Source of the DNA: Sanguinoderma infundibulare
Lineage: Eukaryota; Basidiomycota; Agaricomycetes; Polyporales; Polyporaceae
Direction of reading: 5' to 3'
Length of the DNA: 64,000 nucleotides
Assembly: GCA_032821775.1 (NCBI GenBank)
Contig: JAVLRN010000015.1
Span: 1 to 64,000 of the forward strand
Positions 1 to 64,000 of the stretch are shown here, piece by piece. The notes beneath the pieces are model-generated. The model was given only the letters and a program-made list of their open reading frames with translations. It ran no database searches and was not told the origin of the DNA. The position numbers and the translations under genes were made by a program. The first letter of the stretch is position 1. Each line of letters opens with the position of its first letter.

Positions 1-6
1 ACGCAC

Positions 7-280
7 CTGTTCGCATGGACGACGCCCGGGTTCGCCTCGAGCTGCTGGATGGCGTTCAGGCGGAGCTTGAGGCCGACGTAGCAGAGGAAGAAGAAGAAGA
101 CGATGAGCGCGAGCCGCTTCCAGGGCGACGCGGCGGCGGGGGGTTGAACCGCGGGTCCTGTGCGAGGCGGCGGTGGAGCTCGCGGAACGTCGCTCGTCGG
201 CTCGTGGCGTGGGTACTCGCGACGCTTCTCGTCGCCGCTCGCCGGCAGCCGTTCGTACTCGTACTCGTGCCCCGCGGCAT
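7..280 (-). pseudogene. Broken exon 1 copy of small type II membrane protein
   Basis: This is the duplicate of exon 1 of the intact gene at 10917-11389. Relative to that copy it has an inserted GC just after the start codon, an extra A in the segment matching 11295-11300, and two extra bases in the GGC-rich stretch near 130. The frame therefore switches several times, and the membrane segment falls out of frame with the start. The splice donor at position 7 is still recognisable. Exon 2 would lie left of the window. Confidence 0.75.
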
Positions 281-756
281 GTCGGTGGTGTTGCTTCTGC
301 TGCCAGGAGCGGAAGGGGTGGGAGAAGGACGGCGACGGGAGAGTAAAGGAATGGTGGCGGTTGTGACGGTGGTGGTATGAAGCAGAGATGTATTACTGTT
401 ATTATTTCGGGAGCGCGGGCGGTCCGCCTGGTGACCCGCACCCACGACCGCTCCACTCACGACTCCTTCGCACAACTAGCGACGAGGTATACAGGATTAT
501 TGTCTGCACCAGTCTCCCCACACGTCATACATGAATCCAGTGCATGTATACAACGTATTGCCATGTCTGCTAAACGCCCTGAAGCTGTAATTGCGCGGGT
601 TCGCTCCCTCCTCTTCGAATGCACGAAAACGGGGAGCAACGCATAGATATTTCCAGACCAAAATTAGCCAAAGGTGTACCGTACAAAGCGAAAAAGCCCG
701 GAGTCCGAAGTGAATAAGTTACGCGCCGCCGCAACTTCGTCCCTCGAGGCTGGCAC

Positions 757-3046
757 TCAACAACGCCGAGCGATGCCCTGCCGAGCTTCTTCCTCCCTGC
801 CCACGCTCAGTTCAGAAATGCTCCAAAGCGACGATACCAAACACGACGCACCGGTACTCGAACATGACCTGGATGCCCACAAACAGGCAGGCGCACGCGA
901 CGAGCATGAATTGCACACCCTGCCAGCTGCCCACGATCTGCTCGATCATGTACTTCATCCCGTCCGTGCCGATGACGAACCCGACCAGGTTCGCGGTCAT
1001 CATCATAAGTACGTTGCACACCCCGCCAACGGCACCGACGTGCCTGAACCACGGCCTGTCTCCGTACTATTCCGATTCAGGGGTCAGCCAACGGTCTTCA
1101 ATCTCCTAAATGAACGCAGCGAGTCCGAGACCGAGCGCACCTTCGACCCGGGGACCAAATACCGCGCCGTTCACCCTCCGGCAGAATAAATAAACTGACG
1201 AGCCAGCCCCCACGCCAGCAACTTGAACGACAGGTCGTGCCAGAGCGCCACAAACGTAAACACGAGCACGCTCGTGAACACGAGGTTCCCGCGTGCCCCC
1301 CAGCGGGATGTAGATGTAACGTACGATCCAGAGGTTGTACGAACGGTGCCATGCGCGCCAGAAGCCAAGCGGCGAGTAGTTGTTCGCCATGCAACGGACC
1401 CATATTCTCCGGAGGGTCGACGCCGTCCGCGAGAGCCCAGAGGCGGAAGAACCGCCAGGGGACAAGGAGCTGCAAGTTGTCGGGGCGTGGCTAGAGGTCA
1501 GCGGGCGTGTGTGAAGAGGAGAGGGGACAGGGAGGTGGGGGCGAGGCGGAGCGCACCTTGAGCCAGACGACGATGAGGTTCCAGAAGCCGACCATGCAGA
1601 GCTCCGCGGCAGAGTACCCAACCCACGCTTTGCGGTCCTTGATCGCGACGACGTACATGAAGTGGAGAATCGTCTCGAGCGTCATGATGCACGCCACGAA
1701 GCGGCCGAGGTAGCCCAGCACTGTCCGCCAGGTGACGGTAAGTCGAATACGAAACTAATCCGCGAACATGCGAATCAGCAATGATGCGGAGGATCGCGCG
1801 ACAGATGAACGCACCTGCCACATAAAGTCGTTGAATGTCATGATGGGCCCGGCGATGTATAGCGGGGGGTACAGAGCGTACAGCGATATAGTTAAGATAC
1901 GAGTACGTGGCCAGGAGTACGTGGCCAGGCCATGGTTCACCCGCGGCCTGTGCTTGTCGGATAAGGATGTCTGCTGGCCTCTTCAGTTCCTCCCGCCACG
2001 CCTCGGGAAGCAGCTGAACTAACCTCAGGAAGGCCGACGCCCTTGCACGTCCAGTAATAGTCCATGTTGAACGATACGAGTCGCAGCATTGTGATATTGA
2101 AGCTGATGTACCACCTCGGATACACGCCCTGCCACGCGTCCTACGTACACCGTCCCCATTCCCAACCTAGTCAGGTCAGCGACGCACACGCACAGACCCC
2201 ACACACGCACCAAGAACGCGAACAGCGGGTGGAGCTGCCCAAACCTGTGGCCCCTGTTCCGCTCGTTCGCGTAGAGCACGAGCGCGTTGAAGACCCACGT
2301 CAGGACAGGACCCGCCTTTGAGCCCTGGCACGATTTGGCGATCGCGTAGTTGAGGGAGAGGATGGCGAAGACTTTGAGCGCGCTCGCGCCGTGCAGGCCA
2401 AACAGCATCGCGGTGGAGAACGCGACGAGGAAGGGTATGCGGTACATATTACTGGAGCTGGATAGAGAGGGTGCTTTTCGTGCGAGCAGAGCGTGGAGTT
2501 GCTTGAGGCCAAAGAAGACGGCTGCGAGGAGGGTGAGGGGGAGGAGGCCGTTTCGGAACGACCGGTATTGGTTGTCACTGTTGTCCTACAACAATTATAA
2601 ACGAAAGAGATCTGAGGGTTGAGTTCCTCAAGCCAAAGCTACAGCCGGACGAGGAATGCACTCACCACTGGTCGACCAAACAGCCAACCGGGAGATAATG
2701 CACTCTCATAATACGGGTAATTAGGATGGGAGGCTACGCAAATACGTTCAGGTCGTGGTATTCACAGCCAAAGATGGGTACTCACCCGAGCTCAGTCTAT
2801 AGGGTATCCAAACCATCAAGGGCAGTGCGCACGCGAACACCACGTAGTACACCATGAACTCCGGCGTCCTCCATCGCGGGGCCGGGTGCTGCTGGGCTTT
2901 TACTTGTGGACTGTATGCGGTTGGTATGTGCACAGTCAATCTGATGATGCCGTAGGGCTTGTACGAAGAGTCCGGCGGCGAGTCCAGTCGAAAGCGGAGG
3001 CCGGGCAGAGGTCGGAGGGCATGTGGACTACGGCGTCGCCCAGCAT
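757..3046 (-). pseudogene. GUP1-like MBOAT acyltransferase, frameshifted duplicate
   Basis: This region is colinear with the intact GUP1 gene at 11859-14124, and all exons are recognisable. The coding frame is broken in several places: a two-base loss near 2985-2990 in exon 1, a 13-bp tandem duplication in exon 5 near 1912-1925, and two single-C insertions in the exon that carries the MBOAT histidine region (near 1287 and 1401). The last two exons, including the C-terminal tail and stop, are preserved. The gene could not make a full acyltransferase if the sequence is right. The damage is mostly small indels rather than substitutions, so read error should be excluded. Confidence 0.85.
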
Positions 3047-3422
3047 GTACGTAGGTTGCGGGAGTTCAGGATCGACTTCTTGGCATCGGGAGAGCGAGCG
3101 AGAGGGATGCGGAGGGCGACGAGAGCAACGAGGACGGCAAGGAGGGGGCCGAGGACGGCGAGTCGAGTTTAACAAGGTATAGGCGCCCATAACCAATAAA
3201 CAGGTGGATCAGGACGGCAATAACGTGAATTTCCAATCTTGAGTGTATGTGCGTCATCGCTTGTCGATTCACTTGGAGCGGGCCTCCTCCCGTCCTTGCC
3301 CCCGTCCGCTCACGATCTCGGCTAGGATTCGGCTGTGGCTGTGCTCGTCTCTGAGCACTTTCGACACAAGTCAGTGCCATGCCTCACTGAACTTGTGGAC
3401 CTCGTCTGGTCTCATGCGCAGT

Positions 3423-3826
3423 ATGTCCCATTTACAGACTTGGACGTCGCTTCACTTCCGCCCTCCGCGCCCTCTCTCATCCACCCATCATCTGCAAGCC
3501 CGCCCGACCCGTTCCCGCCGTCCTGCACACTGCACCCGCCGGACGTCCAAGCCCGGACAAATCGTCTATGCCATCACCGACGTCAGGGACTTGCACGACT
3601 GGATGCACACCCCTCTCCAACACTTTCCTCTCTCCGTTGTCGCTGGCACATCGCCTTCGTTCTCTGCTACCCTCGTCCGCTCTCTCGATCGTACTTCCGC
3701 TCTTTCATCATCCCTACCAGCGCATCCAAGCGTCGCATACAAACACACCCCAGCTATGTCGCATATACAGCCTTCGCCATCGCTCCCCTTACGCCCTCCG
3801 CGACGCCCCAGTCAGGTCCGGAAGCC
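3423..3826. other. No gene recognised; pyrimidine-rich leader of RING pseudogene
   Basis: The sequence right of the duplication breakpoint is C/T-rich with no recognisable domain. It is open in the frame of the RING pseudogene that follows, and may be its former promoter or leader. It shares nothing obvious with CK2 beta, which occupies this place in the right copy. Confidence 0.4.
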
Positions 3827-4610
3827 ATGTCCGCTCCACCGTCGATCCTCCCGACGACGAACATGACCTCTGTCCGCACGCGGCCCGGCTTTAATCGAGC
3901 ACAGACGGCGACGAGCGTGCCCAGTGTGAACGTGGGCGACATACTTGCGGAGATACCCAGACCAAAGCCTTCCCAGCCGTCGACGTCGACTTCAGCGGCC
4001 AAGCCAAGTGCGGCACGTCTGTCTCGACCTCCCACTTCAACCCGCACGACAGATCCCCGGAAACGTTTCCTGCCCTCCGTCGCAGCCCAGAGGCGCGCGC
4101 CGTCGGCCCGAGTGCAGAACACTCCCCTGGTTCGCCGGAAACACTCGGTCAGTCCAGACGCGGACGGCCCTGCGAACCTCAAGCGTGCGACGTCCCAGGC
4201 TGGCAAGGAAGAAATCGACGCCGGAGGCGTGTCCCGCCCGCGCCAAGCACAGACGTCTTTCGCCCGGCCCGTAACCCTCATTCCGCACATTACACTTCCC
4301 GGACGCCTCTCGCCATCGTATGCCTCCCACCGTCACTCTCGTCGCCGGTCACAAAACTCGAACAGCGGTCATAGACATCGTCGTCACACTCTTCGCAACC
4401 ACGCCGAAAGTGCGAGCTCAACCGGAGCGCTCCCTCGACACTGTGCCAACAGACGACGTGGAGCCTCTTGCGCCGTATACGTGCCCCATCTGTTTCTCGC
4501 TGCCGTCCGATGCCACCATCAACCCGTGCGCACACGGCGGTGAAGACGACGATGCGCCGCGGTCCGTATACCCTACCATTCCTCTGGGCGAGCGGATGAT
4601 TACCAGGTAC
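3827..4610 (+). pseudogene. RING-finger (Slx8-like) E3 ligase pseudogene
   Basis: An ATG at 3827 opens a serine/threonine/arginine-rich N-terminal region of about 150 residues. The frame then shifts near 4300-4320. The second frame carries a half RING finger: an acidic lead, the Cys-x2-Cys core PYTCPICFSLPS and a following NPCAH. The next part of the finger, read as AVKTTMRRGPYTLPF, lies in a third frame at about 4540-4585, and the last Cys pair is lost near 4610. Basidiomycete RING proteins of the SUMO-targeted ubiquitin ligase type have this arrangement, with a disordered N-terminus and a C-terminal RING. At least two frameshifts make it a pseudogene. The Slx8 assignment rests on general layout only. 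Confidence 0.6.
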
Positions 4611-4989
4611 GCTCTCATGTGCATGCCAGTGTCAGAGCCGACACTGATGCGGGATGCTACACAGATGGCTACTGCTACTAAACTAATCCGACACCATCCA
4701 CCCCGTCACGACCTTCCATACACCCCAAGCAAGGCCGCGCCCTGCTCATACAGGCACTCAGTTCCCACACCCAGCGTCGAGCAACAGATCAGAGTGCACT
4801 TACGCCATGCGCCGGTCGATCCCGCGATCTCCGTCACCAGACCACGGCGTCTGCAAAATGAATCTGGCAAAAAGTGAGCCCAGGAACGGCCCATAGAATG
4901 ACAGGACTAACTTACGTTGATTGCAAGCGCGACCGTCAGTCGGCCTTCAACTCGTCATCCTCTTCGGTCGACTCCTCTATCTCAATGTC

Positions 4990-5215
4990 AGCTGGCGAGG
5001 GCGAAGATCGCACGCAAGTGGATCCGCGACCAGGCCCAAGTCCAAGTGGGGCCCACCGGTCAGCGCGTGGTCGACAGCCCGAGTCCAAGCCCGTCCAGGC
5101 GTCGTCCGCTTCCCGGTGCTCCTGTCGCCGAGCAGGTCCAACACGCTCGTGGACGACGAACCGGCGATCGAGGCGCTGCTCGTCCAAGCCACGAAGCAGC
5201 AGCCCATGACCTGCG
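4990..5215 (+). repeat. Degenerate exon-like repeat, copy A
   Basis: About 220 bp that recurs diverged at 5838-6062. Both copies contain a fragment readable as KWIR(D/E)QAQVQV followed by a proline/serine-rich stretch and, in another frame, a sequence like DDxPxIEALL. It looks like one coding exon duplicated and then decayed. The parent protein is not recognised. Confidence 0.5.
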
Positions 5216-5837
5216 GATGCGCGCGGGAATTGCTTGGTTCGGTTCAATCGCGCTGTCGCCGACGTCTTACCCCTGCTGTTAGGACCGAGGACGTCAACGT
5301 TCAAACTTGCCAGCGATGCAGCATACGGCGTACCTCCCTGAAGCGACGTTCAACCACCGGCTTCCGCGTGAACCGACGTCGACGAACGCAGCGGGAGTAA
5401 GAGCACGAGCAGACAACGGCGGATGGGCAGGGATGGGGATGTGTCCCTCTCCACCCTCATCCCTCGTCCTAAATACCTCGCACTGTGGTCCGTGCGCACC
5501 ACCTGGATTTCGGAGAATCGGCACATCTCCGGTCGACCACAACGGCGGTAACATGAACCCTGTGCACAGACATGCGGTATCCAGCTCGGCTAACCACTCT
5601 CCAGGCACCTCGTGACGACCGCCCGTTGATCTCGCACTCGACGATTCGCGATCGCGCCTCGGTCTGTGGCGGTACATCTGCAGGGTCCACGACAACGGAG
5701 CGAAGCGAGATGGCATCTGGAGGTAGCGATGGATACGTGTATGTACTTACGACGTGATTCTAATTCAGTGCTGATTCCCCATCAAATGAGCGGAGCGGGA
5801 GCTTCAACTCTCACGGCGGGCTGAAGGACGAAGGCGC

Positions 5838-6062
5838 CGCCTCGTTCTCCTCAGCAGAATGTACCACCGCAGGCAAGTGGATCCGCGAACAGGCTCAAGT
5901 CCAAGTGCAGCTCACCGGTCAGCATGTCGGAGCCTGTCCAGGCTTCATCCGCTTCCTGGTCCCCCGTCGCCGAGCGGTTCCAATGCGCTCATGGACGACA
6001 AACCGATGATCGAGGCGCTGCTCGCCAAACTCGCGAAGCAGCAGTACATGACCGTCTCACGC
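5838..6062 (+). repeat. Degenerate exon-like repeat, copy B
   Basis: Second copy of the unit at 4990-5215, in the same orientation about 850 bp downstream. The fragment DDKPMIEALLAKLAKQQ is readable here near 5995-6045, which suggests an original helical protein segment. Frames do not stay open through the unit, so I call it a relic. Confidence 0.5.
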
Positions 6063-6099
6063 GCGTGAGAGGTGCCCGACCTCGCGAACGCGCACGTCC

Positions 6100-7990
6100 G
6101 AGCAGGAAGCCATGATTGGCCAAAAGACCATCAGCGGCCTGGGTAGCGGCAGCAGCAGCAACGGCAAGGCTGGAGAGCGGCGCGTCGTCACTGCGATATT
6201 TGCCCCTCATGCGTCCAATGTGCGTTTTGCACCGCACAACGCTGTCCTGGATGCGTGCTCAACATGGTGCCGACCGGACGAGTGCTGCATCGAGACTGGC
6301 AAGTGTCTCCGAGGATGTTCTCGATGTAGGCTTGAAGATGCACGCGGACGTCCGGGAGACCGTGCGCGGGGCGCCGCGGACTCATTTTCACGTATCAAGG
6401 GTCGTCTCGGCTGTGGATATGAATGCGAGATGCGGTCCGCCTTCGCGCCAGGGCTCAGCTTGAGGCGTATTCATCAGAGCGGCGGCCGGATGCAGAAGCG
6501 GCTGATTGGGAACGAGATGCGCGGCCGCAGTGGACAGAGCACTTCGTGTGCACCGCCGTCGCCAGGCGGAGACTTGCGCCCCTTCTCATTTTCTGGACGT
6601 CTTTCACCTGCGGTCCCTCGGTGTAGGTCGCACGCGTTTGACGTATCGTGGTGAGTTTGGCTTTATTCATTCGCGCCATCTTCTATGGTCCACCCGTACG
6701 ATTGTGGATTGCGGGAGGACTGAAAGGATCTGCAACATGAACCCCGCACAGATGCAGCCTAACCTCCAGAACATCCCACAGATCTGTATCGTTCAGCTGG
6801 TACGTGATCACATTTATTTGTCCGCCCTTCGCAAGTGTTCTTGGCCTCTCTTCTGATGCATTCTACCCGAGTTCCCATGGAGTCACCACCTAGCACCGCA
6901 GCTCAATCTCAGCCGACTCGGACACTTCGGCTGGGTGAGCGGTTCCCATGTAGGTTATCCACTCTATCAGGACCAGGGGTTGGCAATGAGGCATGTATCA
7001 GCACGCAGCTGCAGTCCATTTCGCAAGGACCAAGCATCGCCGAAATACCCGCTGCGCGAAGGCCCCAGACCGCCAGTTTGTCTCACCGGATCCCAGACGA
7101 CCCTCGAGCTGCATATGAACGTATGATGGATGCGCGAAGGACAGGGGACCCCGCAGTTCACAGACGACGGCCATCCAAGCCCCTGCCACAGCGCGGATAC
7201 AAGACGTTCCGCCGCATTTCGCTCGGTCCTTCCTAAACGGATCACTCCAACAGGTCAGAGAAATGTAGTATGGATCTTTCCATGTTTCGACTCTGACACG
7301 TTCGCATTCGGCAGTCAGAGGTCAATATTCCGAATCAAATGCTCAAAATTTCTTCCGTGATGATGCGAACGCCCTGGTCCAGCCCTCACTCGGCTGGAAT
7401 GCTGCGTGCAATTATGGTATGTCATCATTTGGTCTGGAGGATGTGCGACAGTGGACTATGCCCCATCTAGCTCGGTGAGTAAAGAAAGCGGCGCTCGAGT
7501 GTGGTCTGTGGTCGGAGGAAAGGAGACAGTGCGAGTGGACGCAGTGGGAAGCAATGGGGGTGTGAAATTTTCGAGGAATGGAGCATCACTGGCCGCTGGA
7601 CCGTGAGTGTTGTGGAACAGCGGCAGATGAAGACATGTCCCCCGCGGGATCGTGCACGCGCAACCCGGTGAAAAGTTCATACCCGCAGTATCAAACCCTC
7701 TTTTACAGTGCACACAGACGGGACCTCACAAGCTTTCAATCCGTCCGCAGTCCAATGCGGTGGGAACCACTTCGTACATGCGAGATCTCGAGATTTGCGA
7801 TGACCGGTTGTTTCAAACCATCAAGTGTATTCAACCGTGGCCGCTGTACGTACCTGATTTCCACGCTTATGCATCAACAACCGTTGCTCATGAGAACGCC
7901 GTAACCAGTCGCAAAGTCTTGCTGGCCCCGAGTCCGCCCACTTTCCCCTCTCCCCTGTCCATGTCCAATGTACCCGTTCGCATTACCCTC
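6100..7990 (+). other. Decayed coding-like sequence, no protein recognised
   Basis: Short exon-like stretches occur on the plus strand, for example a Gln/Asn-rich fragment MNPAQMQPNLQNIP near 6737 and a fragment GPSIAEIPAARRPQ near 7030. GTAAGT/GTGAGT-like donors are scattered through the region, but no open model spans it. It may be the ruin of a low-complexity nuclear protein. I found no domain and no intact frame, and assign no function. Confidence 0.3.
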
Positions 7991-8089
7991 CATACCGCTC
8001 GTTCTTGATAGTCGTGTACATCCGGTGAGCACATCACTTATTTACATGCATCATTGGTATCCCTCATCTGCGGAACCGCTGACACACTT

Positions 8090-9890
8090 CTCGCCTCCCC
8101 ATCTTAGTATCCACCAGCGAGCCCTTCGCGCATGTTCGAGTCGCGATGCACGCACAGTTCGACAACGCCGTCGACGCAGCGGTGCACGCCTTCCCCTCCT
8201 GGAGCACAAAGCCTTGGGAGGAGCGTGCAGACGCACTGAAGACCGTTCGCTGAGATGCTCATGAAGGGGGCTGGGGAGGACCGCGCGGATGCGTGAGTTG
8301 CTGTTTTGATGTTTAGCTGGGAGTTGCTGAAGCCACGATGGCAATTACAGGGCTGTTGAACTACACATGGCTGTGTCTCTGTCCCGAAAGTCGGTAGAGC
8401 ACAAGCTCGAGGATGAGGTTGTCACGAGCGAGTCTGGAAGGGTAGCGAAGATTCGGCACAAGCCATATGGGGTGGTACGCACGCCTTCCTTTGCGAACGC
8501 TTCAAGTTCTTATACGCTGACCCCTCCGTGACTAGTGCGGTGCAATTGTAGCATTCAAGTAGGTTGTGTTTAACAAGATACGTTAGACAGGGCTATGGTT
8601 GACATGACGGGCAGCTTCCCGCTCGTCCTCTGCATCCTTAAGCTGGCCCACACCCTCCTGGCCGGAAAGTGCCTCATCATCAAGCCCCCGCTAACTGCGC
8701 CCTGCATCCCTCTCAAGGTCGTCGAGCCCGCACAGTCAGTCTTGCCTCTCGATGTGCTCCCGGTCCTCAACGGTGGCAAAGACCTGTATGCATCCACATT
8801 GTATCGTTTTCCCTCGCGCATGCACACTTATCGAGATCGTTTGCAGAGGACAATGGATGGTTAAGTATCCACGCATCCAGCGCATCTCGTTCACAGGTTC
8901 CACCACGGCCGGGCAAGCTGTCATGCGCGAGGCCACGGCCGAGGTCAAGAAAATCACCCTTGAGCTCGGCGGGAACGATCCAGCGATCGTGCTCCCGGAT
9001 GTCGACGTCAAGAAAATCGCGCAGTACGTCAAAGTTAACATTCATCTTCGCGTGGTGGAATGGGCACTCACGTGAAGATTCAGAGACCTCTTCGCTGGCA
9101 CCACCAGCAATGTGGGACAAATTTGCTTCACGGCAAAGCGGCTTTTCATCCAGGAGGATGTGTATAACGCTGTCCAGGAAGAGCTTGTTGCTCTCGCTAA
9201 GGCGGCGAAGATTGGGGATCCATTCGACGCAAAGACCACGATGGGCCCCGTGCAGAACCCAGGACAGCGTGAGAGGCTGAGGTACGTCCGGAGCCACCAC
9301 CAGCGTACTCACTGGTTCGTTGACCTGCGACATCGATATGCTTTTAGCAGGGCCCTGATCGCAGAGTGCAAGACAAACGGGTACAAGATCGCTTTCGAGG
9401 GCAAAGCTCCGAATTCGAGGGGCTACTTCGTCCTGATCATCATCGTCGACAACCCTCCTGAAGATTCCCGGTTGGTACGCGAAGAGCGTGAGCTGAGTGT
9501 TTGTATTTCAGCGCGAGGTTACCGCACCTAACTACGAGATTGCAGAGTTTGGCCCGATTATTCCGCTGCTGAAGTGGAAGGATGACGAAGATGTGTTGGC
9601 ACGTGCTAGTAAGTATTTAAGTTGTTTCCCGGTGAACCCAGGAGAGCACCTACTGACGAGTACACGCTGTGCGGATGCATTTATCGCTGCAGACAACACC
9701 GAGCACGGTCTATCTGCCTCGGTCTGGGGCTCCGACATGGAGCGTGTTCAAGGCCTTGGGGAGAAGCTGGTCTGTGGGTCGGGTAAGCGACTTTGGTCCA
9801 ATACGTACCAGCGCACTGTTGCTTACACACGTTCCTGGTAAATCATTCAAATGTGGATCAACGAGTGGGGTCTACTGTCAGGCGACCTCG
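8090..9890 (+). pseudogene. Aldehyde dehydrogenase (ALDH) pseudogene
   Basis: Colinear ALDH pieces run along the plus strand in several frames. They are an N-terminal helix region (8102-8290), a Rossmann-side segment reading LLAGKCLIIKP (about 8655-8690), the NAD-binding motif region FTGSTTAGQAVM (about 8889), the general-base motif ELGGNDPAIV (8960-8990), the nucleophile region NVGQICFTAKR with the catalytic Cys (about 9108-9140), and the C-terminal stretches FGPIIPLLKW (9550) and IQMWINEWG (9850). Introns explain some frame changes. However, a stop interrupts the first block near 8250, a 20-odd base insert near 9490-9513 is too short for an intron, and the conserved C-terminal FGGxxxSG end is missing. 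The active-site residues Glu and Cys survive. It most resembles fungal ALDHs of the broad benzaldehyde/salicylaldehyde type. Confidence 0.8.
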
Positions 9891-9978
9891 TGAGTCCCGT
9901 CTCTCCGGTCTCCTTGACTTTCCACTGACTGTCGCTCCTCTGCGTCTTCTCTATATATCTTCTGTTCATTCCAGACAT

Positions 9979-10420
9979 CGCCCGGTTCATCCAAGCCCAC
10001 CGCCGGATGGAAGACCTCTCGTTCACCAACCTGGATGCGAAGAACAACGTGTCGGGTGACTTGGGGATGGCGAAGTAGAAGAGCGCGCGGCGCCCCACCT
10101 GCGCTGTGGTCCATGATCGCGTGCGGCCTCCATGCGCTGCAGCGATTTAGGCCCGCCCTACTCTCACGCAGCTCGACATGCTCGTGCACATTCCGCAGAC
10201 ATTGGAGACGATCTGTTTGCTCTGGGCGGCCACTCGTCAGCCTGGGCCTGGGGGTGTTCAGACATATTTGCTGTTCTCAGTGAGTGGATTTTTTGCGGGT
10301 GCTTGGCGTCGGCTCGTGGCCACAGATGGGCGCATTCCACCCGCGGTCGGGGGAGGACGTCCGTAGAGCACGTAGTTGTACATTGTGGCCATATGGTGTC
10401 CAAAACTGAACGTAGATAGA
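9979..10420 (+). other. Remnant with a carrier-protein-like motif
   Basis: At 9979-10078 an open segment ends in a TAG and reads like a protein C-terminus (contains MEDLSFTNLDAKNN), source unknown. At 10201-10242 one frame reads IGDDLFALGGHSSA. That is the signature around the phosphopantetheine-attachment serine of acyl/peptidyl carrier domains, as in NRPS-like or aminoadipate-reductase enzymes. Nothing else of such an enzyme is visible, so this is at most a small fossil. Confidence 0.3.
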
Positions 10421-10464
10421 TTTAACTCGAGTGTCTACGAAACCCTTCCCTACCTGTACTGTCC

Positions 10465-10748
10465 AGATTGTGCTCGAAAGCCCTCCCCCATGTTCCGCTC
10501 GCGTGCCGTCCGGATTGTATCCCCAAACTCACCGTCCGGATTGTTCACCAGAGCCCGCCGTCCGAGTTGTATCCCAAAACTCTCCCGCTCGCCCACAGTC
10601 CAGATTGTTTACAAACACTCACCGTCCGGATGGTTTACAAAACCTCACCATCCGGATTGTTCACACACACTCACCATCCGGATCGTTCAAAAACTCATCA
10701 TCCGAATGGTTCACAAAACCTCACCGTCCGGATCGTTCACAAAAATTC
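10465..10748 (+). repeat. 26-bp minisatellite
   Basis: About eleven imperfect tandem units of roughly 26 bp with the core TCCGGATnGTTCACAAAA followed by a CTCACC-like box. Units near 10620-10745 are the most uniform. Because 26 is not a multiple of three, all three frames read similar Ser/Pro/His-rich peptides. These are a by-product of the repeat and not a gene. Confidence 0.85.
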
Positions 10749-10916
10749 TCCCTATCTCAAGCCCTTGTCCCGGTCATTCGCAGCGTGTGAAACCCACAGA
10801 ATGGTTAGTCTCCCGCACTGTCCCTGCAAACTCCGCTCGGCTCATCGGTACTACCGAACAGAACCGCTGGCTCCTGGTCCAGTGCCCTCCTGTCCCTGAC
10901 GCGCGCGAACGCACCT

Positions 10917-11389
10917 TCACTGCCGCACGGTCGGCGCAGCGCCCCGCAGGCGCGTCCGCCCGTCCTTCAGCTTCTCGGTGATGATAGGGCTCGCCGCCGG
11001 CCGGAACTTGAACTCGTTCGAGTACCTACACCACCCCGCCCATCCCAATCACAGCCCAGGCCTGCGTGTTCAGCCCCGTCCATCCTGCTCCCGCCCTGCA
11101 TCCGGTGAGAAAGCACGCACCTGTTCGCATGGACGACGCCCGGGTTCGCCTCGAGCTGCTGGATGGCGTTCAGGCGGAGCTTGAGGCCGACGTAGCAGAG
11201 GAAGAAGAAGAAGACGATGAGCGCGAGCCGCTTCCAGGGCGACGGCGGCGGGGGGTTGAACCGCGGGTCCTGTGCGAGGCGGCGGTGGAGCTCGCGGACG
11301 TCGCTCGTCGGCTCGTGGCGTGGGTACTCGCGACGCTTCTCGTCGCCGCTCGCCGGCAGCCGTTCGTACTCGTACTCGTGCCCCGGCAT
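10917..11389 (-). CDS. Small single-pass (type II) membrane protein, 125 aa
   Basis: Two exons, 11389-11121 and 11025-10917, are joined by a 95-nt intron with donor GTGCGT and acceptor TGTAG. The phase-2 junction makes an Arg codon, and the stop is TGA at 10917-10919. The product starts with a charged, Tyr/Glu-rich cytosolic segment of about 52 residues. A strongly hydrophobic helix reading LALIVFFFFLCYVGLKL comes next (about residues 53-70), and a short basic tail ends with RGAAPTVRQ. No signal peptide precedes the helix, so a type II topology in the secretory pathway is likely. I do not recognise the family. The gene lies directly downstream of GUP1 on the same strand, and the broken duplicate of exon 1 at 7-280 preserves the same arrangement. 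Confidence 0.75.
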
Positions 11390-11858
11390 GTCGGTGGTGG
11401 TGCTTCTGCTGCCGGGAGCGGAAGGGGTGGGAGAAGGACGGCGACGGGAGAGTAAAGGAATGGTGGCGGTTGTGACGGTGGTGGTATGAAGCAGAGATGT
11501 ATTACTGTATTATTTCGGGAGCGCGGGCGGTCCGCCTGGTGACCCGCACCCACGACCGCTCCACTCACGACTCCTTCGCACAACTAGCGACGAGGTATAC
11601 AGGATTATTGTCTGCACCAGTCTCCCACACGTCATACATGAATCCAGTGCATGTATACAACGTATTGCCATGTCTGCTAAACGCCCTGAAGCTGTAATTG
11701 CGCCGGTTCGCTCCCTCCTCTTCGAATGCACGAAACGGGAGCAACGCATCGATATTTCCACACCAAAATTAGCCAAAGTTGTACCGTACAAAGTGACAAA
11801 GCCCGGTGTCCAAAGTGAATAAGTTACGCCGCCGCAACTTTGTCCCTCGAGCTGGCAC

Positions 11859-14124
11859 TCAACAACGCCGAGCGATGCCCTGCCGAGCTTCTTCCTCCCT
11901 GCCCACGCTCAGTCAGAAACGCTCCAAAACGACGACACCAAACACGACGCACCGGTACTCGAACATGACCTGGATGCCCACAAACAAGCAGCCGCACGCG
12001 ACGAGCATGAACTGCACACCCTGCCAGCTGCCCACGATCTGCTCGATCATGTACTTCATCCCGTCCGTGCCGATGACGAACCCGACCAGGTTTGCGGTCA
12101 TCATCATAAGCACATTGCACACCCCGCCAACGGCACCGAGGTGTCTAAACCACGGCCTGTCTCCGTACTATTCCCATTCAGGGGTTAGCCAACTGTCCTC
12201 AATCTCCCAAATGCACGCAGCGAGGCCGAGGCCGAGCGCACCTTCGACCCGGGGACCAAATACCGCGCCGCCACCTCTGGCAGGATAAATAAACTAACGA
12301 GCCAGCCCCACGCCAGCAACTTGAACGACAGGTCGTGCCAGAGCGCCACAAACGTAAACACGAGCACGCTCGTGAACACGAGGTTCCGCGTGCCCCCCAG
12401 CGGGATGTAGATGTAACGTACGATCCAGAGGTTGTACGAACGGTGCCATGCGCGCCAGAAGCCAAGCGGCGAGTAGTTGTTCGCCATGCAACGGACCATA
12501 TTCTCCGGAGGGTCGACGCCATCCGCGAGAGCCCAGAGGCGGAAGAACCGCCAGGGGACAAGGAGCTGCAAGTGTCGGGGCGTGGCTAGAGGTCAGCGGG
12601 CGTGGTGAGAGGAGAGGGGACAGGGGGTGGGGGCGAGGCGGAGCGCACCTTGAGCCAGACGACGATGAGGTTCCAGAAGCCGACCATGCAGAGCTCCGAG
12701 GCAGAGTACCCGACCCACGCTTTGCGGTCCTTGATCGCGACGACGTACATGAAGTGGAGAATCGTCTCGAGCGTCATGATGCACGCCACGAAGCGGCCGA
12801 GGTAGCCCAGCACTGTCCGCCAGGTGACGGTAAGTCGAATACGAAACTAATCCGCGAACATGCGAATCAGCAATGATGCGGAGGATCGCGCGAGAGATGG
12901 ACGCACCTGCCACATAAAGTCGTTGAATGTCATGATGGGCCCGGCGATGTATAGCGGGGGGTACAGAGCGTACGCGATATAGTTCAGATACGAGTACGTG
13001 TCCAGGCCATGGTTCACCCGCGGCCTGTGCTTGTCGGATAAGGATGTCTGCTGGCCTCTTCAGTTCCTCCCGCCACGCCCAGAGAAGCAGCTGAACTAAC
13101 CTCAGGAAGGCCGACGCCATTGCACGCCCAGTAATAGTCCATGTTGAAGGATACGAGCCGCAGCATCGTGATATTGAAGCTGATGTACCACCTCGGATAC
13201 ACGCCCTGCCACGCGTCCTACGTACACCGTCCCCATTCCCAACCTAGTCAGGTCAGCGACGCACACGCACAGACCCCACACACGCACCAAGAACGCGAAC
13301 AGCGGGTGGAGCTGCCCGAACCTGTGGCCCCTGTTCCGCTCGTTCGCGTAGAGCACGAGCGCGTTGAAGACCCACGTCAGGACAGGACCCGCCTTTGAGC
13401 CCTGGCACGATTTGGCGATCGCGTAGTTGAGGGAGAGGATGGCGAAGACTTTGAGCGCGCTCGCGCCGTGCAGGCCAAACAGCATCGCGGTGGAGAACGC
13501 GACGAGGAAGGGTATGCGGTACATATTGCTGGAGCTGGATAGAGAGGGTCCTTTTCGCGCGAGCAGAGCGTGGAGTTGCTTGAGGCCGAAGAAGACGGCT
13601 GCGAGGAGGGTGAGGGGGAGGAGGCCGTTTCGGAACGACCGGTATTGGTTGTCACTGTTGTCCTACAACAATTATAAACGAAAGAGATCCGAGGGTTGAG
13701 TTCCTCAAGCCAAAGCTACAGGCGGACGAGGAATGCACTCACCACTCGTCGGCCAAACAGCCAACCGGGAGATAATGCACTCTCATAATACGGGTAATTA
13801 GGATGGGAGGCTACGCAAATACGTTCAGGTCGTGGTATTCACAGCCAAAGACGGGTACTCACCCGAGCTCAGTCTGTAGGGTATCCAAACCATCAAGGGC
13901 AGTGCGCACGCGAACACCACGTAGTACACCATGAACTCCGGCGTCCTCCATCGCGGGGCCGGGTGCTGCTGGGCTTTTACTTGTGGACTGTATGCGGTTG
14001 GTATGTGCACAGTCAATCTGGTGATGCCCTTGGGCTTGTACGAAGAGTCCGGCGGCGAGTCCACCTCGAAAGCGGAGGCCGGGCGGAGGTCGGAGGGCAT
14101 GTGGACTACGGCGTCGCCCAGCAT
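11859..14124 (-). CDS. GUP1: GUP1-like MBOAT O-acyltransferase, 580 aa
   Basis: A nine-exon model gives an uninterrupted 580-residue protein: 14124-13863, 13810-13743, 13662-13288, 13217-13101, 13050-12907, 12846-12649, 12565-12242, 12167-11953 and 11898-11859. Yeast Gup1 is of similar length and colinear throughout. Recognisable segments are the N-terminal RWRTPEF before the first membrane span, [41 protein letters not shown], and the MBOAT core [10 protein letters not shown] plus the invariant-histidine motif ALWHD. The tail is MFEYREEE...RRC. In yeast, Gup1 is a multi-pass ER enzyme that remodels GPI-anchor lipids by O-acylation and affects glycerol uptake and wall integrity. The start at 14124 fits the family; an upstream exon is possible. 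It shares a 346-bp divergent promoter with CK2 beta. Confidence 0.92.
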
Positions 14125-14470
14125 GTACGTAGGTTGCGGGAGTTCAGGATGGACTTCTTGGCATCTGCAGAGCTTGTCTAGCCGGCGAAGAGAAGCGGAA
14201 AGCCAAGCGAGAGGGATGCGGAGGGCGACGAGGGCGACGAGGACGGCGAGGACTCCGAGGCGAGTTTAACAAGGTATAGGCGCCCATAACCAGTAAACAG
14301 GTGGATAAGAACGGCAATAACGTGAATTTCTAATCTTGACTAACAAGTGTATGTGGGTCATTTATACCCTTCTTATCGCTTGTTCCTCCTCCCCCCCTTG
14401 CCCCCGTCAGCTCACGACCTCCGCCACGATTCCGTTGTCCCTGTCCTCGTCTCTGAGCACTTTCGACACA
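14125..14470. promoter_or_regulatory. Divergent promoter between GUP1 and CK2 beta
   Basis: GUP1 is read leftward from 14124 and CK2 beta rightward from 14471, so 346 bp must hold both promoters and 5' leaders. The right half is C-rich with CT tracts (14385-14420), as is common before fungal transcription starts. No clear TATA box is seen. A diverged copy lies at about 3047-3360 in the left duplicate. Confidence 0.6.
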
Positions 14471-15871
14471 AGTCAGTGCCATGCCTCACTGGATTTGTGG
14501 ACCTTGTCTGATCTCGGGTTTCATGCGCAGTGGAAGAAGTATCGACCGGATCGGGCTCCGACTATTCCAAGTAAGTGGCTGAGAAAGTCCTCGATGTTGA
14601 ACCCATACTGAAGCCCTCTCAGCTCGGTGAATACGTTTCAGAAAGGTCCATGTATGTCATATCTGACAGTCCCTAGTGGATCTCCTGGTTCCTGTCATCA
14701 AAAGGCAACGAATACTTCTGCGAAGTCGAAGAGGACTACATCCTCGACCGCTTCAACCTCACGGGCCTCAACACGGAGGTGCAGCACTATGCGCAGGCGT
14801 TGGATATGATCACGGACAACCTGGGTACGTCTCCCGTCCCCTGTGCCCATCGACCGATCGCCGATACCCACTCCAGTAGACGAGGAGATCCAGGATGACC
14901 TCCGGGGCAACCTCGACTTGCAAGCGCGGCTGCTCTACGGCCTCATTCACGCACGATGGATAGTGACAGCACGCGGCCTCGCAAAGATGGTACGTCTCCC
15001 ACCTACCTCTCTCGCCTACCGGCCATCGTCCCACCCAGAGTGTACACTCGATTGTTCCAGTTCGATTGGCACCCATGGCCATGCCTATCTGGTGCGCCGC
15101 CATCCCTATGGGTAGTATCTGAGCACGTCTCCACGCGCGATGGCGCTCTCGATTACTCTCCCGGAAAGGCGGCCGGCTTCAGGGTTACCCAGCCCGGGCG
15201 CGCCAATCGAACTGGAATAATCGACTGTCCCGTCTCCTACCGCACCCTACCTATGTTCCTCCTTTGGCTCAGTACGCGCACTCACCTCCCTGCAGCTTGA
15301 GAAATACAAACGCGCAGACTTCGGCCGCTGCCCACGCGTGCTCTGCCAGTCGCAACCCCTTCTCCCCGTCGGCCTAACCGACGTCCCGTACGAAAAGTCG
15401 GTCAAGCTCTACTGCGGCCGCTGCGAGGACATCTACTCGCCAAAGTCCTCCCGGCACGGCTCCATCGACGGCGCGTACTTCGGCACGTCCTTCCCCCACC
15501 TTCTCTTCCTCGTCTACCCCAACCTCATCCCGCCCAAGAGCGGCCCGGTCGAGCTCAGTCTGTCGGGGCGGGGCGACGTCGAGGGCGGCAGGCGGAACAG
15601 GAGGGTACGGGAGGAGCAGGAGACCGAAGGCGTGGGCGAGGGCGTGAGCACGGCCAGCGTGGCGCTCAAGGCGGACAGGTACCGCCCGAGGATCTTTGGC
15701 TTCCAGGTGAACGAGATCGCGAAGCTGCAGCGGTGGCAGGAGGCGGTGAGGGACAGGTGCGTCTCGTTGTGCGTTTTCTTGGGAGTGAGCGAGACTGATA
15801 TTTTCTGACTGTCTGTCTGTGCTCGCTCCAGACAGATTGGGCGGCTGGAGGAGCTCGAGGAGAATGCGTGA
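14471..15871 (+). CDS. Casein kinase 2 regulatory (beta) subunit, 269 aa
   Basis: The product is the regulatory dimer subunit of CK2, which organises the alpha2-beta2 kinase in nucleus and cytoplasm. Proposed exons: the A of the start codon at 14471, then 14531-14570, 14642-14651 (a 10-nt microexon), 14677-14824, 14880-14989, 15296-15756 and 15832-15871; total 810 nt. Diagnostic segments are [27 protein letters not shown], the zinc-binding pairs CPRVLC and CGRC, and [13 protein letters not shown], all typical of CK2 beta. After the conserved domain come a variable Gly/Arg/Glu-rich insert and a C-terminal helix. A 306-nt intron (14990-15295) is unusually long here. The 5' end (split ATG, microexon) is inferred from splice signals and frame and is less certain than the rest. 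Confidence 0.92.
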
Positions 15872-16264
15872 TGTGGGGCATGCGGTATGTTGTTGTATGA
15901 TTCGTTGTTGTACATTTGGGCTTCTTCGCGATGCTAGACCTAAAACGTCGCTATTCTGCTGCTGCGCCTGAATCCCCAGCAGTGCTGTGGCGATGTCTAC
16001 CTCTTGCACTGATATCACTGATATGTTCCTTCCTTCATGCCGACTGCTGTACTCCCCCGTCATGCCCTTGAGTCATCAGGTTGCATCCTTTGAGTTTGGA
16101 GGTATTCGCTGGCAGTAACCGGAAATGACGTCCGCAGTGCGGTGCCGCGGGCGCCAAGGAAGGCTTCTATTTTGACTCGGATCGTAGTACTCGGCCCAGG
16201 TGTTTGGTATATTAGGAGCCACCTGTCCTGCTGCAGTACATCCATGCCTCTTCCAGTTACCACC
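15872..16264. other. Intergenic, 3' of CK2 beta and promoter of DUF4139 gene
   Basis: No gene seen. The left part is T-rich, as expected for a 3' untranslated region, and the right part should contain the promoter of the gene starting at 16265. No TATA box or repeat is evident. Confidence 0.5.
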
Positions 16265-18696
16265 ATGTCCTCCACCCTCATCTCGCTCGACGCTGCAGAG
16301 CACCCTGTCAAGTCCGTGACGATATTCCAGTCGTCAACTGCAGAGCTGGCGCGAACGTTCACCGCCGACTTGAAGGTATGTCCATCCACGCGCCACTTAT
16401 TTGAATATTCGCTCACGACGCGTCGGGCTGTCAGAGTGGCGCAAACGCCCTCGAGATCTCGGGCATATCCAGTCAGGTCGACCGAGAATCTCCCAGAATA
16501 CACGGCCTGGGAGCGGACGCACGTGTCGTCGACATCTCGTGCAACACCACGTTTGCGGACGTCTCCAACCAGAGCCAGCGCCGCTTCAAACACGCCGCCG
16601 CTCTCAAGGACCTCGCTTCCCGGCGCAAGCTGCTCGAGGCCGAGCGCACCGTGCGCCAGACCGAGCTCGACCTCCTGGACGACGCCGTGCGGTCGTTCTC
16701 GCAAAACAAGGCGACGGAGTTCGACGCGTTCATGGACGCGTTCGTCGTCCGGAAGCGGAACGCGATCAAGAAAGTGATCGAGGTTGACCACCAGATTGAG
16801 GAGCTCGACAAGAAGACCTGGCTGCTCAACAACACGCACAAGGGCGAGACCGCCGCGGTCGTCGTGGCCAGCCTGTTCGTGAAGCGCGATTGCAAGGTCG
16901 AGTTCCAACTAACGTACCGTAAGTCGCTCGAACGTCCAATCTTCACCGGTCCTTGAAGCTAACTTTGCCTCTTAGTCGTCACCGGCGTCACATGGCAGCC
17001 CTACTACGACCTGCACGCGACGACGTCCGACGGCAAGCCCTCGCCAAATGTCTCCCTCCACTACTGCGCCAACATCACCCAAACCACGGGGGAAGACTGG
17101 TCCAACACTGTCCTCACCCTGAGCACAGCCAACTCCCATGCGCTTGGCTCCCTCACCATCCCTAAGGTCGATCCGCTCCGGCTCATGCCAGTCGTAGGTT
17201 TTGGGGCGCGCCCCTGCGGGATCTTCGGCCAGGCGGCCTCAACGGGATCAGCTAGCACCTTCGGCCAGCCAGCGTCGACGGGATCAGCTGGCGGATTATT
17301 CGGCCAGGCAGCATCGACGGGATTATTCGGGCAGCCGCAACAACAACAGGAGCAGTTATTCTCGGATATATTCAGCAAACTAGCACATCAGCAGCAGCAG
17401 CAGCAGCAGTGGCCGCAGCCATTGTGGACGGGATTGTTCGGCCAGCCGCAACAACAGCAGCAGCAGCAGGCATCCGCGTCGGTGTCTGGTCAGACACCCG
17501 CGCCCGCACCAGCACCGGCCACTGGCCCACAGCCATCCGACACCGCCAGCTTTGCGGCGTTCGGCCAGCAGGGCGCGCAGTCAGGAGGAGGATCGTTGTT
17601 TGGTCAGGCGTCTGCCCAGACCGCAGGAGGCGTGGGGAGGGAGTTCAGTGTATTCGGGAATGCCGCAAACCGATCGCAGGCCCCGTCCTCATCGACGGCT
17701 TCTGGAGGGCTGAACGCGAACCCGCCCGTGGCCGTGAGGATTCCCCGGTACTCTGACATCGGTGCCGCGGCCCCCGCGCCCGGTGCTCCTGCGCCCGCTG
17801 CAGCCACGCCAGGGTCCGAGGAGGAGTTCGAGGACATCGGGAAGAAGACCGCGATGGACGAGGGCGGCCCGGGCGCGGTCCTCGACAGGAACTTGCTCGC
17901 GCTTGCGTACCGCGTCGAGGGCCGGGTTACGCTGCCGAGCGACGGGGTGGCGCATAAGGTGTCGTTCGTGACGCTCGAGTTCGCGGCGGCCCTCAAGTAC
18001 GTGTGCGTGCCGCGCAAGCACGGCGCGGCGTTCATTGAAGCAAGGATCAAGAACACGAGCGAGTACGAGCTGCTCGCGGGCCCGGTGAGCGTATTCATGG
18101 ACGACAGCTTCGTGACGAAGACGCTGCTCGGGGTGAGTCTCAGTTTCTTTCTGGGCGATCTCTTGTATGATGCTCATGACTCGTTGCTCCAGCTCACCGG
18201 CGTGAACGAGAGTTTCGTGTGCGTGCTCGGGATCGACCCCGCGCTCCGAGTCTCGTACCAGACCAAGTCGCGCACCGAGCACGAACCCAAGCGGAGCTTC
18301 GCCGAGCCCTCGAAGACCACGACGCGCACGGTGACGACGACGATCACGAATGGGCACTCGTTTGACCTCGCCGGGCTCGTTGTCCGCGACGCCATCCCGC
18401 TCGGCAACGACGAAGCGGGCATCAAGATCGCTCTCCGCGCGCCCCTCGGGCTGGCCGACGCTAAGGACGGCGAGGAGGTCGCGGTGAGGTTAGATGGCCG
18501 GGAAAGCGCGAAGGTGCGCTGGGCGGCGAAGACCGAGGGAGGGGCGGGCGGGGAGAAGGAGGGCTTGTTCGAGTGGGTGTGCGAGGTCAAGGCTGGGAAG
18601 AAGGTGCGGTTGGAGGCCGAGTGGGACGTCAAGGCGCCGAGCAACTTGCGGTGGGAGGAGGTTCTGAACGCACCGTTTGGGCGGAAGAAGGAGTAG
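16265..18696 (+). CDS. DUF4139 / mucoidy-inhibitor-like protein with GLFG-type insert, 751 aa
   Basis: Four exons (16265-16375, 16435-16918, 16976-18132, 18193-18696) give 2256 nt in frame. The N-terminus has the DUF4140 look (a short beta region, then a long coiled coil of about residues 95-190 rich in Arg, Glu and Leu). A DUF4139 beta-rich domain follows, beginning with VTGVTWQPYYDLHA and continuing to the C-terminus (EDWSNTVLTLSTAN, TRTVTTTITNGHSFDLAGL, LRWEEVLNAPFG). Proteins of this family occur in bacteria and fungi, and their biochemical role is unknown. Between the two halves of DUF4139 sits an insert of about 200 residues (codons 17185-17760) with GLFGQ, SLFGQ and AFGQ repeats, poly-Gln runs and Pro/Ala stretches. 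The insert resembles the FG repeats of nucleoporins. No signal peptide or membrane span is seen. Confidence 0.85.
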
Positions 18697-18917
18697 GCGG
18701 CCACCGTCGTCGGATGAGGGATCTTGTGGGTTGGAGGACCTCATATCATGATCATCTCGCGCCGTTATGCACTTGTAGCTGGCGGACAGGGTTTTGCACT
18801 TGCTCATTTCGGGGGTCGAATTGTCGATGGCGCTCCCTCGGGCAGACCCTGATGCACGCGGGTGTGTTTGTGTGCAGTGTTTCGAAGTACAAGAAGTACA
18901 ACACGAGTCCCATTACT

Positions 18918-19286
18918 ACAGTGACTTACAAAACTGTTTCCAGAAAAGGTACTCCCACGCTGTTTTCGGCATATCTCCGCAAGTACTGAACGTACGGACA
19001 TGATGTAAAGTGTGTTTGGTAGATATACTTCTTGGCTTTCGATATAGCTATATATTATGCGAAACGGATGAAAACTCCGGGAGATATCGAGCACTCTTTG
19101 CGCTCACTGCCTGGAAACAGTTTTGTAACTCTTCCCAGTGCCACACATAATTTACTCATGAAAGGGCATGTACAGACAATTGTCAAATCTCTTGGTGGCA
19201 ATGTTGTGTGTACTGTTTATATACATCAGTCCAGGCTATAATCTCACACAATACATCTCACTTTCCTGCTATAATCATGCCTAAAG
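18918..19286 (+). repeat. Dispersed 0.37 kb repeat, copy 1
   Basis: Nearly identical, in inverted orientation, to 33614-33980. It contains a perfect 18-bp inverted repeat, TTACAAAACTGTTTCCAG at about 18926 and its complement near 19113-19130, separated by about 170 bp with an AT-rich centre (GATATAGCTATATAT). The short open frame at 19032-19241 is conserved between copies only because the DNA is. Its size and inverted repeat suggest a MITE-like non-autonomous element. The flanking sequences differ between the two copies. Confidence 0.85.
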
Positions 19287-19793
19287 CACTGCGCGCCCGG
19301 AAAGCGGTGACCATGCCTAGGTTGCCAGGTGAAAAGCCAACTTCACCAGCGAAGTCAGTGAATACCTGGTGGGTGGTGATTAAAATAGTGAATCGGTTGC
19401 TAGGGGATTTCACCCGCAAGCTGGAGGGTTTCACTAAGGTCAAAACGAGGATGAGATACACATCGGCATCAGTGGCTGTTCTTGTGTGCGTGCACGTCGG
19501 TACAGACTGGCCCTAAACCTTCACATGGTCTGCGGACCCTGCCAACCGATGCCCTAGCTATATCGGTACCTCTCTGCTTCTTTTCTTCCTGGGGCCCCAT
19601 GTGGAGCCTTATACCCTCACTCACTCTCCCTCTCTCACTGGAGCATTCCCCTCTCTCTGCTTGAACTGTTGCGGCCTTGGACTACTGCTGCCAGTGGCTT
19701 CGACACCTCGCAGATCCCTCATCATCAGCCAACCTGCTGTCTGCTGTGCCTGTCCTTACTGCTGGTTCGAACCTCAACACAAGACATCAACCG
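19287..19793. other. No gene recognised
   Basis: About 500 bp between the dispersed repeat and the ATG7 relic. A modest open frame (19286-19516) is lysine/arginine-rich with no recognisable motif. CT-rich sequence at 19610-19665 may be the old promoter of the relic downstream. Nothing else is supported. Confidence 0.4.
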
Positions 19794-20852
19794 CCCCCGT
19801 CAAGGAGTATGCCTTGTTCTTCGCCAACGTCCCCCCTTCCGAGCACGCCATTGGCTTTGTTGACCCCTCCAGCACACCCACCAACCCCAGGTGGCCACTC
19901 TGCAACCTCCTCATGTACCTCCGCATGCTCTATCCCGAGGACGCCGCGCAAGCGTTCCGCATCATCTGTTAGCTCAAGAACATCTTCCTGGGTGTCTTGT
20001 GTTTTTGCCCATCCCATCTCACTCCGCCTATCTGACAACCGCTCAGAATGCCACCGGACACAACTTGTCCATCCTGATGCCCGGCAACCCCATCCCAGCG
20101 GTGTCGGTTGAGCAGACAAAGAAAGATGTCGCAACGCTTGAGAAGCTCTTTGATGAGCACGACGTCGTCTTTCTCCTCATGGATTCCCGCGAATCATGTT
20201 GGCTCCCGATTGTCCTCAGTGCAGCCAAGGGGAAGATCATGCTGAATGCGGTGCTCGGGTTCGACACGTTCCTCGTCATGCGGCATGGTGTGCAGATGCC
20301 GAACGCAAAGGGTGAGAGGCTGGTGTGCTATTACTGCAACGACATCGTCGCGCCTTCTGATGTACATCTGCGATCTGCTATCTCACTGCTACCTGCTAAT
20401 AACCTGTGCGAAGTCCCTAATGGTTATCCGGCCCGGTCTCGCAGTGTCGATGGCCGTTGAGCTGCTAGTGTCGCTGATCCAGCATTCCGAGGGGTACAAG
20501 TGGTGTTCATTCGAGCTTGCACATGCTAACCCATGCATGTGTACAGCATCAATGCTCCTGCTCCCCCACCACAAACACAAACCACGACAGACAGCACCAG
20601 CAATGGCTGCGAGTCCATCCTTGGGCCTGTCCTGCACCAGCTGCGCGGCTTCCTGGCACAGTTTTCAGGAACGTGCCCATCGTCAGTGTGGCGTACGACT
20701 GCTTCACGGGCTGTAGCATGGCAGTGCTCGAGGCGTACGAGAAGGGTGGGTTCGAGATGCTGCTCAAGGTGTTCAATGACACCAAGTTCCTGCTGGAGCT
20801 GATGGGCTTGAAGAAGATGTATAAGGAGACGCAGGCAGCGCTGAAGGGTTGA
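19794..20852 (+). pseudogene. ATG7 (autophagy E1-like enzyme) pseudogene with internal deletion
   Basis: Two blocks of fungal Atg7 are present. The first (19794-19975) corresponds to the end of the N-terminal Atg7 domain and reads [17 protein letters not shown] and a leucine-rich helix, then a stop. The second (about 20047-20852) is the C-terminal adenylation domain: [64 protein letters not shown], and the C-terminal helix reading YEKGGFEMLLKVFND with a natural stop. The nucleotide-binding glycine motif between the blocks is gone. Where the catalytic-Cys region should be (about 20400-20445), the frame is shifted. Intact Atg7 proteins are about 600-700 residues; this is a fragment. The working ATG7 gene is presumably elsewhere. 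Confidence 0.85.
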
Positions 20853-21435
20853 CGTGGATGAGGATGACTTTTAGAGTGAGCTTCGAGTAGGGTCGCGAGG
20901 AGGTGCGGTGGCGGAGGAGCGGGTGGCAAGCAGAGCAGGGCACGGGCACACATGATGATGTGCTCAGGTGCACTTGATTGTCAGACTCGTTTCATTGTGT
21001 TCGCCGAGGTGCTGGTATTGCTTTCAAACAATGTCGCTCATTTATCTGTCCTGTATCTGTTGTGTATTCTGTGAATATATGCCCAAATAAGTGTCGCTAT
21101 TCCCCTGTATGTGTGATCCGGAACTGGTGCCCGCAATGTGAGTATTCCCCAAGTGATCACCAATTCCATGGCTAGATATCTACGAACATTTCACCCTCTT
21201 TTCTATGGATTCTGGATGGCAGATATACATCAGATTACAGAAGGTTTTCACCCAGTTCCCGCTTTTGGCTGCATGGTGAAATCACACAAAATCTGGTTGA
21301 CTTTGACCATATATATCCCCAGGATACAGGGTGGAAATCAACCGGCACTTGATCTCCAGAACAGGTGACTACACTCAACTTAGATGGGGGTAGTCCACCA
21401 TTTCTGGATGGTGATCGACCTGTCACTTTTGACGG
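20853..21435. other. No gene recognised; left flank of the retrotransposon
   Basis: AT-richer sequence without a convincing frame. The last five bases before the LTR are GACGG and find no match just after the 3' LTR. I see no tRNA or known repeat. Confidence 0.4.
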
Positions 21436-22369
21436 TGATGCGCACCCGATGCTTCTGTCCGCGGAAGTCGACGCAACTACCCCTTCTGGACAGTGCACCA
21501 CACGACGGCGCGGGAGTTCCCGAGTCGCTGACGGCATTGGGGGTTGCGTGGCGTGCCGACCCTATGGCACGAGGCGAAGGCCTGGAATGCCGATGATCCC
21601 CATCGCCGGCGCGACTTCTCCGATCGGTCCGAGTTGGCGGCCACAGCGAGCCGGCCTGACCATCTGCACCACATGCATGGTGGTGCAGTGGCGGGCCACA
21701 AGTTAAGTCATTCAGCATCTTTGCAGTCGCGTCACGCGACTGGCTGCAGATCATCTCTTACTAGTTGGTCTCGGTGACAGGTACCGGCCACGACTCCCGA
21801 CTGCGACTGCTGATGACTAACGACATCACGCGACCATGCGATGACAAGCCGAGCTGACCCCAAGTCGCACGACCGGTCACGGCCATGCGGTGGTCGCTGA
21901 CGTTCTCACAGGTTTCCGACACAGGTTGTCGCGGGCGCTCATTGCCGCGAGGCAGTCTAGGCTATAGTTGTCGTGCGTAGTTACAGGCAGGATGTACTTA
22001 ACTCAGTCGACTGCCGCTTAGGGCACACAATCTTCGACCCCCACCTTTTACCTCTCATTTCTCTGACGAGCAAGTGCAACTCGACATCGTCCTCTGTCGG
22101 GTGTTGCTAGCGACTGCGATTGCGACTTGCAACAGCGACAGCAACCCCGACTACGACTTTTGCGACAGCGACTTGCCGCATGACCCCGTCGCGGCTTTCA
22201 CCCTCCAGCTTCATTCGACTTTCCTTTCTTCTCCCCGGCACTGGTTACGGTCGCGACCAAAGGGAACCCGAGACCGTACTCGCCCTCCACACCGGCGACA
22301 TCGCTCCGACCTCGCCTCCCTCAGCCCTTGGTCGTCCCGACTGTTCACAGGCCCTGGGATAGTGTATCA
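21436..22369 (+). repeat. 5' LTR, 934 bp
   Basis: Starts TGATGCGCACC and ends GGGATAGTGTATCA. It has the same length as the 3' LTR. Differences from the 3' copy are almost all C/T or G/A at CpG dinucleotides. The right part (22110-22170) is rich in GCGAC words. Confidence 0.95.
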
Positions 22370-22372
22370 TTT

Positions 22373-22392
22373 TGGAGCCCACCGCGAGGGGG
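22373..22392 (+). other. Primer-binding-site-like sequence
   Basis: Three bases after the LTR end, a stretch begins TGGAGCCCACCGCG. The TGG start matches the CCA end of a tRNA and fits minus-strand priming. I cannot name the tRNA without a tRNA set. Confidence 0.6.
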
Positions 22393-22656
22393 AGTATAGA
22401 TCTCGCCTCCGCCTTTGGTGCGACCCCGTAACTTTCATACAGTGCCACGCTGACACCTCCCACTCCTTTGCATTCGTCGCTCGCACACGAGCTACTTGTC
22501 GCTCGCACACATAGGATCACTGACCTTGGACTTCAGCTCGGCAATGAGGCCTGATACAGTCACATCCTCAATTCCCTCTCTTGCGCCCTTGATCGTGGCA
22601 TCGATGCACTCGATAACTGACCCTCTTCTTCCGACTCGTCGTCCACAACATCTTCC

Positions 22657-25600
22657 ATGACGGTTAGGTCTAGAGTGACACGTGCGACGCCGAGCGCGAT
22701 TCCCGGCGAATTTCCCCTCCCACCATCGCCAGAACCCTGGGAAGACGTTCCACTTCCTCCTTTGCCCGATTACTGGACAGATGTTCCCCTCCCACCGTCG
22801 CCGGATATTGCTGCGACACCCTTGACAGCATCACTACAAGTTTCCCCATTCACTCCACTCAGTGAGCTCTCGTCACTCGCGATGGATCCCCCCGATCTTC
22901 AAGCGCCGCAGCCAGCAGCGCACCTGCCACCCGCGATGCCCGCGCGCAACCACGTGACTGCGCCAGTATTCGACCCCGAGCGACCAAGAACCTTGTGCGG
23001 CTTTTGGCAAGACCTCGATGTGCTCTTTGACAGGTGCCAGGTTGCCGCCACCTGACCGCGCAAACGATGGGCGATTCGCTATCTCGAGGTCGAGGTCGCC
23101 GACTTGTGGGAGTCGCTCCCCTCATATGAGGATGCGTACACATTCGAACAGTGGAAGACGAGCGTGGCCGAGCTATATCCCGGTGCGGATGAGGCCCACA
23201 AGTACTTGGTCGCTGACATGGATAACCTGGTCGCGGGTCGCGCAGCAACGCCGATCACGATGCTCGGTGAACTCTCCAGTTTTCATCGGGACTTCCTCAT
23301 GATGACTACCTATTTGATTCAGCACCAGCGACTGTCGGTACTGGAACAGTTGCGACTTTTCGCGCGCGGCATCCAACCGCCCTTATGGGACCAGGTAGCC
23401 CAGCAACTCCAGATCAAGTTTGTCGACCACCATCCTGACGACCCCTACGCCCTCCGAGACGTTCTCGAGGCTGCACAGTTCATGCTTCATGGGATGCCGA
23501 CAACAGCGGTCACGACGCCAACCGCGCCTGCAGCGGCGACGGCGACGGCGGCGGCGACAGCAACTGGCGTCAAGCTGGAAGATATCGAGCCCTTCTTCTG
23601 AATGATGGTGCAGGTGATACGTGACAACGGCGCCGGGGCAGGTGCCACAGGGCCACCACAGCGCGCCGACTATGGGCGACTGCCACCGATGGGTTTCTGC
23701 CACTACTGCAGTGACGCGGGCTGCCAGGTTCGCACCTGTCAGTTCGTCGACGAGGACATCAATGTGGGTCGTATCACACGGAACAATGATGGGAAGGTCG
23801 TTTTACCCAACAGGCAATTCGTACTGCGCAATCTACCCGGCCTGACCATGCACGACCACGCCTACGAGTGGCATCAGCACAATGCAACTGCGCCGGTAGG
23901 CCAGCTCCTCTTCCAGGTCGCACCAACGGCCCCAGCCACTGACACGACCAGCGATCGCATCGCCCAGCTCGAGCACAAGATCTTCGCCCTCCAACAAGCA
24001 AGGGAGAAGTTCGACGCAGTCGATATCATGACCATTCCCCAGCGACCGCGACCTGCAGCAAGAGTCAAGGAAGTTCCTGATGGGGGCCCCACGATAGCGA
24101 CCGCCAGTGGTTCCGGAACGAAGGCATCGGCCCCAGCCGCGACCAAGGCAACCGTGGCAGCCGCGCCAGCGTGGCCCGTCACCATCCTGCGACCACCGAC
24201 CCCGGCCACGTGACAAGGAGCGGCGCCCGAGCACCCGTTCACGGGAGCCCACGATGTGACTTATGCCCCGCCACGGATGACCAATGTCGGTGCAACACTG
24301 CGACTGGCGAGCGGTAAAGAGCGCGATCCAGCCTACTGCAACACGGTCCCGGTCTACCAGCCCAAGTTGATCGATGAGGTCTACTCGCGTGCAATGAAGA
24401 CACCAGTGATCACGCTCTCTGTCGAGGAGCTCCTCTGCATCGCGCCCGACGTGCGCACTAAGTTCCACGAGGCGATCACCCCAAAGCGCATACCGACTGA
24501 GCCACGCACAGTCACCTTTGCCAATGCGGCCAGCGACGACAAACTTGCAACCACGTGGTCCTGTCACGGCGAACCCCTGGAGCCGGGCGCGCTAGTAGTC
24601 CCTGACCTGTACAACGTCTACCTCTCATGACTCGGCCCCGGCCAAGAGCCGCAGCCGCTTGTGGTCGCAAAGGAGTCATATGCGCTGCGCTCGATCGTTG
24701 GCTGTCTCGATGGTAAGATCGACATCGAGGGAACCTTGGACGGCGGGGCACAAATTGTCTCGATCTCTGAGGGCCTCTGCCACCACGCGGCGCTCTTCTA
24801 TGATCCAACTGTGCAGCTGTACATGCAGTCAGCGAACGGGGCAGTCGACCCGTCGCTAGGTATCATTCGCAATGTGCCCTTCCTTGTCGGTGGTATTACG
24901 CTCTACCTACAGGTTCATGTCATTCGCAACGCACCTTACGACTTGCTCCTCGGTCGCCCCTTCAATGTCCTGACACGGAGCGTCATCAAGAACTTCGACA
25001 ATGAAGACCAGACGATCACGCTCGAGTGTCCAAACACACGACAAGTCATGACCATCCCGACGTGACCGCGAGGCCAGCCGACCTTTCAGTTTCACATCGA
25101 CAACAAGCGCGCCAAATCCATTTGAGGACGGGTCGCCCGACAGCGACTACACCCTCATCATTGACGACACTCCAGGGGGCCCCATTATCTCTGCCTATAC
25201 CCACGTCGCTGACGACTCTATTCCTATTCCAGCTCTCTATTTATCGGCCTGCGACCAACTACACGATCGTGCGACCGTGTATTTCTCAACTAATCTCACA
25301 ACTACTAGCAAAAAATGTCGTGCGACAAGCACGACGACCCTGGCGACATCACCAACCACTGCGACCTCGGACTCTTTCTCTCTCCTCGCGTCTCCAGTTT
25401 CTCCTGCATCTCCCTCTCTTGACATCGCTCTCTCTCTCTTCTTTATGCACCCCTGTTCTTCCTCACCTTCTTTCATATTCTCTTTTCTGACCAAAAACGG
25501 TCGCAGCTACTTCGCGCTGCAATCGCAAGATACCCCTGCAAATGTTTTCCTCACCACATGCGACTCCGTTACGAAAGGCCTCATTACCAAGAAGAAGTAC

Positions 25601-28600
25601 AAGCCAGTCGCGCGCAAGGTGCAACCGGTCCTAGGCTCATGCCCCGAACAGTTTCGCGTTGTGCGCAACATCACCGGTGACCTGCTCGTGAACATGCCGA
25701 TCCTCCCCGACCATCCACCCGACTTCGTCCCGACTGGTCACTACACCCGCGAATGCATGGAGGCCCTCGACAAGAAGCTGCAACTCGACTTCCTCTGGCC
25801 CGAAGAGCGCAAGCTCCTCCACTATTTCATGTGTGTCCACAATGCGGTGTTCACGTGGACCGACGAGGAGCGCGGCTGCTTCAAGCCCGAGTTCTTTCCA
25901 CCGGTCGATTTTCCGGTCGTGCCGCACACGCCTTGGGTCCAGAAGAACATCCCGATCCTGCCGGGTCTCTACAAGGAGGTCTGCGACATCATCAAGCGCA
26001 AAATCGCCGCTGGCGTGTATGAGCCGTCAAATTCATCATATCGCAGTCGCTGGTTCTGTGTTGCGAAAAAGGATGGGAAGCCGCGCATCATCCACAGTCT
26101 CGAGCCGCTCAACGAGGTCATGATCGCGCACTCGGGAGTAACCCCAACCCCCGACTACCTCACTGAACAGTTCAGTGGGCGACTGTGCGGCTCGATGTAT
26201 GACCTCTACATTGGCTACGATGAGCGACTGATCGCAAAATCGTCGCGCGACCTCACGACCTTCCAGACTCCATTTGGCGCGTTGCGACACTGTACCCTCC
26301 CGATGGGGTGGTGCAACTCGGTACCTATCTTTCACGACGATGTCACTTACATCTTGCAGCCCGAGATCCCGGAGTGGACGGTACCATATATCGACGACGT
26401 CCCCGGCAAGGGCCCAAAGTCCGACTATCGCGACCGTGACGGCAAGTATGAGACCATCCTGCGCAACCCCGGCATTCGTCGCTTCGTCAAGGAGCACTTC
26501 GACAACCAGAATCACATCGTCACACACATGAGCCACGCCGGCGGCACCTACTCCGGGCCAAAGTCGATGCCCATTGACATCGAGAACATCGTCATCGGCC
26601 AGCGATGCACACCAATCGGGCAACAACCCGAACAGTCGTGCGTCGCCCTCATCGTCAACTGGGGACCGTGCGGGAACATATCGGAGATCCGTGCATTCAT
26701 AGGCACGGTCGGCATCCTGCGACTTTTCATTCGAAACTTTGCGAAGCGCACCTGGCCACTTGTGAAGCTCACGCGGAAGGACGTCCCCTTCGAGTTCAGC
26801 GATGAGCAACTCCGTGCGCAGGAGGACCTCAAAAAGGCGGTCATCGAGTCGCTGGCGCTCTGCGCGATCGACTATGAGTCGGGCGCGGCCATCATCCTCG
26901 CCGTCGACACTTCCTACATCGCGGTCGGCTTCCACCTCTGCCAGTGCGACATCGATGACCTGCGCAAGCGGTACTACAGTCACTTTGGATCAATAACGCT
27001 CAATGACAGGGAGGTGCGATTCTCGCAACCGAAGCTCGAGATCTATGGCCTCTATCGTGCCCTGCGGAACCTCAAGGTCTACTTGATCGGTGTTCGAAAC
27101 CTCATCGTCGAGGTCGACACGCGATACATTCAGGGCATGCTCCAGAACCCTGACATTTCTCCGAGCGCTAGCATTAATCGTTGGATCGTCGCGATACTGA
27201 CGTTCCACTTCACTCTAGTGCACGTCCCGGGAATGTTGCACGGACCCGACAGGTTGTCGCGGTGACCACCACAACCAGGCGATGAGCCATGCGATGACGA
27301 TGACGGCTTTGAGGACTGGATTGACAAAGTCCATGGCTTCCTGCACCAGATGCTGCTGACGCGACCGCGACAATGCGCCTCTCCCCTGCAACTTTTCATG
27401 ATCGCGTCTCCGACCAGGGACGGTCGGGATTTCAGTGAGGGGGAGGGATTGACCGACCAGGAGCTGACAAGCGACACTGCGATCACGATGAGCGACATCC
27501 CGACCTCTGACTTCACGCGACGAGCGAATGAGCGACTCGACAAGGTCAAGAGGTGGCTCTGCGACCTCCAACAGCCGGGCGACATCTCCGACAAGGCGTA
27601 TCTGCAGTTCATCAAGTACTGCCAGCAGCACTTCATCGACGGCGACCGGCTATGGCAGAAGGACTCCCATGGTGCACACAAGCTCGTAGTCGGCCTCGGC
27701 CAGCGACTCGCGATCCTCCGACAAGCGCACGATGACATAGATCATCGCGGCAATTATGTGATGTTGCAGCTCATCGCGGAGCGATTCTGGTGGCCGTCCC
27801 TTTGCGAGGACGTCACTTGGTACGTTCGCACTTGCCATCTCTGCCAGACGAGACAGACATGACAGGTCCTTATCCCGCCGACGGTCGCGACACCCGCATC
27901 ACTGTTTGCGCGAGTCCACATCGACACCATGCACATGCCCACCTCCGGCAGCTTCAAGTACATCGTCCAGGCGCGCTGCGCGATCTCGCACTACCCGGAG
28001 TGGCGCATGCTCTACGTTGAGACCGAGAAGACCCTCGGCGACTGGCTGTTCCAAGACGTCATCTGTCGCTGGGGCGGCCTCATGGAGATCATCACCGACA
28101 ACGGCGCGGCTTTCGTCAAAGCGGCTGGCTACCTCGCGCGCAAGTATCACCTCCGACATATCCGAATCAGCAGCTACAACTCACGGGTGAACGGCATCAT
28201 TGAGCGACCCCACTTCGACGTGCGACAGGTTCTGTTCAAGGCTGCCGATGGTGACGAGACCAAGTGGTCGCAAGTCGCTCATTTCGCCTTCTGGGCAGAA
28301 AGGATAACTACGCAACATCGCATGGGCTGCTCACCATACTTCGCGGCTACAGGTTGTCATCCGATCCTGCCATTCGACATCGGCGAAGCGACCTATCTGC
28401 TCCCACTGCCCAACTCGATCCTGTCGATGACCGATCTCATCATGCAGCGCGTGACAGCACTCCAGAAGCGGCAAGACCAGATCGCCGACCTCCAGTCCAA
28501 TGTCTACTGAGCGCGACTTCGAGCAGTGTACAAGTTCGAGTGCGACCACGCGACGACCATCCGTGACTTCAACTTCAAACGCGGCGACCTTGTTCTCCTC

Positions 28601-28924
28601 CGACACACGCAGATCGAGAAGGCCCTCAACTGCAAAATGTGACCACGATACCTCGGGCCGCTTGTTGTCCTCGCCCACAACCGCGGAGGAGCGTACGTTG
28701 TCTGTGAACTCAACAGGACAGCATTTCACCAACCAGTCGCGGCCTTCCGACTCCTCCCCTACCTCGCGCGACAATCGATCGACATCGCCGACGAGCTCCT
28801 CGACATCTCGCAAAAGCGATTCGGGGAAATGAAGAACACCGACGACGTGGGTGTTGAGGATGATCATGCGGCTGGCGATGCGATATTGCTGAACAGTAGC
28901 AACGAGATGGGCGATACGGACTAG
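22657..28924 (+). pseudogene. Ty3-type gag-pol with nine in-frame TGA stops
   Basis: Gag starts at ATG 22657. Capsid-like helical sequence occupies 23060-23600. A zinc-knuckle-like CHYCSDAGCQVRTC, with Cys in place of His, lies near 23697. The protease (24660-25065) has LDGGAQIVSIS around the catalytic Asp and LLLGRPF later. Reverse transcriptase (about 25900-26700) has YIDDVP; RNase H is at about 26880-27265. Integrase (27480-28640) has the zinc-binding His/Cys set ending CHLCQ, and a DDE set in VHIDTM, ITDNGAAF and NGIIERPHF. TGA codons interrupt at 23053, 23599, 24211, 24628, 25063, 27263, 27860, 28508 and 28640. One frame change (+1) separates protease from reverse transcriptase near 25110. 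The terminal stop is TAG at 28922. Otherwise the frame is open, so decay is recent or selective. Confidence 0.93.
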
Positions 28925-29475
28925 TCGAGCTGAGTATCTGTTTTCATCGGTTATCCACTTTCATATCTCCCATATTGCGCTCCTTCTATCTTTTGCATAC
29001 TCCCAATCACCACTTCATAGTCTCTTGTTTATATTCTTTGCAACTTCAGACGCACCTTTGCGACCGATTTTTCCATTGCGACTTTGTCGTGATGGCGAGG
29101 GTTTTTGGCAATGAAGGACTTCACGCTGAGCCTTTCCCTTGGGAAACCTACCTTAGAACACACAGGCGTTCAAACCGAGATCAGATAGTATTATTGACTG
29201 GTGTATAATATAGGACTACTACGACCGAGGCGACACTGCGACACTGCGACACTGCGACTGCGACCAAGACTGTGACTGCAACAAGAAATAGACCGCGACA
29301 GCGACTGCAACAAGAAGACGACACGACAGCGACTGCAACTGGAATCATACAAGCCCCGAGGTGACACTATCTACACTACAATCCGGGACAAGACCAGAAC
29401 AGGATGAGATGACAAGAAAACTACAAGAAGAAAAGGGCAAGAAGAAGTCGTGACCGCGACGCGACAAGATGCGAC
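28925..29475. other. Internal spacer of the retrotransposon with GCGAC microsatellite
   Basis: A non-coding stretch between the pol stop and the stop of the antisense gene. At about 29225-29345 it contains tandem units close to CGACACTGC and GCGACTGCAACAAG. The same GCGAC word is frequent throughout the element. The convergent 3' ends of pol and the antisense gene meet here, so it probably holds both polyadenylation regions. Confidence 0.6.
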
Positions 29476-31424
29476 TTACTCCTCCATAGCTGCGGGCAAA
29501 GTCGCAGGGCCCCCCTCGCCATCGTCCTCGTGGTCGTCCTCACCCTCCGCATCCTCCGAGCCAGAGTCAGCCGATGACTCCCGGTACTCCGTGTCGTTGT
29601 CGTCGGTGGACTCGGGGGTCCAAGGCGACAGCTCCTGACTGAGCGCGACAAACTCACGCACTTGAGTGTCCTCGATGAGCTCAAGGAGGACCTCGGCCTG
29701 GGCGACGAGGGCCGAGCGGGTCGTGCGGAGACCACGGACGTAGGCGCGCCGCTCTGGCGACAAGTTGAGGAGGTTGAGGTCGTCGCCGCCATCGCCAGTG
29801 GTGGCGTTCCCTTGACCGGCGATGCGGGTATTGAGGGCGATGGTGATGGTGGGGAGGCCTTCCGCACAAAGAGTGCAGCGGAAGTCGCCGACCGGCGATG
29901 GGAGCCGGAGGGTGGTGGTGCGGGCGAAGGTGAGGTCGGCGAGTGGGTCAGGAGCAGAGGAGGGGCCAGCGACCGGAGGCGTGACACCACGCGGGCCGCT
30001 GTGGCCAGGGACAGCGCGTGCCGGGCGGGACTCCATGGGCGGGGGCGTCGCGCGACGCGTCCGACGAGCTCGGGTGCGGGGTGGCATTGCCTGCACGACC
30101 GAGCCCCGCTCATTCACCTTCCAGCACGGGGCTTGGCCGTCCTCGATGATGTGGCGGGAAGGCTGGATCGTGATCCCGCCTGCGACAAAAAGGGTCAGCG
30201 ACAGCGACGAGGGGAAGGAGGAGGCGTGACTTACCACACTCAAAGCCATGCCGATTGAACCAGGTCACGTATTGCTCTGAGCCAACCAAGCAGCCCTTCC
30301 ACGCCCCCGTGCACTTCACGCACTTGGCACGACCAGGCAGCAGGACACAAGTGGTCTCGCGCAGCTTGCCACAGTGGTCGCACTGCGCAAAAGGGTTAGT
30401 CACGACGCGAGACAGGAAGAGTGATGCGACTTACCGAGTACAGACTGAGGTCGATGGTGGGCTCGTCCACCGACTCCTCAGCCTCCTCCCCCTCCTCGTC
30501 CCCCATGGCTGCTGGTGGGGGTTGCGTGATGGTCACCAACTTTGCCTGACCCCGCTCGCGGCGCGTCAGTGAAGGAACGGTGGTGGCTGGTCGCACCTTC
30601 TTGGCAGGCGTGGGCTTGTTGCGGGCACCCTCACCAATGACCTCCACCGACCCCAACGAGGAGCGGGGGGTCCGATGATGCTTCTTGCGCTGGCCAGGGG
30701 CGGCGGGTGGTGGCGTAGGCAGTGGCGACGATTGAACGGCGGGAGCAGCGACCACGGCGGGGGCGACGGCGATGACGGTGGCGACAGCCACGGCGGTGGT
30801 GACCGCGCCAGCAATGGACGCACCAGAGATGTTCCACGACGTCGGGCACAACGTTGTGGGGTCGACGGTGGGAGGTGGCGGGGAGATGGTGAGGCCTGCA
30901 ATGGCAGTGGCGACGTCGGGTACAGAAGTCGGCGCGGGAGGAGCAGGCACGATGGCGGCAGGTGTGGCCAAGGGCTTGGCGCGTGACCTGGCGAGGAGTT
31001 GCGCAACCCAGGCGGCGCGCGAGGCCTCTGCGGCCTGGGCCTGCGCCAGGCGGTTGTAAGCACCAAGGAGGTGCAGACCGGCCCATGTGGGCCATGCCGC
31101 GGCCACCATGCTCCAGTACGCGGGGTACTCAAGGATAACACGGTCGGCGACCCGATGCACGTCCTCGGCAGCGGTGCCGGCATCCACCCAGACCCCCTGT
31201 GAACAAAGGAAGTCAGTGGTGACCCGAGTTGACAGCGCGCGACTTACAATTAGGTCGGCGATCGTCTCCCGCCAGTCTTGTTGCACCTCCTCCGACTGGC
31301 CGGGGCTGTTGAAGGGGTCGGTGAGGATGGCCTCGACGTTGTCGCGCGCCTTGTCGAGGGCGGCCTGGCGGAGGTCGTCGGTGGTCATGTGGGTCTTCTC
31401 CCTTGAAGCGGAATTGGCAGACAT
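29476..31424 (-). CDS. Antisense retroelement gene: Cys-cluster protein, 596 aa
   Basis: It lies on the opposite strand to gag-pol, between pol and the 3' LTR. Four exons (31424-31248, 31196-30435, 30382-30235, 30179-29476) have canonical GTAAGT donors, CAG acceptors and introns of 51, 52 and 55 nt. The 1791-nt frame has no internal stop. The N-terminal part (about 1-120) is helical and acidic/basic (contains DDLRQAALDKARDNVEAILT). An Ala/Pro/Val-rich linker follows. Exon 3 encodes six cysteines in the order C-x2-C-x7-C-x8-C-x2-C-x6-C, starting CDHCGKL, which looks like a small zinc-binding cluster. A Gly-Ile-Thr segment, a basic patch (RTRARRTRRA), a leucine-rich helix and a very acidic tail come last. 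Many basidiomycete hypothetical proteins have a similar Cys cluster. I cannot assign a function; DNA or RNA binding is a guess. Confidence 0.8.
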
Positions 31425-31502
31425 GGTGCGAGGGGGGCGAGGAAGTGGGTGAGACTGGCGAGGGTGAGGAAAGGAGGAGCGATGGTGGAACCATTGGCAA
31501 CC

Positions 31503-31516
31503 GGGTTTTTATGCAG
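31503..31516 (-). promoter_or_regulatory. TATA-like box of the antisense gene
   Basis: On the minus strand the sequence reads GCATAAAAACC about 80 bp before the antisense start codon, a normal distance for a fungal TATA-driven gene. It lies inside the element, 260 bp from the 3' LTR, so the gene has its own promoter rather than an LTR promoter. This is inferred from sequence only. Confidence 0.5.
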
Positions 31517-31763
31517 CGCGCGGCAACTTGGGCGACTTCTCGTGCCGGCTCCTCGTTAAGGAGCTGGGAGTGCAGGGTCGCCTGTTTAAGTCCACCCTTT
31601 GTCGCGCGACAGGCCAAAGAACCCCCCTTATCCGAGAGGAAGCACGAGAAGGCGTCCGACATAGGTCGCCACCTATCAAACTGTCAAGAAGAGAAGACCA
31701 CGTGGCGACGGCACCGCTGCCACAAGATGTTTCACTCGGCGACCAAGGACGGTCGAGATCACA

Positions 31764-31775
31764 GTGAGGGGGAGG
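31764..31775 (+). other. Polypurine tract
   Basis: GTGAGGGGGAGG lies immediately before the 3' LTR, where plus-strand DNA synthesis is primed in LTR elements. The preceding bases are also purine-rich. Confidence 0.8.
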
Positions 31776-32709
31776 TGATGCGCACCCGATGCTTCTGTCC
31801 GTGGAAGTTGACACAACTACCCCTTCCGGACAGTGCACCATGCAACGGCGCGGGAGTTCCCGAGTCACCAACGGCATCGGGGGTTGCGTGGCGTGCTGAC
31901 CCTACGGCGCGAGGTAAAGGCCTGGAACGCCAACGATCCCCATCGCCGGCGTGACTTCTCCGATCGGTCCGAGTTGGCGGCCACAGCGAGCTGGCCTGAC
32001 CGTCTGCACCACGCGCATGGTGGCGCAGTGGCGGGCCACAAGTTAAGTCGTTCAGCATCTTTGCAGTCGCATTGCGCGACTGGCTGCGGATCGTCTCTCA
32101 CTAGTTGGTCTCGGTGACAGGTACCGGCCGCGACTCCCGACTGCGACCGCCGACGACTAACGACATCGCGTGACCATGCGACGACAAGCCGAGCCAACCC
32201 CAAGTCGCATGACCGGTCGCGGCCACGCGGTGGTCGCTGACATTCTGACGGGTTTCCGACACAGGTTGTCGCAGGCGCTCATCGCCGCGAGGCAGTCTAG
32301 GCTATAGTCATCGTGCGTAGTTACAGGCAGGATGTACTTAACTCAGTCGACCGCCGCTTAGGGCACACAATCTTCGACCCCCACCTTTTACCTCTCATTT
32401 CTCTGACGAGCAAGTGCAACTCGACATCGTCCTCTGTCGGGTGTTGCTAGCGACTGCGATTGCGACTTGCAACAGCGACAGCAACCCCGACTACGACTTT
32501 TGCGACAGCGACTCGCCGCGCGACCCCGTCGCGGCTTTCACCCTCCAGCTTCGTTCGACTTTCCTTTCTTCTCCCCGGCACTGGTTACAGTCGTGACCAA
32601 AGGGAACCCGAGACCATACTCGCCCTCCACACCGGCGACGTCGCTCCGACCTCGCCTCCCTCAGCCCTCGGTCGTCCCAACTGTTCACAGGCCCTGGGAT
32701 AGTGTATCA
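31776..32709 (+). repeat. 3' LTR, 934 bp
   Basis: Same boundaries and length as the 5' LTR. Differences between the two copies are almost all transitions that remove a CpG in one copy, and both LTRs are affected. Confidence 0.95.
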
Positions 32710-32731
32710 ATGGACTCTTAGTCACACTGTG

Positions 32732-33616
32732 AAGGTTTCCTCAGCAACCATTAGCCAGGTCACCTCTCCTCGCTAACTAACACCATTCTATCACCTATAT
32801 CCAGGTTAAAACTGGCATTGGTGGGAGTGACATCAGTAAATAATACTCCACACACTTTCCTGACGTCTCTGAGGCCAAGGGTGGTCACCTATCCCTTTTT
32901 TTTCCAACTACCATATGTTATGTGACTCACCTTATTGAGACTGGGATGGCCAATACCACTGTTCAGGTCCACAATTCTTATAAGGATGCATTCCTCAGGA
33001 CTGTATGTGTCTATGTTATTCATTGTAGGGTGAAGGGATAAAGCACAATTGCAGTAATGATGAGGAAACACATTCAACTCAACATTGTATACAAGGCCAA
33101 GCAGTACAATGTCACTTTGTCAAAGAAATGCTAGACTATAAAGGAATGAATAAGGCTGATATCATCAGAGAAGACTAATATGAACAAAATTGGGTCATAT
33201 GAGAGGAAGTATATGTGGAAAAAGAGGGCAGAGAGGCTGAGTAACTAGATGGTTAACTGCATAATGAAGGTTAGAGGTGTTTCTTCATCGTTACTGCAAT
33301 TGTGCTTTATCCCTTCACCCTACAATGAATAACATAGACACATACAGTCCTGAGGAATGCATCCTTATAAGAATTGTGGACCTGAACAGTGGTATTGGCC
33401 ATCCCAGTCTCAATAAGGTGAGTCACATAACATATGGTAGTTGGAAAAAAAAGGGATAGGTGACCACCCTTGGCCTCAGAGACGTCAGGAAAGTGTGTGG
33501 AGTATTATTTACTGATGTCACTCCCACCAATGCCAGTTTTAACCTGGATATAGGTGATAGAATGGTGTTAGTTAGCGAGGAGAGGTGACCTGGCTAATGG
33601 TTGCTGAGGAAACCTT
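32732..33616. repeat. Large palindrome (340-bp arms, 206-bp spacer)
   Basis: The left arm 32732-33071 and right arm 33278-33616 are inverted copies that I can read as identical except for two or three bases at their inner ends (ATGATGAGG against ACGATGAAG). The arms start 22 bp after the 3' LTR, and the right arm runs directly into the dispersed repeat at 33614. The small open frames in each arm (for example 33277-33459) mirror each other and carry no known motif. A foldback-type transposon, or two head-to-head copies of one element, would explain this. Confidence 0.93.
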
Positions 33617-33980
33617 TAGGCATGATTATAGCAGGAAAGTGAGATGTATTGTGTGAGATTATAGCCTGGACTGATGTATATAAACAGTACACACAACATT
33701 GCCACCAAGAGATTTGACAATTGTCTGTACATGCCCTTTCATGAGTAAATTATGTGTGGCACTGGGAAGAGTTACAAAACTGTTTCCAGGCAGTGAGCAC
33801 AAAGAGTGCTCGATATCTCCCGGAGGTTTCATCCGTTTCGCATAATATATAGCTATATCGAAAGCCAAGAAGTATATCTACCAAACACACTTTACATCAT
33901 GTCCGTACGTTCAGTACTTGCGGAGATATGCCGAAAACAGCGTGGGAGTACCTTTTCTGGAAACAGTTTTGTAAGTCACT
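33614..33980 (-). repeat. Dispersed 0.37 kb repeat, copy 2 (inverted)
   Basis: Reverse-complement match of 18918-19286, nearly identical. Here it is joined without a gap to the palindrome, while copy 1 has unrelated sequence at that edge. The two copies bracket the ATG7 relic and the retrotransposon in inverted orientation, which could support inversion between them. Confidence 0.85.
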
Positions 33981-34141
33981 GTACATACTCTACATGTTCC
34001 AAACGCCTATCTGAAGTCCCGCGCGAAGGGAGCGCAGGAAGGCGTGAGGGGTATCGACAGGCCATCTTCGAGGGTCGAGCTCGTGTATCGCAGCGACTGC
34101 CGAGCGTTCAGGCTTTGAGTTCAAGGCAAGATGCGACGACG

Positions 34142-36205
34142 GTCAGCAACGGAAGACTAAGTAGCATAGTAGGAGAACGCACGAGGCGAGGAGGGAGTTC
34201 GCATAGACTGTCGTGGTTCGTCAGATGGGGTTTCGAGAACAACAAAAGCTTAAGTTGCTTACGCTTGGTGACGACGATCCCGAACGCGCCGAAGATCAGG
34301 TTTTGGGGGCACAAGAGAGACTGTCGGGATCGAGCGGGTTGCTCATGTTGAGACGATACGCTGGGTGTCGAGTCTAGTAAACGAAACGACTCACAAAGAG
34401 CAATGGAAACAAGCTGACGACGCTGCGACATGAGAGTGCTCAGCAGGAGTAGGGATCAGCGGGGCAGAGGGACTACCGTTCACCTCGTCAACAGTCCTAT
34501 CCGGCGCGTCAGACAGACCATCGCGACGAACAGGCAGGAAACGCGCAAGTGGGCTTGAAGAACGCACCGGTGTTGATGGCGTAGAGCGTCAAGACGTCGA
34601 TGACCGAGTCCATCCTGATATCATTGTACCCGGAGTCGGTGTCTCGCCGGCAACCACAATCGTGTGCCCCCAGAGGTACTAGGGGGCCTTCTAGATCTGA
34701 TGGACGTGCTTACCTCTTAATTCCCGTGCGGCTGTTGCGCAGGATGGCGACGAGCATCCCGGTCATCGTCAGGTCCGCGGTGACGGCCATCCCCGCTGCT
34801 GCCGAGAACATCCACTTCTCGGGGCCACAGATTCCCGATCGTGATGTCAGCCTCGTCAGCCTTCGGAATGGACACGGATGTGGATACGTACAGCGAAAGT
34901 TTTGAAGTCTGCGAAGCGGGGAAGCAGGAACCTGGACATCGAGGAGTGTGTAAGAAAATTGAAGGAGGCACAAGCAGTGTCAAGCACGAGACGCGCACGT
35001 TTTGATGCTCGCGGCTAGAGGACGGATAGTTTAGGGTGTAGGTCATCATCGCGGTGATAGGTTCGCTACGCTCACCACAGAAGAAGGCTAAAACAGCAGG
35101 ACGATCCCAGTAGAGAATACAGCGGGGGATTTGTCAGTTCCGACAAGGGTATCTCGATGGAGTGGGCTGGACGGGCTTGCCTAGTTCACCGAGAAGCAGG
35201 ATTCCCTGACGACAAGTCCAGACCGCATCAGATCACACGTTGGATTTCGGACCTAGCAGCAGGAAGCGTACCACAACGAACAGCAGCGGCTTATAGCGGC
35301 TTGGACCGACTTACGTCGGATCTCGATTAACATTGAACACGCGTGAAGTCGAGGTCGGATGAACTCACATAAGAAAACGCGCCACGCGAAGAAACTGTGT
35401 GGGTGAGATGTGAGCTGCATTCACGATGGCTGCAGCCAAGGTTGCACGAGCCTTTGACACGCGGTGACGATAATGCCCTGTCATGCAGAATGATCATTAT
35501 GCTGCGATGACGGGACGAGCGAAGAGCGCTCACCGTCAGCATGGTTAAGAGCTATGGCGTCCGAGGTCAGACTGCGCGAACACTGAGATTTCTGGGGCTC
35601 TTACAGAGACAGACCTGAAACAATTCTAATGAATTTCCTGCGACAAAGGGCGATGTGTGTTGTAACATACCATATCGAGGTCAACAACGTGACAGGATTG
35701 TGGTAATTTGTGATGACGTAGTAGTAGCTTGTCCGTTGCTGAGTTGTTCTGGGCATATCTAGATGGGTAGGTAACGCGAACTCACCAGACGTGGGCACTA
35801 GTGCCCATGTGGACCGTTTCGAAGAAACTGTGGGTTGTTAAGAATGTCATTCAGCAGTGCTCGCCTGTGCTACAGTACTCACAGAATGGCAGCAACCTGC
35901 GGTGCAAACCGCCGTCAATGCGTTTCCGGGCAACGAGAGAAGTAACTGGCGCGCTCACCCAGGTCTTTTGCCACGGACCATCATTAGGATACATTCGGAA
36001 GTAGCGGAAGGACTGGTGGACGACCATACCGTAGAGCCTGTCGCATTATACCTAATGAGTCTATGCCACCCATTGCTCGCCCTGGGGATTGAACTCACAT
36101 AAGACCGACAAACGTCCCGATGAGGATGGCACCAAAGGTGTCATCGAGACGACTCGGTGCGCCAGGCAGGGAGGTCGTTGCGAGGATCGAGGAGGTGGGG
36201 TACAT
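34142..36205 (-). CDS. DUF6534 multi-pass membrane protein 1
   Basis: Many short exons splice into a DUF6534-type protein. The start at 36205 reads RLDDTFGAILIGTFVGLM with the last Met formed across an intron (36099/36037). Later segments are YGMVVHQSFRYFRMYPNDG, VAAILFFETVHMGTSAHV, YYYVITNYHNPVTLLTSIW, IMIILHD, FFAWRVFLFG, GILLLGELG, SRFLLPRFADFKTFA, the hallmark TADLTMTGMLVAILRNSRTG, SVIDVLTLYAINTG and KLYANSLLAS before a stop at 34142-34144. DUF6534 proteins are predicted seven-helix membrane proteins expanded in Agaricomycetes, with unknown function. One intron (from about 35195) appears to use a GC donor (GCAAGC). The last residues after LLAS differ from the usual family end. Exon borders in the middle are inferred by homology with copy 2. 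Confidence 0.75.
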
Positions 36206-37230
36206 GGTGGCGGCGTGACTGGTCTAGCAGCCTCAGAGCCTGAGAGGGGTCCGGGAAGCTTATGTGTAGGGATCTGCGGGCAGCACCCCAAAGAATCACT
36301 CTGTATCTGATAGTCATCCCCTCCAAGCTGTTGGTAACCGCCGCCACGGTAGAAATCGCATCGAAGAAGGCCACGAATAGAACTTGAGGCCGCCACCGCC
36401 ACCGCCTCGGCATGATGTCTTCGCTAGGTTCCGCCAAGCCCCTCTCCAGAGTGTTAACGTGTTAGCGTGGACGCGGTTGGTCGAGAGTACTGTCTTCGTA
36501 AAAGATTGCTCGGGGGCAGGCTCGAAGAAGGAGCCATCGAGCATGACCATTCGCAGGGAGCGTTATTTCTAAACGGTTCAGGCTGTGCAACAGACTACGA
36601 GCGGAGATAGCATCAGGAAAGAGAGAAAGAATAGACAACCTAAGTGTGCTTCCATCAGAGTAAATTCCAGCTGTAAATAGGGGACAGTTCACCTGAAACG
36701 TTTGCATTGACATCCATCGAGTTCGCCATCGACGAAGATCTCCGGAAGCACTATAAGTGGTTTCCATTGGACATAGTCACCCTCTGCATTCATGCCCAGA
36801 GCGCGGAGAAGTCATTCAGTGGGTGTTACCTTTGTCCGAGCACAAGGTCGCCAGCATGCTTGCTACTAAACGTAGACGGGTTGGTCGCACAGCCCATGTG
36901 GCCCGGCCGAGCCTAGGCTAGATCGGATCTCTGCTGCGCCACCACGGTGGCTGGCTCGCTGCAATTCAATACGTTCCGCGCACAAAACTAGACTACGAAA
37001 ACAGAAAACAGAGTGATTGAAACAAACAGGATATCAACCATGATCGTGTCAGGCCAAAGAGAACGTTACCGTACACACAGTGTCGGACCACAGCTTCCGC
37101 CTTGCTGCCATCGGTACTAGTGCTTCCGAATCTGGCGTTTGGACAGAGGGTAAATGGCGTGACGGGGTTGAACAGCGAGGCGGTAGTTGCCTTGAGCGTC
37201 GACCTCACTCCACAGCTCGTCGACCTCGTC
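36206..37230. other. No gene recognised
   Basis: About 1 kb between the DUF6534 gene start and the 3' end of the FunK1 pseudogene. Scattered frames are short and show no domain. The part next to 36205 should include the DUF6534 promoter; no TATA box stands out. Confidence 0.4.
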
Positions 37231-38784
37231 CTAGTCGTCGGATTCCTCGTGCTTGCCCGTGAGGGGCTTTCCCTTGCCACGTCCGTGAAGGTCAGAGGAA
37301 GGCCGGAAGGCCCTCTTCAGCTCCGGCGGGATGTACTCCAGAGGCCCGTTGTCTGCGGACGGCCAGCTGTCGCTGGCGAGCGCTCGGTCGAAGAGCTCCA
37401 GAACGCTGTCGTAGTCCAGGACCTTCCCAGGGACGAACTTGGCAGCTAGCTCTACAAACGCCCGCATCAACTTGGTGAGAGGGCGATTGCCGACGATCTC
37501 GATACCGGCCCCAGCGAAGAACCAGGAGACCTTTGCCATACCAGCAGCCTCCGGGTCTCCCTTCTTGAAAACGCGAGCGAAGGTTGTTTCCCTACACAGG
37601 CACTGCGGTGGCGGGTCCGAGTCGCCCTCGTCTTCGCTCTCGCTTTCGTCCGAGTCGTCATAGTAGTGCAAGACATAGCCCGTGTGACGTAAAACAACCC
37701 AAGTGAGGACCCAGTAGAAGGACTCGAGCACGTGATGGACGGCGGGAGCAGTGCGCTTCGAGCGACCAGATCGGAGACGTGCCTCTGCCTTGAAGAGAAA
37801 GTTCGCCTATGATAGCAATCAGCAACCAGCAATCAGCATCCGCAGTACCACAAGGCAATACACCACGATATATATATACTCACGGTTTTCTCCTTCAGAA
37901 GTCCCATTGGGGGTGCTTCCCGACTAATGGATGAGTAGTCGAAGTCGAGGATGAAACCGCCGAACCCGTCTTGCAGAGTCGTGAGGTTTTCGTCTTTGCG
38001 CGTGGCACGGCGGTAGCCTGGAACAAAGCCGGAGCATATGAGCATGGTTCGGACCTAAGCGGACTGGTTTGAATCGTAGCCTACCGATGATAACATCCCG
38101 AAAGGCGGTTACAAGCTCCTTCGTGTTCTGGAAGTCGGTTATCGGTCGCCCAGCAGCGACGCGCATGTGGCTTCGTCGATGCTTGCATTTACCACCAGGC
38201 ATCTGTGGGGAGATGAAAGTCTGCGGCAGCGGTTGGTCGTCGGGGCATCTGCCAAGAGACTCGGGAGAGGGAGGAGAGTCTGGCGAAACTTTTGAATGTG
38301 AGGCTCAGTCCGAAAAGCTGGACTTGTGGTGCTCACCATCCGAAGTTGGACAACTACGTCCGGCGTCAAGTACAGACTCGCATAACCCGAGCACTTCCCG
38401 CCCACCTAAGTCTCCTCCGCAAGCCGGTTCGCCAGATGAGACGAAGCTGTGGAGCCGGTCGTAGAACGTCTTCTCCGTCTCCTTGATCGCGCCCACCTTG
38501 ACGTCTTCAGCAGAAACAAGTTGATCAGTGAGGTGGTCCTCCACTCCGTGACGGATGTCGCGGATTCCGCGCCACACTGTGGTTGAACGAGAGAAGAGGC
38601 GACCGTCGGCGTCGAGGACCTTGAACACAGTGTCCACCTGGGGCTCTCCACAAGCATCCCTCTCACAATAGATCGTCTGAAGAGAACGTTTCTGGGAGAA
38701 AGCAAGCTCGGCGGCGTTGACTCCAGGACTCGGCAGGACGAGAGTAGCCTCCTGGCGGGTGTTCTTCGCGACCGGTTCCGCCAT
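37231..38784 (-). pseudogene. FunK1-type kinase, truncated and lacking the catalytic loop
   Basis: Colinear with the FunK1 genes at 46953-49517 and 54647-57716, but without their first ~330 residues; the reading starts at a new ATG, 38784. The nucleotide-lobe region is present (FKVLDADGRLFSRSTTVW, a candidate Lys in VGAIKE). Then ITDFQNTKELVTAFRD appears near 38155-38085. In the catalytic segment (37900-38010) the motif HRDISVGN is missing: the text goes from YRRATRKDENL straight to GGFILDFDYSS. The C-terminal part FYWVLTWVVLRH with an acidic stretch follows. With the HRD loop gone it cannot be an active kinase. It is either a pseudokinase or, more likely, a decaying copy. Confidence 0.8.
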
Positions 38785-40799
38785 GTAGTAGGTCCTGTTT
38801 GAAACAGAGAGGAACGAAGTGATAGGCCCCGTACCTGTAACGCGAAATATTCTCCGAGTTGGAGACGAACGAGCGGGGGAGAACTGAGCGAGAACGGTGG
38901 TCGGACGATGACAAGTCGGTAAAAATCCGAAACCGATCCTAGGCGCCGAGCGCCTGGTGGCGTGATATTCGCACCGTTAGGTCGAAGCGGCGCTTCAATT
39001 CGAGTCCTAACCACTACTCGAGCCCCTGGGTTCTCGCGCATTCACCAAATATAATTGTGAGTATAGAGTACAACTAAGAGTTAAAGTAAAGGTAAGCCTT
39101 ATCCGTTGCATTTACCGCAGATTTTTATGGGGTATGAGGCTTTACGTTAATTCGACCAACATTCAGACAACAGAGTGGCCCTATCTAAAAGCCCTGGAGC
39201 AGGGACCGTCACCACCCATTCTGGATATTTTAGCAAATGGCGTGAAGTTCTTACACGATGAGCACAACCTGTAACGCAACAGTCCGTACTTGCCAGCCCT
39301 TGGATGCAAATGCCAAAGAACTTAGGCGCATATGCTAATAATGCAACCTTTAAGCCACGTATCACCGAGTAAGTACCAATGGAAAGCCAACGAACTACTC
39401 GCATGAGTCCGAAAACGTCCCAAGGAGGACCGAGCCCTAGGGATTGTCCAGGGACTGGGTTATATCGTGAGAGGGTCCGCAGCTGTCGTCGTCTTTGCCC
39501 CAGGAGACGACAAGGGGAGCGAAGATTTGTGGCCCGCACTGGCCCTTTCCCAGCGGCTATAAGTAAGAAGGCCACGTCTTCTCAGAACACCACCCACACT
39601 TCTTCGGCGCTCTGTTGGGAGGACTGTGTGTATTCCATTCGGTATCAGTTACAGCATTCCGCTCTTCCATTTCACGAATAGCAGCTTCGACGTACCTGGG
39701 CCTTTAACGTCGCGGGACAAGCCTTTCGCTGGTTGAGAACGGAGAACCAAATCTTCGCGGGCGGTGGTCTCCTAGGGAGTGCGAATGCCACACAATGCGC
39801 AAGGTACATGGTCAGTACACTCGTGAAATTCGGCGGATCACTCACCTCACGGAAGGTCTTGGCTTGCAGCGCCGACACCATGGGATGGTCATGATCATTC
39901 GGGACACGCCGGACTACTGAGGAGCGCGGTCCGGCTGCCTCCGCCTCCTCTTTACCTTATGGAGGCAAGGATGCCAGAGGCTTCAAGTTGACAACTCGAT
40001 TCCGCTGTGCTAAAAAACCGAATCTCAGCATCCTCAAAGTTTGAAATACTCACCAGCAGTACTCACCAGCTTCGGCAGGATATAGGGGAAGGAGTGCCTG
40101 GCAAATTTAACACGGCAGCCAGGTTACCCGGCTCCCATGCCCCCACAAGAGCTGAACATCGATGCCGCCGTTGCAGCGCCAGAGGAAACAGCGCCGAGAG
40201 AAGCTGATGCATGAACCCCATCCCGCCCGAGAACAGTCTTCAAGTTACCACCAGACCCGGAGTTTTGCCATCGAGTTCTCCGGAATCCTGAGCATTGTTG
40301 TCCTATTGTTGTCCTATTGTTGTCCGGCGGCGGAGGTTGATGGAAACCCTATGCTCCTTGCCTTCCTTTTGCGCTTCTGCACGACACTCGGGCGGCGATC
40401 GGGCTAGGCTCGTACACAGCCCGAACGTAATAATTGCAACATAAAGATCCAAGCGGCTCCCCGAGCACCTTACTGTGATAAATGGTATAAGCGGCTGCCT
40501 GACCACCTTGCAGGCTGCGATAAATGGTATACAAACGATCTGCCCCCCAGTCCAGTCAGCGCCATCGCAAGTCACGATAGAGAACAGCGCACGCACACGC
40601 CTCTTCTGCCCTCTCTTCCTCACATAGCCATCCTAGAGGTAGTCGTGCCGGAAAGATCATCCCCCCGAATACTCCCAAAGGTACCTCCGAGTTCCCCGAG
40701 TCCCCTCCCCAGCCCTTTACAGACCACGTCCATATCGTCCGGGGAGACGCTAGTAACCTTGATGTCGATCGGCGAGCGCGAGTGCGAGTGCGACGGCGT
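38785..40799. other. Repeat-containing spacer, no gene recognised
   Basis: Two short segments, about 39225-39300 and 40405-40485, recur in inverted orientation at about 46615-46690 and 46415-46495. The two segments are 1.1 kb apart here but only about 120 bp apart at the other site, so one site gained or lost sequence. A TTGTCCTA run at 40296-40322 is a small tandem repeat. No convincing gene. Confidence 0.45.
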
Positions 40800-42922
40800 C
40801 TACGTCCGAGGGCGCGTGAGAGAGCGAGAGAGACAGAGAGCCGGGCCGATGTCAGATAAGCCTTTCACACTGCTGCGGCCGATGAATGGACCGTGACAAA
40901 CCTTCAAGTTCGCTGAGACCGGACTCTCCGCAGCATTTGAGGCGAAAGGGTCGATCCCGGTCATCTCCAAGAACGCCGTCGGCCCTCTGCGCATGAGATA
41001 CTTGCGCGAGTTCAAGCTATAGCCAGAGATCGTTCAGCCCGAGGGTCCCGTGGGGAGGTCATCGCGAGATTACGCACAAAACGAGGACAGAATTTGAATA
41101 CACTGCAGATTAATGCGATAGACTCAGCGGGGCGCAGTGAGACCATGAGAGACACACTCACACTTGATTGCGACGACGGTGACTGCGACGTAGAGCAGCT
41201 CCTGAGGGCGCACGAGGCACTGTACGATCGTCAGGAACGCGTTGGGGCCGACGACAAGAAGATCGCGTACCAGTACCAGACCGGGAATGGTGATAAGGCT
41301 ATCGATACCGCTTAGAACGTACCTTCTCTACAGAAAAGCGTCCGGAGCAACTTACCTAACAAGAGACGCTGGACCGGAATGAGTAAGTATACAGCTCGTC
41401 GGAGCACAAGAAACTGAACACTTACTTGCAACAATCGCATACACGATGAGAGAATGAATGGTCTGATTCGTCCTGAAAACCCCCCAATAAGCACTGAGAA
41501 CGGTCCCAACCGCAGTGTCGTACATACCGTCTGATATTGCTATGGCTGCGGCCGAGCATGACCACCAGCGTGGCGGTCATGGTGACGTCCGTGAGTACCA
41601 CCAGACCAAGAGTGGCCGCGAAGAGGTTCTATTAACCCGCGTCAGCGGAAATCATGCGTGGCACCCGGCTCGGTACGCACTGTATTGAAGCTCCAGTCGT
41701 TCGCTTTGGTTCCCATGATGCTGCGACGAGAGTCCGCACGTAAGTGTCTAGCCCGCACTGAGACAAACCGCGCATACCTCATGACGCAAGAAGCTTCGAG
41801 GAGGGTTAGTTGGAGTGATTGCATTTGGGGTACGGTCGCCATTACTCACCAATGATCAACCCTGCATATGAGAAGCGAATTGAGAACCTCAGCTGAGCGT
41901 ATGGCATACTGCATGACTTACCCATCGTGCCCATCATCAAAGCTCCCTGTCAGGTAGGTGAGATATGTCGACAACCGCTAAGACAGTTACTTACTACGAC
42001 GACAATGATGAAGCCGTACTTCTTGTTGACTGCAAGAAATGATTAAGAAAGGAGGCGACACTAACTAACTCGCATGACGGACTTACATAGGTATATTCGC
42101 CGAGCATAGAACCTGCGAGAAGCATAAGGTAAGTGAAAGGGTGTCGCTGGCTCGCATTCTGAGTGAGTCCTACCCTTGAACGAGCATGATGATCACTCCC
42201 TGTTGTCGTGTCAATATCAAGACATATCGGAGTGGACGGCCAGAGTGCTTACTGTGACTAGAGGCAAAGCCTTCCATACAGCGTCGATGACGATCTCTTC
42301 AGCCTGGGGTAAGGGACCGACCAAGAGCAACAAATGCGCACCTGCAAAGACCTTTCAAATGAGCGAGAAGAGGATCAGGATCGCACTATGCATGGCAGAT
42401 ACTCGATAGGCAACGTACCAGATGCTACTACCGAGGGCCTGAGGATTATCATAGTTGGAAACCAAGGTATAATAACTGGGAGTGAAGTCACGCGGGGCTC
42501 AATGGGCGATACATGCACCGCACTGCACCAGATATGGGTCATCAGCAACGAGTGGAATGCCTCCGCGACACTAAGAACGAATAGTGTTTAGCGAGACAGA
42601 CATGGATCTGAAGGAGGGGAGGCCATACAGTATTGCGATGACCTAGCATTTCCGGGCGCACACGTCAATATCTGAGTACGCGGTTGCAACCGACGAATGG
42701 GGAAGTACTCACGAGGGCTTTCAAAAGAGGGACATCATTGGAGTACGAGCGAAAGTACACATAAGTCTGGTGTGTGGCTATACCAAAAAGACTTCCCGTC
42801 TAGTCAGTTTCACAAAGCGCACGGTCATAAATAAGCATGAACTCGACCAAGACTTACACGAGCGAAACAAAAGTGCTGATCAAGAGCGCGCCAAAGGTAC
42901 TATCGAGCGAGACCGAGGCCAT
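40800..42922 (-). CDS. DUF6534 multi-pass membrane protein 2
   Basis: The start at 42922 reads MASVSLDSTFGALLISTFVSL, the typical DUF6534 opening. Following exons give THQTYVYFRSYSNDVPLLKAL, VIAIL plus SVAEAFHSLLMTHIW, YYTLVSNYDNPQALGSSIW, GAHLLLLVGPLPQAEEIV, GVIIMLVQ, FYARRIYL, NKKYGFIIVVV, NLFAATLGLVVLTDVTMTAT, LVVMLGRSHSNIRR, SLITIPGL, PQELLYVAVTVVAIKLYSN and LNSRKYLMRRG. Most exons are 30-110 nt with clean GT-AG borders. The segments align one-to-one with the DUF6534 gene at 34142-36205, so the two are paralogues on the same strand. The 3' end is uncertain: the last frame stops at 40800. Function unknown; probably a seven-helix membrane protein. Confidence 0.72.
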
Positions 42923-44905
42923 TGTCGAGAGAGTGTGGATGGCTCGGACGGCTCTGGGGCAACAGAAATCCCAATCCGCGTCCTGGAAGAACATATAGCA
43001 TTCTCCAATGACGGTGGATGCCACCCTTCGCACCGCAGCCGCGCTTCCCAAATCGCTATCACAGCGAGCTCTTCCCGAATGCAGGTTAATGCAACCCGAC
43101 CGCGTCGAGAATTTGCAAAAGAAGCCTCCGGGCGAAGCAAAAGAACCCTCAGACGCCATAGCGCCGTATCTTGCACATCGGGATGCCGGGTCGGTATGTC
43201 CTGCAAAGTTTAGGTCGTCCTCGGCGGTGTACGTTGAGCTGCCAAACCGTGATCCTTCGAGCCACGCAGTTTCCGTCAGGGTGTATACACTCAACCTCTA
43301 CCGGGGGAAACGGATTGGAGCCGTGAGACCTCGTGAACCGATGCTCGAACTCAGAGACGCGTGAGAAGTACGACGAAGCGCCGTGGTATGCAAGACCTCA
43401 CCTAGACCTTCTGTCCACGGAGATGAGTCGAAAACAGGAGTGCGAAGCTTGAGCGACATCGAGACTGGATCTACGGACACTGGAGAGGGTGTCGCCACCG
43501 AGTACTGGTGTCCAGCTCGATGCAAAAGGTGTGTGTCTCGGGTGGATGTCCCAAAGCGGCTGACAAAGGCTGACAACGACACGCGGTGATATCAGTAACA
43601 ATGGAATTGTTGCCCTGAGAGAAGGTCTGTGGGCGGGTAGGGTTTTGAGTAGAGAACCCGGTTTGCACACCTTCGATGCTTCTTCTTCCTCCCGCTCAAA
43701 CCCCTTCGGACCCTAGGGCTTGTGTTTTCTACGCCTTGGTAACCTACATCACTCGGGTAAACATTCAAAAGCGACTGCGCGTGCAACAGTATCCGAACTT
43801 ACGCCTTGACACTGCGCGCGTGATGTCAAGAAAAAACTGCCGAGAAGAACAAATCGTTTGTTCTGGCCTGGCGCACGATGAGGTCGAGGGGTCCGCGCGC
43901 CACCGCGGTACGGAGCAACAATTCGAGTATGACTCGGAACGCACATTGGACATCTTCTGGGGTGCATGCCCCATTTCGGCTCTCAACCGTACTTCGTTTC
44001 CGGATGCGGCTGCAGATATCTTTCAGCGACAAATGTACTTACGAAATATGCAAAATGTCATTCTTGATTCGGAGTGGGTGTAGCGATCAGGTCACCGCAT
44101 CCGAGGATGCGTAGCAAGAGCCTGAGGTGCGTAAGGTTGCAGTTTGGGGCGATGACGCGGACTTGAGATGACGAGCACGACAAAATTCTAACCTGACGTA
44201 CTTGAGCGGCATGAATCCCAGAGCTAGCACTGCATGGAATGACTCACGATAGTTGATTGGCTGGATTCGACGACGTCAGGAGATGGAGTCGTCGAGAAAG
44301 AGGTGGCCTAGTTGGCGGCCCAGTTTGGTCTGCGCGGATCGCCGCTGGCTGTCCACGTGGCACCCTGCCGCGAACCGCACTTGCCATATGGCGCGAGCTC
44401 GGCAATCCGAAAACAAACTCGCGACGATATGATGCGCGGAATACGACGCAACATCGGCAGGCGAGATGCAAATACTTACGATATGGACTGCCCAACTCAC
44501 CACAGCGAACTTCCCAGCCGGCCAGGGGCCTCAAGGAAGCTGTTACTATGGACCCGACACGCTCGGGGCGTCACACGTCCTCGACCTCCGCCAACCGGCG
44601 GAGTCTCCCAGTGTCCGAGTCCTCGAAGACATCGTCCCTCCGGCTACGAGGCAACTTGGCCCGCAAGCGATACTCCCGGACCGGCACTTCTCAACCGCCA
44701 CTCCCACGCATCGATGACACCGTTCAAGTTGGCGACTGGTGTGACTCGTCCGACGACTCGCCGTATTCTCAAGTCCACGAAGGATAGAGACGCAAGGAAA
44801 AGGACGTTGGCAATAAGGCTTGGCATAGGGCATAAGCTGGCATAAGGCATAGTCGATCATGTATCGTACATGCATAGGCCGTCCTGTCCTACACCGATGT
44901 GCGGA
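42923..44905. other. No gene recognised
   Basis: About 2 kb with several open frames on both strands (for example 44257-44787 plus, 43676-44083 plus) but no domain, no conserved exon chain and no repeat that I can identify. The part next to 42922 should hold the DUF6534-2 promoter. Confidence 0.35.
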
Positions 44906-45672
44906 TCAGCACCTCTCGTCCTCCGGGGAACCGCGGTGAATTGTCGACCGGGCTGCTCTGTTCAGCGGCGAACGCATTCCGGGAACAAGGAGGCTTGGAC
45001 GGTCCGGCAACGGCGGATGACGCTGGTGAGACAGCGGGGGGCGACTTTCGCCGTGACGAAGAGGAAGCGGGAGTTCGGGGTGGCGAAAAGGAGACAGTGG
45101 GTTTTCGCTGTGGTGACGAAGGGGGACGGAGCAGTCGTAGTACTGGCTGAGGACGTCCATATGGTGGCTTCGTGCTTCATCCCTCGGCCGTTCGCCGGCA
45201 TGGTCCTTCTTCTCGTGCTTCGTCATCCCACCCCGACTCTTTGTCTTGTACGGACAGTTGAATGCGTTCCCCGAGGCATCTGTAAGCGTGAAGCGGCACT
45301 CGAACGAGGGCTCATCGTCGTCCGGGCTGTGCGCAATCTGTGATTCAGCATGCACGCCATCCGCAAATTCGCGAAGCTGTACTCACTGACGACAGAGGAA
45401 ATGGACCAAGACATTGTTGCGTTGCAGGCTTTCAAACATGCAACCTTTGTGTGCACATCTGAACATACTGTATTGTTCGAGCTAATCAGCATGTGCTGGG
45501 GTTACTGAGGATGACGGAAGACTTACAGCTGTTCCTTATTCTCTGCGTGCGTCTTCTCGTGGCGTTCCACATTGCAGCGTGCACAAGCCGGATGACGCGC
45601 CAACGACAATGGTGCCGCAGAGCAAGCGGTGGCTTTGCGGACGCAAGAGATCACCAAGAGACATAAGCAATA
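44906..45672 (-). CDS. Possible C2H2-like zinc-finger protein, partial model
   Basis: Exon-like pieces on the minus strand carry Cys/His pairs: CARCNVERHEKTH (about 45570-45535), then, after an intron with donor GTAAGT and acceptor ACAG, FRCAHKGCMFESLQ continuing to VHFLCRH (45460-45395). A second intron leads to PDDDEPSFECRFTLTDASG and CPYKTKSRGGMTKHEKKDH (about 45310-45190). The remaining ~90 residues are Pro/His/Arg-rich. The spacing (C-x4-C ... H-x4-H) suits degenerate C2H2 fingers. I could not find a convincing start, and the first piece has too few residues between Cys and His pairs. It could be a broken gene. Confidence 0.35.
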
Positions 45673-46952
45673 GAAATATACGCTTTCACAAGGACTCGAC
45701 GCGATAACTCAGGCTACACCACTGGCAGAGTGACATAATCAGGAAATGAGGAAAGCGAGAAAGCACCGGGCCCGGGGGTGCAAGAAACCGGGGAAAGTTT
45801 CACCACGAAAGCATGGTGGTCCCCAGCTCGCATTGGCACGAGTAGAAAAGGTCTCGTTATGTGAGTCGTGGGTTCCATTCGCTCTGGGGACAGTTGGCTG
45901 AGGAGGAGGAGTAGAAGGAGGAGCCCGGAAGGAAAGGTTGGCATTGAAGTTCGCGTAAGGAACTTCCTGGGCCACGTGGTGTCCGAAGACGGCAACTCAG
46001 ACGCTGGGGTCCCTGAGGACGAAACTTTCTCTACCGTGACTCTCCTCCTTGCGAGGCATTCGCCGCGCATTGCGCTCTTCTAAGCGCCGCCCCTGGTTAG
46101 CGCCCTTTGGGTGCGACACCGAATACTACCTTCTTCTTCTTCTTCCAATGCTAGGGACCTCCGCTTCAGATCCCCACCAGGCTGACAGTGAAATATGCTC
46201 GATTAAATTATGTGAATTCAACTTGAAGCGGCGCAAACACAACAGTATTAAAGTGCCAGTCTAAGCGGTACGACTCCAACATAACTAGACGTGACACTCT
46301 CGGGGGTGGCTATGTGGTGAAGATTCGGAAGAGGTGTGTGCGTGAGGGGTTACTGATCGCGACTAGCGACGGCGCTGACTGCGGTGGGCCCAAGTAGATC
46401 ATATGTAGACAATTTATCACAGTAAGGTACTTAGGTACTCAGGGAGCCGCTGGGATCTTTATGTTGGACTTATTACGTTCGGGCCGTATACGAGCCCAGA
46501 TCGATCGACACCGAAGCAGTGCGCTGAAGCGCGACAAGAAGACGAATGCCGCACGCTTCTGGTGTTGCCATGCCGCTCCGCCGCTGGACCACAATAGGAA
46601 GACAAGTCCAGGGACGCGCAAGTACTGACTGTTGCGTTGCAGGTCGTGCTCACGATCGTGTAAGAACTTCACGCCAATTTCTCCAATATCCAGAATGGGA
46701 TAAGCATCCTCATAGCAGTAATGCTTAAGCTTCAGCCCAGGCATGGCCGCTGTTGGAACAGTGGTGTCCTAATGGTGCCACTATTCAATGCACATTGCGT
46801 TCGAAAGAATATACAGTAATTAAACAAATTGATTATTGGAATGAGCAGGATACAGATAGTGTAGCCGAATCAAAGACAAAGTCAAGACAGAACGCCATAA
46901 TACACGTCAACGCAGAACCCCAACAACTCTAGCCGTAGCTTCCACCCCGTCA
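45673..46952. other. Spacer with dispersed repeat fragments
   Basis: Contains 46415-46495 and 46615-46690, the inverted partners of segments at 40405-40485 and 39225-39300. From about 46720 it is similar to the 3' flank of the other FunK1 gene (54430-54640), including ATTCAATGC-CAT-CGCGTTCGAAAG. So the FunK1 duplication includes about 0.2 kb of 3' flank. No gene recognised. Confidence 0.55.
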
Positions 46953-49517
46953 TTATTTACGCTGAGTCTTGCGCCGATCCTGAGAGACGTACTCCCGGGG
47001 CCCATCATCTGAGGATGGCCAGCCATCGCTGGCAAGAGCTTGATTGAAGAGCTTCAGGACGATGTCGTAATCCAGAGCCCTTCCGGGAGCCTTTTTGGTA
47101 GAAGCGATTAAGGCTGTAAGCTTTCGCATCAACTTGGTGAAAGGGCGATTTCCAACGATCTTGATGTCTTCGCCCTCAGAGAAGACCCAGTAGTGCTTTG
47201 ACATGACCGCGTCCTCGGAGTTTGCTTGCTTGAAAACTTTAGCGCACTTCTCTTCTCTGAGCTTGCGCTGCCGCGCGGAGTCGTCGCCCTCGTATACACC
47301 GTCATTGCCCTCGAGCTCGACCCAGTCCGAGTCCGAATCTGAGTCCCAGTCCGCGTCATACTCGTCCACCTTGTGCATAATATAGATGATGTGGCGTAGG
47401 ATAACCCAGAGGAGAGCCCAGTAGAAAGACTCGAGATCGTGGCGAATGGTGTGGACAAGGGGGCTATCACGATCAGTGAGAAGGGCGATGGCCATGAAGA
47501 GAAAAGTCCCCTATGATAGCAGTCAGTACCCGCAGTGTAACGTAATGGAAGGAAGGTAAGTTACTCACAGTTCTCTCCTTGAGAAGTCCAAGAATATCGT
47601 CCGCGCGCAGAAGTTTCTCCAGCGCTTTAGCACCCAGGGTAGAGACATCCTCTTGTGGTACGTCCCGGCTAATGGACGAGTAGTCGAAGTCGTGGATGAA
47701 CCCGCGGAATCGATCTTGTATTAGAGCAGGGTCATCGACGATCAAGATGTTGCCGACGCTAATGTCACGATGGAGGATCCCGCCTTTGCGCATGGCGTCG
47801 CGATGACCTGGACGAAAGCCAGAGTACATCAGCATTGTTCGGACACAAACTGACCCAGTCAAACAAACGGCTTACCGACGATAGCATCTCGGAAGGCGGT
47901 CACGAGCTCCTTGGTGTCCCGGAAGTGTGTGATCGGTCGCCCAACTTCGGCTACCACGAAGCGCATTTGACTCCGTTCCCGGTGCCAGTGCTCAGGCCCA
48001 CGCGCCTGCCGCCACGTGAAAGTCTGCTGCAGTGGTCGATGTGTCGGGAGTTCGACGAGGCGGGTGGACGAAGAGAGCGAGCGGGGAGGCTTTGACGAAG
48101 ACCCAGAATGCGAGGCATCGGCTGTCAGGCGGGTCTTGTGGTGAGCACCATCAGGGGTCGTAGCGTCAGGCTTGCCGTAAAGCGCGGCCTCCCAGAGCTG
48201 CACTTCGCGTTCGCCAAGGTCTCCTCCACAAAGCATGCTTGGAAGGCCCACGCGCTCTTCAACTGGGATGGTGCGCTCTAGACGATCGTAGAAGTCCTTC
48301 TCCGGTCGGCGGGCAAGCTGGCGCCAGGCCTCCTTGATGACGCGCACCTTGAGGTCCTCATCAGAGACAGGCCCGGGCTGGTCGACGAGGCGGTTCTTGA
48401 CACGGTGACGGGTGTCGCGAATACCGTACCAAACGGTGGTTGCACGAGAGAAGAGACGTCCGTTGACGTCGAGAACCTTGAACGCGATGTATGTCTTGGC
48501 CGCATCATCGCTCGCATCGTCCAGGACACGGAGAGAACGCGCCTCGGAGAGGACAAGATCCTTCGTGTCGACCTTAGCAAGTTCGAGGCGCTTGCGCAAC
48601 CACTTTTCGTCTGCATCGGTCAATCGTCGGACAGTGGGGTCCCAACCGACGAACGGCCCGTCTTCGGTCGGGTGAACGAACCGCCAAAAGAACTCTTGGA
48701 CGATCTTGAGCCCCTCGGGCTTCTTGAGGCTCATGGGCTTGGAGACAACAGCGCCGGAGCGGTCGAAACGGCAGATACGCACGATGTCGCCATAGATCCC
48801 GAAGATAAAGGCGCAGTGCAGACCATGTGCATGCATGAGGTTGCGAGCATTGACGGCCAGCAGCACGAGAGTCTTGGAATCCTGGATTCCTTTTCTCTGG
48901 AACGGGTCTTCTTTGCGATTGGACTTTGCCTCCATGATCATCGAGAAGTCGAACCAGTCATGTTCGTCCTCTTGGTCGAGCTTCTTACCGGGAAAGGAGA
49001 CTGAAATGTCAGGATACGTGGGGTGGTGGTTTTGCGCGAACGCAGAGAAGGGAAAGTGCTGTATAGTCTTGTGGCAATCCATGAAGGAGGGGCGTTTCTT
49101 CTTGGGAAACGAAGCTACGAGGGTGTTTAGACCTTCGAGCTAAGGAGAGATAAGTCTGTGAGTCTGTGTTCGTGGTCGTTGGGAACAGCGGCGACGTACC
49201 AGGTGAGCATAGTCATCCACCTCACGACCCATTTGAGGCTTCCATTGGGCGAACGCACCTGTGATGTCCCCCGATGGCACAGATTGCGCGTGCGACGGAA
49301 CGTACTTGCGCAGGAAGTCTTCAGGACTGTCGTTGGTGCGGTTGAGCTTCTGGTCAAGCTCCTGGATCCAGTCGTCGAGAGCGCCGTCCTTGGGAACGTC
49401 TTCCCGGGTGACATGATGATTAGTCGACTTGGAGAAAGGAGTTGACGTTAGGCCACTCATACCTGAGACGCAGAAGCAGAAGAGGGTATTGTGGATCCCA
49501 CCAGTTGAGAGAGACAT
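46953..49517 (-). CDS. FunK1-type fungal protein kinase A, 771 aa
   Basis: Five exons (49517-49463, 49399-49200, 49139-47876, 47807-47569, 47510-46953) sum to 2316 nt with an intact frame. FunK1 kinases are a fungal-specific, expanded family with an N-terminal extension and a divergent kinase fold. Visible here are DWFDFSMIMEAK and FGIYGDIVRICRFDRSGAV in the N-terminal part, FKVLDVNGRLFSRATTVWYG with a candidate ATP-site Lys in VRVIKEAW, the catalytic loop GILHRDISVGNILI, and DFDYSS in place of DFG. The C-lobe helix ESFYWALLWVILRH is followed by an Asp/Ser/Glu-rich insert and a basic end KTQRK. The first intron (63 nt) is in frame, so an unspliced form would add 21 residues. A paralogue with the same exon plan lies at 54647-57716. 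Confidence 0.9.
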
Positions 49518-49784
49518 TTAGTACTGTTTGAGGAGCTGCGGATTAGAGGTGATTGAGAGAAACGTTTTATACTATTCGAGGAGCGGCGGAGTAGAGGTGG
49601 TGGTGACGGTTGAGGTTGAGCAATGGACGGAGAACAAGCGCTAATGAGAACGGCCCATACTGCAAGCCGCACGGGTCAGCTACGTATGTGGCGCAGACGC
49701 CCATCATTTGCCGCGTGCACATGTCAGTCCCCTAGTCACCTCGAGGCCTAGCGAAGAAAACTAGGTCTGATAGCTTGTATAACA
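49518..49784. other. 5' flank of FunK1 kinase A
   Basis: Similar to the flank upstream of kinase B (57717-57795), up to the phrase GCTAATGAGAACGGCC, after which the two diverge. The duplication therefore included only about 0.13 kb of promoter. Confidence 0.55.
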
Positions 49785-50150
49785 GGCGGCATCGTCAAGC
49801 ACTACAAGGACGAAAAGGTGAACCACTGCTCGTTCACGAACGGGGGAGGGATAGCTGAATCGTTCATGGGGGTGCCCCTTGCCCAGTGGATCGCAGGCTA
49901 CAGCCCTATAAACGAGCCAGCCTACGAGCAGCACAGCAGGCTCAGCAACTTCTACGATGGCGTCCGCGCAGCAATGACCCGGACCATATCCTCTTCCTAG
50001 ACGGGAGCGTATACGCGACGGACTTCTCTGGCTTCCCCGAGGATGCGGGGACGTAATGGACGAATACCGCGTACGCGATCCACGACTACTCCCTCTACGG
50101 CTTCCCCGACGCCCCAGAGCCGTACGCACACACGGAGAAGTAGCAAGCAT
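49785..50150 (+). pseudogene. GH5 glycoside hydrolase fragment
   Basis: Fragments of a fungal GH5 (cellulase-superfamily) enzyme lie in two frames. The first contains AGYSPINEPAYEQHSRLSNF, where the Glu after Asn is the acid/base residue of GH5. The second reads DHILFLDGSVYATDFSGF and, after a stop, YAIHDYSLYGFPDAPEPYA. Only about 120 residues remain out of several hundred, with a frameshift and two in-frame stops. The type resembles basidiomycete GH5 enzymes acting on glucans or glycolipids. It is wedged between FunK1 kinase A and RRP42. Confidence 0.7.
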
Positions 50151-50248
50151 GTACGAGCGAGAGCATGCGAAGCAGGCGGAATCAAGCTAGGAAAAACGTA
50201 CAGTGTACATTTTGTCATACTTTTGATATCGTCACTGTTGTAAACGGT

Positions 50249-51593
50249 CTACCGGAGTGCGGCAAATCCGTCTCTAGCCATAGCGTTCCTTCTAACGTCC
50301 TCTTCGCGGAGTTTGGATTCTAGAGCTGAGAACAACTCGCTTGCATACTTCTCGCCATCCTAAACGTGGGTCAGCATGCATACAGGCGAAGACGATGAGA
50401 GACGAACTGCGATGCAAGACTTGAGCAATGCCAAATCCACCTCTCCAGGACCAGATACACGCATGAGTTGTAGCGTTGGAGGAGCAGAAGGAGGGAAAGA
50501 GAACGCCAGGTGAAGACGAAGGGGTATTAATGCTTCTTCGGTGAGTGTGGCGTCGAGAAGGTGGACGGGAGGTAGCTGCGGGATACCTGCGTTGTAAATG
50601 CATACATGCAGAGCCGAAAGAAGAGGGAGCACGCACCAGGTTGAGAGTAACGCAGACAGGCCACCGTTCCTGCCCTTTCAAAATTTCTCCCTCGTCCCAG
50701 TAGTCGGGAAGCTCGAAGTCTGCCGCGGTCCTCGCCATCTCGCGTGTATCGAACCCACTCGTTCCCTGGTCTACGTCCATCGAGTCTGCGATCTCTTTCG
50801 CTGCAGCCTTGGAGCCTTCCGGAGCCCGGTACTCTACGGGGCGCGTCCGCGGCACCTTTGTGTCCCATAGAGCCGCCCTCGCGGCCATGAAGAGCGCATC
50901 GACGATGTTCCCAGAGTCTGTGAGGATGAGCGCATCAAGGTTGGGCAGCCACGCTTTTCGTCCAGGCAGGATTGTGAGATTCGACAGGTGAAGAGAGGGG
51001 TGCGCGAATGTTTGGTGAAGGAAGACGGTGAGATCATGCTGGAGCTCGTCCAGCACGTTGGAGGAGAGATGGGGATATGCAGACGGCGAACTATCTTTCG
51101 AATATTGAATGCTCAGAGTGTATAGATCGCAGGGGATCACGTACCATGTAACCGAACAAATCACTCTGCCTCCATCCACCCCGTCAGCAGATCCGACATC
51201 CTCGACCTCGGGCTTGACGGCAGCCAAAATCTCCGTTCCTCCTCCGTCCTCGCGAGCCGCCTTTTCGATGTTGAGCCTCGCACTCCCATTAGCCAGAGGT
51301 GCTACGCCGGTCTCAAGCAAGACCATCCGGAAGTTGAGTAAAGACCGCCCATCAGCCCGCAGTGGTGACGTTGTCTGGAGAGATGCCTGGATAAATGCGC
51401 GCTCTGACTTGGAGCTGTTGCCATATTGCCGACGAAAGGGAGATGCAAAATAGTCGAAGCTGCAGCTCAAGAGACCAGGATGGAAAAGCGTCGTGGACGT
51501 GATGAACGGTGATCTCGCTTGCGGTCGGGCGTTACGGTTTCCATATTCAGGATCGTCACTGTGCTCTCCTCCTCCGCCTCCTCCAAAGCTCAT
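50249..51593 (-). CDS. RRP42: Exosome complex core subunit RRP42 (RNase PH-like)
   Basis: Rrp42 is one of six RNase PH-like ring proteins of the RNA exosome (nucleus and cytoplasm, 3'-5' RNA processing and decay). Exons: 51593-51145, 51090-50637, 50575-50408, 50359-50249. Conserved text includes KSERAFIQASLQ, LRADGRSLLNFR, ICSVT joined across an intron to CSPSAYPHLSSNVLDELQ, LDALILTDSGNIVDALFMAA and, before the second intron, YWDEGEILKGQERWPVCVTL. The C-terminal part LPPVHLLDATLTEEALIPLR follows, with a final exon ending LR and TAG. About 70 residues ahead of KSERAF are unusual for the family (Gly-rich, MSFGGGGGG), so the true start could be in another small exon. The third intron uses a weak donor, GTTCGT. 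Confidence 0.88.
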
Positions 51594-51841
51594 CCATTCC
51601 TCTCTTCCAATATGCTCTTTGCAGACCTGGCGGAAGGGCTCTGGAAGCATATGCTATCGATTATTCGCCTTCTATCTCCGCCATGGTTGCTGACGACCGT
51701 CGATTCAGATCCAGCTGGGGCTGGCACTGGCAGTCAGCCTCCCCAAGAAACATACTTCAGACGTCCGGTTTCACTCTTGTTCAGCACCCGCCTCTTCTCC
51801 AATCCCTCCACCATCCCCTCCCTTTCACCCGCATCCTCTCT
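51594..51841. promoter_or_regulatory. Divergent promoter, RRP42 and membrane-protein gene
   Basis: 248 bp between the RRP42 start (51593, minus) and the ATG at 51842 (plus). CT-rich tracts near 51790-51835 look like a fungal transcription-start region for the plus-strand gene. A shared or overlapping promoter is inferred from the spacing. Confidence 0.5.
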
Positions 51842-52705
51842 ATGGCTTCCGTCGTCGCACAGGCCACCCGTCCCCTCTCCGGCCTGACTGCCGTATTCGT
51901 GGTGTTCGTGACCGTCCTCGCCGCTATCACCACCTGGGTCCTTTTCGCTCGTCGTCGTCGCCTCCGACTTCTTGTCCCACCCACTACTCAGGTGGAGGCC
52001 CAAGTCCAGGTTGAAATCCCGGTTGAGAAGATTCAAGACGCTACTCCCGCGGCGTCTTCAAGCTGTCCGGTCCTCCCCTTCCCCGTGACTGCGTCTCCCG
52101 CTCGATCATCGTCGGACTCCTGGGTTCAACGTATGGTGGGGAAACATCGCGCGAAGTCTCAGTCCCCTGCCAAGAAGGAGACGAAGTGGTTCGCGTTCGA
52201 CTCTAACGAGACTCTCGCCACCCTGGACCACGACCCGCTTGAGGACGACCACTGTGATGTTCCCCCCACGTCCAAGCACGCTGAGGATGGCTCTTTGGAA
52301 GCATCGGCCCCCTCTCTTGCCAGTGGGACGACAAGCCCGGCTTTCTCCCGTGGGGCGCAGACGCCTATTTCCTGTGTCGTCAACGCGCCGGCAGTGCGCA
52401 AGCCAGACGCCTCTTTCTCCTCGGACGACTACAAGATCGACCTCGGTGACATCAAGATCAACAGCGAGCGATATGCGGCACTTATCTACGCCATCTCTGC
52501 CTCGTTCTCCGCCTCGACCCTCGGGCTCCCTACAAACTCGTCTTCCGAGGACAGCTCCCCTGCCCCGAGCGACTGTGACCATGACTCATTCCGCGACAGC
52601 GACAGCTCTCATTTCGAAGACGAGGACAACCACGAGTGGAATCTCGGGACCCTCACTGTCCACGAGAGCGACTCGCTGTGCGAGCACTCCATCTTCGCGA
52701 TCTAA
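51842..52705 (+). CDS. Single-pass membrane protein with acidic Ser-rich tail, 287 aa
   Basis: An intronless frame from ATG 51842 to TAA. The same frame is open upstream to 51509, but that part overlaps the RRP42 coding strand and the divergent promoter. One membrane helix, FVVFVTVLAAITTWVLF (about residues 18-35), is followed directly by RRRRLR, a stop-transfer signal. Topology is thus a short outside N-terminus and a cytosolic tail. The tail of about 245 residues is polar and probably disordered, rich in Ser, Asp and Pro, with a conserved-looking patch YKIDLGDIKINSERYAALIY and a very acidic end. I do not recognise the family. Confidence 0.65.
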   Translation: MASVVAQATRPLSGLTAVFVVFVTVLAAITTWVLFARRRRLRLLVPPTTQVEAQVQVEIPVEKIQDATPAASSSCPVLPFPVTASPARSSSDSWVQRMVGKHRAKSQSPAKKETKWFAFDSNETLATLDHDPLEDDHCDVPPTSKHAEDGSLEASAPSLASGTTSPAFSRGAQTPISCVVNAPAVRKPDASFSSDDYKIDLGDIKINSERYAALIYAISASFSASTLGLPTNSSSEDSSPAPSDCDHDSFRDSDSSHFEDEDNHEWNLGTLTVHESDSLCEHSIFAI

Positions 52706-54120
52706 CTGCCGACATCCCATTCGTTCCCCACGAGTCTACCCGACACCCATCCACTTGTACGTGAACTGCCAACAGCCAACATCCCTTCTCGGATGGATCC
52801 CCTATCCTCATGCGGATATCTTGCAAGACTACGACCCGATCGCATACTCATAGCTTGCAGCGACTTCCGGTGTATGCGTTCTATCACTCATCCCTCAGTG
52901 CGGCTTGACTCTTTGTATGTCTACGAGACTGGAGAGCCCCAGATCATATTGAATTGCATCATCTTTCTCTCTTTTCCCTCGTGAGGTTCTCGCCCGAAAT
53001 GCCGTGCCGAAGGCCTGTGCGTAGTCGTGAAGATAGCGGGACCGCCCACCAACTGCTTCTGTCTCTGTAAACCTAACCGGCTCAACGAGCACGTATGTGG
53101 GGCCAAGTTGCGATGTCTTTTCCCGGTGAATCCCAGGCGACAACGGGCCGGCCACGACCGCCCTACATAAGGCAATCCAGACGCTCGCAGCTTCCACAAC
53201 ATTTAGTCGAGACGATCGTATGTTTTCATGATCTTTGAAAGTATCACTGATACTGTTTGTCCGGATGCTGCAACTGTGCAATCATCGTGACAAGTTTCCC
53301 CCCACATCGCAAATTCCGGAGTTCAAAATACGCGCGAAGGTGAGTGTCTACGTGCACACATGCTCCCATTGAGAATACTGAGCTGCTCCATTAAAGACGC
53401 ATTTCCACCGCTGTTCCTACCTCGTGTCCCGCCCTGACATCTGATCCCTTCTGCTCCCGCCTGGGGATAGGACCTTGACTTCGAACGTCTTTAACGGTCA
53501 GTGGCGGCCATAGCATTCCACCCCGGTCCTCGGGGTGCTCCCTTCGTCCCACATGACAGCGTCAACACATCTGTCGCAAGCATTCGACAGAATCGAAGTA
53601 ATCAGTCGTCCGATGTTCCAAAAAGCCCAACATTTACCGGCCAAGCTCGTAATCACGCAGTCACAGCCTTCTTGCCATCGTCATCTCTCCAGGCTGACAT
53701 TTGTGCAGCACAGGAGGCGTAATGAGCCACAACTGGGAGGGTATCTGATGATAACTTTACACTCCTTGCTCCTACCATCCAGACCTCCGCTCGAACGGTC
53801 GATGACGGGCTGGAGGGTATGGGAGAAACCCTCGCCGAATCGATGAGTCTGAGTCCCCAGATATAGGCGCGGGATTCGAAGAGGGTCTGTACGTACTGCA
53901 AGCGATAAACGGATGACTGCGATCAATGTCGACTTGAACATTGCGTGGAACAACTTGACCGTCTGAAGGCATGGTTCCTGAAAGCGTACGTCCAATCTGA
54001 GCCACCTCCGCATACATACAGATATTACAGAGCGGTGTCTGGAGGCCCCATCAATAAATTCGCGTGGCTTGGTTGATCGGAGCCGGCGCTTGGTAGCTGA
54101 CCCGTGCGGTTTGCAGTAGG
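52706..54120. other. No gene recognised
   Basis: 1.4 kb between the membrane-protein gene and the FunK1 B region. Frames are short and without domains. I see no strong repeat. Confidence 0.4.
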
Positions 54121-54390
54121 CCCAATCAACACGCGTCACTAGGCGCGCGCGATCGGCCCTACCTTTGAGGGAAACAGGCGCCAGCGAGCACATTCCGAGA
54201 CTCCGCGCCGGCTCAGCGGCACGGCATCCGGAACTTGAAGCGCCCAGGCGAAAAAAATCGCGTTTTCCGTATCATTGTGAAAGAGGCTGTAAATTGACAT
54301 CGGATTTGGCTCACCGGCTGTGCCATAGGAGGCCAGATGGTGTCCTGGACCAAGCTGACTTTGAATGTTATGGGTTCCTGCAGTTTCCTG
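54121..54390. repeat. Direct repeat flanking FunK1 B, downstream copy
   Basis: Two parts, 54121-54170 (CAACACGCGTCAcTAGGCGC...) and 54299-54390 (GATTTGGCTCACCGGCTGTG... to CCTGCAGTTTCC), match 57800-57959 in the same orientation. About 100 bp of extra sequence separates the parts here. At 57.8 kb this block is the upstream region of FunK1 B, so the copy here is probably the 5' flank of a further FunK1 copy that has been lost. Confidence 0.75.
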
Positions 54391-54646
54391 GCAGTGGGGG
54401 TGGTAAGCATCCTCCGAATGGCAATAATGCCCAAGCTTCAGCCCAGGCACGACCGATGCCTAGAAGGTGCCACGATTCAATGCGCATCGCGTTCGAAAGG
54501 AATATACGATAATTAAACAACTTGATTATTAGAATGAGCAGGATACAGATAGTGTGGCCGAACCAAAGACAGAGTCAAGGGAGAACGCCGTAATACACCT
54601 TCAACACAAACCCCAACAACTGTAGCCATAGCTCTCCGCATCGCCA

Positions 54647-57600
54647 TCATTTACGCTGAGTCTTCTTCTCCATCAAGAGCTTTGGCTTATCCTGAGGAAC
54701 GACCGCGTTGGCTGCGTTCGCGCTTCGAGTTGCACGGCTGAGCTTCGAGGATCTCACAAGGGAAGCGATGGCTGCGCTCGCGCGTTTAGCCGCGGCACGG
54801 GTAGGCCTCTGTGGCTCGCTCCGTGAAGGGCCTGGAAGAGGAGCGACCGCGTTGGCTGCATTCGCGATTCGATCCCTGAGCAGCCCCTGAGCAGGCAACC
54901 TGGCTCCCGCCAAGTTGATCTGCGCCTCACTCCGATCCATAGCCCGATCCTCAGCCCGAATCCTAGCCCTCTCTTCGGCGTCAGCTTTGGCCCTGGCGGC
55001 GGGATCCTTTGGCTCCAAAGTCAGGTCTTCGAAGGCCTTAGCAAAGTCGATGGCGGGAAGAGGACGAATGGAATAGAGTTGATCGTCGACCGCATCCCAC
55101 GCCTCGTCAACGGATCCGTCATCCTCTACGGCTGGGCCGTCCTCGTCGCATTCGTCCGTGTTGACCGCGCGCTCTTTCCCCTTGCCGAGGTCGGGTTCGG
55201 GACCTTCGAAGGACAACTCGTTGACCGCTCTCAGGTTCGGAGGGATGTACTCGAGAGGCCCATCGGAGGAGGATGGCCAGCGGTCGCTGGCGACGGCGTC
55301 ATTGAAGAAATTCAGGACGGTGTCGTAATCCACCTTCCCTGGGATCCTCATGGCAAGTAGCGATCCAAATGCCTGCATCAGCTCAGTAAGAGGGCGATTG
55401 CCAGGGATCTGGATCCTGTGACAGGCCCGGAAAATCCAGGAATCCTTTGCGGAGAGAGCCTCCCGTGCGTTTCCCTGCATGAAGACCTCAGCGCAAATTT
55501 GTTCCCTGTCCTGCGTAGTGTTGGCCCCGGCGTCTGTGACTTCAACCTCGATCTCGTCCTCTTCGTAAGAGTCGAAGGTGTCGAGATACGCAATACAGAT
55601 GATGTGCCGCAAGATGATCCACAACATGACCCAGTAGAAACACTCTAGATCATGACGAATGGAGTGGACGATAGGCTTGAGCGGGCGCGCCACGAGAAAG
55701 GCCCGCGGCATAAAGAGAAAGGTCCCCTGTTGGCAAAGCAGTCAACACCCGTAGTGAAAGACAATACAAATGAGGCTTGCTCACAGTTCTCTCCTTAAGA
55801 GCCCCATGAATATCGTCCGCGCGCAAGAGTTCTTCCAGCGCTTTGGCAGAAAGGGTAGAGACATCCACTTCCGGTGCTTCCCGGCTAATGGACGAGTAGT
55901 CGAAGTCGTGGATGAAACCACAAAATCGACCTTGCAGAGCAGGGTCGTCGACTATCAGGATGTTGCCGACGCTGATGTCACGATGAAGGATCCCGCCTTT
56001 AGTCATGGCGTCGCGATGGCCTGCACGAAAGCGAGAGTACGTCAGCGTGGGTCTGGCATGACTACACTCAGACGGACAAAGCGCTTACCGATGATAGCAT
56101 CTCGAAAGGCGGTCACCAGCTCCTTCGTGTTTCGGAACTGCGTGATCGGACGTCCGACTTCGTTTACCACAAAGCGCGTGTGGCTCCGCTCCCGGAACCA
56201 GTGCTCGGGACCACGCGCCTGTCGCCATGTGAACGTCTGTTGCAACGGTCGGTGTGCCGGAAGCTCGACGGCGTCGGTCGACGTAGAGAGCGAGGGAGGA
56301 GGCTTTGACGAAGACCCTGAATGCGAGGCGGCAGCAGACAGGCGAGTCTTATGGTGAGAATCGTCAGGGGTCGTAGGGTCAGGCTTGCCGTAAAGCGCAG
56401 CCTCCCAGAGCTGCACTTCGCGTTCGCCAAGGTCTCCTCCACAATCCATGCTTGGAAGGCCCACGCGCTCTTCAACTGGGATGGTGCGCTCTAGACGATC
56501 GTAGAAATCCTTCTCCGGTCGGCGGACAAGCTGGCGCCAGGCCTCCTTGATGACCCGCACCTTGAGGTCATCAGAGACGGGCTGGTCGACGAGGCGGTTC
56601 TTGACACGGTGGCGGGTGTCGCGAATACCGTACCAAACGGTGGTTGCACGAGAGAAGAGACGTCCGTTGACGTCGAGAACCTTGAACGCGATGTATGTCT
56701 TTGCCGCATCATCGCTCGCATCGTCCAGGACACGGAGAGAACGAGCCTCGGAGAGGACAAGATCCGTCGTGTCGACCTTGGCGAGGGCAAGGCGAGCCAA
56801 CAACCACTCTTTGTCCTTCCGAGTCAATCGTCCAACAGTGGGGTCCCAGCCGACGAATGGCCCGTCTTCGGTAGGGTGTACGAACCGCCAAAAGAACTCT
56901 TGGACGATCTTGAGATGCTCCACATCCTTGAGGCTGAGCGGCATCGAGACAACGGCGCCGGAGCGGTCGAAACGGCAGATACGCACGATGTCGCCATAAA
57001 TACCAAAGAGGAAGGCGCAGTCCAGACCATGCGCATGCATGAGGTTGCGAGCATTGACGGCCAGCTGGACGAGAGTCTTGGAATGCTGGAGGCCGGCTTC
57101 CTTGAAAGGGTCTTCTTTGCGTTTGGACTTGGCCTCCATGATCATCGAGAAGTCGAACCAGTTGTGCTCGTTCTCTTGATTGAGCTTCTCACCGGGGAAG
57201 GAGACTGCGATGTCGGGATACGTGGAGTGGTGGTTTTTGGCGAACGCGGAGAAGGGGAAGCGCTGCATAGTCGTGTGGCAATCCATGAAGGAGGGGCGTT
57301 TCTTGGGGGGGAAAGAAGCTACGAGGGCCTTGAAACCTTTGAGCTAAGGCAAGATAAGTTCCTGTCAGCGGTGGTTAGGAACAGTGGCGACGTACCAGAT
57401 GAGGATAGTCATCCACCTCACGGCCCTCCTCGGGTTTCCATTTCGCAAACGCGCTTGTGATCTTGCGGGATGGCAGGGGCGGCGCATGGGACGGGACGTA
57501 CTTGCGCAGAAAATCTTGAGGACTGTCGTCGGTGCGGGTGAGCTTGTGCTTAAGCTCGTTGAGCCAGCCGTCGAGAGCGCCGTCCTTGCGAGCATCTTGC

Positions 57601-57716
57601 ACGGTGACAAGATGATTAGTCGACTTGATGGAGAGAGGAGTTGAATTTACGCCGCTCATACCTGAGCCGCAGGAGCAGAAGAGGGTACTGCTGATTCCAC
57701 CGGTTGAGAGAGACAT
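54647..57716 (-). CDS. FunK1-type fungal protein kinase B, 941 aa
   Basis: The exon plan is the same as in kinase A: 57716-57662, 57595-57396, 57343-56089, 56020-55785, 55726-54647; 2826 nt in frame. N-terminal and kinase parts match kinase A closely (NWFDFSMIMEAK, FGIYGDIVRICRFDRSGAV, FKVLDVNGRLFSRATTVWYG, a VRVIKEAW-type Lys, GILHRDISVGNILI, HDFDYSS). After the C-lobe helix CFYWVMLWIILRH and an acidic insert, it has about 174 more residues than kinase A. They comprise an acidic part, a long Arg/Ala/Glu helix (DAEERARIRAEDRAMD) and a basic Ala-rich end with two NAANAV boxes. Both proteins end in KTQRK, so the extra part was deleted from A or inserted in B without a frameshift. Substrates of FunK1 kinases are unknown. 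Confidence 0.9.
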
Positions 57717-57799
57717 TTTATACTGTTCGAGGAGCTGTGGATTAGAGGTGGTGGTTGAGGTTGAACAATGAACGGAGAACAGGCGCTAATGAGAACGGC

Positions 57800-57959
57800 C
57801 AAATCAACACGCGTCAGGCGCGCACGATCGGCCCCACCTTTGAGCCATTGCATCCAAGGAGTCAAATTAACAGATTTGGCTCACCGGCTGTGCCAGAGGA
57901 GGCCAGATGGTGTCCTGGGCCAAGCTGACTTTCAATGTTATGGGTTCCTGCAGTTTCCG
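57800..57959. repeat. Direct repeat flanking FunK1 B, upstream copy
   Basis: Partner of 54121-54390. It begins 84 bp upstream of the kinase B start codon, so it may include its promoter. No inverted ends typical of a transposon are visible. Confidence 0.75.
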
Positions 57960-59404
57960 TGAGGCGGCGCGGCCACGCTTATGAATACTGGAACAATGGA
58001 GTGAGCACAAAGACCTTTGTTACTGGCAAAGACTTGGATGTGGGGGAACCGGTGAAATGCTGCGTGGAAGGAAGCTGCATGGCCGTATTTGCGCACTGAG
58101 AGTCGTACGGCCACATTCAAACAAAAGATTGACAGCGATGTGGGGACATACCTTTCACACCGAACAATTTCGGAAGCGCGTTACTTGGAGAGGAAAGAGA
58201 GGAAGATGGTTGGGGTGGTGTGGACAGAGGAACAATCGTGGAAACAGTCGGCGACGTTCAACTTGTATGAGCGTCTACCGGCCCGATATTCGGCGCAAGC
58301 CAAAGCGGTATTTTTCCTAACCACCGCTCCCCGGACGCCGTCTTCCGAACCCATTCAACATCCCTTCCTTCGACGCTCAAGTACACGTAACTGGACCAAA
58401 GATATGGTCCTGCATTCCATTCCATTGCAGCACGCTTTCCTACAGGGCCCGTCACCGCTCTCGGAACCATCGTACTAGTAAGCGACAGGGCTTCCACCGA
58501 AGCGTCCTCCACGGGGCATTTGTAATATGCCTTTTAATTGAAACGGAATGATGTGCGTGGCATGGCAGGGCCAGGCGGCGTTTGAACTGTTTGTGGCAGG
58601 AACTGAAAACGGACTTTATTTACTCATGATTGTGAGTCACATATGGCAGGAGCGACGATAATGGAATGATCTATCCAAGGGAAGCTGTACGTGCTTCAGT
58701 GGATCCGAGGGTACGCTTCAGTGGACTGGATATGGCCATATAGCGCCGTCAGAGTCAATCATGGGTTGCCCACGTGGATTCTCTCCTACCCAGAAATTCG
58801 CGTTGAGTCTGTCGGAGCCCCCTACGCGTCGCTTCGAATGTTTCTCGTTTGTGACTAGTGGCATTTGCCGGCCGCCACAGGTCACCCACAAGCAAGCCGG
58901 CGCAAAGATCATTGGTTGCCCTCGCAGTCTCTCTTGGTTGATCACAATGGAAGAATGGCCAATGCTCTGTAAAGTGGTTCTAAGAAACAGCCGAACCGAA
59001 GGCGCGGCGCAGAACACGTCAATTTGACTGCTGTTCGGTCAGGAGAAGCAATTAAGAGTAGTTGAACAGAGGACGAAACGCGCACGGGAACGGTTTCTAA
59101 ACACAGCGTCGATGTTGGAGAATGCTGCGCCGCACACGTCGTCCTAGTATCTAGAGAACAAGATGCATCAGTGCTTCTTTGCCGGTGGAGTCGCACCTTC
59201 CCCGATGTAACACGCAACGAGACTTCCGATCCGCGAAACAGAGAAGGGTCTCTCCAGAGAGACCAACTGCATGGCGACATGTAGTAAAAGCTAGTAAATT
59301 ATAATATACATCTCGAGTACTCCCTACGTGTGTTCGAAAAGCGTCCCCGAAACATATGTTACACATCTAAAGTCAATTAGTACAAAAGATTATACAACAT
59401 AGAT
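57960..59404. other. No gene recognised
   Basis: 1.4 kb between FunK1 B and the TBC gene. Related phrases TGGGTTGCCCACG (about 58762) and TTGGTTGCCCTCG (about 58912) suggest a weak local duplication. AT-rich sequence at 59280-59400 fits the 3' end of the TBC gene. No coding domain found. Confidence 0.4.
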
Positions 59405-62400
59405 CTACGCCATAACCTCCCGCAACTGAGCAATGTGAGCGTCGCGCCGCCGGACGATATCCGCATGGACGATCGTGCTCCGAAGGTCTGCCTCAGCCTG
59501 CGCACGAGCGTCGGTTAGCGCAAGGGAAAACATCGAACACATCGGACGCGATGCGTACCTGGAGAAGGCGGTCTGCCTCCCACATGCGGTTCGGCAGGCT
59601 CTCGAGCGCGACGTACATGGCGGGAATAGACGCGCAACGCAGGAGCTCTTGCTCGTTCGTGCGGAGGATGGCGAACGCGATGCGGAACAGCACGTCAATG
59701 CCGTCTACCATGAACACGTCCCAGACGCGGAACAAGGTCTGGCAGCAAGGGGTCAACGTCGCACTCTCGACTCCAGGACGAGCATACACACCTCTACAGG
59801 CAGGCAGTCGGTGAACAAGGACAAGAACCAAGAAAAGCAGATCGCGCCGAGATCGACGCCGAGGTCGGTGAGGCGGGCCGACAGTTTTGGCATGAGGTCC
59901 TGGACGTAATCGAGCAGGACGAGCGGGCAAGCTCTGGAGCTGAGGAGCGATGGAGAGAAGAAGTCCTCTGGCAGGATGCGCTCGACCATCGCAGCGAGGA
60001 CCCAAAAAGCCTCCTCTTGGTCAGCATGGACGAGCAAGAGCGTCGAAGTGACGAGATTCATTCCCTGGCAGTACCCAACAGCCGGATTGCGTCTGCAAGG
60101 CAGAGCTCCGATTAGCACCGAAAGCGAAGGAATGTAGCGCACGCGCGTGTGTAGTCAACTCACTTGCTGTACGCCATCAGCACCCTCCTCAACTTCTCCA
60201 CCCCTGCGCCCGTCCGCCCAAAGAAGATGTTCAGCGGCATCGTCCTGCACACGTCCTTCTCTATCTCCCGCACAACGCTGCTCCCCACATCGCATTCCGC
60301 CAGCAGGTCCGCGAACACGCCCGGCTCGCGCATCTCAAGCGCCCCGCTGCACTCCAGCCACGCCTTCGAGCGGTACGCTAGCGGGATCCCGGCCCGTACG
60401 AGCCGGTCGAACTCCCGCTTCTCGTCTTTACTCGACGACAGCCCAAACTGCGCGAAGCCGATCAGGCCCTCGCTGTGTCCGAGCTCCTCCGCCTCGTCTG
60501 CCGTGTCCAGCCCGAGGAGCTGCGCCGCGCCGCGGACGATCCCAGCCGACGACGCATTGCGCGATGCGGAGGAGAGGGACTTATTCGCAGCGACCTTGTT
60601 GCGGTTCTTCAGGAAGAGGTCCCACTCCTTGCGCTGCGCCGCCTGCCGCTGGTCGTGGATGTCGGTGAGCTGGAGGAGGAGCCGCCGGATCGTGTTGCCG
60701 CAGATGTGGCGCGGGGTGTCCGAGTCGACCGAGAGCACAGACGAGGTCGTCTTGTTCGTGGCCGTGCTGGCGCCGCTCATAAACGTCGACGTGCGCTTGG
60801 CGCGCCTGGAGGACGAAGGGGACGCGCCGCGCGAGCGTGTCGACAGCGAGTCCCCCGTGGGCATGCTCCGTACCGTCGGCCGCGTGCTCGTCGAGTTGAT
60901 GCTGACCGCGTCCGCGCCGTCCTCGCCGTCGCCACTGCCATCACCATTGCAGTCGCACACGTCCTTGACGATCTCGACCACGTGCGCCTTCGCGTCCTCC
61001 TCCTCCTCGGGCCAAGAATTGTCCTCCGTGCGGTCCGCGACCTTGATGCCGGTCAGGCAGGCGGGCGCGGTGTTGTTGCATTCCGTGGCGCGGACGAGCA
61101 GCAACGCATCGTATCGCGCGATGTCGTAGATGAATCCGAAACGGTCCGTGAGGCCCTCGTGGCTGCGCTCGCTCGCCTGCGCCGCGAGAGCGGACTCGTC
61201 GTCAGGGAGCGGGATCGAGAAGTGAAAGTCGCGAGCTGTTAGCGGCGTGTAGTGCCGCGAAAGATACTGTGTCGGGGGCTTCGCATTCACAGGGATGATG
61301 GACTCCAGAGGCACCGATCCCGCTTTGGGTTTGTTCGTCGCCTGAGGCACCGCCGCGGATAAGTTCCCTTGAGAGGCATCGCTCGATGAGTTTTGCTGGC
61401 CGCTGTCGGTACTGCCCAATGGCTTCTTCTGCTGCTGGATCGCAAAAGATCCGAACAGGGGCGAAGCAAAGGATGGGAGATTGACGCTGGGTTTGCGACT
61501 GTTGAGCGCGGGCCGCCCTCCGACCTGTACCGTGAGAATGCGAGATGGAGTTGGCGTAGCGTCCACATCCACCACAAGAGATGGGCGAGCATCACGCCTC
61601 TCGATGCCGTTGGCCTTTCGCTCCTTCTTCTCCTTTGGTCGTTCTCGGAAGTCAAGCCCTGCTTCTCGCGCGTTACGTACAAGTTCGAATGCCAGTTGCG
61701 CGATGACGGGGCTTGTCTCCCGACCTTGATCGGCCAGGATGCTGCTGGCATCGGAGGTCATTACGCGCGTTGCTTGGATGATAGCGCGCAGAGATGTCCC
61801 TTGAGGGGGCTTCTCATCTGCTGCTACGAGACTCGGTGACGGAGAGGTGCTGGACGCCAGTGATGTGAGCTCGGAAAGGATCGATTTGGGAGCAAGGAGG
61901 GGGCTACTCGTGGGTGACACGTGGGCCGACTTGACGGAGGGAACGTCCTGTCGCTCTGGAGGAGGATCGAGACTGGTGATATCCGTGACAGACATGTTGC
62001 GTCTTTTCTTTCCTATGAGTGCACCAGAGGAGGAAGATGACGGGTTCAAAATGGAGAACCCCAAAGTACCGAAGACGCTCCGCGATGGTTTCCGTTTCGT
62101 CGTCGACGACTCCTTCCTTGGGGTGCGTGGTACAGACGGCATAGGTGGCACGTCGCCACCGGGAAGTGGTTGGGAATCTAGGCGAGGCGAATTCTTGCGC
62201 GACTCGTCGGACGCGTCCTCCGCAGGTAGAGGGACTTGTAGAGTTCGACTCCTGCCCTTGGGCTTGATCCACCAAGTACCCATCCAATCTCCTAGCGAGC
62301 GATCGGTCTTCGCTGTATTGTCACTTGAGATGCGGGAATCGGCATCGAGAGTCGCCTCCGACGCGTCTACGGTATGGTTGTGCTCTATTTCTACGTTCGG

Positions 62401-63120
62401 AAGTGTTTCAACAGCACTTGCATGGGCGACTGGTGATGCAGGCAAGGCTTGCGCTGTGACAACAGTGGTAGATGGTTGCGGCGGGGGAGGTACAGTGAGC
62501 GCAGAGGCCATCGGGGTGGCGTCATCCTTCGGGACACTAGACGAGATTGGCCCTTCGTCCTCGATCGCTTCCGTAAGCGACTCGGCGAGAGACTGGAAAT
62601 AATGAGGTCAATTTCTTCTTGGGAGCAATGGTCAATGCTTACCATCGAGCTCTGCTGTCGTTGCATCCGATGAACCTGATGCGAGACTTCGTCATCGTCC
62701 GGAAATAAGGACTGAAAAACGCGATTTCCGATGTCCTTCTCCGAAGCGGAGAGCTCCTGCAGAAGTTGCTGCGCACGCTCCTTCCTCGCCGCCTCCTTCT
62801 CTAACAGTGCTCGTCTGCTTTCCTCCAGTTCTTGCCGAGCTCGCGTGAGACTGTGGACGGCGGAAGAGAGGACCCTGATGATTGCGTAACAAGGGTGGTC
62901 GGGAGAGTCGCTGAGTAGAGGTGCGGTTGCGTAAGTCGTAACCGCAGAGCGGATCGCGTCGTCCGTGAAGTCATGCCATTTAGCAGACAAGATTTTCGTA
63001 GTAGCCGAAGGAGGATGGTCGCCCGAAATGAGGCCGTCCAAGAGTTCGTACTTGGGCGCCTGCATCGGGCCATCGTCGCTTGATGATTCCACCACAATGA
63101 GTGGGGGTGGTTTCACTGAC
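59405..63120 (-). CDS. TBC-domain Rab GTPase-activating protein
   Basis: Exons within this span: 63120 (ATG 63065)-62643, 62592-60164, 60092-59792, 59738-59559, 59497-59405. From ATG 63065 they give 3426 nt, 1141 residues. The N-terminal part has a helical stretch with a coiled coil (ELEESRRALLEKEAARKERA). A Ser/Pro/Thr-rich region of about 500 residues comes next, then the C-terminal TBC domain. Both catalytic fingers are present: the arginine finger in REIEKDVCRTMPLN and the glutamine finger in VGYCQGMNLV. Further TBC motifs are GIPLAYRSKAWLE, CFSWFLSLFTDCLP and TLFRVWDVFMVDG. TBC proteins speed GTP hydrolysis by Rab proteins in membrane traffic. Which Rab is not evident. An upstream exon at 63822-64000 may belong to it: the phases fit and the frame is open between 63120 and 63065. 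Confidence 0.9.
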
Positions 63121-63821
63121 CTACAAGACAAGATAGGTCAGTTCTTCGGCTTCCGGCGTGCTGATCTGTTGCAACTACTAGTGGAGCCACTCATTGTCAA
63201 AGCTACAGCCTGTCGCGACATAAACTCTGTCATCGACTCCTGGGCAACATAATATGGTGCATTGCGTCCGACGCAAGCGGTGCCGACGCGCATCTAACAC
63301 TCAAGGACGTGCACCTAAACGAGTGCAAATATGTCCATCCGTAGATGCATGGGTCCCCGCCACTTGCTCGTGTGACCGAATCGTCCTCCACGCAACACCG
63401 TGAGCGCGAACAAAGCGTCGAATATTTCATGTCATCAAAAAAAATATAGATTTCTAGGCAAAAATGGGTCACTGAGCATTGCACCCCAAGTTGGGGAAGC
63501 ATGCGGGACGACGACAGGCCGGGTTGTATAGGTTTCACGAGCGACTCCGTCCTCACACCGAGTCGCGGCCCTCGCAAGTAGACAAACGTGTCGTATATTT
63601 GCGGGTAACGCGCACTTGAATTCAAGATGCATGAAAGCATCACCCAAAATTCAACGCGCGCGCGTCAACGGACCCATCACGACCCCCAGAAATTACGACC
63701 GCGACATGCAACATATCCGGCAAGGGATTGGACACTGAATCACCCGGAGTGCGAGCTAGTCGCGATGGGACCACGAGCACGTTCTTCTAATACGCCAGGA
63801 ATATGGACGGATTGTACTCAC
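63121..63821. other. Possible long intron or intergenic region before the TBC gene
   Basis: About 700 bp without a credible frame. It is bounded by a good acceptor (TTGTAG at 63121, minus) and a good donor (GTGAGT at 63821, minus) of compatible phase. That makes an intron possible, though ten times the usual length here. Alternatively it separates two genes. Confidence 0.45.
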
Positions 63822-64000
63822 CTTCGAGCACCTTTCCCGTGCCCACGCACGCTTCCGTCCCAGTTCGCATTCGTGTACCTCGTCTGCTCCTCCGATGCGC
63901 TGTCCAGCTTCGCCTTGAGGGCAAAATAATCCGTCTGGGGCCGTGGACTGTCTTCGCTTGCTTTACCGCGCGACCTCCGTCCCCGCGACGGCACTTCGTC
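63822..64000 (-). CDS. Partial exon at right edge, perhaps of the TBC gene
   Basis: 179 nt open on the minus strand from the window edge to a GTGAGT donor. The translation is hydrophilic (contains TDYFALKAKLDSASEEQ) with no recognisable domain. It ends two bases into a codon, and joining to 63120 restores an Arg codon and the frame of the TBC exon. Identity is otherwise unknown, and the gene continues beyond the window. Confidence 0.45.

Follow-up and report, generated by a model that had tools for sequence, protein, structure and literature searches.

Why does a gene with a complete spliced frame lie on the minus strand of a retrotransposon whose own gag-pol has decayed, and does that gene belong to the element? 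The locus lies in a window of 64,000 nucleotides on contig C15 of Sanguinoderma infundibulare; the genome searched for its relatives comprises 48.9 Mb in 87 contigs.

Structure of the antisense gene and its host element

The host element is a Ty3-type LTR retrotransposon on the plus strand (21434..32709), recognised by its LTR match, pol domains and in-frame stops. Its 5' LTR (21434..22369, plus strand) and 3' LTR (31774..32709, plus strand), assigned by LTR match, are 936 bp long and 93.4% identical. The RT_RNaseH domain scores above the Pfam cut-off, protease-like matches occur too, and the RT-RNase H part of pol (25277..27265, plus strand) is open in the window, with no stops. A non-coding stretch after pol (28926..29475, plus strand) holds 13 copies of the pentamer GCGAC and no GTCGC. 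Named relatives of pol among the 120 database matches listed come from Meripilus, Mycena, Armillaria and Sphagnurus, which points to a probable agaricomycete host.

The preliminary description held that gag-pol was dead, with nine stops and a frame change. The decay stands; the count does not. Compared with a young copy of a related type, B, the window has seven in-frame stops in gag-PR (one of them also in the B copy), none in RT-RH and four in the integrase. The frame change does not represent damage either: the aligned gag-pol frames of the window contain no frame-shifting gaps, and the PR-to-RT frame change is native, because young copies of the B type and of a further type, C, have the same change. 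Death of pol by frameshift is therefore rejected.

Two further features of the element region were observed. A stop between gag and protease (window 24211-24213) is common to the window and the B copy, and the C copy has a single 897-aa open frame across gag and protease (L076 and L077 compared); this stop represents either readthrough or a shared loss. Starting 22 bp past the 3' LTR is an inverted repeat (32732-33616) with arms of 347 nt, 99% complementary and 191 nt apart, which looks like a young palindromic insertion.

The antisense gene runs on the minus strand from 31424 to 29476, with four exons and a CDS of 1791 nt (596 aa and a stop). In the exon model, all on the minus strand, these are: exon 1 with the start codon (31248..31424); intron 1 (31197..31247; 51 nt, phase 0); exon 2 (30435..31196); intron 2 (30383..30434; 52 nt, phase 0); exon 3 (30235..30382; 148 nt), which encodes the six-cysteine cluster and is also defined by the cysteine-exon alignment; intron 3 (30180..30234; 55 nt, phase 1); and exon 4 (29476..30179), which encodes a predicted helix, an acidic tail and the stop codon. 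Each intron has the form GTAAGT..CAG. Introns 1 and 2 are kept in other types, and the position of intron 3 is kept in the B and C types. The exon model thus confirms the 596-codon frame and the three short introns that had been described. These introns survive retrotransposition because the gene is antisense, so that splicing of the genomic RNA does not remove them, a consequence of established retroelement biology.

The gene also has its own TATA-like box, as previously claimed. This box, CATAAAA (31506..31513, minus strand), occupies the same position in nine of the 11 promoters aligned; its counterparts in the B and C types are CATATAAGA and CATAAAGG. Upstream of it, the aligned promoters reveal an inverted GTCGC/GCGAC pair (31600..31611, minus strand), GTCGCGCGAC, which is intact in 4 of the 11, with the GCGAC half present in 10.

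The encoded protein contains each of the features ascribed to it earlier: a six-cysteine cluster (C314-x2-C-x7-C-x8-C-x2-C-x6-C), basic stretches and an acidic tail. GAL4-type Zn2Cys6 regulators likewise have six cysteines in the order CxxC-C-CxxC-C. Their spacing rule is C-x2-C-x6-C-x(5-12)-C-x2-C-x(6-8)-C, with a usual first loop of 6 residues, whereas the first loop of the antisense proteins is x7 in the A type (that of the window), B and C, and x5 in a more distant type, X. No family reaches the cut-off in a Pfam search of the antisense protein. In a PDB profile search, GAL4 accounts for four of five matches and for the best one, none of them significant (E 0.81 or worse), and the structure model of the cysteine exon is of low confidence (mean pLDDT 62) and shows no GAL4 fold. 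The label "zinc-cluster-like" therefore holds for the six-cysteine exon, and a strict Zn2Cys6 domain is not established. In exon 4, a 40-residue helix is predicted with modest confidence (pLDDT about 70-82 for the helix, 59 for the whole model).

Copies, position and constraint across the genome

The antisense gene is present in other copies of the element, in the A, B and C types. A DNA search recovers eight full-length A-type genes, the window and seven others at 78-92% identity. Six of the eight are without an indel relative to the window, and four have a whole frame (the window, L002, L003 and L006). The A-type introns are in place, with one GT donor lost in L007 and the first donor altered in L003 and L004. 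Damage consists of one stop each in L004 and L005, two in L007 and a frame-changing length difference in L008. A protein search adds the deeper types A2, A3, B and C. Intron places and phases (0, 0, 1) are identical in A, B and C, and exon 3 measures 148 nt in these types and 151 nt in A3. Early stops occur in two of the five gene models built (one C copy and A3). In eight B copies, the matches to exons 1, 2 and 4 are free of inner stops (exon 3 is not listed separately). The six cysteines are invariant in an alignment of 14 cysteine exons, although the collecting pattern itself demanded six; this alignment derives from 19 pattern matches, five of which were left out (two chance matches and three with internal stops).

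Could the frame simply be a chance open frame in GC-rich DNA? The window copy, taken alone, could lack stops by luck (P=0.23). However, the same spliced architecture, phases included, recurs between types at synonymous divergences of 0.6-1.0 and with dN/dS below 1, and the probability we assign to a chance frame is negligible. As judged from its sequence, the antisense gene is a genuine spliced gene of the retrotransposon.

Beyond this genome, neither the full protein (596 aa) nor an exon-4 alignment used as query returned a homologue at E 0.01; a pol query returned 1078 proteins at E 1e-10. Absence is only weakly indicated, because each search for the antisense protein scored about 8000 candidates, proline/alanine-rich words may crowd relatives out, and the length limits applied to the 596-aa query exclude single-exon gene calls.

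Whether the gene always lies antisense between pol and the 3' LTR had been proposed as a check. A pol search gave 161 candidates, 67 of which were scored; near-full-length matches with an identity of 75% or more number 28. All 28 have the antisense gene on the opposite strand downstream of pol, at 2.2-2.5 kb past the RNase H end in 25 copies, at 3.2 kb in one and at 15-19 kb in two, which nested insertions may have split. Beside a 29th pol match, which is partial (C4:2016066), there is a B gene as well. LTRs, gag-pol and gene position are thus those of an LTR element with a conserved antisense extra gene (aORF-3R type).

More distant families were also compared. X elements (pol about 48-63% identical) also carry an antisense gene; BLAST gives no alignment of its product with the window protein (best E 0.6), but the cysteine layout is in the same place. 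Six such X-type genes (C2:1035773, C2:1369899, C4:1057615, C3:443394, C2:2422653 and C17:263699) are antisense to a pol match and follow it within a few kb. In a related family with pol about 43% identical, the antisense gene is absent from the four copies read, of about 16, and the element common to these copies extends to about 3.35 kb beyond RNase H.

One X-type antisense gene is broken into two pieces that lie 13 kb from each other and match the query at 95% and 100% identity (L072, C4:2870000-2875815, and C4:2859263-2860117), as if interrupted by an insertion. At C2:1160805-1177893, an X-type antisense gene and X-type pol pieces flank a C-type element, as in a nested insertion. At C8:2120500-2129500 (L078), tandem genes are related to the X-type antisense protein, with no pol match within the 9 kb read. 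Similar tandem loci lie at C14:27-55 kb and C2:276-349 kb, and those on C8 and C14 share the order and similar spacing of four matches. The tandem genes represent a host family, domesticated copies or another mobile unit.

These tandem relatives, free of pol in the stretch read on C8, favour a different origin: the gene may possibly have been captured from a host family as cargo, or the host copies domesticated from elements, with a role in host biology. Against this, the gene adjoins all of the near-full-length close pol copies and recurs in deeper families, as would a working part of the element, and it is the X type, and not the window protein itself, that is directly linked to the tandem loci. 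A host role appears unlikely, if still credible.

Selection on the antisense gene is indicated by dN/dS, for which a value near 1 had been named as the contrary outcome. All values are below 1: 0.27 (0.21-0.33) for B vs C; 0.44-0.50 for close A-type pairs, and up to 0.58 in another run; and 0.69-0.70 for A-B and A-C, where dS is near saturation. B-C differences by codon position number 114/93/241, a third-position excess with P=2e-19. Close A-type pairs have little or no such excess (P 0.006-0.13 in nine pairs), as expected if post-insertion decay dilutes the signal. Some carriers of the antisense gene are recently inserted: the LTRs of a B copy differ at 2 of 984 aligned bp, and those of a C copy at 5 of 986.

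The intactness of the window gene within a dead element, earlier taken as a sign of selection, does not exceed chance. The window antisense CDS has 96 private changes, 70 of them CpG losses. Random placement of these changes yields a mean of 1.4 stops and none in 23% of runs (P(0)=0.23 under neutral decay), and intactness is therefore rejected as selection evidence. Synonymous private changes are slightly in excess (43 vs 34.9 expected, P=0.043).

Decay itself follows a pattern. In the window antisense CDS and in aligned pol copies, old copies decay mostly at CpG, and 29-39% of the CpGs of the window pol are lost, depending on context. Because dead copies decay at CpG, they are probably methylated. 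This decay, which suggests methylation, has no TCG preference, and repeat-induced point mutation (RIP) restricted to TCG is rejected.

Constraint also bears on the proposal that the antisense transcript, and not the protein, matters, by pairing with sense RNA and limiting copy number through dsRNA or interference. The antisense gene does lie within the sense transcription unit, and a review proposes the same for plant elements (PMC7264820). However, amino-acid constraint between types, the retention of introns and cysteines, and the TATA-like box of the gene itself argue for a protein product. RNA and protein roles could coexist, and an explanation by the transcript in place of the protein is rather doubtful.

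Apparent module history of the 3' part

The antisense gene and pol differ in divergence. Within types, the ratio of antisense to pol dS is 0.6-1.1 (five pairs); between types it is 6.5-9.5 (three pairs), with antisense vs pol dS of 0.641 vs 0.067 for B-C, 0.99 vs 0.143 for A-B and 0.918 vs 0.142 for A-C. Along the B-C alignment, the first 1.8 kb past RNase H are 94-99% identical. Identity is about 72-74% over the antisense gene, continuing into the left part of the LTR; it is 87% over the next 361 bp of the LTR and 98.6% over the last 285 bp. By these alignments, the 3' part, comprising the antisense gene and the left LTR part, has a different history from pol. Because its dS matches that of pol within types and far exceeds it between types, the antisense gene is apparently a module swapped between elements.

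Retroelements often evolve fastest in the regions beyond pol, which would allow the 3' region simply to have evolved faster than pol, with no module exchange. Such a rate difference is hard to reconcile with a dS that agrees with pol in the within-type pairs and exceeds it only between types, or with the return of B and C to 98.6% identity at the right LTR end. Faster evolution of the 3' region is accordingly given very little probability. For module exchange, template switching by the reverse transcriptase offers a natural mechanism: mosaics of pol and 3' part would arise from switches between RNAs packaged together.

The GCGAC pentamer and the possible role of the protein

GCGAC has the highest Markov-1 z-score among all pentamers in A, B and C, with 108 observed vs 29 expected in A, 178 vs 51 in B and 186 vs 52 in C (window 21434-32709 for A; L046, L047, L052, L055, L068, L070, L076 and L077 for B and C). 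In A, CGACT is marginally more enriched than GCGAC when compared with the window flanks. The excess of GCGAC, 3-4 fold over the Markov expectation, extends through the coding and non-coding parts of the entire element and has its edges where the element ends; in the window outside the element the pentamer occurs at 1.8 per kb vs 1.5 expected from composition. The non-coding stretch after pol is strongly oriented, with 23.6 GCGAC vs 0.0 GTCGC per kb (13 and 0 in the bin 29001-29500). The motif has little preference for particular neighbouring bases, and its copies often lie 6 or 12 nt apart. Genome-wide, there are 223 triple clusters of GCGAC vs 56 of the reversed pattern.

Two simpler sources of the motif were considered. 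Codon usage is rejected by synonymous shuffles, which in B give 19 vs 7.6 for RT-RH, 30 vs 15.3 for the integrase, 25 vs 11.7 for gag and, for the antisense CDS read as GTCGC, 37 vs 23.5. The opposite strand is enriched in B pol (14 vs 5.9) and not significantly so in the B antisense CDS (8 vs 5.5). The idea that GCGAC marks CpGs spared by mutation finds no consistent support in six dead or ageing copies; in the window, 9 of 31 motif CpGs are lost vs 39 of 122 and 42 of 109, and thus are not spared, which counts against a simple protein-motif link.

Motif density and motif sites behave differently. The antisense genes of B and C have 43 and 46 GCGAC sites, of which 19 are common, a fraction like that of other pentamers; density is therefore maintained although the individual sites change. 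A single motif is common to A, B and C, types whose cysteine exons differ widely (35% identity to the window), and this too argues against a simple link between protein and motif. Enrichment is only weak in X elements, whose antisense protein is far more divergent, and in the family that lacks the antisense gene 3-7 sites occur per 5.2 kb (four copies, flanking DNA included). GCGAC is a possible target of the antisense protein.

Two known systems resemble this arrangement. HBZ of HTLV-1, a nuclear bZIP protein with activation and dimerisation parts, is the product of an antisense gene that is spliced and lies at the 3' end of a retroelement. The antisense gene described here is likewise spliced and at the 3' end; in a Pfam search, the window protein has no bZIP match and so is not HBZ-like in this respect. 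VANDALs are DNA transposons, and their VANC genes are not antisense. VANC21 of Arabidopsis VANDAL binds a short motif that is dense and in one orientation in non-coding parts, and VANC proteins are element-encoded and fast-evolving, with related targets (PMC5735166). GCGAC in A, B and C has the density of such a short motif; unlike the VANC motif, it fills coding regions too and is common to diverged types.

Plants, too, are known to have antisense genes located between pol and the 3' LTR (PMC7264820 and PMC11963269). There, Grande gene23, RIRE2 and Retand TRP28 lie antisense in this position in most copies, TRP28 is predicted to bind DNA, and repeats are often in the same region. The TRP28 domain, PF04195, has no match in the window protein in a Pfam search. 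Unlike the plant extra ORFs, the gene here is a conserved four-exon gene with a cysteine cluster; the text of the Retand paper mentions introns nowhere. The fungal case is brtn of the Boty retrotransposons of Botrytis cinerea (Zhao et al. 2011, as cited in PMC7264820 and PMC8365987), which gives a fungal LTR element an extra antisense gene, again located between pol and the 3' LTR. Its host is an ascomycete, and the comparison with the window gene draws on the citing descriptions. Among the titles and abstract openings covered, no antisense gene that is spliced and encodes a cysteine cluster is described for a basidiomycete Ty3 element, nor are a module-like history and a GCGAC motif of such elements.

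Taken together with these precedents, our reading, held at slightly better than even confidence, is that the antisense gene encodes a DNA-binding accessory regulator of the element, HBZ- or VANC-like. A Ty3-type group would carry this spliced gene antisense between pol and the 3' LTR. The protein would be nuclear and would bind DNA via the six-cysteine exon; the exon-4 helix could dimerise; and the acidic tail could activate. From these features we infer a role as regulator or silencing suppressor, in which the protein would regulate or de-silence its own element, with the GCGAC saturating the elements as its candidate target. A more specific, VANC-like version proposes that the cysteine-cluster protein recognises GCGAC and frees the element from CpG methylation, with the gene and left LTR part forming a swappable specificity cassette traded by recombination. 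That version is improbable as it stands.

PMC7264820 and PMC11963269 both describe the function of such extra antisense genes in LTR retrotransposons as unknown. Here, recent near-identical copies, a conserved intron-bearing gene, apparent module swaps and a candidate motif open this function to direct tests. Should the protein control its element, fungi would have their own equivalent of retroviral accessory regulators or of plant anti-silencing proteins.
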